A stretch of 64,000 nucleotides of DNA from an uncultured Clostridia bacterium (GTDB lineage: Bacteria; Bacillota; Clostridia; Christensenellales; Borkfalkiaceae): the NCBI GenBank assembly GCA_949290575.1, contig CASESJ010000005.1, positions 62,001 through 126,000 of the forward strand, read 5' to 3'. Positions 1 to 64,000 of this stretch are shown in pieces. Under the pieces are notes generated by a model. It was not told the origin of the DNA. It saw only the letters and a list, made by a program, of their open reading frames with translations, and searched no databases. The position numbers were made by a program, and so were the translations under genes. Within the stretch, counting starts at the first letter, position 1. Each line of letters begins with the position of its first letter.

Positions 1-433
1 GACACATGACGCTCACGCCGCCGACGCCCTGCCTTTCAAACCGCGCCTCGCAGAACGAACGGTCGAGCTCGGTTATGGAGAAATCGCGCCCGTCGCAGCT
101 GACGAACAAGCCGCCCTGCGAATAGAGCGTGAACAGACACTCCTCCGTCCTTGCCTGCGCTATGACGCGCAGTGCGGCGTCGGACGAACGGTATGCACGC
201 AGCTTTATCAGCGCGTCGTCGCCTATGAGATAGACGTCGGCAGATGCGGGCGGCGATCTGAAAAAGTCGGCATCTATAATAAAGCAGAGCGGCAATCCAC
301 CGTCCGACGGAGTTATTTCGGCAAAGACGTCGCCCTGAATTTCAACTTTCCGCTCGAAACAGTCGATGACGCCGACATATTGTCCGTTCAACCGCAGAGC
401 GGCGGGCACGGGGCTCAGAAAATATAAAGTCAT
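1..433 (-). CDS. hypothetical protein, 3' end outside window
   Basis: This is a minus-strand open frame of 144 codons that starts at an ATG and is still open at the window edge. Its translation begins MTLYFLSPVPAALRLNGQYV. I do not recognise the family. The visible part has mixed hydrophobic and charged residues that suggest an alpha/beta or beta-rich soluble domain, with no signal peptide or membrane segment. It is divergent from the next gene. A TATAAT hexamer lies only three bases upstream of the ATG, which is too close for a normal leader, so the true start or promoter is uncertain. Codon use matches the neighbouring genes. Confidence 0.7.
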   Translation of the reverse strand, partial: MTLYFLSPVPAALRLNGQYVGVIDCFERKVEIQGDVFAEITPSDGGLPLCFIIDADFFRSPPASADVYLIGDDALIKLRAYRSSDAALRVIAQARTEECLFTLYSQGGLFVSCDGRDFSITELDRSFCEARFERQGVGGVSVMC

Positions 434-496
434 ACTATTATAAAATGTATAAGTACAAAATTTTATGTCAATAACCTGCCCTGCAAGGAGGTTGCT

Positions 497-1093
497 ATGA
501 ACAAAATCAACGGATACACCAAGGAAGAGGCGGGTAGCCTTGTAAAATACGTATGCGAGGGCAAAATCAAGGGCAAGACGCTGACGCGCATATTCGAGGA
601 ATACGCACGCGACACGGGCAGAGCCAAGGGCAGCGTACGCAACTATTACTACGCTCTTTTAAAGCATTCTGACGACGAAGAGGTCAGAATGCTGCTCGAG
701 GGCACGGAGCTCAGAGCCGAAAGCATTACTCCCTTCACCGAGGAGGAGACGGATAAAATTCTGCGCGCCATACTGCGCGAAAAGAGCAAGGGGCTCTCGG
801 TCAGACGTGCAGTATTGAACCTTGCGGGCGGCGACGACAGGCTGATGCTAAGGTATCAGAACAAGTACCGCAACGTGCTCTCCAAACAGCCCGAGAGGAT
901 AGAGCGAATTATGAAAGAGTGCGGAATGGAGTACTCGCCCGAGGGACAGAAGCGCATAGAGGAAAAAATCAACGACCTGTATGACAAACTTACTCAGTCT
1001 TTAAAGGCGGAAAACGAACGTCTGACCGCGATAGTGCGCAAACTGAGCGACGAGAACAGACTTTTAAGACTGCAAGTAAAAAATTTACAGTAA
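497..1093 (+). CDS. putative helical DNA-binding-like protein with C-terminal coiled coil
   Basis: This is a 198-residue protein with a strong AAGGAGG six bases before its ATG. The N-terminal ~60 residues are basic and helical, and a second helical unit lies around residues 75-130. Together they resemble the spacing of Myb-like or helix-turn-helix repeats. The last ~45 residues form a coiled coil with regular leucines (KAENERLTAIVRKLSDENRL). No catalytic motif is visible. A structural resemblance to prespore regulators of the RsfA type is possible, but I cannot confirm it. It is followed by a small membrane protein and then a terminator, which suggests a two-gene unit. Confidence 0.8.
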   Translation: MNKINGYTKEEAGSLVKYVCEGKIKGKTLTRIFEEYARDTGRAKGSVRNYYYALLKHSDDEEVRMLLEGTELRAESITPFTEEETDKILRAILREKSKGLSVRRAVLNLAGGDDRLMLRYQNKYRNVLSKQPERIERIMKECGMEYSPEGQKRIEEKINDLYDKLTQSLKAENERLTAIVRKLSDENRLLRLQVKNLQ

Positions 1094-1150
1094 TATCCCT
1101 CTCCCCCTCCGCTCATACTTATTACGGGCGCATACGCCCGAAGGAGTACT

Positions 1151-1312
1151 ATGGAAAAATTTGTTTTGGGTCTGGCGTTAGGCATGGCGGGCGGCGCACT
1201 GCTCGTCGCAAACAACTGCAAACTGCGCTCTCTCGTAAAGAAAAATCAGGAAGAGCTCATGCAGAAAGCCGAACAGTATATCGACAGCAAGTTGGAAGAC
1301 AAACAGCAGTAA
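1151..1312 (+). CDS. small single-pass membrane protein
   Basis: This short gene encodes 53 residues behind AAGGAG. Residues 4-20 are a glycine- and alanine-rich hydrophobic segment (FVLGLALGMAGGALLVA), followed by a basic and then acidic amphipathic tail. The shape is that of YtxH-like or small anchor proteins, but the length is too short for a firm family call. It lies 57 bases after the coiled-coil gene and directly before an intrinsic terminator, so it is probably the last gene of that transcript. The function is unknown. Confidence 0.65.
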   Translation: MEKFVLGLALGMAGGALLVANNCKLRSLVKKNQEELMQKAEQYIDSKLEDKQQ

Positions 1313-1318
1313 AAAAAC

Positions 1319-1357
1319 GGCGCGCCGCGGAAAATTTTCCGCGGCGCGCCTTCTTTT
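1319..1357 (+). terminator. intrinsic terminator
   Basis: A perfect 12-bp GC-rich stem (GGCGCGCCGCGG) around an AAAATTTT loop is followed by TTCTTTT. It lies directly after the small membrane protein gene. Confidence 0.85.
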
Positions 1358-1431
1358 ATTAAAGTAACCCCGTCATAAATGCATATGTCCCGCTCTGCGC
1401 CGCAGGCACGCCCTGAGCCTCGCCTTCGCTC

Positions 1432-1462
1432 AAAAAATAAAGCCCCGCATAAGCGGGGCTCG
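1432..1462 (-). terminator. intrinsic terminator of the cyclophilin-like gene
   Basis: A stem AGCCCCGC / GCGGGGCT lies just past the stop codon. Read on the minus strand, it is followed by a T-rich tract (complement of AAAAAATAA). Confidence 0.8.
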
Positions 1463-1470
1463 GGCTATTA

Positions 1471-2376
1471 TCAGTATTTCGTGATTTTTACGGAGACAAT
1501 TCTTATGGGTATGCTCGTCACCGTAAAGCTGTCGTAGTTGGTGTATCTGTCGCCTATAATCTGGTCGTAGAGGTCTATTTCTACGTTGTCGACCGTGAGG
1601 GTGAATTCGGACACGCCCGCCTTGTAGCTGGTTATGTCGCTCTGCAGATCGGAGAGGGGCGCGGTGTCGGTGAGCTGACCGAAGATGCAGTAGTTGCTGT
1701 CCGCGTCGGTCGAAGAGCTTACCTGTATGGAGAACAGACTGGTCGCGCTGTGCTGACCGTACTCTGCGAGGATGGGCATGTCGTTGCCGTCCTTGTCGAG
1801 ATAGATTACGTCGCTGTTCTCGAGGTCCTTATCCGAATAGAACATTCTGAGCGCGCCGTACGAACCCTTTAATGCGCCGTTCTCGATTTCGTGAGTTTCG
1901 CCCACTTCGCCGATTACGGTGGGAAGAGCGTCGCGGTACTTGCCGTCGAGATAGTCGCGGTATACCGAGGGGGTAAGCTTGCCCGTCGCGAAGAGGTCAT
2001 AGTACTGCTTCTCCTTGGAGTTAGCCTCGAAATACTCCCTCATCGCGCCTTCGCCTTCCTCGAAGTCGGAGGCATAATCGCCCGAATAATCTGCGTCGTT
2101 GCAGGTATATCCGCCGCCGTACCAGTAGCTGGACTGGTAGTCGTGAATGATGGTATTGTTGTAAAATCCTGCGTCTGCAAGCTCGATGAAGTGCTGTACA
2201 GTCTGGGGATACATATTGCGGTACAACTTATACTTGAGTTCGTAAGTGTTACCGTTGAATTCTATTGTAACGAGGGCTTCGGGATGGCTCGAGGTGCAGC
2301 CCGACATCATGGGCACAGCCACGGCTACCGCTGCCAGCGCAGCCATTGCGGCAGCGCGCTTTATAAACTTTTTCAT
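1471..2376 (-). CDS. cyclophilin-like (peptidyl-prolyl isomerase family) lipoprotein
   Basis: This is a 301-residue protein with a lipoprotein signal peptide ending in the lipobox MSGC, so it should be anchored outside the membrane. The stretch YPQTVQHFIELADAGFYNNT matches the N-terminal cyclophilin pattern (P-x-TVxNF-x-GFY-x-T), and later segments (GALRMFY, SLFSIQ, YCIFGQL) follow the order of cyclophilin core strands. The catalytic arginine normally found after the histidine (HR) is replaced by Asp (HDY), and the following FxxQGG is degenerate, so isomerase activity is doubtful. A long acidic insertion sits in the middle. It is transcribed alone from a good promoter and ends at a hairpin. 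Confidence 0.85.
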   Translation of the reverse strand: MKKFIKRAAAMAALAAVAVAVPMMSGCTSSHPEALVTIEFNGNTYELKYKLYRNMYPQTVQHFIELADAGFYNNTIIHDYQSSYWYGGGYTCNDADYSGDYASDFEEGEGAMREYFEANSKEKQYYDLFATGKLTPSVYRDYLDGKYRDALPTVIGEVGETHEIENGALKGSYGALRMFYSDKDLENSDVIYLDKDGNDMPILAEYGQHSATSLFSIQVSSSTDADSNYCIFGQLTDTAPLSDLQSDITSYKAGVSEFTLTVDNVEIDLYDQIIGDRYTNYDSFTVTSIPIRIVSVKITKY

Positions 2377-2406
2377 ACAATAATCCTTTTAAACGTTTGC
2401 CTTTTA

Positions 2407-2435
2407 ATTTTACAAGTTTACACATTAACAGTCAA
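2407..2435 (-). promoter_or_regulatory. sigma-A promoter of the cyclophilin-like gene
   Basis: Minus strand: TTGACT, 17 bases, TAAAAT, about 30 bases upstream of the ATG. Confidence 0.7.
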
Positions 2436-2528
2436 GCGTTTTTGCGCGGCATTGCATATTTATCATACCCTTTTCACCTTGAAAGAACATATCTCTACGC
2501 AGGTTATTAGAAAATCTGCGGCAAAATA

Positions 2529-2560
2529 AAATGCGCGCAGGACAACCTGCGCGCATTTTC
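2529..2560 (-). terminator. intrinsic terminator of rplJ-rplL
   Basis: A stem ATGCGCGCAGG / CCTGCGCGCAT with a 4-base loop lies 20 bases past the rplL stop. T-rich sequence follows on the minus strand. Confidence 0.85.
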
Positions 2561-2578
2561 AAACGGGTTTTTTGTAAA

Positions 2579-2959
2579 TTATTCAGCAACTGCGGTTGCG
2601 CCTGCAGCCTTGAGGTCAGCGACGATTTTGTCTGCTTCTTCCTTAGCAACATTCTCCTTGAGAACGCCGCCCTTTTCAACTGCCTGCTTAGCTTCAACAA
2701 GTCCGAGACCGGTGAATGCGCGAACAACCTTGATAACGTCGATCTTCTTTGCGCCTGCATCCTTGAGAACGATGTTGAATTCAGTCTTTTCTTCAGCTGC
2801 GGGAGCTGCTGCTGCAGCGCCTGCTGCGGGTGCAGCTGCTACTGCTACGGGAGCTGCTGCGCTTACGCCGAATTCTTCTTCAAGTGCTTTAACGAGCTCG
2901 TTGAGTTCGAGAACGGTCATAGATTTGATTTCTTCGATAAATTTCTTTACGTCTGCCAT
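2579..2959 (-). CDS. rplL: 50S ribosomal protein L7/L12
   Basis: This 126-residue protein is the L7/L12 stalk protein that recruits translation GTPases. The N-terminal dimerisation domain ([20 protein letters not shown]) leads into an alanine/proline hinge at about residues 34-55. The globular C-terminal domain then carries the conserved [20 protein letters not shown] and [12 protein letters not shown] segments. Length and order are standard. It follows rplJ by about 90 bases and precedes the terminator. Confidence 0.99.
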
Positions 2960-3049
2960 TTTTATAATCTCCTGAAAAATTTTTTAATTTATTGTGCGTA
3001 TCCTGTTTCAGGCCGGACGCCCGCCCGATAGTTCTGCTTAAATAAAAAC

Positions 3050-3574
3050 TTAAGCTTCTTTGCTCTGTGCAATACCGTTGAGTACGCGGACAATTCCCGA
3101 CATAAGGTTGGAAAGTACACCCGCGAAGTTTGACACAGGAGCCTGCATCGAGCCGAGCATCTTTGCGATGAGTTCTTCTTTCGAAGGCATCGTTGCAAGT
3201 GCTGTTACGCCCGCTTTGTCTACATACGAGTTATCCACGAACGCGCTCTTCAAGACGACTTTGTTTTCGTAATCTTTCGCTGCGGCTACCATAGCCTTTG
3301 CCGCGCCCGTTTCGTCTGCGCCGAATGCGATTGCCGTGGGACCGTTGAGGTCTGCATCGAACATATCGTAGCCGAGTTCGTTGAATGCCTTGCGCACAAG
3401 AGTATTTTTGTATACCTTGTATTCGCAGTTAGCCTTCTTGCACTTGTTGCGCAGTTCGGAAACTTCTGCAACGGTGAGACCGTTGTAATCAACGAAAACT
3501 ACGGACTTGGAAGCCTTAATCTTTTCGACGATTTCCTGAACAACTACTTTCTTTGCTTCAAAGTTAGCTGACAA
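3050..3574 (-). CDS. rplJ: 50S ribosomal protein L10
   Basis: L10 is the stalk base that binds 23S rRNA and L7/L12 dimers. The best start is a TTG seven bases after GGAGG, giving 174 residues that begin MSANFEAKKVVVQEIVEKIK, the usual L10 length. An upstream ATG in the same frame would add 21 residues derived from the leader and lacks a binding site. The N-terminal rRNA-binding domain (VFVDYNGLTVAEVSELR) and the C-terminal helix that carries L7/L12 are intact. An L10 leader precedes it, which suggests autogenous control. Confidence 0.98.
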   Translation of the reverse strand: MSANFEAKKVVVQEIVEKIKASKSVVFVDYNGLTVAEVSELRNKCKKANCEYKVYKNTLVRKAFNELGYDMFDADLNGPTAIAFGADETGAAKAMVAAAKDYENKVVLKSAFVDNSYVDKAGVTALATMPSKEELIAKMLGSMQAPVSNFAGVLSNLMSGIVRVLNGIAQSKEA

Positions 3575-3589
3575 ATTATTTACCTCCCG

Positions 3590-3728
3590 TTTTATTTTGC
3601 AATTAAAAATCCTTGCACCGCAAAGGTACAAGGACAAAATATCACACTTATGACTTTGTTCTTACTACCTCGGCAAGAAATTAAGGAAATTTTCCACTTG
3701 CTGTCTGCGGCGTAAATTAATTTTTACG
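3590..3728 (-). ncRNA. L10 leader (autoregulatory 5' UTR of rplJ)
   Basis: Between the promoter and the rplJ start, the minus-strand RNA contains GCCGCAGACAGCAAGTGG and then CTTGCCGAGGTAGT, the conserved blocks of the Bacillota L10 leader. A hairpin CCTTG-ACC / GGTGCAAGG followed by ATTTTT comes next and looks like an attenuator. In known cases L10(L12)4 binds this structure and lowers expression. Identification is by motif and position; a covariance-model search was not possible. Confidence 0.78.
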
Positions 3729-3733
3729 TTGAT

Positions 3734-3762
3734 ATTATAAATGCCTTAAAGCGTATTGTCAA
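3734..3762 (-). promoter_or_regulatory. sigma-A promoter of rplJ-rplL
   Basis: A consensus TTGACA, 17 bases and TATAAT on the minus strand place the start site near 3728, just ahead of the L10 leader. Confidence 0.85.
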
Positions 3763-3851
3763 CTCGTTTTGCCCTCTTTTAAGCTTTATTTTTAAGTTTT
3801 TAAAATTTTCTCCCTCAAGTGCGCCCTTTTTCGTATCCGACAGCCGCTCTT

Positions 3852-4277
3852 TCAGAGAAGTTCTTTCAATACCGACAAATCCAGTTTCCACTCGCCTACC
3901 CTGTTTCTGCGCCTATGAGCCTCGTTCGCCTCGCCGAGAGCCCGTCTGTAGTCGGCATAGCTGCAGCCGTTGACCTTCATAAAGTGCGCCTCCGCCTCCC
4001 GCTCGCCGCCCGTAAGCTGTGTTCTGCCTATGTGTATGACGGCGTGACACTTGCGGCATACGGCAATGACGTCCTCGAGTTTCTGTACGGCGTTGCGCTC
4101 GTCGTAAGACCACCTCTCGTGCGCCTCGAGCCGTACCTCCGCGCCGCATATCATGCACCTTCCGCCCGCGCGGGCATATGCCTTCTTTCTTATTATGTCC
4201 CAACCGCCGGGCGGCAGGAGCGAACGCAGATTGGAATACCAGCAGCCGTCGGGCACGAGTTCAAATTCAAGTTTCAT
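3852..4277 (-). CDS. HNH nuclease-like zinc protein
   Basis: This 141-residue protein has a CMIC pair at about residues 41-44, an LEAHERW segment and a second pair in CRKCHAVIH. This is the treble-clef arrangement of HNH endonucleases, with two zinc-binding CxxC pairs and the His/Asn-type active strand. No partner domain and no methylase or restriction neighbour is present, so the substrate is unknown. The gene is divergent from the SPFH gene. Its -10 box ends six bases before the ATG and no ribosome binding site is visible, so its mRNA may be leaderless. Confidence 0.82.
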   Translation of the reverse strand: MKLEFELVPDGCWYSNLRSLLPPGGWDIIRKKAYARAGGRCMICGAEVRLEAHERWSYDERNAVQKLEDVIAVCRKCHAVIHIGRTQLTGGEREAEAHFMKVNGCSYADYRRALGEANEAHRRRNRVGEWKLDLSVLKELL

Positions 4278-4283
4278 GCCGAT

Positions 4284-4312
4284 ATTATACCACCGCCCTG
4301 CGTTTTATGCAA
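4284..4312 (-). promoter_or_regulatory. promoter of the HNH gene
   Basis: Minus strand: TTGCAT, 17 bases, TATAAT. The expected start base coincides with the ATG. Confidence 0.7.
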
Positions 4313-4323
4313 ATTTTTTGCCC

Positions 4324-4352
4324 TTGACAGCCGCGCCCTCTTCACATATAAT
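4324..4352 (+). promoter_or_regulatory. sigma-A promoter of the SPFH operon
   Basis: Perfect TTGACA and TATAAT hexamers are separated by 17 bases, upstream of the SPFH gene. Confidence 0.85.
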
Positions 4353-4357
4353 AAGCA

Positions 4358-4376
4358 TGATATCTGACGGATATCA
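4358..4376. promoter_or_regulatory. inverted repeat at the SPFH transcription start
   Basis: TGATATC, five bases, GATATCA. This perfect dyad covers the expected +1 base, the position of a repressor operator. The binding protein is unknown. Confidence 0.5.
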
Positions 4377-4389
4377 AAGGAGATTTATA

Positions 4390-5331
4390 ATGAAAAACGA
4401 AGTTACGGAAAAGCGCGTAAAGGGCATAAACGGCTGGCTCGCGCTCATTGTGATGATACTCGCGTTCGCGGCGTCCTTCGCCGTTGCCGCGCTCGGCATG
4501 GTCTTGCTGACTTCCACCGATAATCTGGCATATATAGGTCTGCTGCTTGCAGGCATGGTGCTGTTCATAATATGCTCGGTATGCTGTTCGGGATTTAAAA
4601 TAATTGCGCCCAACGAGGCGATTGTCTTAACCTTCTTCGGCAAGTATTACGGCACGCTCAAGGAGGACGGCTTTTTCTTCGTCAACCCCCTCTGCACTGC
4701 GGTCAGCCCCGTGAATACGCTCTCCTCTTCGGGATTTGTCGGCAGAAAGAAACTCAGCCTCAAGGCTATGACTTTGAACAACGAAAAGCAGAAGGTCAAC
4801 GACGAAGAGGGCAATCCCATTGAGATAGGCGTAGTCGTCATCTGGCGCATAGTCGACACCGCAAAGGCGGTCTTTGCCGTTGAAAATTACTCTACATACA
4901 TTGCCACGCAGACGGACAGCGCGATAAGACAGGTCGCGAGGCAGTACCCCTACGACGTCTCGGACAGCGGCGACGAAAAGTCGCTGCGCGGCTCTTCGCA
5001 GGAGATTGCAAACATATTAAAGGCGGAACTTCAGGAGCGCGTGGATATGGCGGGACTTGAGATACTCGAGGCGCGCATATCCAACCTTGCATACGCGCCC
5101 GAAATAGCCGCGGCAATGCTGCAGAGACAGCAGGCGGCGGCAATCATAGCCGCAAGGCAGAAGATTGTGGACGGCGCAGTTTCTATGGTGGATATGGCAC
5201 TCAAAAAGCTTTCGGACAACAAAGTCTGCGAGCTCGACGACGAGAGAAAGGCGGCTATGGTATCCAACCTGCTCGTCGTGCTGTGCGGCAATAAGGACGC
5301 CCAGCCCATAGTCAACAGCGGGTCTTTGTAA
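4390..5331 (+). CDS. SPFH/band 7 family membrane protein
   Basis: This 313-residue protein starts at the ATG eight bases after AAGGAG. Two hydrophobic segments at about residues 13-70 anchor it. They are followed by the band 7 domain starting at IIAPNEAIVLTFFGKYYGT, then a helical stretch (ISNLAYAPEIAAAMLQRQQA) typical of flotillin- or prohibitin-like oligomer-forming proteins. A short hydrophobic C-terminus follows. Such proteins scaffold membrane microdomains or control proteases. It overlaps the next membrane-protein gene by one base, so the two are translated together and probably act together. Confidence 0.92.
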   Translation: MKNEVTEKRVKGINGWLALIVMILAFAASFAVAALGMVLLTSTDNLAYIGLLLAGMVLFIICSVCCSGFKIIAPNEAIVLTFFGKYYGTLKEDGFFFVNPLCTAVSPVNTLSSSGFVGRKKLSLKAMTLNNEKQKVNDEEGNPIEIGVVVIWRIVDTAKAVFAVENYSTYIATQTDSAIRQVARQYPYDVSDSGDEKSLRGSSQEIANILKAELQERVDMAGLEILEARISNLAYAPEIAAAMLQRQQAAAIIAARQKIVDGAVSMVDMALKKLSDNKVCELDDERKAAMVSNLLVVLCGNKDAQPIVNSGSL

Positions 5332-5936
5332 TGAGAGGCAACCGCGAAAACTGGTTTCTTGTCGACCCCGCCGACAAGGACGCCGTTGACAGACTTTACA
5401 GATTATCGGCAAAAGTGTACTTCTTCGCATTCTTTACTGCATTGGCTCTGAGCATGGTATCGGCAGCAGTTCTTACCCCATATCTGGGAGAAAAAGCCAT
5501 GTGGGTGGCTCTGCCTCCGGCGTTTGTCGCGCTGGGCGTGTGGGTTGTGTGCGCGCTGTATGCCAATGCGAAGAGGTCGGATATACTGCGTGCAAACCTG
5601 ACCAGACTGACAGACAGTCCCCTCGACCAGACCCGCAGACAGTTGCAGGACGAATACTGCCGCTATCACCGCACGGGAAACATAACGGGAATTGCGATAT
5701 TTTGCGGCTGTACGCTTGCAGGGCTTATTGTCGGCATAAGCACGGCAGACTACTCCAAAGGCGGTTGGGGCGGACATATAGGCGGGATAACGGGCTTTGC
5801 GGCATTTGCAGGCATGATAATAACGCTCGCAGTGCTGTTTATTATGCTGGCGAGATATACAAAACGGATAAGGCAGGCAGAACAGTTTGTATACGACCGA
5901 CTGACGGCTCTTTACGAGGGCGACGACGGGCATTAA
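5331..5936 (+). CDS. multi-pass membrane protein partner of SPFH
   Basis: This 201-residue protein has its ATG sharing one base with the preceding stop codon (TAATG). Four hydrophobic segments are visible, at about residues 29-52, 59-77, 118-136 and 147-172. They are separated by a charged central loop (SPLDQTRRQLQDEYCRYHRT) and followed by a basic, helical C-terminal tail. I do not recognise the family. Translational coupling to the SPFH gene suggests that it is a client or co-scaffold of that protein. Confidence 0.8.
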   Translation: MRGNRENWFLVDPADKDAVDRLYRLSAKVYFFAFFTALALSMVSAAVLTPYLGEKAMWVALPPAFVALGVWVVCALYANAKRSDILRANLTRLTDSPLDQTRRQLQDEYCRYHRTGNITGIAIFCGCTLAGLIVGISTADYSKGGWGGHIGGITGFAAFAGMIITLAVLFIMLARYTKRIRQAEQFVYDRLTALYEGDDGH

Positions 5937-6047
5937 ACTGACTAACCATGCAGAATGACAAAAGCATATGTCGGGGTGTATCAATAAAATGAGTGCGGCG
6001 GGGGTTTGCAAAAAACAACCCCCCCCCCCCGCACAGCCCCTTTATTT

Positions 6048-6188
6048 TCAGTCCTTGTTGTACTGTGCGTGAAAACGCTTTATCTCCTCTTCGTCGGTGG
6101 AAATGTGTTGCAGCGCGCCCGTAAACTCGTTCGCGCTCACGGTCTCTTCGGCAATATCCGTGAATTTGTTTTTATGTTTGCTCTTCAT
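6048..6188 (-). CDS. possible small protein of 46 residues
   Basis: An ATG-to-TGA frame on the minus strand encodes a charged, helix-prone peptide starting MKSKHKNKFTDIAEETVSAN and ending HAQYNKD. Composition and codon use look coding. No clear ribosome binding site is seen and I know no family. The surrounding 5.94-6.44 kb interval otherwise contains a 12-C homopolymer (6019-6030) and several GC-rich hairpins, so this may be the only gene there. Confidence 0.45.
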   Translation of the reverse strand: MKSKHKNKFTDIAEETVSANEFTGALQHISTDEEEIKRFHAQYNKD

Positions 6189-6223
6189 ACAATTATTATC
6201 GGAAAATTTTTACATTCTTATTC

Positions 6224-6263
6224 GCGCCCGCCGCATAATTGCACACAATTATGCGGCGGGCGC
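6224..6263. repeat. perfect 18-bp inverted repeat
   Basis: Arms of GCGCCCGCCGCATAATTG and its complement flank CACA. No T-tract follows on either side, so it is not a standard terminator. Confidence 0.75.
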
Positions 6264-6297
6264 ACGGACAAAGCCGCCTTTACGCGCGCACGGATTT

Positions 6298-6325
6298 GCG
6301 CGCGGCGGCAATACCCGCCGCGCGC
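6298..6325. repeat. GC-rich hairpin
   Basis: An 11-bp stem GCGCGCGGCGG / CCGCCGCGCGC with a six-base loop is followed on the plus strand by GAAAAAATT, not T. Its role is unknown; it may be a remnant terminator. Confidence 0.5.
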
Positions 6326-6381
6326 GAAAAAATTAAGACGAAAACATGCACTTGCCCGCGCCGTCGGCTGAAGAGCACAAA

Positions 6382-6426
6382 AATCAATCGCCCTGCGCGG
6401 AAAATTTTCCGCGCAGGGCGTTTTTT
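6382..6426 (-). terminator. terminator of the S10-spc-alpha operon
   Basis: A 12-bp stem CGCCCTGCGCGG around AAAATTTT lies after the rplQ stop, with T-runs on both strands (TTTTTT on plus, GATTTTT on minus). It can work in both directions. Confidence 0.85.
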
Positions 6427-6442
6427 ATGACTTTTTTGCTTA

Positions 6443-6949
6443 TTAAACGAGCTCGATGATAGCTTCTTCGGCACCGTCGCCGCGACGCTGTCCGAGAAGA
6501 TAGATGCGGGTGTAACCGCCGCCCTGACCTACTTCTTCCTTGCGCTGAGCGTACTTGGGAGCTATTTCGTTGAACAGCTTTTCCATCAGGGGATGCTTTA
6601 CGTCCTTGGTACGAGCCTTGAACTCGGACTTCTTTTCGTTGAAGCCCTTGACCTCCTGAAGGTCGCGCAGCTTTGCCATGATGGCGCGGCGTGCCGCGAG
6701 CTTTTTGGGGCTGTCCTTGATAACCTTTACCGTAACTTCCTTACCCTTTGCGTCCGTCTTTACGACTTCCTTTTCCTCGTTGAGGTCATAGGTGTTGATA
6801 GCTTTGGTGATTATCTTTTCTACGTAGGGCTGGAGCTCTTTAGCCTTTGCCTGAGTAGTCGTTATTTTGCCGTACCACAGAAGCTCGGAAGCCTGGTTCC
6901 TGAGCATTGCGTTTCTCTGTTCTGACGTTCTTCCTAATTTACCGGGCAT
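6443..6949 (-). CDS. rplQ: 50S ribosomal protein L17
   Basis: L17 sits near the exit tunnel of the large subunit. The N-terminal LGRTSEQRNAMLRNQASELL and the C-terminal GGGYTRIYLLGQRRGDGAEE are highly conserved. At 168 residues it is longer than the usual 115-130. Extra charged sequence lies between them, chiefly at about residues 53-75 and 95-118 (EVVKTDAKGKEVTVKVIKD and nearby). It is the last gene of the operon, six bases after rpoA. Confidence 0.98.
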   Translation of the reverse strand: MPGKLGRTSEQRNAMLRNQASELLWYGKITTTQAKAKELQPYVEKIITKAINTYDLNEEKEVVKTDAKGKEVTVKVIKDSPKKLAARRAIMAKLRDLQEVKGFNEKKSEFKARTKDVKHPLMEKLFNEIAPKYAQRKEEVGQGGGYTRIYLLGQRRGDGAEEAIIELV

Positions 6950-6955
6950 GATATT

Positions 6956-7909
6956 TTAGTCCTCCTTGTTTGATAATGAAAGACCATAGGACTGCAACTT
7001 CAATATAACTTCGTCCAAAGACTTTCTGCCGAGGTTTCTCACCTTGAGCATTTCGTCTTCCGTCTTTCTGGTTAAATCTTCCACCGTGTGAATGTTGGCG
7101 CGCTTCAGGCAGTTGTACGAACGAACGGACAAATCCATATCCTCGATTGCCATAGCAAGTATCTTCTGCTGGCGGTCGTCTTCGTTCTTTACGAGTATGT
7201 CCATATCCTTTATCGTATCCGAGAGGTCTACGAAAAGCGAGATGTGGTCCTGCATGATTTTTGCCGCGAGCGAAACGATTTCCTTTGCGGAGAACGCTCC
7301 GTTCGTCCATACCTCCAGCGTAAGCTTGTCGTAGTCGGTGTTCTGACCTACGCGCGTGTTTTCCACGTTGTAGTTGACCTTCTTGACGGGCGTATATATG
7401 GAGTCGATGGGAATATAGTCGATAAGTTCGGTGCGGGTATGGTCCGCGCCCTTGTATCCGCGTCCGCGGCCGATGGTTATTTCCATATCGATTTTGCCGC
7501 CCGCGTCCACGGTGCATATGTGCTGGTCGCCGTTGATTATTTCAATTTCGGCATCCTGCGATATATCGCTCGCCTTGACCTCGCAGGGACCTTCCTTGTA
7601 GAGGTGCACTACCTTTACATAGTCCTTGTCGAGTATCTTGGTCTTGATTGCGAGCGACTTTAAGTTAAGGATAATCTCGGTTACGTCCTCCTTAACACCC
7701 GCAACTGCCGAAAACTCGTGCTTTACCGAGCCATCGAGAAATCTGATGCCCTGTGCGGCTGCGCCGGGAAGCGCAGACAGGAGTATTCTTCTTAAGCAGT
7801 TGCCTATTGTGAGACCGAAGCCCTTTTCGAGAGGTTCGACGACTATCCTGGAATAGGACTGGTCCTCGCTTTCTTCCACTTCGATTTTGGGCATATCCAT
7901 TTCGATCAT
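6956..7909 (-). CDS. rpoA: DNA-directed RNA polymerase subunit alpha
   Basis: This 317-residue subunit starts at the ATG after AAGGAGG. The N-terminal dimerisation domain ([20 protein letters not shown], then EVWTNG) covers residues 1-235. The C-terminal DNA- and activator-binding domain ([19 protein letters not shown], then LGRKSLDEV) covers about 250-310. It assembles RNA polymerase and contacts UP elements and regulators. Its position between rpsD and rplQ is the usual alpha-operon layout. Confidence 0.99.
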
Positions 7910-7936
7910 AAACTACCTCCTTAACTTAAATTGTGA

Positions 7937-8560
7937 TTACTTGGAGTACAATTCGACAATCATATGCTCGGCAATCTGGCTGTCGATGTCCTCTCTTACA
8001 GGAAGAGCTACAACTTTGCCCTCAAGCTTTTCGGGGTTGAACTCGAGCCACTTGGGAAGATTTGCAGCCTTGGAAGCCTTTACTTCCTCGAAGAATTTGT
8101 TGGAAGCTTTGCTCTCCTTTACAGCGACTACGTCGCCTGCCTTGACGATGTAAGAGGGAATGTTGACCTTCTTGCCGTTGACGGTGAAGTGCCCGTGGTT
8201 GACGAGCTGACGCGCCTGTGCGCGGCTTACGCATATACCCATTCTGTAGACTACGTTATCAAGTCTTCTTTCGAGGAGGGAGAGCATATTTTCACCGGTT
8301 ATGCCCTTCATGCGGTCTGCTTTTTCGTAGTATGTTCTGAACTGTCCTTCCTGAACGCCGTAGATACGCTTAACCTTCTGCTTTTCGCGGAGCTGCTGAC
8401 CGTATTCGGAAACCTTCTTTCTGCCTGCACCGTGAGTGCCGGGAGCTACGGGACGTTTTTCAAAAGGGCACTTGCCGTTATAACATTTATCGCCCTTCAA
8501 AAAGAGCTTTGCGCCTTCTCTTCTGCAAAGGCGGCATTTTGCTTCTCTATAAGTTGCCAT
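7937..8560 (-). CDS. rpsD: 30S ribosomal protein S4, zinc-binding form
   Basis: S4 is a primary 16S rRNA-binding protein of 207 residues. The N-terminus has cysteines at positions 9, 12, 26 and 31 (CRLCRREG...CYNGKC), the zinc-containing form. The S4 RNA-binding domain ([20 protein letters not shown]) follows at about residues 96-115. It lies in the alpha operon between rpsK and rpoA, not as a separate gene as in Bacillus. Confidence 0.99.
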
Positions 8561-8578
8561 ATTCTGTTTCTCCTCCGA

Positions 8579-8977
8579 TTATACTCTTCTGCGCTTGGGG
8601 GGTCTGCAACCGTTGTGAGGAATGGGCGATACGTCGCTGATGAGCGAAATTTCTACCTCGCATGCCGCGATTGCGCGGATTGCGGATTCTCTGCCCGCTC
8701 CGGGCCCCTTTACATATACTTCGACAGAGCGAAGTCCGTGTTCTTTAGCCGCTTTGACAGCCGTTTCGCATGCCATCTGCGCTGCGAAGGGCGTGCCCTT
8801 TCTGGAACCCTTGAAACCGAGTGCGCCTGCGCTCGACTGTGCGAGTGCGTTGCCCTGCATATCGGTTACGGTTACCAAAGTATTGTTGAAGGATGACTGA
8901 ATGTGAACCTGACCTTTGTCAACCTTTTTGAGCTCTTTACGCTTTCTGGAAACTGTAGTTCTTTTAGTTGCTGCCAT
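8579..8977 (-). CDS. rpsK: 30S ribosomal protein S11
   Basis: This 132-residue protein lies on the 30S platform near the mRNA exit. The conserved segments [31 protein letters not shown]-like [11 protein letters not shown] and the C-terminal [12 protein letters not shown] are complete. It is placed between rpsM and rpsD with short spacers. Confidence 0.99.
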
Positions 8978-8992
8978 TTTAAGTCCTCCCTA

Positions 8993-9367
8993 TTACTTTG
9001 CGCCCTTCTTCTTGGCTACCGTGCGGCGGGGACCCTTGCGGGTTCTCGCGTTTCTCTTGGTGGACTGGCCGCGTACGGGCAGACCCTTTCTGTGACGGAT
9101 GCCGCGGTACGAACCTATTTCCATGAGGCGCTTTATGTTGAGCGATACTTCGCTGCGGAGTTCGCCCTCAACTCTGTAATTGTGGTCAATATATTCACGG
9201 AGCTTGGATACTGCTGTTTCGTCGAGATCCTTAACTCTCGTGTCGGGGTTGATACCGGTTGCGGCGAGTATCTTTTTGCTCGTCGTAAGACCGATACCGT
9301 AAATGTAGGTTAAACCTATTTCTATTCTCTTTTCTCTGGGTAAATCTACACCGGCAATACGTGCCAT
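8993..9367 (-). CDS. rpsM: 30S ribosomal protein S13
   Basis: This 124-residue head protein makes bridge contacts with the 50S subunit and tRNA. The helix-two-turn-helix region ([20 protein letters not shown]) and the basic tail ([20 protein letters not shown]) are typical. An unusual 225-base spacer with a candidate promoter separates it from rpmJ, so the alpha-operon part may have its own transcript. Confidence 0.99.
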
Positions 9368-9546
9368 AACGATTTATTTCCTCCGTTTGATTTTAAAAAA
9401 TATTGCTTATGTCAACCGCGCGGTCAGCTGTGCGGAAAAATTCTGGAATGCACCGCACGCTGCGCCGCCGAAATTATTTTTATAATTAAGAGTTCCGTCG
9501 CACAAAGTACGGCACTATCCCGCTTTAAAGCGAAATCAGCTCTGTC

Positions 9547-9577
9547 ATTATAAACGTAAAAAAGTTGCGCGTGCCAA
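9547..9577 (-). promoter_or_regulatory. candidate internal promoter ahead of rpsM
   Basis: Minus strand: TTGGCA, 19 bases, TATAAT, with a start near 9540. This would give a leader of about 170 bases before rpsM. The wide spacing makes this tentative. Confidence 0.4.
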
Positions 9578-9592
9578 AAGGCACTTTTTCAA

Positions 9593-9709
9593 TTAACCCT
9601 GACGCTGTTTGTGGCTCTTGTTCTTGGAACAGATGACCATAACTTTGCCGTTTCTTTTGATAACTTTGCACTTGTCGCACATGGGCTTTACTGAAGGTCT
9701 AACTTTCAT
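9593..9709 (-). CDS. rpmJ: 50S ribosomal protein L36
   Basis: This 38-residue zinc protein begins [20 protein letters not shown]. Cys-11, Cys-14, Cys-27 and His-33 are the zinc ligands. It binds 23S rRNA near the peptidyl transferase region. The ending HKQRQG is diagnostic. It lies between infA and rpsM, as in most Bacillota. Confidence 0.97.
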
Positions 9710-9745
9710 AATTAATCTCCTGTTTTGTGATTTCCGGCGGGAAGG

Positions 9746-9967
9746 TTAACCCTTGCTGCGCCAGGTGATTCTGCCTTTGGTCAGATCGTAAGGACTCATT
9801 TCGAGCTTGACTGTGTCGCCTTCTATAATTCTGATATAGTTCATGCGAAGCTTGCCGGAAATGTATGCCGTGATTACGTAACCGTTAGAAAGCTGTACTT
9901 TGAAGTTGGCGTTGGGAAGGCACTCTATAACCTTTCCTTCCGCTTCAATTACATCGTCCTTAGACAA
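9746..9967 (-). CDS. infA: translation initiation factor IF-1
   Basis: This 73-residue OB-fold factor blocks the A site during initiation. The conserved [32 protein letters not shown]-like [13 protein letters not shown] and [13 protein letters not shown] segments are complete. It lies between the KOW protein and rpmJ. Confidence 0.99.
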
Positions 9968-9987
9968 ATTGTTTTCCTCCGACTTTT

Positions 9988-10263
9988 TTATTTACTCTGC
10001 AGATACTGCTTTATGGCGTAAGCCAGTCTGCAGTCGTCCGCACTGCCGTTTGAAATATCCGCACCGTACTCCGCCGCCGTGCGGGGCGAAAGATATAAGT
10101 GCTTTAAATTTTTCCGTTTGGGACAACTCAGCTTTTTGCGGTTTCCGTCCGCCACGAGCACGAACTGCGGCGAAACGACTGCGACTATCGCGTACGTCGC
10201 GCCCTTGTCCCTGCCCTGCGTACTCACGCAAATTGTGCCCTCTCGGGGAGTCTTAACTTTCAT
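9988..10263 (-). CDS. KOW-domain RNA-binding protein (L14e-like)
   Basis: This 91-residue basic protein has an N-terminal KOW-type segment ([20 protein letters not shown]) like that of eukaryotic/archaeal L14e. The C-terminal part ([19 protein letters not shown], then [13 protein letters not shown]) is typical of the small proteins encoded between map and infA in many Bacillota. They are thought to bind RNA or the ribosome, but no precise role is established. It starts nine bases after the map stop codon. Confidence 0.9.
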
Positions 10264-10272
10264 TTTACACCC

Positions 10273-11016
10273 TTACAGGGTAAGAATTTCCACTCCGTCC
10301 TCTGTTATGAGCACGGTGTTTTCGTAGTGCGCCGAGGGCTTGCCGTCCATAGTCGTGACCGTCCAGCCGTCGTCATGGAACACTACCTTGTATGTGCCCG
10401 CGTTTATCATCGGTTCGATGCATATCGTCATGCCCGCCTTGAGGCGCATGCCCGTGCCCTTCCTTCCGAAGTTGGGAACGGACGGGTCTTCGTGCATGTC
10501 TCTTCCGATGCCGTGTCCGACCAGCGCGCGCACGACGCCGTAGCCGTGGCTCTCGGCGTGCGTCTGCACCGCATAACCTATGTCGTAGAGCGGCGTGCCC
10601 GCCTTAAGTCCTTCGATTGCCTTGAAAAAGCACTCTTCCGTGACCTTTACGAGCTGTCTCTTCTCTTCGTCGACGTCGCCTATCATGAAGGTGCGCGCCG
10701 CGTCGCCGTTGTAGCCGTTCTTTTCGGCGGTTATGTCAACGCTGACGATGTCGCCGTCTCTTATTATTCTGTCGGAGGGAATGCCGTGAACGACAACTTC
10801 GTTGACAGATACGCACGCGCTTGCGGGGAAGCCGCCGTAACCGAGCGACGACGGATAAGCTCCGCACGAGGTTATGTAGCGGTAAACCATGTCGTCCACG
10901 TCCTTGGTGGTCATCCCTGCGCGTATGTTTCTGCCCACGAAATCGAGCGTCTCTTTGACAATCCTGCACGATTCGCGCATGAGCGCGATTTCTTCGGGGC
11001 TCTTTGTCTTAATCAT
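10273..11016 (-). CDS. map: methionine aminopeptidase, type I
   Basis: This 247-residue enzyme removes the initiator methionine from nascent proteins. The metal ligands are visible in order: VSVDI (Asp), GDAARTFMIGD (Asp), VGHGIGRDMHEDPSVPN (His) and CIEPM (Glu), with a final Glu near ENTVLITEDG. Length is standard. Its ATG overlaps the adk stop as ATGA, showing translational coupling. Confidence 0.99.
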   Translation of the reverse strand: MIKTKSPEEIALMRESCRIVKETLDFVGRNIRAGMTTKDVDDMVYRYITSCGAYPSSLGYGGFPASACVSVNEVVVHGIPSDRIIRDGDIVSVDITAEKNGYNGDAARTFMIGDVDEEKRQLVKVTEECFFKAIEGLKAGTPLYDIGYAVQTHAESHGYGVVRALVGHGIGRDMHEDPSVPNFGRKGTGMRLKAGMTICIEPMINAGTYKVVFHDDGWTVTTMDGKPSAHYENTVLITEDGVEILTL

Positions 11017-11645
11017 TTTATGTATTTATCCAGCTCTCTTTCTATGACGGCGAATATCTCGTCGGGCGTGCCCGCTCCGCCGTCAACCGTGAAGAGCTTT
11101 CCCTGCGCCCTGTAATATTCCGTAAGGGGCGCGGTCTGCGTGGCGTAAGTGTTCAGTCTTGCCTCTACCGTCTCGGGGTTGTCGTCCTCGCGCCTGTACA
11201 GCTCTCTGCCGCACTTTGCGCAGGTCGTCGCGCCGTTGAGCATGGATACGTGATAGCTCGCGCCGCAAGAACACATCCTTCTGCCGCATATTCTGTCCAT
11301 AAGCAGCGACTTATCCACGTCGATGTTTATGCACAGGTCTACGTGCGCGAAACTGTCGAGCTGCTCGGCCTGAAATATGTTGCGGGGGAAACCGTCGAGC
11401 ATGAAGCCCTTGCCGTTTTCGCCGTTCACAAGCCTGTCTTTTACCAGTTCGCAGGTGACCTCGTCGGGGACGAGCTCGCCGCGGTCAATATAGCCCTTGG
11501 CTATTACTCCTATCGGCGTGCACCCCTTGATGTTAGCCCTGAATATGTCGCCCGTAGAAACGTGCGCGAGGGAATATTTTTCCTCGATGAGCTTTGCCTG
11601 CGTACCCTTGCCGGCGCCCGGTGCGCCGAGTAAAACAATGTTCAT
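11013..11645 (-). CDS. adk: adenylate kinase, zinc-LID form
   Basis: The enzyme interconverts AMP plus ATP with two ADP. The P-loop GAPGAGKGTQ is at residues 7-16, the AMP-binding segment STGDIFRANI follows, and GFPRN is present. The LID carries four cysteines (RRMCSCGASYH and TTCAKCGREL), the zinc-binding variant common in Gram-positive bacteria. It is 210 residues long and sits between secY and map. Confidence 0.99.
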   Translation of the reverse strand: MNIVLLGAPGAGKGTQAKLIEEKYSLAHVSTGDIFRANIKGCTPIGVIAKGYIDRGELVPDEVTCELVKDRLVNGENGKGFMLDGFPRNIFQAEQLDSFAHVDLCINIDVDKSLLMDRICGRRMCSCGASYHVSMLNGATTCAKCGRELYRREDDNPETVEARLNTYATQTAPLTEYYRAQGKLFTVDGGAGTPDEIFAVIERELDKYIK

Positions 11646-11666
11646 TTTACGCCGCCTTTTGTGTTA

Positions 11667-13013
11667 TTATTTGAGGAAGCCTTTGTAGTTCTTCATCATG
11701 AGCTGCGACTGCAACTGCTTGTCGAGCTCGAGCGCGACCGATACGACGATGAGGATACCCGTAGTCGAGAATACGCTTATCAGGTCCGTTCCCCAGCTGA
11801 GCGCGGTGGCTACTATGCCGAGGATTGAGGGCACGAATGCGACGAGCGACAGATATATTGCGCCGAACAGCGTTATTCTGCCGTTTATTCTCTTGAGGTA
11901 GTCCGCAGTGGGTCTGCCGGGGCGGATGCCCTGGATGAAGCCGCCGTTCTGCTGTATCGTTCTGGATACGTCCTCGGCATTGAACTGCATGGACGCATAG
12001 AGGAACGAGAAAGCGAAGATGAGCACGCACAGAACTATCATATAGATGAGCTGTCCGTACCAGTAAGGCGACGAACCCGAGAACCACTCTGCAACGCCCG
12101 TTTCGAAGGTGCTGCCCGGCCAGAAGAGGCTGGCAAGCATTGCGGGAACGCTGATGAATGCGAACGCGAAGATGAGGGGCATGACGCCGCCGCCTGCAAT
12201 TCTTAAGGGAATTACGGACGACTGACCGCCGTACATCTTTCTGCCTTTGACCTGCTTGGCGTACTGAACGGGAATTCTTCTTTCGGACAGGTCTACCGCT
12301 ACGATTGCGGTGAACTCTACAATCGTCAGAAGCACGAAACCGAGCACTTCCCACAGAACTGCGGGCGTTCCCGTGAACGCTTCGGTGAATTTGGATACGA
12401 GCTGAGTGCCCGCCGTAGAGATGATACCTGCGAAGATGATGAGCGAAATGCCGTTCGACACGCCGTATTCGGTAATTCTTTCACCCAGCCACATAACGAG
12501 CATTGCGCCCGCGGTGTAGACGACGGTGAGGAATATGCCTGCTACCCAGCTTGCGCCCGTAGTGCCTATCGCCTGTTCGCCGAACAGGTGAAGCTCTATC
12601 GAGTCGCCCTGAATGCCGAAGTTTACGATTATGCCGATTGCCTGAAGCACTGCGAGGATTATCGTAACGTATCTGGTAATCTGAGCAATCTTTTTCCTGC
12701 CCTCTTCGCCCTGTTTGGAGAGGTTTTCGAGGTAGGGAATGCCTACGCTTAAAAGCTGAATAATAATGGAGGCGTTAATATAGGGGCTGATGCCCAGCGC
12801 GAACAGCGTGGCGTTTGCGAGCGAGCCGCCGGTTATCGAGGACATTATTTCGAGGAACGAAACGTCGCTTATCTGACCGGCAAAGCTCTCCGCGTCCATG
12901 CCGGGGACGGGGATGTAGCAGCCCAGACGGAATACGAGCAGAATGAGGAGGGTTATCCAGATTTTCTTGCGTATTTCCTTGTTTTTAAAACAATTTTTTA
13001 TTGTTTCAAACAT
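11667..13013 (-). CDS. secY: preprotein translocase channel SecY
   Basis: This 448-residue protein with ten membrane segments forms the Sec channel with SecE and SecG. The N-terminal KKIWITLLILLVFRLGCYIP, the plug and TM2 region (GGSLANATLFALGISPYINA), the cytoplasmic loop ending KQVKGRKMYGGQSSVIPLR and GFIQGIRPGRPT are all conserved. It is located after rplO as in nearly all bacteria. Confidence 0.99.
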   Translation of the reverse strand: MFETIKNCFKNKEIRKKIWITLLILLVFRLGCYIPVPGMDAESFAGQISDVSFLEIMSSITGGSLANATLFALGISPYINASIIIQLLSVGIPYLENLSKQGEEGRKKIAQITRYVTIILAVLQAIGIIVNFGIQGDSIELHLFGEQAIGTTGASWVAGIFLTVVYTAGAMLVMWLGERITEYGVSNGISLIIFAGIISTAGTQLVSKFTEAFTGTPAVLWEVLGFVLLTIVEFTAIVAVDLSERRIPVQYAKQVKGRKMYGGQSSVIPLRIAGGGVMPLIFAFAFISVPAMLASLFWPGSTFETGVAEWFSGSSPYWYGQLIYMIVLCVLIFAFSFLYASMQFNAEDVSRTIQQNGGFIQGIRPGRPTADYLKRINGRITLFGAIYLSLVAFVPSILGIVATALSWGTDLISVFSTTGILIVVSVALELDKQLQSQLMMKNYKGFLK

Positions 13014-13058
13014 TTATTGGCTCTCCTTCGGCGCAATATCGCGCCTGCGTCAATTTAA

Positions 13059-13505
13059 TTAAACAATCTCGGCTGTGCCGCCGGCCTTTTCGATTGCTTC
13101 CTTAGCGGATGCAGAGAATGCCGATGCTTTTACCGTGAGAGCGACGGTTACTTCGCCGCTGCCGAGAACTTTGAGTCCGCCGTTGTTCTTGACGTTCTTT
13201 GCAAGCGAGTTTGCGACTACGTAGTCATAGTCAACAACCGTGCCTGCGGGAACGGAAGAAAGCTGCGAAAGATTGATAATCAAATAAGACGTTGCCCACT
13301 TGTTGTGGAAACCTCTCTTGGGGATTCTTCTGTGGAGGGGCATCTGACCGCCTTCGAAACCGGGACGTACGCCGCCGCCCGAACGCGCCCACTGACCTTT
13401 GTGACCCTTGCCGGACGTCTTGCCCTTGCCCGAGCCTATGCCTCTGCCTAATCTCTTGGGAGAAGTCGTTGCGCCCTCTGCGGGCTGTAATGTATCTATT
13501 CTCAT
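13059..13505 (-). CDS. rplO: 50S ribosomal protein L15
   Basis: This 148-residue protein has the glycine-rich basic N-terminal extension ([20 protein letters not shown]) that threads into 23S rRNA, and the C-terminal globular domain ([20 protein letters not shown]). The length is normal. It precedes secY by about 45 bases. Confidence 0.99.
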
Positions 13506-13519
13506 TTTTGCTCTTCTCC

Positions 13520-13693
13520 TTAAACTTCTTCAACCTTGAGAAGGTATTCAACCTTCTTTATCTGACCCATATTAGCGGGTGTAGCCTCGAGGGTCTTGGT
13601 CGAACGGATTTTTTTAAGTCCCAACGCAGCGACGGTAGCTTTTACGCTCTTGTTCTCGTTGGATACGCTCTTTATCAACGTAATCTTTACCAT
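13520..13693 (-). CDS. rpmD: 50S ribosomal protein L30
   Basis: This 57-residue protein starts [20 protein letters not shown]. The segment [20 protein letters not shown] followed by [17 protein letters not shown] matches the bacterial L30 core throughout. It sits between rpsE and rplO, its usual place. Confidence 0.97.
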
Positions 13694-13705
13694 AACGTCC
13701 TCCGT

Positions 13706-14245
13706 TTAGCCTATAATTTCCTCTAACGCCTTGCCGCGTGCGGCTGCAACGTCTTCGGGAGCCTTGAGCGAAACCAGACCTGCGACAGCTGCCTTTACGC
13801 AGTTGATGGGGTTGTTGGTTCCGTGGGATTTTGTACGTATATCCTTAACGCCTGCTGCTTCCATCACGGCACGAACGGGACCGCCTGCGATAACGCCGGT
13901 ACCCTGTTCGGCGGGCATCATGAGCACGGAGCCCCTGCCATATACACCGATTACGGTGTGAGGGATGGATGTACCTTTAAGGTTGCACTTGGTAAGGTTG
14001 CGCTTGGCCTGTGCGGTAGCCTTTTCGATTGCTTCGGGAACTTCTTTGCTCTTTCCCATGCCGTAGCCTACCGAACCCTTGCCGTCGCCGACGACTACAA
14101 GCGCGGCAAAGCGCATGTTGCGTCCGCCCTTGACGGTCTTGGTTACCCTGTTGACCTGGATGAGCTTTTTGATGAAGCCGTCATCCTCGTCTCTTCTTCT
14201 GGGTTTTGAATCTCTTCTCTGCGTCCTTTCTTTCTTTTCTTCCAT
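13706..14245 (-). CDS. rpsE: 30S ribosomal protein S5
   Basis: This 179-residue fidelity protein sits at the mRNA entry site. The dsRBD-like N-terminal domain ([20 protein letters not shown]) and the C-terminal domain ([19 protein letters not shown]) are intact. An additional basic N-terminus ([20 protein letters not shown]) precedes the core and makes it slightly longer than the ~166 residues of E. coli. Confidence 0.99.
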
Positions 14246-14256
14246 ACCTGTGCTCC

Positions 14257-14625
14257 TTAGAAATTAAGTCCGGCTTCTCTTGCGCCGTCGGCTACTGCCT
14301 GTACGCGGCCGGTATAAAGGTAGCCGCCTCTGTCGAAAACTACTGCCTTGATGCCCGCTTCGAGTGCGCGCTCGGCTGCTTTCTTGCCTACGACCTTTGC
14401 CGCTTCGGTCTTGGTCATATCCTTGATTTCCGCCTGTATACCCTTTTCCATGGTGGATGCAGAGCACAAGGTTACTCCCTTCACGTCGTCGATTACCTGA
14501 ACATAGATGTGGTTGAGGCTGCGATAGACGTTAAATCTGGGCGTCTCGCCGGTGCCCGATATCTTTTTGCGCACTCTGACGTGACGACGCTGTCTTTCCT
14601 TATTCTTATCGATTTTACTTATCAT
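14257..14625 (-). CDS. rplR: 50S ribosomal protein L18
   Basis: This 122-residue protein binds 5S r[40 protein letters not shown] and the ending [20 protein letters not shown] are conserved. A 134-base spacer with a long hairpin (CAATCCG ... CGGATTG around a CCGCCGC stem) separates it from rplF. Confidence 0.99.
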
Positions 14626-14759
14626 GATATCTCCTTAAAATTATGAGCAATCCGCCGCTTGCGGCGGCGCGTCCTTCGGATTGGGCAACTTTCCTTCCGC
14701 GTCCGGAGTGAACGCGGCGGTCAAAGTTTAAGCCGCGGCTCTACGCCGCATACCCGAAA

Positions 14760-15308
14760 TTATTTCTTGCCCTTGCCGCCCGTCTTGCCTTCCTTGCGCT
14801 CGATTACTTCGTCGCTGTAAGCGATGCCGTAGCCGTGGTAAGGTTCGGGCGTTCTTATCGACCTGATGTTTGCAGCCGTCTGACCTACGAGGGTCTTATC
14901 GATGCCTGCAACAACTATTTCGTTGGGGTTGGGGCAGCTGAGCGTGATGCCTGCGGGCTCTGCAACCTCTACGGGATGAGAAAAACCTACGTTGAGCACT
15001 ACTTTGTTGCCCTGCTTTGCGACCTTCCAGCCGACGCCGTTGACTTTGAGCGACTTGGTGTAGCCCTGCGTTACGCCCACAACCATGTTGTGGAGCAGCG
15101 CGCGGTACAGTCCGTGCTTTGCGCCGAGCTCTGCGCTGTCGTTCTTCTTGAGTACGAGTGCCTCGTTGCCCTCAATCTTGAAGTCGATGTCGCCGACTAC
15201 TTCCTGTGTAAGCGTGCCCTTGCCGCCCTTGACGGTGAGAAGTCCGTTTGCGAACGTGACCGTTACGCCTGCGGGGAGCTGTACGGGTAATTTACCTATT
15301 CTTGACAT
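14760..15308 (-). CDS. rplF: 50S ribosomal protein L6
   Basis: This 182-residue protein lies near the factor-binding centre. Its duplicated fold is clear (SRIGKLPVQLPAGVTV; GVTQGYTKSLKVNGVGWKV; then the C-terminal IRTPEPYHGYGI segment). The C-terminus is basic (KEGKTGGKGKK). Spacing to rpsH is tight. Confidence 0.99.
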   Translation of the reverse strand: MSRIGKLPVQLPAGVTVTFANGLLTVKGGKGTLTQEVVGDIDFKIEGNEALVLKKNDSAELGAKHGLYRALLHNMVVGVTQGYTKSLKVNGVGWKVAKQGNKVVLNVGFSHPVEVAEPAGITLSCPNPNEIVVAGIDKTLVGQTAANIRSIRTPEPYHGYGIAYSDEVIERKEGKTGGKGKK

Positions 15309-15324
15309 ATTCTAAATTACCTCC

Positions 15325-15717
15325 TTACCAGATGTAGCAGAGCACTTCGCCGCCTACGTTGGCAGCCTTTGCCTGCTTATCCGTCATGACGCCCTTGTTG
15401 GTAGAGATGATTGCAATGCCGAGACCGTCCATGACCTTGGGCATATCCTCTACGCCGGCATAGCTGCGGAGACCGGGCTTGGAAATTCTCTTAAGTCCGT
15501 TGATAACCGACTGCTTTCTGCCGATATATTTGAGCGTGAGCACGAGTTTGCCGCCGAAGCCGTCCTCTACGAGTTTCACGTCCGAGAGGTAACCTTCTTT
15601 GAGCATGATTTCCGCGATTGCCTTCTTCATGTTGGACGAAGGCACTTCAACGGTTTCTTTATTTACCATAAGCGCGTTTCTGATGCGCGTGAGCATATCT
15701 GCGATGGGATCTGTCAT
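15325..15717 (-). CDS. rpsH: 30S ribosomal protein S8
   Basis: This 130-residue 16S rRNA-binding protein includes [20 protein letters not shown] and the C-terminal [20 protein letters not shown]. In other bacteria S8 represses the spc operon. No obvious S8 target mimic was recognised here. Confidence 0.99.
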
Positions 15718-15734
15718 CTGTCTGTCCTCCTTTC

Positions 15735-15920
15735 TTACCAGCTCGATTTCTTTACGCCGGGAATTTCACCCTTGTAAGCAAGGTTTCTGAAGCAGATACG
15801 GCATACTCCGTATTTACGCAGAACGGCGTGGGGTCTTCCGCAGATGGAGCATCTGGTGTACGCCCTCGTCGAGAATTTGGCAGGCTTCTGCTGCTTGTTT
15901 ATCATTGCTTTCTTTGCCAT
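15735..15920 (-). CDS. rpsZ: 30S ribosomal protein S14, zinc type (S14Z)
   Basis: The 61-residue form starts at the ATG of [21 protein letters not shown] longer frame is open upstream but overlaps rplE. Two CxxC pairs ([20 protein letters not shown]) bind zinc, as in the short S14 type of Gram-positive bacteria. No zinc-free paralogue is seen in the window. Confidence 0.98.
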
Positions 15921-15934
15921 ATTGTTAATTCTCC

Positions 15935-16492
15935 TTACTTCTTGAAGGGCATACCGAGTGCCCTTAAAAGCTCTCTTGCTTCTTCGTCGGTCTTTGCCGT
16001 AGTTACGAAGCATATATCCATGCCGCGGATTTTTTCAACCTGGTCGTACTGGATTTCGGGGAAGATGAGCTGTTCCTTGACGCCCATGCAGTAGTTGCCC
16101 TTGCCGTCGAAGCTGTCTGCGGATACGCCGCGGAAGTCGCGCACTCTGGGAAGAGCGATGGATACGAATTTATCGTAGAAGTCGTACATCATCTTGCCTC
16201 TCAGGGTAACTTTGATGCCGACGGACATGCCTTCGCGCACTTTGAAGTTTGCGACCGACTTCTTAGCCTTGGTGAGTATGGGCTGCTGTCCGGTAATCTG
16301 CTTGATTTCGTTTACTGCGAGCTGAATGGATTTTGCGTTGTCCTTGATGTCGCCCAGACCCGAGCTGATGACTATCTTGACCAGCTTGGGAACTTCCATG
16401 GGGTTCTTATAGCCGAATTTCTTGGTGAGCGCGGGTACGGCTTCTTCAGCATACTGCTGAGCGACCCTGCTTATATATTCTTTCTGTGCCAT
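15935..16492 (-). CDS. rplE: 50S ribosomal protein L5
   Basis: This 185-residue protein binds 5S rRNA and contacts P-site t[42 protein letters not shown] and [20 protein letters not shown] are well conserved. It has tight spacing with rplX and rpsZ. Confidence 0.99.
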
Positions 16493-16509
16493 ATTCTGTC
16501 AGGTCCTCC

Positions 16510-16935
16510 TTATTCAGCCTCGCCCTCGGCGGTCTCTTCCGCCTTCTTGGCTGCGCGCTTACGGGTACGCTTTTTAGGTGCTTCCTTGACTTCTGCAGCC
16601 TTCGCGCCCTTCTTGCCTGCATATGCCTTGTCGAGCACTGCGCCGCACTTGGGGCATACTCTTACCTTCTTGCCGCCCTCGACGCTGTACTTTACTCTTA
16701 CGGGCTTGGAGCATGCGTCGCAGACTACCATTACGTTGGACGCATCGATTGCGCCCTCTTTTTCGATTATCTGCGAAGTTTCGTTTGCTCTTCTTGCTTT
16801 CTTTGCTTTCTTCTGAAGGTTTACGCCTTCTACTACCACCTTGTTGCTCTTGGGAGAAGTGGCAACTACCTTGCCCTGCTTGCCCGCATCCTTACCGGTG
16901 ATAACCAAAACAGTATCATTCAATTTTACGTTCAT
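16510..16935 (-). CDS. rplX: 50S ribosomal protein L24 with acidic/basic tail
   Basis: This protein initiates 50S assembly. It has the N-terminal KOW domain (NDTVLVITGKDAGKQGKVVA), then a zinc-ribbon-like pair of CxxC motifs (CDACSKPV and CPKCGAVL). At 141 residues it is longer than the usual ~105. The final ~30 residues are a low-complexity Lys/Ala/Glu tail (APKKRTRKRAAKKAEETAEG). Confidence 0.98.
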   Translation of the reverse strand: MNVKLNDTVLVITGKDAGKQGKVVATSPKSNKVVVEGVNLQKKAKKARRANETSQIIEKEGAIDASNVMVVCDACSKPVRVKYSVEGGKKVRVCPKCGAVLDKAYAGKKGAKAAEVKEAPKKRTRKRAAKKAEETAEGEAE

Positions 16936-16951
16936 AGCTCTTCTCCTCTGA

Positions 16952-17320
16952 TTAAAGAACCTCGGGTGCGAGGGAAATTATTTTCATGTAGTTCTTCTCG
17001 CGAAGTTCCCTTGCAATCGGTCCAAAGATACGCGTGCCGCGGGGCTCCTGGTTGGAACCGATTATTACGGCTGCGTTGTCGTCAAAGCGGATATAAGTAC
17101 CGTCGTTGCGGCGGATACCCTTGGTGCTTCTTACGATTACGGCTTTGACCACGTCGCCCTTCTTGACTGCGCCGCCGGGGGTGGCAGTCTTGACGGAACA
17201 TACGATTACGTCGCCGATGTTGCCCGTCTTTCTGAACGAGCCGCCCAGCACCTTTATGCACATAAGCTCTTTTGCGCCGCTGTTGTCTGCGGCCTTGAGC
17301 CTCGTCTGAGGTTGTATCAT
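16952..17320 (-). CDS. rplN: 50S ribosomal protein L14
   Basis: This 122-residue protein forms an inter-subunit bridge. [40 protein letters not shown] and [20 protein letters not shown] are diagnostic. It is preceded by an unusual 188-base spacer after rpsQ. Confidence 0.99.
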
Positions 17321-17508
17321 ATAAATCTCCTTTTATGTCACTTACAACTCTTTATTGCGGTATAGGGACGCGTCCTGCCGCGCTGCGGCTGTCTTACCCT
17401 GTACGCGCGGGACCTTGGGGAGCTGCGCAACCTGTATATATCTGAGGTCGCGCTCCCGCGCATACGGCATAAATAAGACGTATCCTTGCCGTGAAACCGT
17501 CGAAAGAA

Positions 17509-17766
17509 TTATTTTGCCTTTTCGATGATTTCTGCCACTCTCCAGTTCTTGTCCTTGGAGAGCTTTCTCGTTTCAACTATTCTGACCGTATCGCCGACGC
17601 CGCAGGCGTTTTCTTCGTCGTGCGCCTTGAACTTCGTCGTCTTGGTTATGGTCTTTTTATACAGGGGGTGCTTGCTCTTTTCCGTGATGGCTACGACTAC
17701 CGTCTTATCCATCTTGTCTGAAACGACCAAGCCTACTCTTTCTTTCCTGAGCGTAGTTCTTTCCAT
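17509..17766 (-). CDS. rpsQ: 30S ribosomal protein S17
   Basis: The start chosen is the ATG of [20 protein letters not shown], six bases after AAGGAG, giving 85 residues. A further in-frame ATG 18 bases upstream lies inside the rpmC end and has no binding site. The OB-fold core ([20 protein letters not shown]) is complete. Confidence 0.97.
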
Positions 17767-17776
17767 ACCTTTCTCC

Positions 17777-17971
17777 TTAACCATTTATCTGCCTTGCGCG
17801 GATTACGGTGTTCACCCTAGCGATGTCCTTCTTGACGAGGTTGATGCGCATGGGGTTTTCGAGCTGACCGCTTGCGTGGCGGAAACGTAAATTGAAAAGC
17901 TCCGTCTTCAACTCGCTGAGCTTTGCTTCGAGCTCTGCGTCGGTCAAATTAACAAGTTCCTTAGCCTTCAT
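17777..17971 (-). CDS. rpmC: 50S ribosomal protein L29
   Basis: This 64-residue two-helix protein at the tunnel exit is a docking site for SRP and trigger factor. It starts [20 protein letters not shown] and overlaps the rplP end by 11 bases. An in-frame GTG three codons upstream is a weaker alternative. [20 protein letters not shown] is the conserved core. Confidence 0.97.
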
Positions 17972-18392
17972 TTGCTTCACCGCCTTCTTCTTTCTTTATA
18001 AATTTGCACTTTACGGGAAGTTTGTGTGCCGCAAGGCGCATTGCCTCGCGCGCTACGTCTTCGGATACGCCCGCCATTTCGAACATTACTCTGTCGGGCT
18101 TGACGATTGCTACCCAGTATTCGACGGCGCCCTTACCTGAACCCATACGGGATTCGGCGGGGTGCTTCGTTATAGGTTTGTGGGGGAATATATCTATCCA
18201 GACCTGACCGCCGCGCTTGATAAATCTCGTCATTGCGATACGTGCGGCTTCTATCTGGTTAGAGGTAATTCTGCCGCCTTCCAGGGCAACGAGACCGTAT
18301 TCGCCGTAGGCAATTTTGTTGCCCTTCTGCGCTCTGCCTCTTATTCTGCCGCGGTGCTGCATTCTTCTTTTTACTCTCTTGGGAATTAACAT
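17961..18392 (-). CDS. rplP: 50S ribosomal protein L16
   Basis: This 143-residue protein stabilises tRNA in the A and P sites. [40 protein letters not shown] and [20 protein letters not shown] are typical. The C-terminal residues overlap the start of rpmC. Confidence 0.99.
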
Positions 18393-18393
18393 A

Positions 18394-19065
18394 TTACTCT
18401 TCGCCTCCGTCCGATATAATCAGTTTCTTAGAGCCGGAAAGCACTTCGCCCTTGTATATCCAGCACTTAACGCCGAGCACGCCGAACGTGGTGTGAGCTT
18501 CGGCGAAGCCGTAATCGATGTCCGCTCTGAGCGTCTGAAGGGGAATTGAACCTTCGTGGTAGCTTTCGCTGCCTGCGATTTCTCTGCCGTCGAGACGACC
18601 GGATACTGCGATTTTAACGCCCTTTACGCCCGACTTTGCAACCTTGGAGAGCTGCTGCTTGATTGCCCTTCTGTAGGATACGCGCTTTTCGAGCTGCGAA
18701 GCGACTGCCTCTGCAACAAGCTGTGCGTCCTGATCTATCTTGTCTATCTTCTTTACGTTGATGATGATTACCTTGCCGCCGGTGAGCTTTGCAAGGCTCT
18801 TCTTTATTACGTCTATTTCGGAACCGGCTTTGCCGATGAGCACGCCGGGACGACCCGTGTAGATGGTAACTTCTATCTTGTTGGCCGCTCTGACTATGGA
18901 TATGCGCGAAATAGCCGCATCGTAATACTTCTTCTTTATGAAATTGCGGATGACGTTATCTTCCTTGAGCTGCTTGCCGAAGTCCTTTTTATCTGCGTAC
19001 CACTGCGTGCTCCAGGGCGAGATTACGCCTACTCTCAAACCATGAGGATTAACTTTCTGTCCCAT
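18394..19065 (-). CDS. rpsC: 30S ribosomal protein S3
   Basis: This 223-residue protein sits at the mRNA entry tunnel and has helicase activity with S4 and S5. The KH domain ([20 protein letters not shown]) and the C-terminal domain ([20 protein letters not shown]) are present. It ends one base before rplP begins. Confidence 0.99.
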
Positions 19066-19080
19066 TGCTTAACTTCTCCT

Positions 19081-19470
19081 TTAAATTTCCTTAGCGTCGA
19101 GTATTACGGTGATGTGGCTCGTTCTCTTGAGGATTGCGTGACCGCGACCCTTGGAGACGGGCTGCATTCTCTTGAGGTGGGGACCGCCGTCCGCGAACGT
19201 TTCAGCCACGAACAGATCGCTTCTGTCCATGCCGAAATTGTGTTCGGCGTTTGCTGCCGCGCTGAGAAGTACCTTCTTGACCTCATCGCTGCCGCCCTTG
19301 TTGCAATAGGTGAGAATTGCCGCTGCCTCTTCGACGCTCTTGCCTCTGATGAGAGCAAGTACGGTTCTTACCTTGTAGGGCGAAATTCTGATATATTTTG
19401 CCGTTGCGTAAGGACGTTTATCCTTTGTTGCGGCAATCTTTTCCGTCTTTTTCTTCATATTGCTTGCCAT
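19081..19470 (-). CDS. rplV: 50S ribosomal protein L22
   Basis: This 129-residue protein has a beta-hairpin that lines the exit tunnel. AKYIRISPYKVRTVLALIRG and the loop region MQPVSKGRGHAILKRTSHIT are conserved. The N-terminus is slightly extended with basic residues. Confidence 0.99.
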   Translation of the reverse strand: MASNMKKKTEKIAATKDKRPYATAKYIRISPYKVRTVLALIRGKSVEEAAAILTYCNKGGSDEVKKVLLSAAANAEHNFGMDRSDLFVAETFADGGPHLKRMQPVSKGRGHAILKRTSHITVILDAKEI

Positions 19471-19483
19471 AACTTATTTCTCC

Positions 19484-19756
19484 TTACTTCTTGACGGTCT
19501 TTGCCGCATGTCCCTTGAATGTTCTGGTGGGTGCGAACTCGCCGAGTTTGCAGCCGACCATGTCTTCGGTGACGTATACGGGCACGTGCTTTCTTCCGTC
19601 GTAAACGGCTATCGTATGACCAACCATCTGGGGGAATATAGTAGTCGCGCGCGACCAGGTCTTGACGACTTTCTTTTCGCCCGACGCGTTCATCGCTTCT
19701 ATTCTCGACATAAGCCTTTCTTCGTAGTAAGGCCCTTTCTTAACGCTTCTTGACAT
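19484..19756 (-). CDS. rpsS: 30S ribosomal protein S19
   Basis: This 90-residue head protein starts [20 protein letters not shown]. It contains [20 protein letters not shown] and [12 protein letters not shown], which are diagnostic. Confidence 0.99.
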
Positions 19757-19773
19757 TTTCTATTCTCCTTCTA

Positions 19774-20601
19774 TCAGTTGATTCTCTTTAAGATGTACTT
19801 GGAAGAAGTATTCTTCTTCTTTCTCGTCTTGTAACCGAGAGCGGGCTTGCCCCAAGGGGTCATAGGACCTGCGTGTCCGACAGGGGACTTGCCTTCGCCG
19901 CCGCCGTGAGGGTGGTCGTTGGGGTTCATGACCGAGCCGCGGACGGTAGGTCTTACGCCGAGGTAACGGGTCTTGCCTGCCTTGCCGAGGTGAACGATTT
20001 CATGTTCGAGGTTGCCGACCTGACCGACGGTCGCTTTGCATCTGACGCTTACAAGTCTCATTTCGCCCGAGGGCATCTTGAGGGTTGCATATGCGCCTTC
20101 CTTTGCCATTATCTGCGCCGAGATGCCTGCCGCTCTCGCAATCTGCGCGCCTCTGCCGGGCTTGAGCTCGATTGCGTGAACCACAGTACCTACGGGGATG
20201 TCGGCAAGCGCGAGCGCGTTGCCCGCCTTGATGTCTGCGCCTGCGCCCGAAACTACCTTGTCGCCTACGTTCAGACCGACGGGTGCGAGAATGTATCTCT
20301 TTTCGCCGTCAGCGTACGCGAGGAGCGCGATGTGCGCCGACCTGTTGGGGTCGTACTGTATCGACTTGACCGTTGCGGGTATGCCGTCCTTGTTGCGCTT
20401 GAAATCTATAATTCTGTATTTGGTTCTGTTGCCGCCGCCGATGTGACGCACGGTAATCTTACCTGTGTTGTTTCTGCCGCCCGTTTTTCTCTTATCGTGA
20501 AGAAGGCTCTTTTCGGGCTTATCCCCGCTCAGCTCCGTATAGGTGCTTACCGTCATGAAACGGCGGGAAGGGGATGTCGGTTTATATCTTTTAACTGCCA
20601 T
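19774..20601 (-). CDS. rplB: 50S ribosomal protein L2
   Basis: This 275-residue protein is needed for subunit association and peptidyl transfer. [40 protein letters not shown] and [20 protein letters not shown] include the conserved histidine near the catalytic centre. Confidence 0.99.
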
Positions 20602-20616
20602 TTATCTAACCTCCTG

Positions 20617-20907
20617 TCAGGATAACGAGTCGAAGAACTCAATCGTCTTGGAGTCAGCCTTGAGCTGAACGACTGCCTTCTTGTAATCGGGGGTGTAGCC
20701 CGATGTCCTGCCCATTCTCTTGAGCTTGCCTTTGCAGTTCACGGTGTTGACGCTTTCGACCTTGACGCCGAACAGCTTTTCAACCGCCTGTTTGATTTCT
20801 ATCTTGTTTGCCGACTTTGCAACGATGAAGGAGTACTTCTTGTCTGCAATGCCGTCGTAACCCTTTTCGGTGAGAAGGGGTCTTATAATGATGTCCTGAG
20901 GTAACAT
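20617..20907 (-). CDS. rplW: 50S ribosomal protein L23
   Basis: This 96-residue protein is the chaperone and SRP docking site at the tunnel exit. [20 protein letters not shown] and [20 protein letters not shown] are conserved. It overlaps rplD by one base. Confidence 0.99.
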
Positions 20908-21533
20908 TATTCTCCGTAAACCTCCTCTATCTTCTTGACTGCCGCCTTGGTGAGAACGACCTTTGCGTTTGCAACCACTTCGTAGGTAGAAATCTGTTCT
21001 ACGGGAAGAGTGGAAAGGTTTTCAAGGTTTCTTGCGGCGAGTATTACCTTTTCGTCAGCCGTATCCATTACGACTACCGCGGTCTTGTCCAGACCGAGAG
21101 CCTTCTGGAATGCAGCCATTTCCTTGGTCTTGCCTTCGGCTACCGTCAGCTTGTCGACGACTACGAGTTCGCCGTCTGCCACCTTCTTGGAGAGCGCGGA
21201 TACGAGTGCGGCAACCTTTGCCTTCTTGTTCATATCCTTAGAGAAGTCTCTGCTCTTGGGAGCGAACACGACGCCGCCCTTTATCCACTGGGGAGCGCGT
21301 ATCGAACCCTGACGGGCATTGCCCGTACCCTTCTGACGCCAGGGCTTTCTGCCGCCGCCTCTTACTTCCGTACGGGTAAGAGTGGACTTGGTGCCCTGTC
21401 TTTCGTTGGCAAGTCTCGTGACTACTGCCTGATGAATGAGTTCTTCCTTATATTCGGCTCCGAATACCTTGTCGCTCAGTTTCATCGAGCCGGCTTCGGT
21501 TCCGTCCATTTTATATACTTTAATGCTGGGCAT
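20907..21533 (-). CDS. rplD: 50S ribosomal protein L4
   Basis: This 208-residue protein has a loop in the exit tunnel ([20 protein letters not shown]). In gamma-proteobacteria L4 represses the S10 operon, but whether this applies here is unknown. The C-terminal Rossmann-like domain is complete. Confidence 0.99.
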
Positions 21534-21547
21534 TTCGTAAGTCCTCC

Positions 21548-22177
21548 TTATTTAACGGTATCGTTGATGGTAACGACGCTGCCGTCGGGTCCGGGAACAG
21601 AACCCTTGATGAGAATGCAGTTTCTTTCTGCGTCTACTCTTACCACTTCAAGATTCTGAACGGTAACGTTTTCGCAACCGTACTGTCCTGCCAGGTGCTT
21701 GTTCTTGAAAACTCTCGAGGGAGAGCTGTTCGCGCCCATGGAACCGGGTTCTCTGTGCACGGGACCTACGCCGTGGGTTTCCTTGAGGCGGTGCTGGTTC
21801 CATCTCTTGATGACGCCCGAATAGCCGTGACCTTTGGTTACGCCGTGAACATCCACTCTGTCGCCTGCCGCGAACACGTCAGCCTTGATTTCCGAACCTA
21901 CAGCGTAAGCCGAGGGGTCGTCAAGTCTGAATTCCTTAAGAACCTTGCAGGGTTCTACGCCGGCCTTCTTGAACTGACCGAGCTGGGGTTTGGTCAAAGC
22001 CTTTTCGCTCGTCTTGTCAAAACCGACCTTCAGAGCGGCATAGCCGTCTTTTTCTACAGTTTTGATCTGGACGACGGGGCAGGGACCTGCCTCGATGACG
22101 GTTACGGGTATAACCTTGCCGTCTGCCGTAAATATCTGGGTCATGCCAGCTTTACGACCGATGATTGCTTTAATCAT
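21548..22177 (-). CDS. rplC: 50S ribosomal protein L3
   Basis: This 209-residue protein starts [20 protein letters not shown]. The central loop ([20 protein letters not shown]) with the methylatable Gln-region neighbour reaches towards the peptidyl transferase centre. A 111-base spacer separates it from rpsJ. Confidence 0.99.
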
Positions 22178-22288
22178 AATGTTAAAGATCCTCCGATTGA
22201 TATTTCCTGCGATACCGCGACCCCGAGTTGCGCCGGGCGAAAGCTTTCAGTCCGTCGGCACGGGCTCGTAGAGTATCGGTTTGAACTT

Positions 22289-22588
22289 TTATAACTTGAT
22301 TTTGATGTCTACGCCTGCGGGAAGCTGAACGGTGTCCAAAAGCTTTGCGTTGGGGGTGTAGATGTCGATAATTCTCTTATAAGTTCTCTGTTCGAACTGT
22401 TCGCGGCTGTCCTTGTATTTGTGGGGGCTGCGGAGAATGGTGATTATTTCGCGCTCGGTGGGAAGGGGAATGGGTCCCGAAATCTTTGCGCCGCTCTTCT
22501 TCATCGTCTCTACTATCCTCGAAGCTGCGAGGTCGACGAGTTCATGGTCGTATGCCACAAGTTTGATTCTGATTTTCTGTCCTGCCAT
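22289..22588 (-). CDS. rpsJ: 30S ribosomal protein S10
   Basis: This 99-residue protein is the first gene of the long ribosomal operon. S10 also acts as NusE in antitermination. [40 protein letters not shown] and [20 protein letters not shown] are typical. A leader of about 240 bases precedes it. Confidence 0.99.
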
Positions 22589-22667
22589 TGTGTACTCCTT
22601 TTATACTAACAAATAAATTTCTTTCTCGCGTGGTCAACTTATCCGTGTGTATCGCGCTTTTTACATC

Positions 22668-22690
22668 AAAAAACGCCATAAAGATGGCGT
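22668..22690 (-). promoter_or_regulatory. candidate attenuator in the S10 operon leader
   Basis: On the minus strand ACGCCAT, four bases, ATGGCGT is followed by a T-run and then GATG. It lies between promoter and rpsJ, so it could stop transcription conditionally. A second small hairpin (AGGGG ... CCCCT) lies just upstream of it in the RNA. Confidence 0.5.
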
Positions 22691-22832
22691 AATCGTAAAT
22701 AAGCCACGGTTAGTCGCAGGGGTCACAGCCCCTACATTTGTCAGCGTAAATTATCTTTTCCCGTAGCTTTGTGGGGAAATTGAAGTAACTTTACGCCTCA
22801 TCCCATACGCACTTTTTTCAACACGCTCGACT

Positions 22833-22861
22833 ATTATATAATAACGCCGCCCGCCTGTCAA
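22833..22861 (-). promoter_or_regulatory. consensus promoter of the S10-spc-alpha operon
   Basis: Perfect TTGACA and TATAAT hexamers lie 17 bases apart on the minus strand, giving a start near 22826 and a leader of about 240 bases. Confidence 0.9.
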
Positions 22862-23184
22862 CTGATTTTTCAGCATTTTTTGCAGCATTTTGCGGCATTT
22901 GAGTGCATTTCCGGCGTATTTTTGCTCCATTTTGCGCAAAAAACGACCGAGGCTGAAATATTAGTGCCGTCCGCGCCCTTCAACCACAACATATTGACTT
23001 TTTCCCGCCTTTTTAACCGCCCGGAAAGCAATTTTTAAGCACAAATTTTTTGCCGATTTTATGTATAATATTTTCTTATACCTTTTTGCAAATGTTATAT
23101 AACAGAGTTTTTGAGCGTTTATAACACAATTTTGTGTAATAAATTATCATATATGTCATTATTACCGATTTTACTTACATTCGC

Positions 23185-23219
23185 GGCGCGCGGGCGATAT
23201 GTCGCCCGCGCGCCCCGTT
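23185..23219 (+). terminator. strong hairpin with T-run and no gene upstream
   Basis: A 13-bp stem GGCGCGCGGGCGA around TATG is followed by CCCGTTTTT. It has terminator form, but no coding gene ends here. A short transcript from the AT-rich stretch at 23.0-23.18 kb is possible. Confidence 0.45.
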
Positions 23220-23522
23220 TTTCATTCCCGATTGCGCCGTTCCTCTCCGATTTTGCCTCGCTTTTGCCTGCCCCTCCCGTCCTTTCACGCAGGCGTCCGA
23301 CGACTTACAGTCAAGCTGCCGACCCGCCCGAGGCGCGGCACTTTTTGTCTTTTAAAGCGTCCGCGCTCCACTGTTTTTTATTTCCGCCGCCTTTAGCCGT
23401 CTGTCGTCACCGCAAATTATTCCCCGTACCGCCCGCTTCCGCCCGCACTCTCGCCGCAGCTTACACGCCTAAGTGCCCTCTTGTCTTTCTTCCGCACTTA
23501 CCCGCGCTTTTTCCGCCCGCCC

Positions 23523-23590
23523 GCATGCGTGCGCGCTGCGCGCACAATAATTATTGCGCGTGCGCGTGTTGCACGTGCGCGCGCACATTG
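23523..23590. repeat. alternating purine-pyrimidine (GC/CA) tract
   Basis: About 68 bases consist almost only of GC, CG, CA and TG steps in two blocks, separated by the palindrome CAATAATTATTG. Such sequence can adopt Z-DNA or cruciform structure. Confidence 0.6.
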
Positions 23591-24022
23591 TTCAGACGCG
23601 GATATTTTCAGCGGACGTGTATAATGCGGACGCATATAATTGAGCGCGCACGGGTTTAAAAATTAAAAAAATTTCAGAATACCGACAGACAGCTATCACA
23701 GCCGTCGCCCTGCAGACCTCATAGCCCGACAACTCCGCCCGCCCCTTTGCCTGCACCTGTCAGCAACAGCGCACCGACAGCTTTTATTGGCGCGTACCCG
23801 TCCGCAAGTCGTTTCCACACCCTCGTGACACTACCTCCCGCGCCCTCACTCTCTCGCACGCCATTTGCCCTGCGTGCCCATTCTCTCACGCTGGTTTCTT
23901 CCACGCCGCGTCACCTCAATGCTCTGCGTACCCTCCCGCACCATCTTTCCTGTTTCCTCCAGCCACGCGCCGCACACGGGCGCGGAGTGGGTTATTTTTT
24001 AAAATATTTACCGCGGAGAATG

Positions 24023-24050
24023 TTTTAACCGAGCCAAACCGACTTATAAT
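24023..24050 (+). promoter_or_regulatory. promoter of hsp20
   Basis: TTTTAA, 16 bases, TATAAT. The -10 is perfect and the -35 weak. No CIRCE element or CtsR heptad repeat is seen around it. Confidence 0.55.
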
Positions 24051-24062
24051 TATAGTGAACGC

Positions 24063-24116
24063 GGAAGGAAGACGAAAGCCTTCCTCCTTAAGTTGAATTT
24101 TTCAGCATATAAGGAG
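24063..24116 (+). promoter_or_regulatory. candidate RNA thermometer masking the hsp20 ribosome binding site
   Basis: In the 5' UTR, CTCCTTA (24084-24090) is exactly complementary to TAAGGAG (24110-24116), which is the Shine-Dalgarno sequence. A competing upstream hairpin GGAAGG / CCTTCC shares one base with it. This layout fits a temperature-opened switch ahead of a small heat shock gene. Confidence 0.5.
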
Positions 24117-24123
24117 ATTTATT

Positions 24124-24537
24124 ATGAAAAACTATTTACAGAAAAGACAGTCCGGTTACGATTTGTTCGACGCATTCGACGACTTCTTCCGCCCCGTATT
24201 CTACGACGAACAGCGCGATCTCAAGACCAACATAAAGGAAACTGAAACAAACTACGAACTCGACGTGGAAATGCCGGGTTACGAAAAGGAAAACATAAAA
24301 GTTTCGCTTGAAAACGGATATCTTACCGTCAGCGCGAAGAAGGAAAGCAAGGAAGAGAGCGACGGCAAACGCTACCTGAGAAAGGAGATAAGCGAGAGCT
24401 GCTCGAGAAGCTACTACGTAGGTCAGGACGTAAGCAGAGGCGACATCAAGGCTAAGTATGAAAACGGCATACTCTGCCTGACCGTACCCAAGTCGCAGCC
24501 AAAACTGCCCGAAAGCTCGTTTATCGACATCGAATGA
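24124..24537 (+). CDS. small heat shock protein, Hsp20/alpha-crystallin family
   Basis: This 137-residue holdase binds unfolding proteins. The alpha-crystallin domain runs from about residue 38 (DLKTNIKETETNYELDVEMP) to 128. It includes GYEKENIKVSLENGYLTVSA and the closing motif ENGILCLTVPK. The N-terminal region (SGYDLFDAFDDFFRPVFYD) and the short C-terminus are normal for the family. It is monocistronic, with a possible thermometer in its leader and a hairpin after the stop. Confidence 0.96.
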   Translation: MKNYLQKRQSGYDLFDAFDDFFRPVFYDEQRDLKTNIKETETNYELDVEMPGYEKENIKVSLENGYLTVSAKKESKEESDGKRYLRKEISESCSRSYYVGQDVSRGDIKAKYENGILCLTVPKSQPKLPESSFIDIE

Positions 24538-24574
24538 CGGGCAGACATTTCAAACTGAATAATTGTCAGCCATG

Positions 24575-24612
24575 GCGGCGGAGTGCGGCAAGGCACTCCG
24601 CCGCTTGACTTT
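24575..24612 (+). terminator. hairpin after hsp20
   Basis: A 12-bp stem GCGGCGGAGTGC / GCACTCCGCCGC is followed by TTGACTTT, a weak T-tract. Its 3' end overlaps the -35 box of the next promoter. Confidence 0.55.
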
Positions 24613-24633
24613 AGTCAGATTAAAGTATAAAAT
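24605..24633 (+). promoter_or_regulatory. promoter of the CobW-type gene
   Basis: TTGACT, 17 bases, TAAAAT. No Zur-like palindrome was evident. Confidence 0.55.
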
Positions 24634-24696
24634 AAACACCGAAAATAAACTTCGCGGACGAAAATGTTTTGTGCGCAGAAAATATAAGAGGTAATT

Positions 24697-25866
24697 ATGG
24701 TTAAAATAGATATCTTCTCCGGCTTTCTCGGAGCAGGCAAGACAACCCTCATCAAAAAACTCATAAAAGAGGCTTACGCAGGCGAAAAAATCGTGCTCAT
24801 TGAGAACGAATTCGGCGAAATCGGCGTGGACGGCGGATTTATGCAGGACGCAGGCATCACGGTAAACGAACTCAACTCGGGCTGCATCTGCTGCTCGCTC
24901 GTAGGCGACTTCGCAAAAGCCCTTAAAAAGGTAGACGAACAGTACAAGCCCGACCGCATTCTCATAGAGCCCTCGGGCGTGGGCAAACTTTCGGACGTAG
25001 CCCGCGCCGTAGAAAGCGCGAACCTTGAAGACGCCGTCATAAATTCCATGACCGCAGTCGTGGACGCTAATAAGTGCAGAATGTATATGAAGAACTTCGG
25101 CGAGTTCTTCAACGACCAGATAAAGAGCGCGGCATGCATAGTCTTCAGCCACACCGACGTGGCTTCGGAGGAAAAACTTGCGCAGGCCGTCGAGCTCGTG
25201 CGCGCACAGAACGCGGGCGCGACAATAGTCACCACCGCAATGACCGCACTCGACGGCAAACAAATCCTTGCCGCCATGGAGCACACCTCCACCCTCGCGG
25301 AAGAACTTGAAAAACTCGCCGCCGAAGCTCACGAGGAACATCACGACCACGAACACGGACATCACTGCTGCCACCATGACGAGGACGAAGGCGAGCACCA
25401 CTGCCATCACCATGACGAGGACGAGGGCGAACACCACTGCCATCACCACGACGAGGATGAGGGCGAGCACCACTGTCATCACCACGACGAGGACGAGGGC
25501 GAGCACCACTGTCATCACCACGACGAGGACGAAGGCGAGCACCATTGCTGCCACCACCATCATCACGACCACGAGGGACACCACCACGCAGACGAAGTAT
25601 TCACGAGCTGGGGCGCAGAGACGGGCAAGAAGTTCACGGCGCAGGAGCTCGAGGGAATACTCGCCTCGCTCGGAGACGAGGCGAAGTACGGCAACGTACT
25701 GCGCGCGAAGGGCATTGTAGAGGGCGAGGACGGAAAGTGGCTGCACTTCGACTATGTTCCCGAAGAGAGCAACGTGCGCACGGGCTCTGCCATATATACG
25801 GGCAGACTGTGCGTGATAGGCGCAGGCATAAAAGAGGACGCTCTGAAGGAGCTTTTCGGGGTATAA
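24697..25866 (+). CDS. CobW/COG0523-type GTPase metal chaperone with His-rich repeats
   Basis: This 389-residue G3E-family GTPase is thought to deliver zinc or another metal to client enzymes. The Walker A motif GFLGAGKTT is at residues 9-17, the switch ENEFGEIGVD at 36-45, the metal-binding CICC at 63-66 and EPSG at 91-94. Residues 222-290 are a metal-binding region of repeated 12-residue units rich in His, Cys, Asp and Glu (HHCHHHDEDEGE). The C-terminal CobW_C domain follows. A second CobW-like gene lies downstream behind a terminator. A role in zinc limitation or storage is likely but the metal is not proven. Confidence 0.95.
   Translation: MVKIDIFSGFLGAGKTTLIKKLIKEAYAGEKIVLIENEFGEIGVDGGFMQDAGITVNELNSGCICCSLVGDFAKALKKVDEQYKPDRILIEPSGVGKLSDVARAVESANLEDAVINSMTAVVDANKCRMYMKNFGEFFNDQIKSAACIVFSHTDVASEEKLAQAVELVRAQNAGATIVTTAMTALDGKQILAAMEHTSTLAEELEKLAAEAHEEHHDHEHGHHCCHHDEDEGEHHCHHHDEDEGEHHCHHHDEDEGEHHCHHHDEDEGEHHCHHHDEDEGEHHCCHHHHHDHEGHHHADEVFTSWGAETGKKFTAQELEGILASLGDEAKYGNVLRAKGIVEGEDGKWLHFDYVPEESNVRTGSAIYTGRLCVIGAGIKEDALKELFGV
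25360..25560 (+). repeat. 36-bp tandem repeat encoding His/Asp-rich units
   Basis: Five full copies and one partial copy of a 36-base unit, with a few silent changes, encode HHCHHHDEDEGE. Copy number is likely variable between strains by slippage. Confidence 0.9.
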
Positions 25867-25910
25867 AACCCCGTTCGCGGCGGGATATTGCCGCACGAAT
25901 TTGATTTTAA

Positions 25911-25940
25911 GCCGCCCGCGCGGCGCGCGGGCGGCTTTTT
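25911..25940 (+). terminator. terminator/attenuator between the two CobW-like genes
   Basis: An 11-bp stem GCCGCCCGCGC / GCGCGGGCGGC with a 3-base loop and TTTTT. The ribosome binding site AAGGA of the next gene starts immediately after the T-run, so read-through controls its expression. Confidence 0.8.
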
Positions 25941-25947
25941 AAGGAAT

Positions 25948-26898
25948 ATGGAGACAGCTGTATTTTTATTTCTCGGCTTTCTTGAAGCCGGCAAGACAAA
26001 ATTCATACAGGAGACGCTCGAAGACCCCAGAATGGAGAACGGAGAGCGCACTCTTTTATTAATCTGCGAAGAGGGCATAGAGGAATACGACACGGCAAAG
26101 TTTGCCGTAAAGAACGTAGCCGTCGAGGTTATCGAGGACAAGGACAGGCTCAACACCTATAACCTAGAATATCTCACACGCAAGCACAGGGCGCAGCGCG
26201 TCGTCGTGGAGTACAACGGCACATGGCTGCTGCAGGATTTCTTCGCCGCAATGCCCGAAAGCTGGGCGATAAACCAGATGATGACCTTCTTCGACGCAGG
26301 CACGTTCTTAAGCTATAACCAGAACATGCGCCAGCTCGTCTATGACAAGATAGCCATGACGCAGATGGTAGTATTCAACAGGTTCAGGGGCGAAATGAGC
26401 AAGGAGGAATTCCACAAAGTCGTGCGCGCCATCTCGCGCAGAACGGATATCGTGTACGAATATATCGGCGGCAAAGCCGAATTCGACGACATAGAAGACC
26501 CCCTGCCCTACGACCTGGACGCGCCCGTCGTAGAGATAGACGACAGAGATTTCGCGCTGTTTTACAGCGATTTAAACGAAAACACGGGCAAATATATCGG
26601 TAAGACGGTAAAATTCAAGGGTATGGCGGCAGTTTCAAAAAAAGTGCCCGAAGGGTTTATAGTGATAGGCAGGTACATTATGACCTGCTGCGAGGCGGAC
26701 ATTGCCTATGACGGGTTCGCGCTCAGAACCAACGGGCTGATTGCCGACGCAAAGACAAAGGACTGGCTGACGGTAACCGCAAAGATAGGCTACGAATACA
26801 ACGCCGTCTATCGCGGAAAGGGTCCCGTACTCGACGCGATTGCCGTTGAAAGGTCCGCTCCCCTGCCTCCCGACAAGGTTGTGGCTACATTCTATTGA
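25948..26898 (+). CDS. CobW-like P-loop protein fused to a TIGR03943/DUF1980-type domain
   Basis: The start is the ATG after AAGGA, giving 316 residues. The N-terminal half has a P-loop GFLEAGKT at residues 10-17 and resembles CobW GTPases, but it lacks the CxCC metal motif. The C-terminal ~100 residues (GKTVKFKGMAAVSKKVPEGF, then RYIMTCCEADIAYDGF) resemble the C-terminal domain of YcgQ/TIGR03943 proteins with the TCCxAD signature. Those proteins are partners of the YcgR-type permeases near zinc chaperones. The fusion and the neighbouring His-rich chaperone suggest metal trafficking. Confidence 0.85.
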   Translation: METAVFLFLGFLEAGKTKFIQETLEDPRMENGERTLLLICEEGIEEYDTAKFAVKNVAVEVIEDKDRLNTYNLEYLTRKHRAQRVVVEYNGTWLLQDFFAAMPESWAINQMMTFFDAGTFLSYNQNMRQLVYDKIAMTQMVVFNRFRGEMSKEEFHKVVRAISRRTDIVYEYIGGKAEFDDIEDPLPYDLDAPVVEIDDRDFALFYSDLNENTGKYIGKTVKFKGMAAVSKKVPEGFIVIGRYIMTCCEADIAYDGFALRTNGLIADAKTKDWLTVTAKIGYEYNAVYRGKGPVLDAIAVERSAPLPPDKVVATFY

Positions 26899-26930
26899 TT
26901 GAGCGCATTTCAACGCATTGATTTGATAAT

Positions 26931-26971
26931 AAAATACAGCGGCGCGCAGAGACTGCGCGCCGCTGTATTTT
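26931..26971. terminator. bidirectional terminator
   Basis: A 19-bp stem AAAATACAGCGGCGCGCAG and its complement around AGA, with T-runs on both strands. It lies between convergent genes. Confidence 0.85.
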
Positions 26972-27013
26972 TCTGCCGCGCCGCCGCAGGCGCAGATGCC
27001 GATATTTTTGCAT

Positions 27014-27047
27014 AAAAAAACGCCGCCGCGCTGACAGCGCGGCGGCG
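27014..27047 (-). terminator. terminator of the DUF2188 gene
   Basis: A 12-bp stem CGCCGCCGCGCT / AGCGCGGCGGCG is followed on the minus strand by seven T. It lies just past the stop codon. Confidence 0.85.
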
Positions 27048-27061
27048 AAAATCATTTACGA

Positions 27062-27598
27062 TTACTTTTTGCTATGATATGTAAGCCTGCGGAAAGTGCC
27101 GTCCTCCTTGTGGATGACAATCTTCGCCTCCTGATTTTCGGCAAGTTTCTTTGCAAAATCTATCGCTTCGAGCTGCGTGAAGAAGAGCTTTATCGCCCTC
27201 GAGCCTCCCGCCATCTTGACCTGCCACCTGCCGTCGCTCTTGCGCTTGGAGACGTGATAGGTCTTGTTTGCGGGCTGAGCCTGAGTTCTGACTTCCTCTT
27301 TATCCTCCGCCTTAACCTCTGCCTGAGCCTTTGCAGGCTGTTCCTTTGCAGGTTTTTCCTCTTCAGACTGTTCCTCTGTTGCGGAAGTCTTTGCAGGTTC
27401 TTCTTTCTTTTCGACCACGGGAACGGGCTGTTCCTCGGACACCGCCTCAACTTCTTCTTCGTCTGCCGACGACGCCTTCCCGCGCTTTACAGCCAGAACG
27501 ATTATTGTGATGATTATAGCTATTAAAAGTATTGCGCCCACGCAGGCCATCCAGCCCCACTGAACGAACCATTCGGGTAATGCGGCAAGTATATTCAT
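27062..27598 (-). CDS. single-pass membrane protein with C-terminal DUF2188 domain
   Basis: This 178-residue protein has one membrane helix at about residues 17-38 (GAILLIAIIITIIVLAVKRG). A long Glu/Lys/Ala/Pro linker with EEQP and AKEQPAK repeats covers about 42-110. The C-terminal domain (TYHVSKRKSDGRWQVKMAGG, then AIDFAKKLAENQEAKIVIHK) is DUF2188. That domain is also found alone in many bacteria, and its function is not established. The linker may span part of the cytoplasm or cell wall, depending on topology. Confidence 0.85.
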   Translation of the reverse strand: MNILAALPEWFVQWGWMACVGAILLIAIIITIIVLAVKRGKASSADEEEVEAVSEEQPVPVVEKKEEPAKTSATEEQSEEEKPAKEQPAKAQAEVKAEDKEEVRTQAQPANKTYHVSKRKSDGRWQVKMAGGSRAIKLFFTQLEAIDFAKKLAENQEAKIVIHKEDGTFRRLTYHSKK

Positions 27599-27628
27599 AT
27601 AGTTTACCTCTTATATTTTATTGATTAA

Positions 27629-27658
27629 ATTATAAATCATATGCGCGAAAATTGTCAA
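27629..27658 (-). promoter_or_regulatory. promoter of the DUF2188 gene
   Basis: Minus strand: TTGACA, 18 bases, TATAAT. Confidence 0.7.
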
Positions 27659-27712
27659 GCGGTTGGGGAAAAATTGACAGATAACCCGCATATATGCGCG
27701 ACATAACGTCTG

Positions 27713-28939
27713 TCAGTACGAGAGCAGTTCGTCGTAGACTTTTACGGCGAATTTGTCCGTCATGCCAGAGATGAAATCTATGACCGCCTGCGCATACACG
27801 ACGGGCGAGGACAGCCTTGCGTAAATTTTATTGTTCAGACAGCGCGCAGAAAGCTCCCCGAGCTCGCCCCGCGGCACAACAGAGCCGTCGCAGTGCTTTG
27901 CGAGGTGCAAGGCAAAGGACGAGCACAGCTCGGGATAGTCCGCCCTGCTCTCGCTCACCCGAAAGAGCGTATCCTCGCCCCTGTACATATCGAAGAGCGC
28001 GCCGAAGATGCTGTTTATAGCCAGTTCGGCATAGCGTTGATAGTGCTCGAAGCGCGGGCTCTTGTAAATTCTTCTGTAATTGAAGTCTTTTATCGCCTTA
28101 AGCTTATCGTATGCCTCGGGCGAGAGCACTATGCCGTCCGACGGCGAGGAATTGCGACATATGTCCAGAATGAGCCCGTGCATTATGACGGTGGTGTTGA
28201 CCGCGCCGTCCGCCCGCGACATATCTGCGAGTTCCTCTTTGCCCTCGTCGTCAATGAAGCCGAGCGCGAGGGCATCCTCTATATCCCTGCCGATATAGGC
28301 GATTTTGTCGGAAATTTTTACAACGCACCCCTCCCACGTGGCGGGAGCATACGCCCCGGGGCTGTCGAAGAGGGCTAAATCTATGAGCTCCCTGCGGGGA
28401 GAAAGTCCGTTTTCGTCCACCTCGCCGCAGTGCGAGATTATGCCGTCGCGCACGGCGTAAGTCAAATTGAGGTTGCGAAGATTTTTAAAGTTGTCCTCTA
28501 AGAGCTCCACGCTGTCGACGAGGCGCAGACCGTTGCGCTCGTGCCAGAACTTCTGAGCGGTATATTTTCCGCTGATTTGCGAAATCACGCTCTCGCCGTA
28601 GTGTCCGAAGGGCGCGTGTCCGAGGTCGTGCCCGAAGGCTATCGCCTGCGTAAGTTCGTCGTTCAGCCCGAGATATTTTGCTATGGTGTTGCTCACCGAT
28701 TCCACGTGAGCCACGTGCTCGAGGCGGGTGCAGACGTGGTCGTTATCGACATTGAAAAAGACCTGCGTCTTGTGCTTGAGCCGTCTGAACGCCATGCTGT
28801 GAAGTATGCGCGTATAGTCGCGCGAGAAGACAGAGCGTATCTCGTCGGGACGGGAATAGAGCTCTTCGGGTCGCGCCGAAAGTTCAGCCGCGTCCCTGCG
28901 CCTGTCCGCGGCGACGTCTTGGAATGAATTTCTTGCCAT
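27713..28939 (-). CDS. dgt: deoxyguanosinetriphosphate triphosphohydrolase-like HD protein
   Basis: The enzyme family cleaves dNTPs to deoxynucleosides and tripolyphosphate. The 408-residue frame from MARNSFQDVAADRRRDAAEL carries the N-terminal HSMAFRRLKHKTQVF block. The HD metal motif follows in order: TRLEHVAHV, AFGHDLGHAPFGH and a later Asp (ISDKIAYIGRDIEDA). An ATG 21 bases upstream is also in frame; neither start has a clear binding site. Copies of a short hairpin repeat lie just upstream. Confidence 0.92.
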   Translation of the reverse strand: MARNSFQDVAADRRRDAAELSARPEELYSRPDEIRSVFSRDYTRILHSMAFRRLKHKTQVFFNVDNDHVCTRLEHVAHVESVSNTIAKYLGLNDELTQAIAFGHDLGHAPFGHYGESVISQISGKYTAQKFWHERNGLRLVDSVELLEDNFKNLRNLNLTYAVRDGIISHCGEVDENGLSPRRELIDLALFDSPGAYAPATWEGCVVKISDKIAYIGRDIEDALALGFIDDEGKEELADMSRADGAVNTTVIMHGLILDICRNSSPSDGIVLSPEAYDKLKAIKDFNYRRIYKSPRFEHYQRYAELAINSIFGALFDMYRGEDTLFRVSESRADYPELCSSFALHLAKHCDGSVVPRGELGELSARCLNNKIYARLSSPVVYAQAVIDFISGMTDKFAVKVYDELLSY

Positions 28940-28950
28940 AATATGTATTT

Positions 28951-29048
28951 GCGGGCACATATCCCCGCACGTTTGCCTTTCGCGGGCACATATCCCCGCG
29001 CAAAAGCATTTTTCAGCCCATTAAGCATTGACAGGCACATATGCGCCC
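28951..29048. repeat. cluster of GCGGGCACATATCCCCGC repeats
   Basis: There are two exact 18-base copies (28951-28968 and 28982-28999) and one degenerate copy (29032-29048). Each can fold as GCGGG / CCCGC. A 19-base part of the second copy recurs near 61.48 kb. Confidence 0.7.
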
Positions 29049-29049
29049 G

Positions 29050-30228
29050 TCAGCGCGCATTTTTGAGTATGTTGTATATATCCTTTTCGTAGAGCACCTT
29101 TGCGTTGCCCTTTTTGCCTCCGCCCGAGAGGGCGCATTTTTTTGCCATATCGGCAAACTCCTCCTCTGTAGGGCAGACGCCCAGCTCTCTGAGACTGACG
29201 GGCATGCCGATTTCGGTCAGGAAGTCGCAGAATTTATCTATGCCCTCCCTTGCAATGCCCTCGCGAGTGCCGCTGGGACGGACGCCCATCACGTGCAAGG
29301 CGAACAGATAGAAGCGGTCAATGCAGTCGGCATAGACGTATTCCGCCCACGCGCGCCAGACTGCCGCAAGCCCCGCGCCGTGCGCAACGTCGTAAAGTCC
29401 GCCCAGCTCGTGCTCTATGCCGTGCACTGCCCAGTCGCCGCCGCTGTTGCCGCAGCCCGTAAGTCCGTTGTGAGAGAGGGACGACGCCCACATTATCTCG
29501 GCGCGCGCGTCGTAGTCCGTCGGGCTCTTGACAAGCCTGCGCGCGTTTGCTATGACCGTGCGCATGAGCCCCTCGGCGAGAGCGTCGGTTATAGCCATAT
29601 TCCCGCCGTTGGTGAAATACCTCTCCATAGTGTGCATGAGTATGTCCGTACAGCCGCACGCCGTCTGGTATGCCGAGACGGTGAACGTCAGCTCGGGATT
29701 TAATATCGCAAACACGGGACGGGCATAATTCGTGTTGCACGAACGCTTGAGCGCGCCGTCCTCCTTGGTTATGACAGATGAGTTGCTCATCTCGCTGCCC
29801 GCGGCGGATATCGTCAGCACTACGCCTATCGGCATGCAGGCGCAGGGCTTTCTCTTTCCCTCGTAAAAATCCCACACGTCGCCGTCGTTTTTAAGCCCGT
29901 AGCCTATCGCCTTTGCGCTGTCGATTACCGAGCCTCCGCCGACTGCGAGAATGAAGTCCACGCCCTCTCTTCTGCACAGTTCAATGCCCTCGTAAACGAG
30001 CGAGAGCCTCGGGTTGGGTCTGACGCCGCCCAGCTCCGTCCACTCCGCACCCGCCTCGCGAAGAGCCGAACGGCATATCGCAAGCACGCCGCTCCTCTCC
30101 GCGCTGCCTCCGCCGAAGTGAAGAAGCACTTTTTTGCAGCCGCTCTCCTTCAGATAGGTAGCGAGCATGCTTAAACTCTGTCTGCCGAACGCAACTTTCG
30201 TCGGCGCAAAATATTCAAAATCGTACAT
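29050..30228 (-). CDS. iron-containing alcohol dehydrogenase, butanol dehydrogenase type
   Basis: The start is the ATG after GGGGGT, giving 392 residues (MYDFEYFAPTKVAFGRQSLS). The NAD(P)-binding GGGSVIDSAKAIG is at about residues 89-101. The metal ligands are visible as the Asp and His of CTDILMHTMERYF and the histidines of AVHGIEHELGGLYDVAHGAG. It reduces aldehydes to alcohols, or the reverse, using NAD(P)H. Proteins of this type (BdhA/YqhD-like) serve fermentation or aldehyde removal. It is divergent from asparaginase, with an operator-like dyad over its start site. Confidence 0.95.
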   Translation of the reverse strand: MYDFEYFAPTKVAFGRQSLSMLATYLKESGCKKVLLHFGGGSAERSGVLAICRSALREAGAEWTELGGVRPNPRLSLVYEGIELCRREGVDFILAVGGGSVIDSAKAIGYGLKNDGDVWDFYEGKRKPCACMPIGVVLTISAAGSEMSNSSVITKEDGALKRSCNTNYARPVFAILNPELTFTVSAYQTACGCTDILMHTMERYFTNGGNMAITDALAEGLMRTVIANARRLVKSPTDYDARAEIMWASSLSHNGLTGCGNSGGDWAVHGIEHELGGLYDVAHGAGLAAVWRAWAEYVYADCIDRFYLFALHVMGVRPSGTREGIAREGIDKFCDFLTEIGMPVSLRELGVCPTEEEFADMAKKCALSGGGKKGNAKVLYEKDIYNILKNAR

Positions 30229-30238
30229 ATTTACCCCC

Positions 30239-30259
30239 GTTATCAATTATCCTGATAAC
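30239..30259. promoter_or_regulatory. operator-like inverted repeat
   Basis: GTTATCA, seven bases, TGATAAC. It lies just downstream of the alcohol dehydrogenase -10 box and over the expected start site, a repressor position. Confidence 0.55.
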
Positions 30260-30262
30260 TGA

Positions 30263-30291
30263 ATTATACACCATACTTTGGCAATATTCAA
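30263..30291 (-). promoter_or_regulatory. promoter of the alcohol dehydrogenase
   Basis: Minus strand: TTGAAT, 17 bases, TATAAT. Confidence 0.75.
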
Positions 30292-30298
30292 TAGCAGG

Positions 30299-30327
30299 TT
30301 GACATATTGCGCGGGCAAAAGTATAAT
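30299..30327 (+). promoter_or_regulatory. promoter of asparaginase
   Basis: Perfect TTGACA and TATAAT hexamers 17 bases apart, about 20 bases before the start codon. Confidence 0.85.
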
Positions 30328-30345
30328 ATTCGCAGCGAGGATTAA

Positions 30346-31371
30346 ATGAAAAAGAAGATATTTGTCATTTTTACGGGCGGAACGATAGGCAGCGCGAGCG
30401 CGGACGGTCGCGTAGGGCTTGACGGCAGCTCTAAAAGAAAGCTGATACAGATGTACAACGCGGCGCGCGGCGAAGACGTGCAGTTTATCTGCTCTTCGCC
30501 CGTCAATATGCTGAGCGAAAACGTGGCAAAAGAACACCTTTACGCCATACGCGACGAAGTAAGACGCCTCGATTTTTCCGCCGCGGACGGAATAATCATC
30601 ACCCACGGCACAGACTCTCTGTGCATAAACGCGCACTATCTTTCCCTCGCTCTGCGAGACGTTCCCCTGCCTGTAGTGCTTGTGTCCTCCCTCTTCCCGC
30701 TGGACGATAAGAGGCAGAACGGACTGACAAACTTTATAGCCGCCGTCGACTTCATCGAAAAGGCAAAGGCTCGCGGCGTATTCGTGAGCTTTGCAAACGA
30801 GGCGGACAGACCCCTCATTCACCTCGCGGGCAGACTTACCTTCTGCGACCAGCTTACGGGTTACTATCACAGCGTTAAGGATATTCCCCTCGCCGAAGTA
30901 AAGGACGGGTGCGTAAAATTCATTTCCTCCCCCCTCAACCCCGACGAGAGCGTGCTGAACGCCCCCGGCGTGCCTGCAGGCGGAAAAATCTGCGACAATG
31001 TAATGCTGATTACCGCCCGTTCGCTGCTCAATTTCGGGCTCTACGACTTCGACAGAACGCGCCCCGCCGCTGTAATCGTGGAGACCTACCACAGCGGAAC
31101 GGTATGCACCGAGGGGAATGAACTCAATTTTATAAAGTTTGCAAATTACTGCCGCGAGAGGGGCGTAGCCGTCATACTCTCGCCCATAGACAGCGGCGCG
31201 AACGTGTACGCGAGCATGTCCGATCTGCCCGACAATGTAATCGCGGCAAAAGACGAGTGTCTCGAGAGCGCGACAGCCAAGGTCATGTGCGCGCTGGGCG
31301 ACGGACTTGGGGCGGACGCGTACCTCACAAGAGACATTGCGTTTGAAAAACTCAGAAGGCATCATGACTAA
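30346..31371 (+). CDS. L-asparaginase
   Basis: This 341-residue enzyme hydrolyses asparagine to aspartate and ammonia. The first catalytic threonine is in FTGGTIGS (residues 9-16) and the second catalytic pair is in THGTDSL (about 86-92). The two-domain length is normal. There is no signal peptide, so it is cytoplasmic (type I-like). The last codons overlap the GrpB-like gene by eight bases. RBS is weak (GAGG), but the promoter is strong. Confidence 0.94.
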   Translation: MKKKIFVIFTGGTIGSASADGRVGLDGSSKRKLIQMYNAARGEDVQFICSSPVNMLSENVAKEHLYAIRDEVRRLDFSAADGIIITHGTDSLCINAHYLSLALRDVPLPVVLVSSLFPLDDKRQNGLTNFIAAVDFIEKAKARGVFVSFANEADRPLIHLAGRLTFCDQLTGYYHSVKDIPLAEVKDGCVKFISSPLNPDESVLNAPGVPAGGKICDNVMLITARSLLNFGLYDFDRTRPAAVIVETYHSGTVCTEGNELNFIKFANYCRERGVAVILSPIDSGANVYASMSDLPDNVIAAKDECLESATAKVMCALGDGLGADAYLTRDIAFEKLRRHHD

Positions 31372-31954
31372 GCGACTGGAAGACATGACGCTCGAGGAGC
31401 TGTGGCAGCTCTTTCCCATAAGTCTTGTGCCGCACGACGAGAGATGGAAGGACATGTTTGCGCGGGAAAGGCGGCGGATTGCTGGCTTTCTGACCGCAAG
31501 ACCCGTGCGCATAAGTCACATAGGCAGCACTGCATTGGACGGCATATATGCCAAGGATATTGTGGATATTCTCGTCGAAGTACCCGAGGACGCGTCCTTT
31601 GAAAGGTGCGCAGGCGAGCTGTCGCGCAACGGATACATTCTGATGTCCGCGCAGCAGAACAGAATGTCGTTCAACAGGGGATACACTCCCGAGGGCTTTG
31701 CCGAGGAGGTGTTTCACCTGCACTTACGGCGCACGGGCGACAACGACGAACTGTATTTCCGCGACTATCTCTCCCTCTTCCCCGACTGCGCGAAAGAGTA
31801 CGAAAAATTAAAACTTTCGCTGTGCGAAGAGTACCGCCACGACCGCGACGGCTACACCTCGGCAAAGGGCGATTTCGTGCGGGCGACGACGCTTAAAGCC
31901 AGAGAGCTTCTGGGCGGAAAATACGACGGCACGGACGAGGGCTTTATCCTCTGA
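31364..31954 (+). CDS. GrpB/UPF0157 family nucleotidyltransferase-like protein
   Basis: This is a 196-residue protein starting MTKRLEDMTLEELWQLFPIS. The GrpB core is visible as LVPHDERWKDMFARERRRIA, the nucleotidyltransferase-like HIGSTALDGIYAKDIVDILV with GST and paired Asp residues, and then EVFHLHLRRTGD. Substrates of this family are not settled; some members add nucleotides or act near CoA metabolism. Its start lies inside the asparaginase end, so the two genes are co-translated. Confidence 0.92.
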   Translation: MTKRLEDMTLEELWQLFPISLVPHDERWKDMFARERRRIAGFLTARPVRISHIGSTALDGIYAKDIVDILVEVPEDASFERCAGELSRNGYILMSAQQNRMSFNRGYTPEGFAEEVFHLHLRRTGDNDELYFRDYLSLFPDCAKEYEKLKLSLCEEYRHDRDGYTSAKGDFVRATTLKARELLGGKYDGTDEGFIL

Positions 31955-31976
31955 AGAAAACAACTCAAATCAGGGC

Positions 31977-32014
31977 GCGCCCGCGCAGCTTTCAGCTGCG
32001 CGGGCGCATTTTTT
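31977..32014 (+). terminator. terminator of the asparaginase-GrpB operon
   Basis: A 14-bp stem GCGCCCGCGCAGCT / AGCTGCGCGGGCGC around TTC, followed by ATTTTTT. Confidence 0.9.
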
Positions 32015-32037
32015 ACTTTACCCCTATTCCGAACGCA

Positions 32038-32076
32038 CAGAAAGCCGCCGCGCAGAAACTCTGCGCGGCGGCTTTC
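32038..32076 (-). terminator. terminator of the YhaO-YhaN operon
   Basis: A 16-bp stem AAAGCCGCCGCGCAGA / TCTGCGCGGCGGCTTT lies between the convergent genes, close to the minus-strand stop codon. Confidence 0.75.
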
Positions 32077-32086
32077 TTGAAAATAT

Positions 32087-34573
32087 TTAATTCATTCTGC
32101 GGCTCTCGTGACAGCAGAAGTAGACAATCTGCCTCGATACCGAGAGCTTTGCAACCAGCTTTGCCGCCCTTGAGAGGTGATCCTCGTCGAGGTCGCAGAA
32201 GGGGTCGTCCATTACGATAAAGGGCAGATCGTCGCCGAAGATATTATCTATCAGCGCGAGACGGAAACAGAACGCGACTACGGCGCGCTGTCCCGACGAC
32301 AGATGGTCGTCGGTGCGGTACATGCCGCCCTCCTCGTAGGTAATGGTGAAATTTCTGTCCATGCTCACCTCGCCGCCGAGCACGCTCTTCAGCTCCTCGG
32401 CATAAGTGGCGAACCTGTCGCGTATGGGCGCGACGTATTTATCGTTGAGCGAACGCTCGGCAAGGTGCAGGAACTCGCCCGCAGCGACGTAGCAGGAATA
32501 TCTCTTTTTGCACTCCTCGAGCTCCTCCTGCGCGTTTCTGAGCGCGTTGGTTTTTTCCGATAGTGCCTCGGCGTGCGCCTCGTCAGCGTTTATCTGACTG
32601 CTGATAACCGCCTCGCGCGAGCGAAGCGCGCCCAGCTCCTGCGCGGCGGACGCCGCGCCGTCCTCAGAAGGACGGACCTTCAGCGAGTTGGCTCTTGCAA
32701 ACTCCTCCGCGTTCTTCTTTGCCTGAGCGCGGTCGGCAATGAGGCGTTCGCGCTCGGATATGTCCGCACGGATTTTTGATGAGGCGTTGGCATACGACAT
32801 TCCCGAAAGATTGCAGCGGATGAGAATTCCGTCCGCAGCCGCCTCCAGACCGTCGAGCTCGCCCTTGAGCGCAGCCACCGCCGCGCGCGACGCGGAACGC
32901 TTGCTCTTCAGCGTTGCATACTGTCCCGCGCGGGAGCGCAACTCCGAAAGACGACTTTGAATATCGCCCGTCAGATTGTAGGGCGAAAGGAATTTTTCCA
33001 CCTCTTCTTCGAGAGCCTTTATACTCTTCTTTCTGTCGGACAGCGCGCTCTCTCTTTGGGCATTTTCAGCCCTGAGAGCGCGGTATTCGGTAAGATTTTC
33101 TTTCAGTCGGGCAAAGGCATACTCCGTGCCGTTGCTCATATCGACGCCGTAAGACGACAGAAAATCTTTTACCTTCTGCTCCTCGTCGCCGTCCGTCCGC
33201 TCCGAGGCGCGCTTTCTCGCATAAATCCACGTCGCCGCCGTCGCAATGAGCAGAGCTCCCGCAACGCACAGCATCACTATGCCGAAGGACGTCTGCGAGA
33301 GCGCGAACAGCACCGCTCCGCACGCCGCGCATGCGAGCGCGAGCACTAAAGCGGTCATATTTGCGCGCCTGTATCCCGCCTGTCCCTCGGGGGCGGAGTT
33401 GAGCTCCTTAATGCGCCCGACCGACTGCGCGCAGTCGTCCATCTGCTCGTCCGTCGGCTCGCCCGAAGCGAACTGCGAGCAAAGTTTTTCGTAGTGGCTG
33501 TCGCCCTGCGCCTCCGCCGCCTCCGCATAAACCCTCTCGGCGGTAAGCCTGCCCGCCTTTTCGCTCATCTCGTCTATGAGCGCGCTCCCGGGCGCGCTGC
33601 CGCCGAAGAAGCTCTCCAGTTCGGCAAGGCGGGCGTTCTCCCCCTCGCTCAGCTGTCCCGAGGATATCTTTGCATTGAGTTCCGCCTGCCTGAGCACCGC
33701 GCCGTTCAGCTCCGCCGCGTCGCGCTCGGTAGGCATGCCTGCGGGATATGCGCCCTCTATCTCGGCAATTCTCTGCCCCGCCTTTTCCGCCGCGGCATTG
33801 TAGTCGTCAAACCGCGCCCACTTCTGCCTTAGCTCGGCAAGCTTGTTGTAATCTGCCTCCTGCGCCTCGAGCGAGGATATCTTTGCCCTGACGGCGTTGA
33901 GCTCGGCATATTTTTCGTCCAGCGCGGCAGAAATTCTTTCACCCTCGGCTATGTCCAGCCGACAGCGTTTAATCTCCTCCTCGAGCTCGGCAATTCTGCC
34001 CTTGCCGCCGCGCATCTTCAGCTTTTTTGCCGCCCTGTCGAGCGCGGCAACCGCGTCCTCGAGCGAGGTCTCGCCGTCATTGAGCGCGAAATAGTCGTTG
34101 AGCTTTGCGTTTATGCTGCCCGTAGAGGTCAGCTCGCTCCTGTCCGAATTGAAAAAGAGTGTGCGCGCAAAGGACAGCTCGTCCAGACCGAAGACTATCT
34201 CGCCAAGCTCCCTTCCCGCAGAGAGAAGGGACGCGAACTTATTGCAGGGCGAACCGTTTTCATATATGCGCAGCTCGTCGCCCGATTTGGACTTGCCGAA
34301 CAGCCTCTCTATGCGGTAGGTGCTGCCCCTGTATTCAAATGTGAGATTGCCGCCGAAGTTGCCGCCCGAGAATGGACGGAAGTGTCTGCGCTCGTTGAAT
34401 TTGGAATTTGTCGCGTCGGCGGGCAGACCGTAGAACATAGCCTTTATGAACGAGGCGAGCGTTGACTTGCCCATTCCGTTGCTGCTGTAAATCTGATTGA
34501 ACCCGACCGAGAAATTGTAGTTTGCATTGCTCAGCGAGCCGTAATTTTCTATGTGACAAGAAATGAGTTTCAC
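32087..34573 (-). CDS. YhaN/SbcC-like AAA ATPase with coiled coil and membrane segments
   Basis: This is an 828-residue SMC/Rad50-like ATPase. The Walker A motif SNGMGKST is at residues 31-38. The C-terminal signature LSSGQR is followed by Walker B (IVMDDPFCDLDEDH). Long helical coiled coils lie on both sides of a central hydrophobic pair (about residues 409-452, LVLALACAACGAVLFALSQT), which suggests membrane contact as in YhaN. It overlaps the end of the SbcD-like gene as ATGA, so they form a nuclease-ATPase complex likely involved in DNA end processing. Confidence 0.92.
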   Translation of the reverse strand: MKLISCHIENYGSLSNANYNFSVGFNQIYSSNGMGKSTLASFIKAMFYGLPADATNSKFNERRHFRPFSGGNFGGNLTFEYRGSTYRIERLFGKSKSGDELRIYENGSPCNKFASLLSAGRELGEIVFGLDELSFARTLFFNSDRSELTSTGSINAKLNDYFALNDGETSLEDAVAALDRAAKKLKMRGGKGRIAELEEEIKRCRLDIAEGERISAALDEKYAELNAVRAKISSLEAQEADYNKLAELRQKWARFDDYNAAAEKAGQRIAEIEGAYPAGMPTERDAAELNGAVLRQAELNAKISSGQLSEGENARLAELESFFGGSAPGSALIDEMSEKAGRLTAERVYAEAAEAQGDSHYEKLCSQFASGEPTDEQMDDCAQSVGRIKELNSAPEGQAGYRRANMTALVLALACAACGAVLFALSQTSFGIVMLCVAGALLIATAATWIYARKRASERTDGDEEQKVKDFLSSYGVDMSNGTEYAFARLKENLTEYRALRAENAQRESALSDRKKSIKALEEEVEKFLSPYNLTGDIQSRLSELRSRAGQYATLKSKRSASRAAVAALKGELDGLEAAADGILIRCNLSGMSYANASSKIRADISERERLIADRAQAKKNAEEFARANSLKVRPSEDGAASAAQELGALRSREAVISSQINADEAHAEALSEKTNALRNAQEELEECKKRYSCYVAAGEFLHLAERSLNDKYVAPIRDRFATYAEELKSVLGGEVSMDRNFTITYEEGGMYRTDDHLSSGQRAVVAFCFRLALIDNIFGDDLPFIVMDDPFCDLDEDHLSRAAKLVAKLSVSRQIVYFCCHESRRMN

Positions 34574-35634
34574 AGTTCGTCCCCCCTGCCCGCCAGAGCT
34601 TTGAGCCCGGCAGAGATTATGCGCGTCTGCTGTTCGTGCGTAAGCTTGTCGTCCGACATGACCGCGCGGATGAATTCGCCGCGAATGGACTTTTCAGCCG
34701 CGAGCGAGGCGGCGTCAATCGAACGCACGGTGTTGTCCTTTACGGATACGAAATAACAGCGGGGCGCAAGCTCTTTTTCTATGTCTGCGGCGAGCCCGTC
34801 ATTATCGAAGCCGACCTCGCCGACGAGGTTGAGCCTGAGCATGTCCTTCGCGCCGACTTTTACGGCTCTGCGCGCCTCGGCGACGGCTGCCGTCCAGTCG
34901 GAAATGCCCGTCATATCCAGCGTCTGCTCGCAGATTGTGCGCGAGGCGAAGGGCACGAAGCGCGCGCTTACGCCCCCTTCGATTTCCAAAAGGACAAAGC
35001 CCTTTTCGCCCGTCTCGTCAAAGCCGCGCCCCTCGAGGCAGCCGCTGTATGCGTACTGTCCGCGCCCGTCGATTTTGCCCTGTCTGAAGGAATGTATGTG
35101 CCCGAGCGCGAGGTAGTCGATATGCTTGTCCCTTAAAGACTGAATACAGATTTTGCCCGCTCCCTCGGAGGTGTCAGTCTGCCCGTGCAGCATGACGATG
35201 TTTATCTTTTTTTCGTCCAGCCTAAGTGTGGAATAGAGCGAGCGGCAGTTGCCGCGGTCGAGTTCCGCGCCGCATATATGCACGTCGCCGTAATCGTAGC
35301 CCGTCCACGCAGACGAAAAGGTCTTTAAATTTTCGGGCTCTTCGGTATAGCTCTCGCTGCCGTCGTGATTGCCCCTAAGATATAAAAAGTCTATCTGCGG
35401 ATAGCCCTTTATTATGCTGTAAAAATATTCCTTGTCCCTCTTCAAAGGGCGGTCGCTGTCGAAGACGTCGCCCGACATAAGAATGGCTCTTACGCCGTTA
35501 TCCGCGGCATATTGTGCCAGCTTTCCGAAAGTTACGCGCACTTCGCGCTTTCTTTCGTCGCTCTTGTCCGCGGGAAGGCGCGCCTCCATTTTAGAGCCGA
35601 GATGTATATCGGCGCAATGAATGAGTTTAACCAA
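34570..35634 (-). CDS. YhaO/SbcD-like metallophosphoesterase nuclease
   Basis: The start is the TTG seven bases after GGGGAG, giving 354 residues beginning MVKLIHCADIHLGSKMEARL. The metal-binding motifs are complete: DIHLG, GDVFD, RGNHDGS, LHGQ and GHIH. SbcD/Mre11-type nucleases pair with SMC-like ATPases, and the overlapping downstream gene is such an ATPase. A longer frame upstream has no binding site and runs into the preceding gene. Confidence 0.93.
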   Translation of the reverse strand: MVKLIHCADIHLGSKMEARLPADKSDERKREVRVTFGKLAQYAADNGVRAILMSGDVFDSDRPLKRDKEYFYSIIKGYPQIDFLYLRGNHDGSESYTEEPENLKTFSSAWTGYDYGDVHICGAELDRGNCRSLYSTLRLDEKKINIVMLHGQTDTSEGAGKICIQSLRDKHIDYLALGHIHSFRQGKIDGRGQYAYSGCLEGRGFDETGEKGFVLLEIEGGVSARFVPFASRTICEQTLDMTGISDWTAAVAEARRAVKVGAKDMLRLNLVGEVGFDNDGLAADIEKELAPRCYFVSVKDNTVRSIDAASLAAEKSIRGEFIRAVMSDDKLTHEQQTRIISAGLKALAGRGDEL

Positions 35635-35651
35635 AACTATACTCCCCAAAA

Positions 35652-36281
35652 TTATTCGCACTCCGCTATGGCGGTGCTGACCTCGAACAGAGCCGAGGGA
35701 TTTGCCTTGAAAAATTCTATTCTCTCCTGCCCTCCGCCGCCCGGCGAAAAGTCGAAGGAAACGAAACATTCTCCCCCGACCGAGGCAACGCCCGAGAGCA
35801 CTATGCGCGAGGTGAACGCAAGCTCGCTTACATCCTCGCCCGACACCTCGGACGAACAGGTGAAAGCTACGTCTTTCCCGCCGTCCTCGTCCGCAACGTA
35901 AGCCGAAGCGACCTGCGCGCTGCCTTCAGAGATGACTTGGCGCGCGACGAGGTCGTCGCGCATAACCATGCCGAAGGCATACCTTATGCTCACTTTCAGA
36001 CACACGTCGCCGTCAGCGTTTGCCGCACCGCTCGCCGCGACTTTGTCAATATCGATAAGGCAGTTGACTTTGAGCGGCGAAATGCCGTTTATGTTGCCCG
36101 ACGGCGCAATCAGACTGACCGACAGCATATCCTGCGCGTCCAGAACGCCGTCCGCCGACAGCCGGGAATAAAACTGAGCGGATATGGCGTCCTCGGAGAT
36201 GACGTAAGCCGACACTCCGACCGCGCACACGCACATTGCGCCCGCCGCGCACAGCGCGGCTATCTTTGCCCTGACGCCCAT
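35652..36281 (-). CDS. secreted or membrane-anchored protein of unknown function
   Basis: The start is the ATG after AAAGGAGGG, giving 209 residues. The N-terminus MGVRAKIAALCAAGAMCVCA is a signal peptide or anchor. The exported part is rich in Ala, Asp, Ser and Val (LIAPSGNINGISPLKVNCLI, then VASAYVADEDGGKDVAFTCS) and looks beta-rich. I know no family. It is the first gene of the operon with the YhaO/YhaN pair, 17 bases upstream of it, but a functional link is not evident. Confidence 0.8.
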   Translation of the reverse strand: MGVRAKIAALCAAGAMCVCAVGVSAYVISEDAISAQFYSRLSADGVLDAQDMLSVSLIAPSGNINGISPLKVNCLIDIDKVAASGAANADGDVCLKVSIRYAFGMVMRDDLVARQVISEGSAQVASAYVADEDGGKDVAFTCSSEVSGEDVSELAFTSRIVLSGVASVGGECFVSFDFSPGGGGQERIEFFKANPSALFEVSTAIAECE

Positions 36282-36324
36282 ATTCCCTCCTTTACCGCAC
36301 GGCGTATGCAACCGTAACGCTCAC

Positions 36325-36353
36325 ATTATACCACGCCTTAATTATTTTTGCAA
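36325..36353 (-). promoter_or_regulatory. promoter of the secreted-protein/YhaO/YhaN operon
   Basis: Minus strand: TTGCAA, 17 bases, TATAAT. Confidence 0.7.
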
Positions 36354-36378
36354 CGGCGGAGAGACAATCTCTGTCAGA

Positions 36379-36411
36379 CCGCCCGCGGGCTTTTTCAAAG
36401 CCCGCGGGCGG
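36379..36411. repeat. 15-bp inverted repeat between divergent promoters
   Basis: CCGCCCGCGGGCTTT and its complement flank TTC. It has terminator shape but no T-run after the stem on either strand. It may insulate the two promoters. Confidence 0.5.
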
Positions 36412-36429
36412 CAAAAATCAGTAAAAAAA

Positions 36430-36504
36430 GCTGTGTCCGACAGTTTGCGCACAAATGTTTAAAACTGTCCGCTCTGCGTTATAAAATAAGCGTACGGACA
36501 CAGC
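36430..36504 (+). promoter_or_regulatory. nested inverted repeats at the clpB promoter
   Basis: The outer arms GCTGTGTCCG and CGGACACAGC are 10 bp and perfect. The inner arms GACAGTTT and AAACTGTC lie 15 bases apart. A candidate -10 box TATAAA (36480-36485) lies between the inner and outer right arms. Neither CIRCE nor a CtsR box matches. Confidence 0.5.
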
Positions 36505-36565
36505 CGCAAAAATTCAGGCGGCAAAAAAGTTCCGCGCAGAGACGTGCGCGGCAAGGAGGTAAAAG

Positions 36566-39148
36566 ATGAACGGCAATCGTTATACGCAGAGCAGCATACA
36601 GGTGCTGACCGACAGCGAAAGACTTGCAGACAACTACGGCAATTCCGAGCTTGCGCCCGTGCACATTCTGTATTGCCTGTTGAATAAAGACGGACTTATA
36701 GCGCGCATACTCACGCGCTCGGGGACGGACGCAGAAGGACTTTTAAATGCGACAAAGGAGCAGATAGAGCGTCTGCCCAAGGTTTCGGGCGCGGGCAGAG
36801 GCAATGTTTACGCCTCCTCATCGACGGGCGCGCTGCTCTCCAACGCAGAAAAAACTGCCGAGGGAATGAAGGATGAATATGTTTCTGTGGAACACCTCTT
36901 CCTCGCATTCTTCGACAGCGACGACCAGACCGTAAAGAGACTTTTCAGGACGTTCGGCGTAACCAGAGAAGCCTTTTTGCAGGGACTTAAGAAGGTGCGC
37001 GGCAACTCGGTGGTGACAAACGACAACCCCGAAGCCACCTACGAGGCTCTTGAAAAATACGGCACAGACCTGACAGCGAGGGCGAGAAAGCACAAACTCG
37101 AGCCCGTCATAGGCAGGGACGAAGAGATACGCAACGTAATAAGAATACTCTCGAGAAAGACCAAGAACAACCCCGTTCTGATAGGCGAACCGGGCGTGGG
37201 CAAGACGGCGATAGCCGAGGGGCTTGCTGAGAGAATTGTAAAGGGCGACGTGCCCGAGGGGCTCAAAGGAAAGACGCTGTTCGCGCTCGATATGGGCGCG
37301 CTCGTGGCGGGCGCGAAGTACCGCGGAGAATTCGAAGAGAGGCTCAAAGCCGTGCTCGAAGAGGTCTCGCGCTCGGAGGGCGGCATACTGCTCTTTATCG
37401 ACGAACTGCACACCGTCGTCGGCGCGGGCAAGAGCGATGGCGCAATGGACGCAGGCAACCTTTTAAAGCCGCTGCTTGCGCGCGGCGAGCTGCACTGCAT
37501 AGGCGCGACCACGCTCGACGAGTACAGAAAATATATTGAAAAGGACGCCGCGCTCGCAAGGCGTTTTCAGCCCGTAATGGTCAACGAACCTACGGTTGAG
37601 GACACCATATCCATACTGAGGGGGCTCAAAGAGAGGTTTGAAATTTTCCACGGCGTGCGCATACACGACGCCGCGCTCGTGGCTGCGGCGACGCTTTCGA
37701 ACAGGTATATAACCGACCGTTTCCTGCCCGACAAGGCGATAGACCTCGTCGACGAGGCGGCTGCCATGATAAGGACGGAGATTGACAGCATGCCCTCCGA
37801 AATGGACGCGCTCAACCGCAGGATACTCCAGCTCGAAGTCGAGGAAAAGGCACTTTCCAAAGAGAAGGATAACCTGTCGGCGGCGAGGCTGGAGACGCTG
37901 AGAAAGCAGCTTGCGGACGAGAAGTCGGAGTTTTCCGCGATGAAAGCTAAATGGGACGACGAAAAGCAGTCCATCCGCGAGGAAAAGGAGCTCAAGGAAA
38001 AGATTGACGCCATGCGCGCGGAGATTGACCTCGCCACCAACAGCGGCGACTTCGAAAAGGCAGCGCGACTGCGCTACGGCGAACTTCCTCCGCTCGAAAA
38101 AAAGCTCGAGGAGGCAAAGGCGCATAACGCCGGAAGAAAGAGCGAGCTGTTGCAGGACGAAGTGACCGAAGAACAGATCAACGAGATTGTTTCGCGCTGG
38201 ACGGGCATACCCGTCACCCGACTGAAAGAGGGCGAAAGGCAGAAAATTCTGCACCTTTCGGACGATCTGCACAGGCGCGTGGTCGGACAGGACGAGGCTG
38301 TCACCAAGGTTTCGGAGGCGATACTGCGCTCGCGCGCGGGCATTTCCGACCCCGCGAGACCTATCGGCAGCTTCCTCTTCCTCGGTCCTACGGGCGTGGG
38401 CAAGACGGAGCTTGCAAAGGCTCTTGCAGAGAACCTCTTCGACGACGAGAGAAATATCGTGCGAATTGACATGTCGGAGTATATGGAAAAGTTCTCCGTC
38501 TCCCGACTTGTCGGCGCGCCTCCCGGATACGTCGGCTACGAGGAGGGCGGCACTCTCACCGAGGCGGTAAGAAGAAAACCCTACTCCATCGTGCTCTTCG
38601 ACGAGATAGAAAAGGCTCATCCCGACGTGTTCAATATACTCTTACAGATACTCGACGACGGCAGAATTACCGACTCGCAGGGCAGAACGGTAGACTTTAA
38701 AAATACCATAATCATTCTGACCTCCAACCTCGGCTCGCAGATTATCACCGAGGGAATAGTCGGCGGAGAAATCTCCGACGAGGCGAGAAGACAGGTTAAC
38801 GGCATATTAAAGCAGTCCTTCCGTCCCGAATTCCTCAACAGGCTGGACGAGATTATCATGTTCAAGCCGCTCACGAGGGAAAATATCGGCGGCATAGTCG
38901 ACATCCTCTTAAAGAAGCTCAACGCCCGCCTCGAAGGCGAGAACATTTCGCTCTCCGTGGACAGAGAGGCAAAGGACTTCATAATAGAGAACGGCTACGA
39001 CAACATCTTCGGCGCGCGCCCCTTAAAGAGATTTATTCAGTCGCGCGTGGAGACCCCCATCGCCCGCTATATCATAGAGAAGAACCCTCAGCCGGGAACA
39101 AAGCTGACGCTCACCGTAAAGGACGGCGCGCTCTGCCTCTCGGAATGA
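36566..39148 (+). CDS. clpB: ATP-dependent disaggregase ClpB
   Basis: This 860-residue Hsp100 chaperone resolves protein aggregates with DnaK. It has the N-terminal Clp domain (residues 1-145), NBD1 with Walker [10 protein letters not shown] and Walker [10 protein letters not shown], a long M-domain coiled coil at about 400-530, and NBD2 with GPTGVGKTE and [13 protein letters not shown]. The long M domain separates ClpB from ClpA and ClpC-type proteins. The ribosome binding site is AAGGAGG. It is monocistronic and ends at a palindromic terminator. Confidence 0.97.
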
Positions 39149-39159
39149 CAGAATATTCA

Positions 39160-39187
39160 AAAGCCCGCGGCATATGCCGCGGGCTTT
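39160..39187 (+). terminator. terminator of clpB
   Basis: A 13-bp palindromic stem AAAGCCCGCGGCA / TGCCGCGGGCTTT with a two-base loop, followed by AAAATAT. It is symmetrical, but no strong T-run lies beyond the stem. Confidence 0.7.
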
Positions 39188-39351
39188 AAAATATATTACT
39201 CATTATAAAAGGGCAGCAAATTTTTCGCTATCCTTTATTTTTTGATTGCTCAAAGACACAAATCTCTTTACAGAACATAATTTACTTACGTTTTATAATT
39301 TTCCAGTCATCTGAACCCTTTTAATTTAAAACTGATTTCTGACATATCGCA

Positions 39352-39729
39352 CTATTGTTTATAAAACTTGTAAATACCCATCGGACCGCTCCTAAATGTA
39401 CTCCCGTCTTCCGAAAGTATAAAATAATACTTACTGTTCCAAGGATGGTCGTGAAAATGATAATATTTTTCGTCATTCACTTCTTTTACATAATAAATCG
39501 TGCTGCTTACTTTATAAGACGTTCCGGGTCTTAAAGGATATCCTGCAGACGAAGAATAAAAACCATTGCCCTCATAAGTATAAGTTCCGTTATCAAAATC
39601 TACGGTAAGTGTTGCATATAAACCATCTTCGCCCTGATAAACATAAGTTGCCTTATTTCCGCATCCGCTAAAACAAAACATAATTGCAAGCAAAAGCACC
39701 ACAAAAATGACACTTGAAAATTTTTTCAA
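39352..39729 (-). CDS. small lipoprotein of an AT-rich islet
   Basis: This 125-residue protein has a signal peptide and a lipobox FSGC, then a mature domain rich in Tyr and Gly (YVYQGEDGLYATLTVDFDNG, then TYTYEGNGFYSSS). It looks like a beta-rich cell-surface lipoprotein. No family is recognised. Its codons are more AT-rich than those of its neighbours, which together with the adjacent Xre regulator suggests a small acquired module. An operator lies inside its promoter spacer. Confidence 0.8.
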   Translation of the reverse strand: MKKFSSVIFVVLLLAIMFCFSGCGNKATYVYQGEDGLYATLTVDFDNGTYTYEGNGFYSSSAGYPLRPGTSYKVSSTIYYVKEVNDEKYYHFHDHPWNSKYYFILSEDGSTFRSGPMGIYKFYKQ

Positions 39730-39760
39730 TGCATATTCCCCCTCTGTTTTTTACAATATA

Positions 39761-39790
39761 ATTATAAACTAACTAATAGTTAGTTGTCAA
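39761..39790 (-). promoter_or_regulatory. promoter of the lipoprotein gene
   Basis: Minus strand: TTGACA, 18 bases, TATAAT. The 19-bp operator fills the spacer. Confidence 0.75.
39767..39785. promoter_or_regulatory. operator 1 of the Xre/lipoprotein pair
   Basis: A near-perfect palindrome AACTAACTAATAGTTAGTT. Its core CTAACTAATAGTTA is repeated in inverted form at operator 2. Confidence 0.65.
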
Positions 39791-39799
39791 GGAATTGCA

Positions 39800-39814
39800 C
39801 TAACTATTAGTTAC
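39800..39814. promoter_or_regulatory. operator 2 of the Xre/lipoprotein pair
   Basis: CTAACTATTAGTTAC is the reverse complement of operator 1 except at one end base. It sits directly upstream of the Xre start codon, overlapping the -10-like TACAAT (39812-39817). Confidence 0.65.
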
Positions 39815-39823
39815 AATATTTGT

Positions 39824-40030
39824 ATGGAAAATGAAATTATCAAGCAGAGATTGAGCGAAGAATTAAAAAATAGCGGATTAACCACTATAGAAATCGCAAA
39901 GCGTATCGGCGTTTCCCCCGAAATGATTACGCAATATCGCACCACAAAGAAATTGCCGAAACTTGATACTTTTGCAAGACTTTGCAAAGAGCTTGATTTG
40001 GACGCAAATTATATTTTAGGGAACAAATAA
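39824..40030 (+). CDS. Xre-family helix-turn-helix regulator
   Basis: This 68-residue protein consists of one HTH domain (LTTIEIAKRIGVSPEMITQY, then KLPKLDTFARLCKELDLDAN). It probably binds the two matching dyads in the divergent intergenic region and controls itself and the lipoprotein. No ribosome binding site precedes the ATG, and TACAAT ends six bases before it, so the transcript is likely leaderless. Composition is AT-rich. Confidence 0.9.
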   Translation: MENEIIKQRLSEELKNSGLTTIEIAKRIGVSPEMITQYRTTKKLPKLDTFARLCKELDLDANYILGNK

Positions 40031-40033
40031 AAG

Positions 40034-40070
40034 AGAGCCCGACTTATTATAAGTCGGGCTCTTTAAGTTT
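40034..40070 (+). terminator. terminator of the Xre gene
   Basis: A 13-bp stem AGAGCCCGACTTA / TAAGTCGGGCTCT around TTA, followed by TTAAGTTTTT. Confidence 0.9.
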
Positions 40071-40120
40071 TTAATATAAATTCCTATGCGGCACGCCCTT
40101 CGCAGGCTTTTCAATTTACA

Positions 40121-40154
40121 GCGTGCGCGCAAGGCTCTTGCCTTGCGCGCACGC
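40121..40154. repeat. 15-bp inverted repeat
   Basis: GCGTGCGCGCAAGGC / GCCTTGCGCGCACGC around TCTT, between two terminators. No T-run follows. Confidence 0.55.
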
Positions 40155-40171
40155 CTTGAACTCAATATATG

Positions 40172-40200
40172 AAAAGACGCCGCGTCGCGGCGTCTTTTTT
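40172..40200 (-). terminator. terminator of the permease gene
   Basis: A palindromic AAAAGACGCCGCG / CGCGGCGTCTTTT-type stem abutting the permease stop codon, with T-rich sequence on both strands. Confidence 0.8.
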
Positions 40201-41342
40201 CAGATGAGACCGATTAAAAGCTGCGTGCCCATCAGCACGAACAGGAAGGAAAAATTGATTGCGCTGAACAGGGCTATGTATCTGCCGAAGTGACCGTCGC
40301 CTAAGGACCTGTACTGATTTAAAGTTATCAGGCTTGCGAGCGAGGCAATGGGCGTACCCAGACCGCCGATATTTACGGCGACGAGCAGATTTGCATAGTC
40401 GCCCGTGAACTTGGAGAGGAGCACGGACGAGGGCACGTTGCTTATGCACTGACAGCAGGCGACGCCCATTAAAAGGGGCGAAGCCGCAACGGCTGCAGAG
40501 AGCAGCTGCTGCACTGCGGGAATTCTTGCCATGTTTCCCGAGAACACGAAGAACGCGCAGAAAGTTAAAAGCAGCGCGTAGTCTACCTTGAGTACGGCGT
40601 GCCAGTCGAGCGCGAGCACGGCGATAAACACCGCGAGCACGCCCCAGTAATAGGGGAAGAGTCTGAACACCGTGCATATCGAGAGCACGAACAGCAGCGA
40701 ATAGACTATTGTGCGCCAGATGCAGGGCGTTGCCGCTGCGGGCACTACGAGGGTGAGCTCTTCCCTCTTTACGAACATGCAGGTGGCGAGTATCATTACG
40801 AGCGCGACGGCAAAGGGAATTGCCATAATCGCGAAGAACTCGCCCGTGGGGATATTGTAATATGAATAGAGATATAAGTTCTGGGGATTGCCGAAAGGCG
40901 TGAGCATGCCGCCGAGGTTGGCGGCGACGTTCTGCATGACGAAGGTGAACGCCATATGTTTTTCCTTGCCGCAGCTCTTTAAAACGAAGTAGCCGAGGGG
41001 CAGGAAAGTGATGAGAGCCATGTCGTTGGCGAGTATCATGGACGCGACGTAAGTTATCATTACGAGCGCGAGCACGGCGTTGCGCGTGTTGCCCATGTGC
41101 TTGACTATGGCGCAGGCTATGTACTCGAAGACGTGAATGTCGCGGAAGGCGCACACAACGAGCAGAGTGCTGAAGAGGCAGCCCACGGTGCGCCAGTCGA
41201 AGTAGTCGGCATACGCCTCGTCGAAGGGTACGAAGATGCAGGTGATTGCCGCCGCGAGAATGGCTATCCACAGCACCATATTCTTCAATATGAACTTTTT
41301 GAAATCCGTCGCCGCAATCGGGCGCGCCGCAACCTTGTACAT
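40200..41342 (-). CDS. ArsB/NhaD-type (SLC13-like) ion permease
   Basis: This protein has about 380 residues from MYKVAARPIAATDFKKFILK with ten or more membrane helices. ANDMALITFLPLGYF and QNVAANLGGMLTPFGNPQNL are the paired motifs of the ArsB/NhaD/citrate transporter superfamily. NVPSSVLLSKFTGDYANLLV and NIGGLGTPIASLASLITLNQ repeat them in the second half. Substrate cannot be told (Na+/H+, arsenite or a carboxylate). No ars or citrate genes are near. Further in-frame starts exist upstream (a GTG and a TTG), none with a clear binding site. Confidence 0.88.
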   Translation of the reverse strand: MYKVAARPIAATDFKKFILKNMVLWIAILAAAITCIFVPFDEAYADYFDWRTVGCLFSTLLVVCAFRDIHVFEYIACAIVKHMGNTRNAVLALVMITYVASMILANDMALITFLPLGYFVLKSCGKEKHMAFTFVMQNVAANLGGMLTPFGNPQNLYLYSYYNIPTGEFFAIMAIPFAVALVMILATCMFVKREELTLVVPAAATPCIWRTIVYSLLFVLSICTVFRLFPYYWGVLAVFIAVLALDWHAVLKVDYALLLTFCAFFVFSGNMARIPAVQQLLSAAVAASPLLMGVACCQCISNVPSSVLLSKFTGDYANLLVAVNIGGLGTPIASLASLITLNQYRSLGDGHFGRYIALFSAINFSFLFVLMGTQLLIGLI

Positions 41343-41476
41343 AGCCACTATTCTATGCCCGAAATTTACAAAAAGCAAGCGAATGAAACAACTTTTTTGC
41401 GCGCGGTCGGCTTTTTTTGCTTTTTTCTCTATTTGGGCAGAATTTTCATATTTTTACGGCAATATCCGCCGACCTA

Positions 41477-41504
41477 TTGCCATATATAAAAGTTATGATA
41501 TAAT
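41477..41504 (+). promoter_or_regulatory. promoter of the ArAE-HAD gene
   Basis: TTGCCA, 16 bases, TATAAT. A repeated GCGCCCGCGGGCG block lies in the 5' UTR at 41518-41552. Confidence 0.65.
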
Positions 41505-41571
41505 ATTTTTATAACTTGCGCCCGCGGGCGGCAACCTGCGCCCGCGGGCGCGCAAAAGACGGGGGGAAAAT

Positions 41572-43026
41572 ATGAAAATAGGCAAAAGAACGATAAAGAC
41601 ATTTATCGCCGTGCTCATCACTCTGAGCATATACCTCATACTCTATGCCGTAAACTTTGCCTGCGGCATATTTGAAACGCCGGGCGAACTCTCCGCCCGT
41701 GAAGATCTGTGGTACGCGCCCACAAACTTCTATACTCCCTTCTTCGCGGGCATAGCCGCGGTCTACGCAATGCAGCGCGACATAGCCTCCTCCCGCCAGC
41801 AGGCAAGAATTCGCTCGGTGGGCACGATAGTCGGGGGATATTACGGCTTTATAATAGTTCAGATTATAGAATGGATTTTCCTCGACGCCGCAAAGATGAC
41901 GGCTGGCAGTCTGGCTTACGACGTAATTCTGTATACTGCAGTATCGGTCGGAATTATCTTCCTTATCGTCCTCACCGTAAAGCTTAAAGTCACCGCCGCA
42001 ACCTTCGTCTCCTGCCTTACCTACCTGTCGGTCACCGTGTCCATAAGAAACGGCGGAATGCCGCCATTCCTCTTTGCCACAAACCGCATACTCTCCACCG
42101 TGATAGGCGTGCTCGTCGCGCTGTTCGTCAATACCTTCCCCCACTATTTTATAAAAAACAGAAACATTCTTTTCATATCCTCCCTCGACAACGCAATGCT
42201 CAACGCCAAGCACGAGCTGTCTCCCTTTATGGAATACAAGCTCAACGCGCTGACGGGCGAGAGGTGCAACTTCACATTTATGACGACGCGAGCTCTGACT
42301 TCGCTGCGCAACATCTTCCGCAATGTAAAACTGCAGAAACCCATTATAGTAATGACGGGTTGCGCCGTCTATAACCCCGTGGAAGAGAGCTACAGTTCGG
42401 TGGTCTATATAGACCGCTCGCTGAGGGCTCAGCCCGAAGAGCTGTTCGCGCGCTACGGCGTCAACGTCTTTTCCTATCTGATAAGCGAGAACACGCTGCA
42501 CTGCTACTACGACAGCGTAGAGAGCGCGGGAGCGGCGGAATACTATTCGAGGCGCAGAAAGTCCTCTTCCTACACCTTTGTAAGAGCCAAAGTACCGAAG
42601 GATATGGACATTGCACAGTACGTAATAATCGAAAGGGACGAGGTCGTGAGCGCCATTATATCCGACTTTTCAGAACTGGACTGCGCGGGCGAATTCAATG
42701 TGATAAGCTATCCCTTCCAGGGTATGGCAGGCTACAGCTTTTTAAAGATTAACTATAAAGAGGCACTAAAGGAAAACGCGCTCGGCGCGCTCGGCTGCGG
42801 CGACTACGACTGCCTCATCTGCTTCGGTTCGGGCAGAACGGACGTGGGCGCAATGAAAAAGGCGGACTTCTCGTTCTGCCTCGCCAATGCCCCCGACTAT
42901 GTCAAGGAGGCGGCGGACTACGTCATCCCCTCCGACGAGCCCGACGAGATAGGCAAGCTGATTGCAAAAATCTTCCACACGAAGAACTACCGCAAATTCT
43001 TATCCTCGCTGAAAAATCAGGAGTGA
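41572..43026 (+). CDS. aromatic-acid-exporter-like membrane domain fused to a degenerate HAD domain
   Basis: This is a 484-residue protein. Residues 1-192 contain four to six membrane helices and resemble ArAE/FUSC-type exporters (FFAGIAAVYAMQRDIASSRQ, then RSVGTIVGGYYGFIIVQIIE). From about residue 198 a Cof-type HAD fold begins. Motif I reads LFISSLDNAML, with Ser-204 in place of the nucleophilic Asp but Asp-206 kept. Motif II keeps Thr (FMTTR, 236-240). Motif III/IV reads GSGRTD (419-424) instead of GDGxND. The HAD part is therefore probably inactive and may sense a ligand. No partner gene is evident. Confidence 0.82.
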   Translation: MKIGKRTIKTFIAVLITLSIYLILYAVNFACGIFETPGELSAREDLWYAPTNFYTPFFAGIAAVYAMQRDIASSRQQARIRSVGTIVGGYYGFIIVQIIEWIFLDAAKMTAGSLAYDVILYTAVSVGIIFLIVLTVKLKVTAATFVSCLTYLSVTVSIRNGGMPPFLFATNRILSTVIGVLVALFVNTFPHYFIKNRNILFISSLDNAMLNAKHELSPFMEYKLNALTGERCNFTFMTTRALTSLRNIFRNVKLQKPIIVMTGCAVYNPVEESYSSVVYIDRSLRAQPEELFARYGVNVFSYLISENTLHCYYDSVESAGAAEYYSRRRKSSSYTFVRAKVPKDMDIAQYVIIERDEVVSAIISDFSELDCAGEFNVISYPFQGMAGYSFLKINYKEALKENALGALGCGDYDCLICFGSGRTDVGAMKKADFSFCLANAPDYVKEAADYVIPSDEPDEIGKLIAKIFHTKNYRKFLSSLKNQE

Positions 43027-43060
43027 CCAAAAAACCTGCGTGCGGCTATGCCGCCCGCTG

Positions 43061-43104
43061 AGCCCGTGCCGCCGCGCGTTGCGCGGCGGCACGGGCTCTT
43101 TCTT
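43061..43104 (+). terminator. terminator of the ArAE-HAD gene
   Basis: A 17-bp stem AGCCCGTGCCGCCGCGC and its complement around GTT, followed by CTTTCTT. Confidence 0.85.
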
Positions 43105-43181
43105 GCGCGACGGGCTCTTTCTCTGCGCGGCGAGCTCTTTCTCTGCGCGACGAGCTCTTTCTCTGTGCGGCGGCACGGGCT
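43092..43181 (+). repeat. 20-bp tandem repeat grown from the terminator arm
   Basis: Four successive units of CGGGCTCTTTCTCTGCGCGG type (one of 19 bases, three of 20) follow the hairpin. The block ends with another copy of its right arm (GTGCGGCGGCACGGGCT). Confidence 0.8.
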
Positions 43182-43374
43182 ATAATTTTTTTGAAAAATG
43201 CACAATTTTTCAGCACTTTTTTAGCACTCGTTAGATTAAGCTGTTAAGGCTGTACAGACTTAAAGCTGTAAAGACGGGTTTTTGCGCACAAATACGCGCT
43301 CGTCCCGAATTAATTCTGCCCATCGTGCGCGTAATTTTTCCGCGCACAAAAATAAATGCATAATATGCAACCGT

Positions 43375-43414
43375 AAAGAGTGCGGCGGCGCAGATTGCGC
43401 CGCCGCACTCTTTT
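43375..43414. terminator. bidirectional terminator-like hairpin
   Basis: An 18-bp stem AAAGAGTGCGGCGGCGCA and its complement around GAT, ending in T on the plus strand. The 43.18-43.37 kb stretch before it is AT-rich and holds no ORF, so a short RNA or read-through transcript would end here. Confidence 0.65.
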
Positions 43415-43446
43415 ACAACTCAGCAAAACATATAAAAACAACAATC

Positions 43447-43466
43447 GCCGCGCCCGAGGGCGCGGC
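43447..43466 (-). terminator. terminator of the SDR gene
   Basis: An 8-9-bp stem GCCGCGCCC / GGGCGCGGC. On the minus strand it is followed by GATTGTTGTTTTT. Confidence 0.7.
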
Positions 43467-43486
43467 TTCTTTAAATGTGGGTTTAA

Positions 43487-44287
43487 TTATTTGGGCTGTT
43501 TGCCGATATAAGCGAGGATACCGCCGTCGACATAGAGAATGTGACCGTTGATTGCGTTGGACGCGTCGGATGCGAGGAAGACTGCGGGAGCAGCGAGCTC
43601 GTCAGCTTCGAGCCAGCGACCTGCGGGCGTCTTTGCGATGATGAACGAGTCGAAGGGATGACGCGAACCGTCGGGCTGACGTTCGCGCAGGGGCGCGGTC
43701 TGAGGCGTAGCGATGTAGCCGGGACCTATGCCGTTGCACTGAATGTTGAATTCGCCGTACTCCGAGCAGATGTTGCGGGTGAGCATCTTGAGACCGCCCT
43801 TTGCGGCAGCGTATGCGGATACGGTTTCGCGACCGAGTTCGCTCATCATGGAGCAGATGTTTATAATCTTGCCGTGACCCTTTTTGATCATCGAGGGAAT
43901 GACTGCCTTAGCGCAGATGAAGGGCGCGTTGAGGTCGACGTCGATGACCTGTCTGAATTCCTCTGCTGTCATTTCGCACATGGGAATTCTCTTGATGATG
44001 CCTGCGTTGTTGACGAGAATGTCGATAACGCCGATTTCCTTTTCGATAGTCTTTACCATAGCCTGAACAGCCGCTTCGTCGCAGACGTTGCATACATAGC
44101 CGTAAGCCTTGATGCCGTCAGCCTTGTAAGATGCGAGACCCTTGTCCACGAGCTCCTGCTTGATGTCGCAGAATGCGATTGTTGCGCCTGCGGCTGCCAT
44201 GCCCTTTGCGATGGCGTAGCCTATACCGTAGGAAGCCCCCGTTACGAGAGCGACTTTACCGTCCAGTCTGAAATCTTCCATTTTCAT
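43487..44287 (-). CDS. short-chain dehydrogenase, gluconate 5-dehydrogenase/KduD type
   Basis: This is a 266-residue classical SDR. The cofactor motif TGASYGIG is at residues 17-24, followed by NNAG, a catalytic Ser in NICSMMSE and YAAAK with the catalytic Tyr and Lys. The C-terminal GRWLEADELAAPAVFLASDA and GHILYVDGG are typical of 2-keto-sugar-acid reductases. It likely interconverts a keto-sugar acid and its hydroxy form with NAD(P)H. No pathway genes are adjacent. It is transcribed alone. Confidence 0.92.
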   Translation of the reverse strand: MKMEDFRLDGKVALVTGASYGIGYAIAKGMAAAGATIAFCDIKQELVDKGLASYKADGIKAYGYVCNVCDEAAVQAMVKTIEKEIGVIDILVNNAGIIKRIPMCEMTAEEFRQVIDVDLNAPFICAKAVIPSMIKKGHGKIINICSMMSELGRETVSAYAAAKGGLKMLTRNICSEYGEFNIQCNGIGPGYIATPQTAPLRERQPDGSRHPFDSFIIAKTPAGRWLEADELAAPAVFLASDASNAINGHILYVDGGILAYIGKQPK

Positions 44288-44321
44288 AAAAATAAAATCT
44301 CCTTTTTTGAAGTTCGCTTAC

Positions 44322-44350
44322 ATTATACCATAACGCGCGCAATAATTCAA
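44322..44350 (-). promoter_or_regulatory. promoter of the SDR gene
   Basis: Minus strand: TTGAAT, 17 bases, TATAAT. Confidence 0.75.
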
Positions 44351-44405
44351 CCAAATTGAACTCACTTAAATTTTTTACCTTCCGAACGCCCGCTCATTAA
44401 ACAAC

Positions 44406-44440
44406 AAGCCCCCGCGACCGCTCGGCGGTCGCGGGGGCTT
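44406..44440 (-). terminator. terminator of the repeat lipoprotein gene
   Basis: A 14-16-bp stem with core GCCCCCGCGACCGC around TCG, placed about 50 bases past the lipoprotein stop codon. Confidence 0.75.
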
Positions 44441-44487
44441 ATATGGGGAAAGGTTAAAAGAGTTTGCGTTTCAGTTTATAAAATGTC

Positions 44488-45555
44488 TCAGTCGCGTCCT
44501 GTCTGAGTGCGGATTTCATCCCCGGATTGCTTACCGCAGTCCTCATCGTCGCACTCCTCGTCCTGTTCGCGGTCTTTCTCCTCTTCATAAGTCGGCAGAG
44601 CCTGACCCTCGTCGAGATATTCGTAGAAGACGTTGCCGTTCTCGTCCTTCAGGGCGACTATGATATAGCGTTCGGCATCCTTGCCCGCGCCGACGCGCAG
44701 ACGAATTATGTCGCGCCCGTCAACCGTGTCCTTTTCAAAGTAGAACACCTGCGACTGTCCGTCCGCAAAGGACGTCATCTTGACTTCGGTCTTGCCGTCT
44801 TCGACTTCGTACTCGAACGAGCTGCGGGCGGTAAGCTTGCCGTTTTCATAAATTTTATAGCTGTATTCCTGCTCCTGCTCGCCGTCCTCGTCAGTTTCGA
44901 AACTCTGCTCGACAAGCATATATCTGCCCTCGCCCAGCGTCACGCGGAAGGAGGTTTCAGCCTCGCTCTCACCATCCTCCACTTCGCTCTCGCGCTCGCC
45001 GCGTATGGGATATTCCGCGCCGTCGACAAGCATTACGCCCTCTATGCTGTAAGTTTCCTCTACTTCGTCTTCATCCTCCTCCCTGTCGGTCAGAAGCTGA
45101 TTGTAGTACATTATATAACTTACGTCGTTGCCCGAGATGTCCTTGCAGGAAACTATCATCTTCTCGCTGTACTCCGCTCTGTCCGAAGTCTGCGAAATCA
45201 TCCCGAACCCGCCGTCGCTGAGAAGACTGCCCACCAGCGTGAGATAGCCGTCAAGCCCGGTCGCCTGTTCGGGGGTCTGTTCTGTGCCCTGCTCGGGGGT
45301 CTGCTCCGTGCCCTGCTCGGGCGTCTGTTCCGTGCCCTGTTCGGGCGTCTGTTCTGTGCCCTGTTCAGGGGTCTGTTCGGTCATATCCGAGATGACCATA
45401 GCCGACGACGCCGCACTGAAGCCGTAGACCGACTGCGCCGTGGTGAGAGTGTCGAATTTATTCACAGTTGAGCTGCTCTGTTCGCCCGTGCAGGCGGTGA
45501 AGAGCGTTGCGGCGAGTGCCGCCGACATTGCCAAAGAGACTATAAGTTTTTTCAT
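44488..45555 (-). CDS. lipoprotein with TPEQGTEQ repeats, paralogous to the anti-sigma ectodomain
   Basis: The start is the ATG after GGAGG, giving 355 residues (MKKLIVSLAMSAALAATLFT, then a lipobox ending in Cys). A low-complexity stretch has five TPEQ(G/A)TEQ-like units. The remaining ~220 residues align with the extracellular part of the anti-sigma-like protein 1.6 kb away (YSIEGVMLVDGAEYPIRGER versus YSIEGVLVIGYESYPVEGTY). Function is unknown, but shared promoter and ectodomain suggest that it belongs to the same envelope-sensing unit. Confidence 0.85.
   Translation of the reverse strand: MKKLIVSLAMSAALAATLFTACTGEQSSSTVNKFDTLTTAQSVYGFSAASSAMVISDMTEQTPEQGTEQTPEQGTEQTPEQGTEQTPEQGTEQTPEQATGLDGYLTLVGSLLSDGGFGMISQTSDRAEYSEKMIVSCKDISGNDVSYIMYYNQLLTDREEDEDEVEETYSIEGVMLVDGAEYPIRGERESEVEDGESEAETSFRVTLGEGRYMLVEQSFETDEDGEQEQEYSYKIYENGKLTARSSFEYEVEDGKTEVKMTSFADGQSQVFYFEKDTVDGRDIIRLRVGAGKDAERYIIVALKDENGNVFYEYLDEGQALPTYEEEKDREQDEECDDEDCGKQSGDEIRTQTGRD
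45262..45383 (-). repeat. 24-bp tandem repeat in the lipoprotein gene
   Basis: About five copies of a 24-base unit encode TEQTPEQG. Third-base differences show older divergence of copies. Confidence 0.85.
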
Positions 45556-45585
45556 GATTTTACCTCCGCGGTTGATTGATTTCAA

Positions 45586-45618
45586 ATATATAACAATGCG
45601 AGTATGGCGTTTTGTTGG
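45586..45618 (-). promoter_or_regulatory. ECF-type promoter of the lipoprotein gene
   Basis: On the minus strand: CCAACAAAACGC, nine bases, ATTGTTATAT. It is the same bipartite motif, with equal spacing, as in front of the sigma gene. Confidence 0.65.
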
Positions 45619-45701
45619 AAAATTATTAATTATTTTTTGAGAATTTTTCGGACTGTTGACTTTGCCGCCTTTTGCTGATATCATTTTTTTAAGAAATTTC
45701 T

Positions 45702-45742
45702 GCGTTTTGCCAACAAAACGCGTGCGTTGAATTGTTTATAAT
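45702..45742 (+). promoter_or_regulatory. ECF-type promoter of the sigma/anti-sigma operon
   Basis: CCAACAAAACGC, nine bases, ATTGTTTATAAT. The -35-like block also lies in the dyad GCGTTTTG-CCAA-CAAAACGC (45702-45721). Confidence 0.65.
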
Positions 45743-45756
45743 ACGGAAAGGCAAAT

Positions 45757-46281
45757 ATGAGCGATAAACTCGAAAAAAAGATAGCGCAGCTCAGGGGCGG
45801 CGACGGGCGGGCATTCGACTATATCTACGAAAGGACCAACCGACCCGTGTACTTTGCGATACTCTATATAGTGCGCGACAGAATGTACGCCGAGGACATA
45901 ATGCAGGACACCTATATAAAGGCGATGTCCTCGCTCGGGCAGTACGCAGAGGGCACTAATTTTATTGCGTGGATATGCACTATTGCAAAGTCGCTCGCGC
46001 TCAATCACTTAAAAAAATACAGGCGGGAAATTTCCACCGACTTCGACGCCGAGAGCTTCAGATACGGTCAGACGGAGACGCATACCCCCTTTATATTCGA
46101 CGTTGCGGCTAAGGTGCTCGACGAGGACGAATATAAAATTTTAATGCTCTGTCAGGTGGCGGGATACAAGCGACGGGAGGTTGCGGAACTGATGAAAATT
46201 CCCATAGGCACGGTGACCTGGAAGAACAATCAGGCAATTAAAAAACTTAAAGAATATCTCATAAAGGAGGGCAGAGAATGA
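45757..46281 (+). CDS. ECF-family RNA polymerase sigma factor
   Basis: This 174-residue protein contains sigma region 2 (YFAILYIVRDRMYAEDIMQD) and region 4 (MLCQVAGYKRREVAELMKIP, then GTVTWKNNQAIKKL), and nothing between them but a linker, as in group 4 sigma factors. It overlaps the next gene by ATGA. The promoter carries a motif found again in front of the divergent lipoprotein gene, which suggests autoregulation. Confidence 0.94.
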   Translation: MSDKLEKKIAQLRGGDGRAFDYIYERTNRPVYFAILYIVRDRMYAEDIMQDTYIKAMSSLGQYAEGTNFIAWICTIAKSLALNHLKKYRREISTDFDAESFRYGQTETHTPFIFDVAAKVLDEDEYKILMLCQVAGYKRREVAELMKIPIGTVTWKNNQAIKKLKEYLIKEGRE

Positions 46282-47441
46282 AGGACAGAGACATAAAGAA
46301 ACTGCTTGCCGACGAGGCGGAACATATTCTGCCCGACGAGAGCGTCAAAGAAAATATAAAATACAAACTCGGCTATGACGCCGGACAGGAGGCGAAAGCC
46401 ATTGCAGGCGGAGGCACGGAGAGCGCGAAAATCAACCGCAGAACGCTGATTGCAATATGCGCGGCGGCACTTGCAATCATAATCGCGCTGAGCATAATTC
46501 TGCCGACGACGCTGGGCGGCAAGCCCTCCTTCCCCTCGATTTCTGGCGGGGAGAACAAGTTTGAAGAGATTACCGACGCGCAGTCGTTCTACGCCTACGG
46601 CGCGGCTTCGCTGGGCAGTATTCTGTCCTCGCCCGACGGCGAAGGCGGCGCGACGACGGCAGCCTCTCCCCTTACAGACGACGGCGACGCGAACGAGAGG
46701 CTGGGCGCGATAAACAGATATATGCCGCTCGTAGAAAGTCTTCTGAGCGACGGCGCGATTTCGGGCACGGTAGAGACGGACAAATACGGCTACGAATGCG
46801 CGATGACGGTCACCCACACCGACCTCTTGGGAAACGCCGTGACATATGTGATGTATTATAACAGAACCTTTACGGGCGGCGAAAACGAGGACGGCGAGAG
46901 CGAGGAAAATTACTCGATTGAGGGCGTGCTCGTCATAGGCTACGAGAGCTATCCCGTAGAGGGCACTTATAAGACTGAGAGCGAGCTGGGCGGCGACGAG
47001 AGCGAGTTTGAGAGCGAGCTGGAATTCAGGGCGTTCACCTCCTCCGACAGGCGGTCGTATATAGAGGTCAGGCAGGAGCACGAAAGCGAAACCGAGGACG
47101 GCGAGAGCGAGCTGGAGACGGAATACGTATACAGAGTTTACGAGGGCGGAAAGCTCGTCAGCACGACCGAGATACAGTACGAACAAGAGGACGGCGAACC
47201 TGAAATTTTTATGTCTGTCGAACAGGGCGGACAGAGAGACGAACTCACATTTACCGCCCCCCGCGGCAACGGCAATACAATTTTCGCGCGCGGCACGATA
47301 AGCGGCGAACAGGTCAGCTTTACGGTGCACATCAGCGAGGGAAGTTACCGCTATGAATTCTCCGACGGCAGAAACGAAAGCTTCGGCAGGGCGGAGGAAA
47401 ACAAGGGCAACCGCCCGCAGAGCGCAACGGCGGAAATCTGA
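46278..47441 (+). CDS. membrane anti-sigma-factor-like protein with large ectodomain
   Basis: This 387-residue protein has about 55 cytoplasmic residues, one membrane helix at 57-78 (LIAICAAALAIIIALSIILP), and an acidic extracellular region of about 300 residues. There is no HxxxCxxC zinc anti-sigma motif, so the binding mode to the sigma factor differs from ZAS proteins. The ectodomain is paralogous to the neighbouring lipoprotein. Position right after an ECF sigma gene with a coupled start supports an anti-sigma role. Confidence 0.8.
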   Translation: MKDRDIKKLLADEAEHILPDESVKENIKYKLGYDAGQEAKAIAGGGTESAKINRRTLIAICAAALAIIIALSIILPTTLGGKPSFPSISGGENKFEEITDAQSFYAYGAASLGSILSSPDGEGGATTAASPLTDDGDANERLGAINRYMPLVESLLSDGAISGTVETDKYGYECAMTVTHTDLLGNAVTYVMYYNRTFTGGENEDGESEENYSIEGVLVIGYESYPVEGTYKTESELGGDESEFESELEFRAFTSSDRRSYIEVRQEHESETEDGESELETEYVYRVYEGGKLVSTTEIQYEQEDGEPEIFMSVEQGGQRDELTFTAPRGNGNTIFARGTISGEQVSFTVHISEGSYRYEFSDGRNESFGRAEENKGNRPQSATAEI

Positions 47442-47491
47442 AAAGACGACGCACCTTGCTCAAAGCATAGATAATTCAAAGCGCAGACAAA

Positions 47492-47526
47492 AAGCCGCCC
47501 TTCCGCATTTTGCGGAAGGGCGGCTT
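47492..47526. terminator. bidirectional terminator
   Basis: A 16-bp stem AAGCCGCCCTTCCGCA and its complement around TTT, between convergent genes. Confidence 0.8.
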
Positions 47527-47599
47527 GCGTTATCTTTATGCATTGCACGCTCTGAAAATGCAGAGCCTGCCTTTGCATGACCCGCCGAGCATTGAAAAA

Positions 47600-49486
47600 T
47601 CACTTGCCCGCGGCGAGTTTTTCCCTGTGCACCTGAAGGTTGTACAGCCTGTAATATCTGCCCTTTGCGGCAATCAGCTGCCTGTGATTGCCCTGTTCGA
47701 TAATCTCGCCGTGCGACAGCACTATTATGTTGTCGGCGTTGCAGATTGTGGACAGTCTGTGCGCGACAATGAGCATAGTGCCTATGTTCATCATCTTTTC
47801 GAGCGAATTCTGTATGAGCACCTCGGTCTCGGTATCGATATTCGCCGTAGCCTCGTCGAGTATCATGACCGACGGCTTGTGAATGATTGTGCGCGCAAAG
47901 GACAACAGCTGCCTTTGTCCTGCGGAGAAGTTGTTGCCGCGCTCGCGCACGACTTCGTCAAGTCCGCACTCGAGCTTGTTGATAAAGGGCGCGGCGTTGA
48001 CGTATTCGCAGGCGCGCATTATCTCCTCGTCCGAAAATTCCGACCTCAAAGCAATGTTGCTGCGCACCGTGCCCGCAAAGAGGAATACGTCCTGCAGCAT
48101 CTGACCGAACTGCCGCCTGAGCGAGGCAATCTTTATGCTCTTTATGTCCCTGCCGTCAATGAGTATCTGCCCCTTCTGTATGTCGTAGTTGCGGCATATC
48201 AGCGAGAGTATCGTCGTCTTGCCCGAGCCCGTCGAGCCGACGAACGCCACCGTCTCATTCGCCTTTACTTTGAAGGATACGCCCTTGAGCACCCACTCGC
48301 CGGGCACGTATGCGAACCATACGTCGCGGAATTCTATATCGCCCTTGATTTCGCCTATGTCCTCGGCGTCCTCCTCGTCCACCACCTGCGGCTGCATGTC
48401 GAAGACGGTGAAAATCTTTTCAGCCGAGGCGAATGCAGACTGCAGCCAGTTGAACTGCTCTGCAAGGCTCTGTATGGGGTTGAAGAACTTGGATATGTAC
48501 ATGTAGAACGTGACGACGACTTCGCTCGTCATCGTCTGACCGAGGAAGGTAAAGTCCTGAATATATCCCTTTGCGCCGAGATACAACAGAAGCATTACCG
48601 AGGTTATATACAGCATATACACGAGCGGACGGAATATGCCGAAGACCAGAATCTGCTGCTGTTTTGCCGAGGCGAGCTTTTTGTTCTTTGCGGAGAACTC
48701 GTCCATCTTCCTCGCCTCGCGGTTGAAAATCTGCGTTATCTTCATGCCCGAAAGGTTTTCGGAAAGGAAGGTATTTATGTCCGTCGTGCCGTCCTTGACC
48801 TTGCGGTAAGCCATGCGCGAGAACTTGCGGAAGATTATCGTGAACAGCACGATAAAGGGCACGAAGCAGAGTATCATGAGCGTCAGCTCGTAGTTGAGGC
48901 AGAGCATTGCCGCCAGCACGCCGATTATAACGAAGCAGTTCTTCAGGAGGTTGACGAGAATGTTTGTGAACATCTGCGAGATGGCGTTGGTATCGTTTGT
49001 CACCCTCGTGACGAGCTTGCCGACGGGAATGGTGTTGAGCTGAGCGTGCGAGAGGCTCTCTATGTGGGTGAACAGATCTTCCCTCAGCGCGGAGAGAATT
49101 TTCTGCCCCGTGCGCTGGAGCACCATTGCCTGAAAGTATGAACTGACGAGCGACACTATGAGTATGCCCGCATACACGGCGACGAGCGCGAACAGACGTG
49201 CGAGCTCGAACTGACCCTTTACAAGTCCTTCTATGTAGCCGATGAGCAGCGGCGAGAGAATGTCGTATGCGATTGAAAAGAGCATGCACACGCCGACGAA
49301 CACAAACTGCTTTTTATACGGCTTTGCGTACGCGAACAGGCGGCGGACTATCTCGCCGTCCTTCATGTTTCTGTCGAAGCCGATAGCCTGTTTTTTGTTC
49401 CTGACGGTGGCATAGGCTATGATGAATACGGTCGATACGAGCCCTATTATGCCGCCGGCAACGAGCAGAGGAAAGTATTCACGCAT
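47600..49486 (-). CDS. ABC exporter subunit, canonical NBD
   Basis: This 628-residue half transporter has six membrane helices followed by an ATPase domain. The start is the ATG eight bases inside the end of its partner gene. Walker A is GSTGSGKTT, the signature is FSAGQRQLLSFART and Walker B is VMILDEATANID with the catalytic Glu. It pairs with the upstream subunit in a heterodimeric multidrug- or lipid-type exporter. Substrate cannot be told. Confidence 0.95.
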   Translation of the reverse strand: MREYFPLLVAGGIIGLVSTVFIIAYATVRNKKQAIGFDRNMKDGEIVRRLFAYAKPYKKQFVFVGVCMLFSIAYDILSPLLIGYIEGLVKGQFELARLFALVAVYAGILIVSLVSSYFQAMVLQRTGQKILSALREDLFTHIESLSHAQLNTIPVGKLVTRVTNDTNAISQMFTNILVNLLKNCFVIIGVLAAMLCLNYELTLMILCFVPFIVLFTIIFRKFSRMAYRKVKDGTTDINTFLSENLSGMKITQIFNREARKMDEFSAKNKKLASAKQQQILVFGIFRPLVYMLYITSVMLLLYLGAKGYIQDFTFLGQTMTSEVVVTFYMYISKFFNPIQSLAEQFNWLQSAFASAEKIFTVFDMQPQVVDEEDAEDIGEIKGDIEFRDVWFAYVPGEWVLKGVSFKVKANETVAFVGSTGSGKTTILSLICRNYDIQKGQILIDGRDIKSIKIASLRRQFGQMLQDVFLFAGTVRSNIALRSEFSDEEIMRACEYVNAAPFINKLECGLDEVVRERGNNFSAGQRQLLSFARTIIHKPSVMILDEATANIDTETEVLIQNSLEKMMNIGTMLIVAHRLSTICNADNIIVLSHGEIIEQGNHRQLIAAKGRYYRLYNLQVHREKLAAGK

Positions 49487-51272
49487 TGCCTTCACCCCCT
49501 TCCGCCTCGAGCTTCTGCAGGTCGACCATTCTGCGGTAATCGGGGCAGGATGAGTACAGCTCTTCGTGCCTGCCGACCGCCACCACTTCGCCGTCGTCGA
49601 TAAAGATAATCTTGTCCATATTTTCGACGGTGGATATGCGGTGCGCAATGAGTATGGTGGTCATGCCCGCGCGCGCCGCGGCGAGGTTGGACATTATGGT
49701 CTGTTCGGTCCTGGTGTCGACCGCCGAGACGGAGTCGTCGAGTATGAGAATTTTAGCGTTCTTCATAAGCGCCCTCGCAATCGAAATGCGCTGTTTCTGT
49801 CCTCCCGAGACGGTGACGCCGCGCTCGCCGAGCACGGTTGAATACCTGTCCTTGAATTCCATAATGTTGTCGTGCACGTCTGCAAGCCGCGCCGCCTGCT
49901 CGGCAGCCTCGCTCTCCTCCTCTCCGCCCGCGCCCTCGTAGGCGAAGGCTATGTTGTTTTCAATGGTGTCGCTGAAGAGGAAGTTGTCCTGCGGAACGTA
50001 CGCCGCCGCGCCCCTGACGCTGCGTATGGAGACGTCGTTTACGTCGTGTCCGTCTATGAATATCGTGCCGTCGGGCACGTTGTATGTGCGCAGTATGAGG
50101 TCGACAATCGTCGTCTTGCCCGAGCCCGTCTTGCCCACGAGCCCGACGTTTTCGCCCGCCTCTATCTTAAAGGACACGTCCTTGAGTACGTCGAACTCGC
50201 CGTCGGGATAGCGGAATGTGAGGTGTCTGAACTCTATCTCGCCCTTTATGTCCTCCGCCTCCTCAACGCCTTCGCGGTCGACGACGTCCTGCTTTGCATC
50301 GAGAAGTTCGCTTATGCGGTTGAGCGAAGCCTTGCCGCGCGAAGTCATCTCTATAAGCTGCGATACAGCCATTACCGGCCAGACCATTGCGGTGAAGTAG
50401 CCTATGTATTCCACGAGCTGACCCGCGTCGAACCTGCCGAGGTAGACGAGATAGCCGCCGTAGCCGAGAATTATGCACACGACAGACTCTACGAGCAGCG
50501 TGACGACTATGGTCAGAAGTGTGGAAATGCGCGTATATTCGACGTTGACCTTTTCGTTCTTTTTATTGAGCTTTCTGAAAGCCAAAAGCTCTGCTGCCTC
50601 CTTGACGAAGGCTTTGATTACGGCTATGCCCGAAAAACTCTCCTGCGAGAAGTCCGAAAGTTCGGAAAAGACCGCCTGACGCTCCTCCCACTTCATCATC
50701 ATATACTTAGCGACAATCGCACCGCCGACGAGCAGCAGAGCCATGGGAATGAGCGAAAGCAGGGTGAGCTGCCAGTCCATATTCCACATTTTGAATACGG
50801 TGAGCGCGCCTAAGAACGCCGCGTCGCACAGCATCAATATGCCTGAACCGAAGCAGTCCTGCACGGTCTCGAGGTCGTTGGTAAAAAGGGACATCAGATT
50901 GCCGACCTTGTTGACCTGATAGTACTGATGCGACAGATCTTTGCAACGGTCGAACATTCTGTCGCGGATGTCCGTTTCGACTTTGATTGCCGAGCCGAAG
51001 AAACATATGCGCCAGAGAAATCTGCCCGCGACCATGACGAGAATTATTATGACGAGGGGCAGACATATGCTGTCGAGAAGGAAGTCCATATCGAAGGGCA
51101 CAACGCCCGCCTCCGTCTCGACGAAGCCTGTGTTCATGCCGTTGATTACCATGCGGTAGAGTTCGGGCACTTCGAGCTGAAAATAGTCCACCAGCACGAG
51201 AGCCGCAAGACCTATGAGCAGTATCCACGAATATTTTAAATAGTACCTGTTTATGTGCTTGCCGAATATCAC
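49479..51272 (-). CDS. ABC exporter subunit with degenerate NBD
   Basis: This 597-residue half transporter starts at GTG eight bases after AAGGAG. Walker A is GKTGSGKTT and the signature VSGGQKQRIS, but Walker B reads ILILDDSVSAVD, with Asp in place of the catalytic Glu. One degenerate site of this kind is typical of heterodimeric exporters such as TM287/288 and BmrCD. Overlap with the partner gene by eight bases supports assembly of one transporter. Confidence 0.95.
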   Translation of the reverse strand: MIFGKHINRYYLKYSWILLIGLAALVLVDYFQLEVPELYRMVINGMNTGFVETEAGVVPFDMDFLLDSICLPLVIIILVMVAGRFLWRICFFGSAIKVETDIRDRMFDRCKDLSHQYYQVNKVGNLMSLFTNDLETVQDCFGSGILMLCDAAFLGALTVFKMWNMDWQLTLLSLIPMALLLVGGAIVAKYMMMKWEERQAVFSELSDFSQESFSGIAVIKAFVKEAAELLAFRKLNKKNEKVNVEYTRISTLLTIVVTLLVESVVCIILGYGGYLVYLGRFDAGQLVEYIGYFTAMVWPVMAVSQLIEMTSRGKASLNRISELLDAKQDVVDREGVEEAEDIKGEIEFRHLTFRYPDGEFDVLKDVSFKIEAGENVGLVGKTGSGKTTIVDLILRTYNVPDGTIFIDGHDVNDVSIRSVRGAAAYVPQDNFLFSDTIENNIAFAYEGAGGEEESEAAEQAARLADVHDNIMEFKDRYSTVLGERGVTVSGGQKQRISIARALMKNAKILILDDSVSAVDTRTEQTIMSNLAAARAGMTTILIAHRISTVENMDKIIFIDDGEVVAVGRHEELYSSCPDYRRMVDLQKLEAEGGEGNA

Positions 51273-51307
51273 GCAGCTCTCTCCTTATAATTATATTACA
51301 AATCAGC

Positions 51308-51336
51308 ATTGTAACACCGGTGCGGGGCGTTGTCAA
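51308..51336 (-). promoter_or_regulatory. promoter of the ABC exporter operon
   Basis: Minus strand: TTGACA, 17 bases, TACAAT. Confidence 0.8.
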
Positions 51337-51499
51337 CAGCGTTCGACAACTTTTTGCGCGCACGCGCAATAATTACGCCGTCATCTGCCGTCTCAAGATT
51401 ATCTGCCCGCCCTTTATACCGCTCCGCGCGCCAGCATTTGTCATTTTGCCGTTTATCCTTCCGCCGCGGACTGAATTAAGTTTTTAACATAACGCAACA

Positions 51500-51540
51500 C
51501 CGCCCCGAAAGCAATAGTTTCGGGGCGGGATATTTTTAAT
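51500..51540. terminator. hairpin after the five-gene cluster
   Basis: An 11-bp stem CCGCCCCGAAA / TTTCGGGGCGG. A T-run lies on the plus-strand side; the minus-strand side is less T-rich, so termination of the cluster is probable but not certain. The rest of the 51.27-51.58 kb gap shows no gene. Confidence 0.6.
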
Positions 51541-51579
51541 TTTTTCAGCACAAACAAATCGCTCGCACACAATGTACCA

Positions 51580-52377
51580 TTATTTGGAAAAATTCCGCCA
51601 CGCAGAATACATAGTCAGTCGGCTTTCTTTACTCATTTTTTTGCTTATGTACTTACTGCCGCGCGCAAAAAGCTGGCAAGTAAATTTATCGCCGAAAGAC
51701 TTTTTCAGAAAGGAAGCTATTTGCTCGTCGCGCAGGAAACTGCAGGAAAAAATATCTATGCGACAGCGCATGGTTTTTATGTCGTAATGCACGGCAATGT
51801 GGCTCTGTGCCACCATAACAACACCCGTTATCTGAGAGGGATTTTCCCTGCTGTCATAGATAACGTAAGGGCGGGTAATGGGCAGCATGTTTATATTGGC
51901 AGGCGCATCGTCAAGCCATCTGTAAATGCTGTCCATTGTCATTTCAAAACCCTGCGTCTCTATTAGATAATGAGGTCCAAAGTCCGCGTTCTCATTTATT
52001 TTCTTTCCTTCAACCATTCCCGGAAAGCGTCTGTCGATAACATCGACAGACATTCTATCAGCATAGAGATATTCTTTGAATGTGTCTCTGAGCTCGTCCT
52101 CTTCTATGAAAATATCGGTGAGGACATCGGCAAAGTAACACGACCTTCTGGGGAAAGTATGAATGGTTATATGCCCGTTAGCAAGTATGCAGAACGCACT
52201 TATTCCGCTGTCTTCGTAATCTTTTGACGAATAGTATGGCAATAAATACGGCGGCATTACGGGCTTTAAATTGAATTTAGCCGACAATCTTACAAGCAAC
52301 TCGTTTATGAGCATGAGACTGTCACCCTGAGTTTCTTTGACATCGTAAGCATCTATTACAAAATGTAGTTCAGACAT
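51580..52377 (-). CDS. duplicated S-adenosylmethionine decarboxylase-like protein
   Basis: This 265-residue protein has two AdoMet-decarboxylase-like halves. In bacterial SpeD/SpeH the motif ESH-x-IHxFPE contains the Ser that becomes pyruvoyl, and a later Cys acts in catalysis. Here the first half reads ANGHITIHTFP (66-76) and lacks both Ser and Cys. The second half reads AQSHIAVH (190-197) with Ser-192, His-193 and Cys-212 (IDIFSC) kept, but Gln in place of Glu. No spermidine synthase or other polyamine gene is near. It directly follows the 748-residue protein with no gap, as last gene of the cluster. Confidence 0.8.
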   Translation of the reverse strand: MSELHFVIDAYDVKETQGDSLMLINELLVRLSAKFNLKPVMPPYLLPYYSSKDYEDSGISAFCILANGHITIHTFPRRSCYFADVLTDIFIEEDELRDTFKEYLYADRMSVDVIDRRFPGMVEGKKINENADFGPHYLIETQGFEMTMDSIYRWLDDAPANINMLPITRPYVIYDSRENPSQITGVVMVAQSHIAVHYDIKTMRCRIDIFSCSFLRDEQIASFLKKSFGDKFTCQLFARGSKYISKKMSKESRLTMYSAWRNFSK

Positions 52378-54624
52378 TTAATCACCGGCCTTGTGTTTAT
52401 CAAAAATATCGTTAAATGTACTGCAGTCTATTATAAACGGGTCTACCCACCAATTACGATTAGAACGGTAGATATTTGGCAGACAATAATAATATTCGTT
52501 CATGTCGTACGAAAATTCTGTCAGTACCTTTATCTCTTTATTCTTATCCACTATACCGTTCATATTGGTATCAAGACCGATATTGAAATCTGCAACGGAA
52601 CATCCGTCATTGTTGGTTTTGCTGTTATCGTAGCTGGCTAAATAAGGATATATAGCTTTGAGACTGAGCTCATCGTTACCTGTGCTCTGTCTTGAAATTT
52701 CGCCTGTCCTGAAAAATTCCAAAATTTCAATAGCCGCATCAATGCATTCTGATATCACATTACGGCTCTCGGCATCCAGAAACTTATTGAAGAGATATTC
52801 AACGCCCGAAACATTAGCTATCTCATGTCTGCCAAGCAAAAGATGAATGTATTTACCGTTTTTGTAAATTTCCATTATGCTTTTATCTAACGAATAGCAT
52901 TTCTTGCATGTTTCCAAAAATTTAGAAAACAACTCGCCCATATTATAATTTTCATCGTCATGCTTCACGGCAAACTCTTTTGAGACTTTTGCAGCCTGGG
53001 CAATAAAACTTTGTTCGGCACGTTGCTGATACTTATAAATTTCATCTTCCTGCAAAATTTTTGTGCCGGCGACCATCTCATATTTCTGTTTCTCCTCACC
53101 ATACGCAAACATGCCCTCATAAAAGCAAATCAGTCTTCTGATCGTCTCCCCAAGAGTTATTGATATTATCTTGTTTTGCTCTGTCGAAGACATTGCGTCG
53201 CTGACGTTTCTGAGTGCGGCAATATTAGTCTGTATATCCGACGAAAAGACATATTTCCTGTCATTGCTCTTACCTATCAGCGAAACGAGCGATGACATTA
53301 TCACTTCCACCATTGCGTTTGTAAGCATGTGCTCGCGCACAGTTTCGATTTCACCCGAAATATTTACATAGTTAAACATTCCGTTGTGCTTGGGGTATAT
53401 AAGACTGTCTGCTTTCGCCTTGAGCTCTTTTTTGCTGAGATTGCCTATTTCGGGCAACAGACTGTTAAATCTTAGATTGAGATTGCTTATTATTTTATAA
53501 CAAATATTCTGATTATCCGATATAAGCTGTTTGAGAACCTGCGTCGGGCTTGTCTCTATAAGCAGCATCAGAATGACATTGTCCCAATTATAATTATCCT
53601 CGTCAAACTTATTCAGCGCGGGGTCAATCTTTACAAACGCAGCGGGATACTTGGCACCGAATGCATTAAATAAATCCTTTTTTGACTTGGAGAACTCTTC
53701 AATTCCTATACAATCAGAAATTGCAAGCGCAAGGTTTTTAAAATATTTGTACTTTACAAGATATACATTGCATATCTCGGCAGTACGCTGCTCATTTTCC
53801 CTGAACGCAAGGTCATTGCCCGTAATTTCATTGTAGTAAGACTTAGCCGACGACCTGACACCTTCTTCGCCCTCTTTAAGGTCTCCTACAGGCAAAATGC
53901 ACCGCTTGTTCTGGGAGGGGTTCTGATAACTTAAATCAAGACGATTATTTTTTACAGTGACCGTCTCGAGATAAAAAAACTTTACGGCAGGGTCTTCCCC
54001 CATAGTTATTATCATGTGGTTCAACAGGATATCATCGTCGCTCTCATCCTCGTTGTTTATCGGTCTGAAAACGAAATCTTCAAAGCTGTTGCTATATACC
54101 AGTTTGTATTTGGAAAGAAACGGCAAATTATCAATCATATCCACAAAATACGCAGAAGCGTCGTCAAGCGTAAGTTCGGAGTATCTTGCACTGTTCTGCC
54201 AGTTTTTTATGAACTGAAGATATTTGAACAATTTGAAGTTTTTATTGCCAGTTCTGAATATATCAGGCATAATATCGGCAAATTCTGAATCCTGCCCACG
54301 AAGATAATCGTAAAAAATATCCAGCAGTACATACTGCATAAGTTCGAAACTAACCGAATATTTGACATATATGTCATCAAAAATATCGATTACTCGTTTG
54401 AAGTTTGCGTTGTACTCCGAATACGAACCGCCTATATCGCCATTATCTTTGGCTTTTCTGTAAGTTGAGTAGGCATAAATAAAGGTAAGATTGAGTGCAT
54501 TGCAATATAATTCATAATAATTGGAGGCAATGTCAAAACAAGATTTGCCTGCAGCATCGCCGCCTATATATCTTCTTATATATCTGTCGGGCACTTTTTC
54601 CCTGAAAAATTTACCGGTATCCAT
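52378..54624 (-). CDS. large helical protein of unknown function
   Basis: This 748-residue protein is mostly helical and rich in Tyr, Asn, Asp and Ile, with no signal peptide. I know no family. Residues 21-28 read GGDAAGKS, which fits the bare Walker A consensus but lacks the preceding hydrophobic strand, so it may be chance. Near residue 685 a DTNMNGIVDKNKE segment resembles a calcium-binding EF-hand or dockerin loop. It starts eight bases after the ATPase stop and its own stop adjoins the start of the AdoMet-decarboxylase-like gene, so it is a fixed part of this operon. Confidence 0.85.
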   Translation of the reverse strand: MDTGKFFREKVPDRYIRRYIGGDAAGKSCFDIASNYYELYCNALNLTFIYAYSTYRKAKDNGDIGGSYSEYNANFKRVIDIFDDIYVKYSVSFELMQYVLLDIFYDYLRGQDSEFADIMPDIFRTGNKNFKLFKYLQFIKNWQNSARYSELTLDDASAYFVDMIDNLPFLSKYKLVYSNSFEDFVFRPINNEDESDDDILLNHMIITMGEDPAVKFFYLETVTVKNNRLDLSYQNPSQNKRCILPVGDLKEGEEGVRSSAKSYYNEITGNDLAFRENEQRTAEICNVYLVKYKYFKNLALAISDCIGIEEFSKSKKDLFNAFGAKYPAAFVKIDPALNKFDEDNYNWDNVILMLLIETSPTQVLKQLISDNQNICYKIISNLNLRFNSLLPEIGNLSKKELKAKADSLIYPKHNGMFNYVNISGEIETVREHMLTNAMVEVIMSSLVSLIGKSNDRKYVFSSDIQTNIAALRNVSDAMSSTEQNKIISITLGETIRRLICFYEGMFAYGEEKQKYEMVAGTKILQEDEIYKYQQRAEQSFIAQAAKVSKEFAVKHDDENYNMGELFSKFLETCKKCYSLDKSIMEIYKNGKYIHLLLGRHEIANVSGVEYLFNKFLDAESRNVISECIDAAIEILEFFRTGEISRQSTGNDELSLKAIYPYLASYDNSKTNNDGCSVADFNIGLDTNMNGIVDKNKEIKVLTEFSYDMNEYYYCLPNIYRSNRNWWVDPFIIDCSTFNDIFDKHKAGD

Positions 54625-54632
54625 AATATTAA

Positions 54633-55550
54633 TTAAAAATCATCGTCCTGCTGATTATCGTCTACTTTTATTTCCATAATTGTATCTGCAAGCCTGCTGA
54701 TTTTTTCAAGCGCAGCCTTTTCATCATCTGTAAGTTCATTAACCGGCTTGGCAGCAAGCATGCATTCGCGCCACATAAAGCTCTTTACCATTGGAATGCC
54801 CAGCCCGTGCTCCATCATATCGTAATTATACCTGTTCTTGCTGAGATTGAGCTTGAATGACTGCATTATCCTGTTGTAAGCCGTCTCGGGATAGGAATAT
54901 CCGTCTATCGTCATACTTTCCATAGGCACTACGTTGGGAACAATTATTATATCTTTGTTAATAATTTTATCTTCGTATCTCTGAAGAAACCTGCTTGTGC
55001 CCACCTGGAACTGTTCCGTAGGGCGCATGCAACAAATTATAATATCCACTTCTGCATTGGCGAGATTCGCCGTGAGCTGGTCGCCGACGGCGGAATCAAA
55101 TACCACCGCAGCGCATTTATATGTCTCGCACAGCTTACACATATCCTTGAGATAGTGATTGTTGCCCTTAGCATTGTAGTTGCTGTCTTCTATACTCGTT
55201 CCGTCGAGAGCAGGAAGAAAGAGCACAGCTTCAGGTTCCATGCCGAATTTATCGCCCACTTTGCAAAGAGAACTGAAGAACGGATGGTCGAGTATAGAAG
55301 TGCATGCGCCGTCGATTACTCCCGCGCCGAGAACTTCCTGCACGCTCGCCATGCCCGGTTTGCGCACTTCGTCCTGCATATTGAGCAGGTATGTCATACC
55401 CGCGCTGTCGATATCCAAATCAGCAATAATCAAAGGATGTTCGGGCGAAGCATTGAAGTGATATCTGTCGCACAGTATAGGCAACGTATTGAGCGCAAGG
55501 GTACTTCTACCGGCACCGCCTTTATAGGAAAAGAATGTTAATTTTTTCAT
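54633..55550 (-). CDS. ParA/MinD-like ATPase, KGGVGR-motif variant
   Basis: This 305-residue protein starts MKKLTFFSYKGGAGRSTLAL. Its deviant Walker A keeps the signature Lys-10 but has Arg-15 in place of the P-loop Lys. Matching Walker A' (ADLDIDSAGMTYLL) and Walker B (AAVVFDSAVGDQ) segments are present. Arg variants of this kind occur in ATPases found next to effector domains instead of partition genes. No centromere-like repeats or ParB are seen, so plasmid partition is unlikely. It probably drives assembly or switching of the cluster's proteins. Confidence 0.88.
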   Translation of the reverse strand: MKKLTFFSYKGGAGRSTLALNTLPILCDRYHFNASPEHPLIIADLDIDSAGMTYLLNMQDEVRKPGMASVQEVLGAGVIDGACTSILDHPFFSSLCKVGDKFGMEPEAVLFLPALDGTSIEDSNYNAKGNNHYLKDMCKLCETYKCAAVVFDSAVGDQLTANLANAEVDIIICCMRPTEQFQVGTSRFLQRYEDKIINKDIIIVPNVVPMESMTIDGYSYPETAYNRIMQSFKLNLSKNRYNYDMMEHGLGIPMVKSFMWRECMLAAKPVNELTDDEKAALEKISRLADTIMEIKVDDNQQDDDF

Positions 55551-55570
55551 GTTTTTACCTTCATCTGATT

Positions 55571-57718
55571 TTATTTATTGCCTTTTTTATCGTCGTTGCC
55601 GTTTACAGCTCCGCTTTTTGCCGCGACATATGCACTCTTACCGCCTGTGCTCGAAACTATTTCCTGCACATAAATAGTAAGTAAGCTGTTTATATCCTTT
55701 TCGACATTTTCTTTGCTTTCCTTATATCTCTCTGCCCTGAGTTCGCTGCTCCAGTTCTGGTTGGTTGCATTCATCTTGTTTCTGAGAGCTTCTTTTATAT
55801 AATCGCCAAAGAAAGTCATACCGAGCTCTTTTAGATTTTTATTAAGTTTACCAAGCTTATAACGCTCCTCGTCCGAAAGTTCATTGGGCGAATTATATCC
55901 CTTGACAACATAACTGAGGAACTCGTTGATTATATCCGCAAATCCCGACCTGAGCTTGTCCATAAAGAACTTATTGAGGGTGTCCTCCACTTCAGAGCGC
56001 TTGTTAATGTATTGATTAAGCTTTTCTTCGAGTTCAGAATTATTTCGTCTTAGCTTGCCTATCGTGCCCGTTTCAGCTTCGAGTTCTTTCAGAAGATCGC
56101 TGCGAATTGTCTTTACGGTTTCGGCGTTGTCGTTTTCGATTTTTGTAAAGACCTTTTCAAATCTCTCGTAATAGTTGTAGAAAGACTGAAGCGCGAGAAC
56201 GTAGTAGTAGTTATCCGGACTGAAATAGCCGTCGCGACTCCAGCACCACTTGTATGAATAATTTTTTTCGTCGATTACGGCTCTGTTCATAAGTATCATT
56301 TCAAGATACTGAACCATCTCGAGCTGAGGATAGTTGACAAGGTATTCGCTTATGACACTCTTTGTTCTTATCAACTGCGGAATGAGCGAGAAAGCCTTTA
56401 ACCTCTTCTTTCTTATCTCTTTGCATATTTCCTTATGGAATATGAGATCCTCAGGGAATGATATAACGTATTCATCAACGATATATTCCTTGTCCTGACG
56501 CTTGAACTTATCGTAAACTCTGCTGACCTTTTCGAAAGCTATCTTTATGGTCTGAAACATATTGTCGTAATCGCTCTGCAAGATAGCCATACGAGCAAGA
56601 TCTTTATCTTCGCCCGCCTGTTTTACGGCGTAGTCCATATCTTCGTCGAGACCGCCGTTAATTATAATATTTATTACGAACAATGTATTGAAAAGCGCGT
56701 CGCTCGAAGTACTTTTGAGCATTACGTCTTCTGAAATTTTACTCTGAAGATCAGAGTTATAGAAATTTTCGGCCAATCCGTCCTTTGTACATTCCCAGAC
56801 AGCATAGGCAAGCGCGCCGCACTGTTTTCTCAATGTATCATAAAGAGACCCATCCTCAAAGACCTGTTTACCTTCGTTTATCAGTCCGAACAGCTTTGCA
56901 AGTCGCTTGCTGGACAATTTTTTCATTTCCTCGCGCGCCTTTCTAAGTTCCTTATTGTCGAAAACTTTTTTTGCGCGCCTTCTTTCTTCCAGTTCGGCAA
57001 GGTTAAGTACGGGATAAAACGCCTCATAAAAGGTAAGATATGTATCCGAAACAATGTAACTGAAATATAACGAAGGCTCTTCACATTTTTTTGTAAAATT
57101 CCAACCATTGTTCCAGGCAACAGTTTTATCTCCGACTATATAACTGTCGCAGATATATTTCAGCCCGGTATTTATTATCTCTATCATTTTATATGCTCTT
57201 TCGTCTAATTCGACTGTATAATCATATAAATAAATGAGTGCTATGGTAAGAGCGGAGACAACCCATGTAATTGTATCGGTATAGCCATATTCTTTATTGA
57301 AGAAGTTAATATCATAAGGAGAAGCGTCGAATATAATATTTCTCCCATCCTTCATAACAGAGGATATTATATTATCTACGCTTTCTGCTATGATGTTTGA
57401 AATGTCTTTCTCGTTTTCATCTGCCACATCAAAATAATTTGCAATGGTAGCCAGAGTAAGTAACCCTTGCGACTGAGACAGCGTACCGATAATTTTTTGC
57501 TCCTGCGAAAGAAAAAAGCCTTGTCTGCCACCCGCCTTACCATATGCAAGTCCGCCGCTGAGCATTTCATCGAGGATGCGACTGCCTATTTCAGACTTAT
57601 CGCGATACTCGCAGAAGATACCGTTTTTGCGCAAAATAATTTCGCGAAGTTCCGGGCTATAATCTTTCAGAGAATCGTTTTCGAGTTCCTCAGCCTTGAA
57701 CATATTTTCTTTTTCCAT
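55571..57718 (-). CDS. large helical protein, possibly alpha/alpha toroid, with C-terminal coiled coil
   Basis: This is a 715-residue protein whose start is the second of two adjacent ATGs, five bases after GGGAGG. The N-terminal half has repeated paired helices with Trp/Tyr/Gly turns (GYTDTITWVVSALTIALIYL, then GNNGW-like AWNNGWNFTKK). This recalls alpha/alpha-toroid folds such as terpenoid cyclase-like domains, but no DxDD or DDxxD catalytic motif is obvious. A coiled coil lies at about residues 525-585. No family is recognised. It lies between the TIR and ATPase genes. Confidence 0.85.
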   Translation of the reverse strand: MEKENMFKAEELENDSLKDYSPELREIILRKNGIFCEYRDKSEIGSRILDEMLSGGLAYGKAGGRQGFFLSQEQKIIGTLSQSQGLLTLATIANYFDVADENEKDISNIIAESVDNIISSVMKDGRNIIFDASPYDINFFNKEYGYTDTITWVVSALTIALIYLYDYTVELDERAYKMIEIINTGLKYICDSYIVGDKTVAWNNGWNFTKKCEEPSLYFSYIVSDTYLTFYEAFYPVLNLAELEERRRAKKVFDNKELRKAREEMKKLSSKRLAKLFGLINEGKQVFEDGSLYDTLRKQCGALAYAVWECTKDGLAENFYNSDLQSKISEDVMLKSTSSDALFNTLFVINIIINGGLDEDMDYAVKQAGEDKDLARMAILQSDYDNMFQTIKIAFEKVSRVYDKFKRQDKEYIVDEYVISFPEDLIFHKEICKEIRKKRLKAFSLIPQLIRTKSVISEYLVNYPQLEMVQYLEMILMNRAVIDEKNYSYKWCWSRDGYFSPDNYYYVLALQSFYNYYERFEKVFTKIENDNAETVKTIRSDLLKELEAETGTIGKLRRNNSELEEKLNQYINKRSEVEDTLNKFFMDKLRSGFADIINEFLSYVVKGYNSPNELSDEERYKLGKLNKNLKELGMTFFGDYIKEALRNKMNATNQNWSSELRAERYKESKENVEKDINSLLTIYVQEIVSSTGGKSAYVAAKSGAVNGNDDKKGNK

Positions 57719-57742
57719 CATATCCTCCCTGATAAATATCCT

Positions 57743-58885
57743 TTAGATATCTTGTTTGTTTAATTTTTTTACCAAATCATTTAATGAGATTTTTATAACC
57801 GGTCTAACGCCCTGCTCGCTCTCTCTGAACCGCCAACCATGCTTATAGACCTCGCCCTTATCATTGACGGACGCCTGAAGCGCCGCACCAGCTCCTTTAT
57901 CCGCTATCCACCAACTTACTTCCGCCATATGCGCCGCACCTGTGCACTTCGCTTTCATTAAATTTTTATTATCGTCATTAAAATCTGCTCTGCATGCCAG
58001 CCTGACTGGGGCTTTAAGCATTGTACGCTCTTCGTCATTAAAGGCTGTTTGCGTAAAATAATTCTGCAGCCAGAAGTTGAGTTCATCGCCGCCCTTTCTT
58101 ACTGCGATAATATCTTCTGTTATCATATAAACATCGTCGCCGTTTTTGTTGAGCACGCGCCAGTGCAAATCGCTGCGAAAATAAAACTCACCCTCATATT
58201 CTATAACGTCGGCAACAGAAACCAGCCCGTTGCCGAAAGCAGGATTTTCTGTCCGCTTATCACAGAATTTTCCGAAAAAGTAGACGTATTCGCCGTTCGT
58301 CGTCTCCGCGTCCCCTCGTTTTGCAAGATTTTTCAACACCACAGACAAATCATCTGTCGCATATACTTCTTTTGCCTTTTCATACACGGTTTCACAGACT
58401 TCTTTCCCCGAACGACGCGCAATAAAAATAATTTCCGAGGCGAACACTTCGGCAATCTGCTTCACCCTGTAAAGAGGAAAATACTTCTCCGCATCATACC
58501 CCTCTTCTTTAATCTTGCAGAAAGTATCGCGTAAAATCTGCAGCGTGGAAAGCCCGTCGGGATTTATGCTGACATAAAAAAACCCTCTGCTCTTTTTCTG
58601 TCGCATAGCCTCAAGCGTCCATGCCCTCTCTTCCTCGACAGGCTGACTGAGATAGGAACTGACGCTTGAATAAAACAGCACCCCGAGACAGTTCGGATGA
58701 AGAATAATGTCTCTCGCGCGGTGTTTCCAGTTATCTCCGCACTCCATATCCTTATCCCACCATAACCTCACGCCCATAGAGTACATTTGCCTTGTGTCTG
58801 CAAGTACAATATCGTAATCCCCGTGAGAATAGCTGATAAACAAAAACGGCTTTTTTACGACTTCTTCTTCCGAATAATACTCCAC
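57743..58885 (-). CDS. TIR domain protein with C-terminal DUF6273-like domain
   Basis: This 380-residue protein starts at GTG. Residues 12-140 are a TIR domain: FLFISYSHGDYDIVLADTRQ, LWWDKDMECGDNWKHRARDI and VLFYSSVSSYLSQPVEEERA, with Glu residues around 84-92 in the place of the NADase Glu. The C-terminal ~180 residues (EYVYFFGKFC, SDLHWRVLNK, ending GVRPVIKISLNDLV) fit DUF6273, a beta-rich domain often outside or at the end of signalling proteins. It is the first gene of the cluster. TIR domains in bacteria cleave NAD+ or act as adaptors. Confidence 0.86.
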   Translation of the reverse strand: MEYYSEEEVVKKPFLFISYSHGDYDIVLADTRQMYSMGVRLWWDKDMECGDNWKHRARDIILHPNCLGVLFYSSVSSYLSQPVEEERAWTLEAMRQKKSRGFFYVSINPDGLSTLQILRDTFCKIKEEGYDAEKYFPLYRVKQIAEVFASEIIFIARRSGKEVCETVYEKAKEVYATDDLSVVLKNLAKRGDAETTNGEYVYFFGKFCDKRTENPAFGNGLVSVADVIEYEGEFYFRSDLHWRVLNKNGDDVYMITEDIIAVRKGGDELNFWLQNYFTQTAFNDEERTMLKAPVRLACRADFNDDNKNLMKAKCTGAAHMAEVSWWIADKGAGAALQASVNDKGEVYKHGWRFRESEQGVRPVIKISLNDLVKKLNKQDI

Positions 58886-58924
58886 CGCCTTACATCTCCG
58901 TTATTTCTGAACATATTATTTTAT

Positions 58925-58953
58925 ATTTTATCATAATTAGTTGTGTATTACAA
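58925..58953 (-). promoter_or_regulatory. promoter of the five-gene cluster
   Basis: Minus strand: TTGTAA, 17 bases, TAAAAT, about 40 bases before the TIR start codon. The surrounding 58.89-59.23 kb gap is very AT-rich and has no ORF. Confidence 0.6.
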
Positions 58954-59160
58954 TAATTAAAAACAAAAAAATACGATTTTCGTCATAAATAATTAATAAA
59001 CGACAAACCTTTTACAATTTTATTGCAAATGTTTTCAGTACTGATTGCAAAATCAGCCCTGTCCATTTCAGCACATCATGGATTATTGCACCTGAATATC
59101 ATAAAAATTGTAAACACAAAGGCGTTATAAATTGTTTTATCAAAAAAACCATTTCCTGTA

Positions 59161-59189
59161 TTGAAACCGCAGAAATTTTGTGTTAAAAT
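59161..59189 (+). promoter_or_regulatory. promoter of the TrkA-RyR-like gene
   Basis: TTGAAA, 17 bases, TAAAAT. Confidence 0.65.
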
Positions 59190-59228
59190 TCATTATAGCA
59201 ATTTACTTCTGCAAATCAAGGGGAAAAT

Positions 59229-61289
59229 ATGTATATTTTTTTAACCGTTGCGGCACTCGTCTTCGAGGCGATTTTAGCCGCGGTAATTGTTTATAACTGC
59301 GTGCGCAGAAGACAGATAATCTCGCAGAAAACGCTGTGGTACGCCATACCGGTATTTATTCTGATATACTTTCTGTATGCGACGGGCTACACCTATGCAG
59401 GAAACGAATGGACGGCGGTTGCCGCTATAAATATGCTCTCTGCTACGCTGCGCGCCTTTGTCTTTGACATAAGCACGTCCTACGTTGAGGCTCTCACGGG
59501 CGCAAACCCCGCCTACCTCGTCGCTGTATGCATTGCATTTGTGTTTGCGGGCGCGACGACGATATCTTCGGTAATCGCGTTCTTCGGCAGACGTCTTGTA
59601 AACGGAGCGCGCCTTGCCGCGGCGATTAAAAACGGCAGAGAGTTCGTGCTGGGCACGAGCGAAAATTCTATATCTTACGCCGAACGCAACGGCGCGATAA
59701 TTGTCGCACCCGTCACGGACGCGCAGTTGCATGAACTCATGCGCCGCAGCATACCCGTTCTGCGCAGAGATCTCGGGGCAGAACACGGGGCTTCCCCCGC
59801 AGCCTACCTCAGACACCGCCTCGTTAAGGGTGCAATGTACCACTTCATCGCATTCAAGGACAACAACTTTGTCTGTTCCGAACTCATTTCGCAGTTCAAC
59901 GCGCAGTTCAGCGCACTATGCGACACGGGCTTTACGCTACACGTGCAGGCTGCGCTGACCGAAATGGACATAATCAACCGCAAATTCATAGACAGCGAAA
60001 AGAAGGACAACATCTGCATAAAGTCGTTCAGCAAGTATGAGCTTGCTTCGCGCAAATTCATAATCGAACACCCCATAAGCAGATATCTGCCCGAGAATTT
60101 TTACCTTGAAAACCGCGCCATCCGCCCCGAAAAGAACATAAACGCCGTCTTTATAGGGCTGGGCAAGGTCAACTACGAGCTTATGAAACTGATGATTATG
60201 CAGAACCAGTTCGTGGGGACGGACGGCAAAAAGCTCATAAATCACCCCGTAAACTATTACGGTTACGACTGCGACGAGGGCAGAATTTATGCCGACACCT
60301 TTCTTTCGACCGACTTCGATTGCAGCGAAATGCACTCGCCCGACCTGCCTCCGCCCGAGAAGGTATGCAACGTAGTCGAGATGAAAAAACAGAACGTGCA
60401 CAGCGCACAGTTCGTTAGCGGGTTAAAGTCGGTTTTATGCGACGAAAACTCCTTCAGCTTCGTCATCGTCTCCCTCGGCGACGACTATCAGAACGTAGCC
60501 TATGCCGAGCGGCTGAACAGTATTATAAGGTGCAAAAACGTTAAATTTTTCGCCCGCGTCAGGGATAACGACTTCAACAGAGCGGGCTCACGTTCGGAGG
60601 TGACAATGTTCGGCAACGAGCGCGAAATTCTCTCGCGTTCGGTCATAATAAACGACGCGCTGGACGGCGTCTGTCGCAGACTTAACAACATATACAACAG
60701 CAACACAAAGGCGGAAATAAAGGCGTTCAACCGCCGCCCCACCGTGGAAATATTTTCCAATATATACCACGCAACCAGCATATTCTTCAAGATAAATCTG
60801 CTCGGTCTCGACTTCGTCAAAGCACAAAACGCCGACGGCGCACAGGCAATAACCAGGCAAGAATTTATGAATATGTTCAAGGGCTTCGACGCGCACAGCG
60901 GCTACGAAAAGTACTTCGGACTGAGCGCGTGGAACGTTCTGGGCTTTTCCGAACACTCGAGGTGGATAGCCTACTACGTGCTCAAGGGCTTCCGCCCAAT
61001 GCCGCTGTCCGGGACGCGTTTCGAAGAAGTCACCGAAAACGGCAAAACATTAATCAAGGCGACTACAAAGAACATCCCCGCCCGCCTGCACTGCTGCATG
61101 ACCGACTATTACGGACTTGATAAGTACCATAAATTCCTGCTCGCTTCTTACAGAAAGTTACAGTCGGGCAAGAACACTACAATCGACGACGTCGAGACAT
61201 ATAAGTACGACTATATGTTCATACTCGACGCATTCGACGAAATGCAGCAGAACGGCTACGTGCTTATTAAAAACACCCTGCACGACTGA
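59229..61289 (+). CDS. membrane protein with TrkA-N-like and RyR-like domains
   Basis: This is a 686-residue protein. Four membrane helices lie in residues 1-120. A nucleotide-binding Rossmann-like pattern then appears (AVFIGLGKVNYELMKLMIMQ, about residue 298, followed by a strand ending YGYDCDEG and FSFVIVSLGDDYQNVAYAE). This resembles TrkA-N/RCK domains that gate channels. Near residue 575 SEHSRWIAYYVLKGFRPMPL and later HCCMTDYYGLDKYHKF resemble the RyR domain of ryanodine receptors and its bacterial relatives. It is divergent from the TIR gene but has host-like codon use, so it need not be part of that cluster. Confidence 0.75.
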   Translation: MYIFLTVAALVFEAILAAVIVYNCVRRRQIISQKTLWYAIPVFILIYFLYATGYTYAGNEWTAVAAINMLSATLRAFVFDISTSYVEALTGANPAYLVAVCIAFVFAGATTISSVIAFFGRRLVNGARLAAAIKNGREFVLGTSENSISYAERNGAIIVAPVTDAQLHELMRRSIPVLRRDLGAEHGASPAAYLRHRLVKGAMYHFIAFKDNNFVCSELISQFNAQFSALCDTGFTLHVQAALTEMDIINRKFIDSEKKDNICIKSFSKYELASRKFIIEHPISRYLPENFYLENRAIRPEKNINAVFIGLGKVNYELMKLMIMQNQFVGTDGKKLINHPVNYYGYDCDEGRIYADTFLSTDFDCSEMHSPDLPPPEKVCNVVEMKKQNVHSAQFVSGLKSVLCDENSFSFVIVSLGDDYQNVAYAERLNSIIRCKNVKFFARVRDNDFNRAGSRSEVTMFGNEREILSRSVIINDALDGVCRRLNNIYNSNTKAEIKAFNRRPTVEIFSNIYHATSIFFKINLLGLDFVKAQNADGAQAITRQEFMNMFKGFDAHSGYEKYFGLSAWNVLGFSEHSRWIAYYVLKGFRPMPLSGTRFEEVTENGKTLIKATTKNIPARLHCCMTDYYGLDKYHKFLLASYRKLQSGKNTTIDDVETYKYDYMFILDAFDEMQQNGYVLIKNTLHD

Positions 61290-61294
61290 TTGAA

Positions 61295-61321
61295 AAAAAC
61301 GACCGCATTGCGGTCGTTTTT
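61295..61321 (+). terminator. terminator of the TrkA-RyR-like gene
   Basis: A palindromic stem with core ACGACCGCA / TGCGGTCGT, flanked by A-run and TTTTT. Confidence 0.9.
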
Positions 61322-61326
61322 CTGCG

Positions 61327-61490
61327 TTCGCGCACACATACCCCCGCATTTACCGTGCGGTACGGAACGGGTCGGTTTGTCTCTGATTTGCGCATTGCCC
61401 CGCATATATTCCCCAGTCAACGCATTTTCGCGCAGAAGAGGTAAGATTTTGTCGGATTTATTAATTGACCCGCACATATCCCCGCGCAAA
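61327..61490. repeat. second cluster of CACATATCCCCGC-type repeats
   Basis: Degenerate copies (GCACACATACCCCCGC, CCGCATATATTCCCC) precede a copy (61472-61490) that shares GCACATATCCCCGCGCAAA exactly with the unit near 29.0 kb. No gene lies in 61.32-61.54 kb. Confidence 0.6.
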
Positions 61491-61536
61491 CCGTGCCGAG
61501 ATGCATAAAAACGTATGCCATGCGGAAATAAAACCA

Positions 61537-61574
61537 GACCGCCCCCGCGGGAATTAGTTCCCGCGGGGGCGGTC
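61537..61574 (-). terminator. terminator of the DUF697-like operon
   Basis: A 17-bp stem GACCGCCCCCGCGGGAA and its complement around TTAG. On the minus strand it is followed by TGGTTTTATTT. Confidence 0.85.
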
Positions 61575-61611
61575 ATATGTCTGTGTCAAATAATGCCGTC
61601 TGGCAGAGCTG

Positions 61612-62631
61612 TCAGATGCCCTGAGGCGCAGCGTTTCTGGGACGCTTTCTGAGTTCGTCCTCTATGCGCTCGCAGGCTTCCTGAAGGTCAGCCTCCGTCT
61701 CGGCGACGTCTATGCCGTCGAGGATGTTCTGGAGTTTGTATTCCTTATTAAGATATCTTATAGTCTGGAAGCCTATAACCGCCGTCATGGTGCCGTTTGC
61801 AAGCCCCTGAATGGAGCTGTCGACGAGCGCGGAGATTGCCGAACCGAGGAAGGGTATGCCCTTTGCGGCGTCGCCCATGGTCTTGACAATGCCGTTGCCC
61901 AGCTTTACCGAGCCCAGCCCGTAGGAGATGAGCGAATTCTGCAGTACCGCGCCGAAGATTTTTACAAGGCGCGCGTCCGACGGACGGAAGCCGTATAAAA
62001 AGACTATGTCCTTTATCATCTGCAGGTTGATTACGGAGACGAGAGCCGCGTCGAGGCGGGAGTTCTGGGAAATTGCCGAGTACGCCGCAGATTTGAGCGA
62101 GCACTTGAAAATAATTTCCTTTGCCGTCTTTTTGACCTTGCCGTTGTAGAGCGCGGTGAGGGCGACTTTAAGCCCCTCGTCGTCGCCGCTCTTGAGCGCG
62201 ACGTCGAGGTCGCCCACCAGTTTGTCGTCGTACCAGCCCGCTCCGTCCACGCTGTTGTTGAAGTCGACCATCTTTGACGCTATGTTGCGGCGCACCTTCT
62301 TGTTGTGCCTTTTGGCTTTACCCGCGTGAGCGGAGTTGACGTTGGTGACGAAGTAGTCCGACTTATAAATTTTGACTACGGGCACGATGAAGAGGAATAT
62401 GTAAAGTATGACGGAAATCGCCGTAGCGGCATAGCCCGCGTATTCGTGTATCTGCCATACCTGCATTGTTATGGAAAACAGACACCACGCTAAAAAGACG
62501 CCCACAAGCCCCGCCACGATGAAGAGCAGCAGCTTTGCGCCCTTTGAATTCTGTCTTCTGACGTACTTATCCTCGTATTCGTAGATAGTCATGCCCTGTT
62601 CGGGCACAATGTTTTTATCCTTTTTGCTCAT
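61612..62631 (-). CDS. DUF697/YcjF-like membrane protein
   Basis: This 339-residue protein has two membrane helices near residues 34-58 and 65-86 (LLLFIVAGLVGVFLAWCLFS). The C-terminal helical region (KGIPFLGSAISALVDSSIQG and nearby) resembles the DUF697 domain often linked to small GTPases and to YcjF. No GTPase gene is near. It is the last gene of an operon with rsmI, 15 bases apart. Confidence 0.75.
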   Translation of the reverse strand: MSKKDKNIVPEQGMTIYEYEDKYVRRQNSKGAKLLLFIVAGLVGVFLAWCLFSITMQVWQIHEYAGYAATAISVILYIFLFIVPVVKIYKSDYFVTNVNSAHAGKAKRHNKKVRRNIASKMVDFNNSVDGAGWYDDKLVGDLDVALKSGDDEGLKVALTALYNGKVKKTAKEIIFKCSLKSAAYSAISQNSRLDAALVSVINLQMIKDIVFLYGFRPSDARLVKIFGAVLQNSLISYGLGSVKLGNGIVKTMGDAAKGIPFLGSAISALVDSSIQGLANGTMTAVIGFQTIRYLNKEYKLQNILDGIDVAETEADLQEACERIEDELRKRPRNAAPQGI

Positions 62632-62646
62632 AATAAACCTTCTTGA

Positions 62647-63477
62647 TCAATCTTCTCCGCCCGAGGTATCCTCCCCGAGTTTCAAAGAGAATTTATACAT
62701 TTCAGACTTGGGAACGCCCCTGTCCCTCGCCGCCTGCTTGACGGCGGACTTTTTGTCCATTCCTTCAGCCATATAGTGAGCTATGTGCTCCTCTTCGGAC
62801 AGCGAACAGAGTTCGTTAGCCCTCTCCTTCGCGCCCTCGACTATGAGCACGTACTCGCCGCGCTTTTCGCCGCCGAGCCCCTCTGACAGCAAAAACGCAA
62901 CCGCCTCCTCGTGCACCTTGGTTATCTCGCGCACGGCGCAGGCTCTGCGCTCGCCGAATACCGAGTACATATCGGCAACATATCTGTCCATGTCCTGCGG
63001 CGCGACGTGAAAGCACAGCGTCATGTCGCAGTCGGCGTACCTTGAAAGAAACCTCTTCCTCTCGCCCTCCTTTTCGGGCAGAAAGCCCAGAAAGGCAAAC
63101 CTTTCTGCGGGGAAAGCCGACAGCACGAGCGCGGACAAAAAGGCGTTTGCGCCCGGAATTATTGTGTAGGGCACTCCCTGCTCTTTAAGGTACGCGCACA
63201 CGGTGTTGCCGGGGTCGGAGATGACGGGCATGCCCGCGTCCGAAATTATTGCAACTTCCCTGCCCTGCGCCGCCTCGGCGGCAATCTTTTCCGCCGCCTT
63301 GCGCTCGTTGAACTTATGACAGGACAACAGCGGCTTTTTTATGTCGTAAGCGTTGAGAAGTTTTATCGAATGGCGGGTGTCCTCGCAGAATATGACGTCC
63401 GCCGCGCGCAGAGTGTCCAGCGCGCGCAGGGTGATATCCTTTAAGTTGCCTATGGGTGTAGATACAAAATAAACCAT
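62647..63477 (-). CDS. rsmI: 16S rRNA 2'-O-methyltransferase (C1402)
   Basis: This 276-residue enzyme starts MVYFVSTPIGNLKDITLRAL and methylates the ribose of C1402 in the decoding centre. The family motifs are clear: STPIGNL, FCEDTR, ISDAGMPVISDPG and IPGANAFLSAL. The C-terminal helical part (DKKSAVKQAARDRGVPKSEM) is the usual tail. No strong binding site precedes the start. The upstream methyltransferase gene ends 87 bases before it. Confidence 0.96.
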   Translation of the reverse strand: MVYFVSTPIGNLKDITLRALDTLRAADVIFCEDTRHSIKLLNAYDIKKPLLSCHKFNERKAAEKIAAEAAQGREVAIISDAGMPVISDPGNTVCAYLKEQGVPYTIIPGANAFLSALVLSAFPAERFAFLGFLPEKEGERKRFLSRYADCDMTLCFHVAPQDMDRYVADMYSVFGERRACAVREITKVHEEAVAFLLSEGLGGEKRGEYVLIVEGAKERANELCSLSEEEHIAHYMAEGMDKKSAVKQAARDRGVPKSEMYKFSLKLGEDTSGGED

Positions 63478-63564
63478 AAATATATGCGCCGTTCGCGCCG
63501 CAACGGCAGATGTCTTCGCGCGAGCGCGCTCGCATTGCCGCCTTTGGCGCAAAAGTTTTTTTAA

Positions 63565-64000
63565 TCAGTCGCTCGCCTGCGATCTGCCGACGGCGGGCGA
63601 GTTGACGGCGGGAGGCAGAATTTCTATGCCCGGCTTGCCGCCCCTGACAGCCTCGACCATTGCGAGGTAGGGCTTGCCGCCCTCCCTGCCGCAGACGAAC
63701 TGCATTCTCTTGGGCTCGAGACCGCACTCCTTCATTGTATAGAACAGCTCTGCGAGGCGGTCTGCGCGGTTGATGATTGCCAGCCTTCCGCCGTATTTGA
63801 GCTTTCGCTGCGCCGTCTGAAGAATTTCACGAAGAGTTATCGTGATTTCCTTGCGGCAGACAGCCTTTTCGTAGGAGATATTGTCGAAGCCGCCGCGCTC
63901 GTAGGGGGGATTGCAGACGATGAGAGAGAACTTGTCGTCGTACTCTTTTCCTATGTCCTGAATGCGTGTGCAGACGGCATTCGCCTTGGAAAAGCCGTCA
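63565..64000 (-). CDS. tRNA1(Val) adenine-N6-methyltransferase-like protein, 5' end outside window
   Basis: The visible 145 codons end at TGA and carry the NPPY motif (LIVCNPPYERGG) of N6-adenine methyltransferases, then ILQTAQRKLKYGGRLAIINR and MKECGLEPKRMQFVCGREGG. The last segment is typical of the TrmN6/YfiC family (YabB in Bacillota), which is often beside rsmI. It modifies A37 of tRNA-Val in known cases. The AdoMet-binding N-terminus lies outside the window. Confidence 0.88.
   Translation of the reverse strand, partial: DGFSKANAVCTRIQDIGKEYDDKFSLIVCNPPYERGGFDNISYEKAVCRKEITITLREILQTAQRKLKYGGRLAIINRADRLAELFYTMKECGLEPKRMQFVCGREGGKPYLAMVEAVRGGKPGIEILPPAVNSPAVGRSQASD

Follow-up and report, generated by a model that had tools for sequence, protein, structure and literature searches.

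A tandem SpeD-like protein in a TIR-effector cassette of an uncultured Clostridia bacterium is a probable pyruvoyl basic-amino-acid decarboxylase

The last gene of a five-gene cassette in a 64,000-nucleotide stretch of DNA from an uncultured Clostridia bacterium (the window) encodes a protein in which two SpeD-type domains are fused. We consider it probable that this protein is a pyruvoyl basic-amino-acid decarboxylase, in which the two domains make up one site, and that it forms the metabolic part of a TIR-effector cassette. The features of the protein are as follows.

51580..52377, minus strand: tandem SpeD-like protein, 265 aa, last gene of the cassette (PF02675 twice, E 1.6e-23; AF2 model and PDB match)
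52015..52377, minus strand: copy 1, residues 1-121, uncleaved half with ANGH, Ser60 and His73 (residues 1-121 align to Thermotoga maritima SpeD)
51649..51996, minus strand: copy 2, residues 128-243, predicted cleaved half with Ser192, His193, His197 and Cys212 (conservation; residues 180-217 aligned to 1tlu)
51799..51807, minus strand: QSH motif, predicted autocleavage between Gln191 and Ser192 (sequence; Ser192 and His193 invariant, preceded by Gln or Glu)

A sequence-only reading of this DNA had proposed a tandem AdoMet-decarboxylase fold, and both halves bear it out in sequence and in fold. Two stretches of the protein matched the AdoMet_dc family in Pfam, and an AF2 model built from 80 sequences reached a mean pLDDT of 92.5 and a pTM of 0.88. 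Among solved structures, this model matched T. maritima SpeD (1vr7) best, with Z 15.1 over 114 residues, followed by human AdoMetDC (1jl0), with Z 14.5 over 205 aligned residues within model positions 1-238, so the structure prediction and SpeD comparison which that reading had called for recovered the fold rather than its absence. Copy 1 repeatedly matched the C-terminal half of the human enzyme (model 1-115 to 172-286, rmsd 2.3-2.4). The protein scored below the cut-off of the NCBIfam equivalog for bona fide SpeD, TIGR03330 (60.2 vs 75.65 bits).

Alignment to 2iii placed ANGH of copy 1, at residues 66-69, where bona fide SpeD has ESH, and Asp88 at the position of the catalytic Cys, in agreement with what had been read from the sequence; a near-invariant Cys80 is present in this copy, away from the catalytic Cys position. 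Copy 2 carries QSH at residues 191-193 and retains His197 and Cys212, again as claimed. The residues S60, H73, S192, H193, H197 and C212 were invariant among 80 aligned relatives from several phyla, and the conservation of the last four argues that the QSH of copy 2 is not a product of chance. The description of copy 1 as dead was rejected: only the cleaved Ser and the Cys are lost, and its Ser60 and His73, the equivalents of T. maritima Ser55 and His68 and of human Ser229 and His243, are kept in every one of these relatives. In human AdoMetDC, the cleaved Ser68 lies in the N-terminal half and its processing needs Ser229 and His243 of the C-terminal half, T. maritima Ser55 being the counterpart of Ser229 (PMC3975893). 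The residue set of self-processing SpeD (equivalents of Ser63, His68 and Cys83) is present in the window protein as Ser192, Cys212 and His197 of copy 2 and His73 of copy 1, and the Ser55 equivalent in copy 2 is Thr184. In a divergent relative (locus L010), copy 2 has Gln at the Ser55-equivalent position and Tyr at that of His197, with Ser192 and Cys212 kept; since its copy 2 has lost the Ser/His pair and its copy 1 has kept its own, one composite site per chain is suggested.

Most likely, judging from these residues, both halves form one composite pyruvoyl site, with a predicted contact between the copies, as a mirror image of the eukaryotic enzyme. Copy 2 would be cleaved before Ser192, which would become the pyruvoyl group, Cys212 would also come from copy 2, and Ser60 and His73 would be contributed by copy 1 to the shared site. 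The eukaryotic class 2 enzyme likewise builds one active site from two fused halves, but the arrangement is reversed, with human Ser68 in the N-terminal half and Ser229/His243 in the C-terminal half, whereas Ser192 of the window protein is C-terminal and Ser60/His73 are N-terminal; the fusion in the window protein presumably arose independently of the eukaryotic one. The duplication in this protein would thus mirror, in a bacterium, the one that gave rise to eukaryotic AdoMet decarboxylase, and the composite-site model is testable in either half. Two SpeD homologues per chain are also found in SpeD1-SpeD2 fusions, including that of Victivallis vadensis with a degraded SpeD2; in these fusions AdoMet decarboxylase activity resides in the N-terminal half (PMC10407285), whereas the cleavage Ser of the window protein is retained in its C-terminal half.

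The other genes of the cassette, and a divergent neighbor, are listed below.

57743..58885, minus strand: TIR-domain protein, 380 aa, first gene of the cassette (PF13676 TIR_2, E 6.1e-7)
55571..57721, minus strand: gene Y, 716 aa, alpha/alpha-toroid at about 27-525 and C-terminal coiled coil (AF2 pLDDT 83; Z 18-20 to toroid proteins)
54633..55550, minus strand: KGGxGR P-loop ATPase, MinD/ParA-like, 305 aa, SYKGGAGRST (NF047398 E 2e-9, 38.1 bits, below the cut-off of 90; motif conserved)
52378..54624, minus strand: gene X, 748 aa, no assigned fold (only the first ~230 aa kept in some relatives)
59229..61289, plus strand: divergent gene for a 686-aa protein with N-terminal hydrophobic segments, possible accessory partner (homologues near at least nine other cassettes)

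A single-sequence query of genome and viral contigs for relatives of the tandem protein returned nothing, and a query with an alignment returned 143 relatives. The loci analyzed numbered 81, namely the window and 80 from GTDB genomes. The window cassette runs on the minus strand in the order TIR, Y, KGGxGR ATPase, X and SpeD. The ATPase was present at 43 of the 81 loci, and the order Y-KGG-X-SpeD was kept in all 43 of these cassettes, two of which are interrupted by a contig end. The stop-to-start gap between X and SpeD is 0 bp in the window, and its median over the 43 cassettes is 4 bp. The window's subtype, with TIR and no agmatine enzyme, accounted for 27 of the 43, plus one with extra TIR genes; seven combined TIR with an agmatine deiminase, and six had an agmatine deiminase and a membrane protein replacing TIR. 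The cassette of L010, found by another search, has a membrane protein and an agmatinase-family gene. The 686-aa protein had no Pfam match and was found in 2/26 same-genus genomes, and its homologues lie near the cassettes of L055, L057, L061, L065, L070, L076, L094, L167 and L168. A DUF697 membrane-type protein is encoded near the window cassette (61612-62631, minus strand). In one cassette subtype, a radical-SAM gene and a PPDK_N/PEP-utilizer gene lie directly 3' of SpeD at L065 (10795-13979) and L066 (10817-13993), and ORF pairs of similar size follow SpeD at L061 and L073; the TIR protein of this subtype, read at L066 (2733-3875), has C-terminal BspA-type leucine-rich repeats.

A search with Y detected 26 of the 396 genomes of the order, including all 17 SpeD-positive genomes; within the family, SpeD was found in 5/151 genomes. 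The neighborhoods of eight of the nine SpeD-less, Y-positive genomes were read. A PLP-dependent Orn/Lys/Arg decarboxylase ends the operon at two of these loci (E 2e-68 and 1e-69), a GNAT acetyltransferase gene follows X at three, and a radical-SAM gene precedes Y at three. Enzymes of this PLP family (PF01276) accept Arg, Orn and Lys. That an unrelated PLP decarboxylase takes the place of a pyruvoyl enzyme in operons of this kind is the best indication that basic-amino-acid decarboxylation may matter to the cassette, but a decarboxylase would not be the sole fitting enzyme, because the other SpeD-less cassettes have the acetyltransferase or radical-SAM gene.

These results bear on the ligand-binding role that the sequence-only reading had also offered, which we framed as a dead, unprocessed SpeD fold that binds polyamine, AdoMet or arginine and acts as the cassette's sensor or regulator. 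The half-degenerate duplication and the Gln in place of Glu at the cleavage site agree with such a role, and Leishmania ADL is an AdoMetDC-like protein without autocatalytic cleavage (PMC3686867). However, a pseudo-enzyme need not keep Ser192, His193, His197 and Cys212, which were invariant, and an unrelated active-type decarboxylase can occupy the same slot. The Gln itself had been taken as a sign of decay, which was rejected as Gln is as frequent as Glu across the tandem family: it precedes the cleavage Ser in 29/29 relatives whose cassettes have no agmatine enzyme and in 14/20 agmatinase-linked relatives. We regard the sensor role as unlikely, although it is the best placed of the alternatives.

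Returning to the decarboxylase reading, we assessed its substrate from the host genome and the gene context of relatives. Spermidine synthase is the obligatory partner of bona fide AdoMet decarboxylase. The window genome (1.54 Mb, 95.9% complete) gave no match to spermidine synthase (PF01564), and no second SpeD, agmatinase or agmatine deiminase was found in it; one other Orn/Lys/Arg decarboxylase-family gene lies elsewhere on the window contig. Li et al. recognized neofunctionalized SpeD proteins, the arginine and ornithine decarboxylases, by the presence of a SpeD homologue where spermidine synthase is missing (PMC10407285), and the earlier suggestion of a new substrate for the duplicated, half-degenerate fold is probably right. 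The placement of the protein outside any polyamine operon held for the window locus and failed for close relatives, which adjoin agmatinase or agmatine deiminase genes. An agmatinase-family gene lies beside or near the tandem SpeD gene, with no cassette, at 20/81 loci, and directly upstream of it at 19 Bacilli-type loci among these 20. Thirteen Bacilli genomes with the agmatinase-SpeD pair gave no match to PF01276, and only weak methyltransferase-like matches, none convincing, to spermidine synthase. The L105 genome, which has a SpeD-SpeE-SpeB operon and was the fourteenth searched, matched both families strongly. The cassettes of relatives contain agmatine deiminase (PF04371, lowest E 6e-94) or agmatinase/arginase (PF00491, E 2e-63), assigned at the level of the Pfam family as regards agmatinase vs arginase and agmatine vs peptidyl-arginine deiminase, with active-site motifs intact in most copies. 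As both exchange in one slot, agmatine is suggested as their common substrate.

The tree separated the cassette and agmatinase-linked proteins from the myxobacterial and L105 group (100/100). Proteins linked to agmatinase formed a group nested among the cassette groups, and this group included L010, whose cassette has an agmatinase, and the clade of the window protein was bracketed by agmatine-linked clades. The myxobacterial loci (L082-L116, Myxococcota) encode tandem SpeD proteins with an HTFS-type copy 1 and an ESH copy 2, and neither an agmatine enzyme nor a cassette was detected near them. Conversion of arginine to agmatine is most likely, in view of the agmatinase genes adjoining SpeD, the 13 genomes missing PF01276 and spermidine synthase, and the tree placement; ornithine or lysine is possible. 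To our knowledge, no member of the tandem SpeD family has been assayed. The sister clades carry an agmatine-using enzyme nearby and the window genome has none; as both agmatinase and agmatine deiminase are missing from it, any agmatine formed in this host would lack a known onward use. The closest described enzymes are the SpeDA arginine decarboxylases, which resemble the window protein and its relatives in the SpeD fold, the processing residues, the missing spermidine synthase and, for the relatives, the adjoining agmatinase or agmatine deiminase; SpeDA class 1b is single-domain, whereas the window protein joins two domains, one of them degenerate, is encoded in a TIR cassette and has a predicted activity (Li et al. 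2023, PMC10407285).

Decarboxylation of ornithine or lysine, to putrescine or cadaverine, ranks second among the alternatives and is improbable. SpeD-derived ornithine decarboxylases are known (PMC10407285), and the PF01276 family that replaces SpeD in the slot contains ornithine and lysine enzymes, but the partner enzymes of relatives use agmatine or arginine, not ornithine or putrescine.

AdoMet itself is an unlikely substrate, as the genome has no spermidine synthase and both AdoMet-contact glutamates are replaced. In human AdoMetDC, Glu67 and Glu247 contact the adenine base and the ribose of AdoMet, respectively (PMC1282579, PMC3686867), and the corresponding residues of the window protein are Gln191 and Arg77. 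The loss of Glu at position 77 was rejected as proof against AdoMet, and Arg77 does not settle the matter: members of the L105 group, which their gene context marks as probable AdoMet decarboxylases, have no Glu at this position either. The Pro conserved in AdoMetDC, taken as Pro76 on the assumption that this is the column of the published logo, is kept in the window protein and is Ser in many relatives; this Pro is described as not conserved in the SpeDA arginine decarboxylases (PMC10407285). A true AdoMet decarboxylase, whose product, decarboxylated AdoMet, would feed spermidine synthesis or act as a signal, is the least probable alternative: the fold and processing residues agree with SpeD, and the gene of one deep relative, L105, shares an operon with those of spermidine synthase and agmatinase, but the missing synthase, the replaced glutamates, the TIGR03330 score and the position of agmatine-linked clades nearest on the tree all stand against it.

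The presence of TIR, the patchy distribution and the exchange of TIR for a membrane protein led us to infer that the cassette is a mobile, TIR-effector, defense-type system with a polyamine-enzyme module. TIR immune systems are known to use NAD-derived signals. Like Thoeris and CBASS-TIR, the cassette has a TIR protein in a patchy multigene operon, but it differs from them in its alpha/alpha-toroid and KGGxGR ATPase core and in its polyamine-enzyme slot. No PADLOC model of a described antiphage system fitted the cassette, which gave weak domain hits only. In its flanks, PADLOC detected few known defense genes, mainly mad3/mad8 hits, which were discarded as proof of a defense island, one having been traced to part of an 811-aa protein. 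Beside the ABC-transporter neighbor in a same-genus genome (73% identity, 5.7-kb contig) no cassette gene was found. In the open literature, we found nothing that connects TIR or antiphage systems with AdoMet decarboxylase or agmatine, no paper on the KGGVGR motif and no description of the cassette with an N-degenerate tandem SpeD, although a prior one in subscription papers is possible; the searched passages of a paper on NTP-dependent conflict systems contain no matching cassette.

In the mechanism we propose, Y, the KGGxGR ATPase and X would be the constant core of the five-gene mobile cassette, and the TIR protein, or the membrane protein in some relatives, would be the likely killing effector. 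The composite pyruvoyl site would convert arginine to agmatine, and the polyamine made or removed by the SpeD-like enzyme may set or modulate the response of the cassette to an invader. Coupling to TIR could operate through the product as a modulator, through a TIR co-substrate, or through local removal of arginine. SpeD-derived decarboxylases are slow, several having a published kcat of about 0.1-0.5 per second (PMC9992855, PMC10407285), so bulk arginine depletion is the less likely of these options. It is conceivable, but doubtful, that the cassette is a new immune system whose TIR protein takes agmatine, or a similar small polyamine, as its second messenger or co-substrate, for example in an ADP-ribose-agmatine conjugate; agmatine deiminase or agmatinase would then be the off switch in those subtypes that encode one. 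The AdoMet-derived or nucleotide signal previously suggested for the TIR protein found no supporting evidence. The cassette suggests that TIR-type defense and polyamine chemistry are linked in a way not described before, and a TIR cassette with a polyamine-type decarboxylase, exchangeable with an unrelated one, would, if true, be new chemistry in bacterial immunity.

A plasmid search for relatives of the tandem SpeD protein gave no match, and a phage search gave three distant matches (26-33% identity). In Microcystis phage MW495066 (248273-249051), two adjacent genes annotated as speH, with 26% identity to the tandem protein, are perhaps one split gene.
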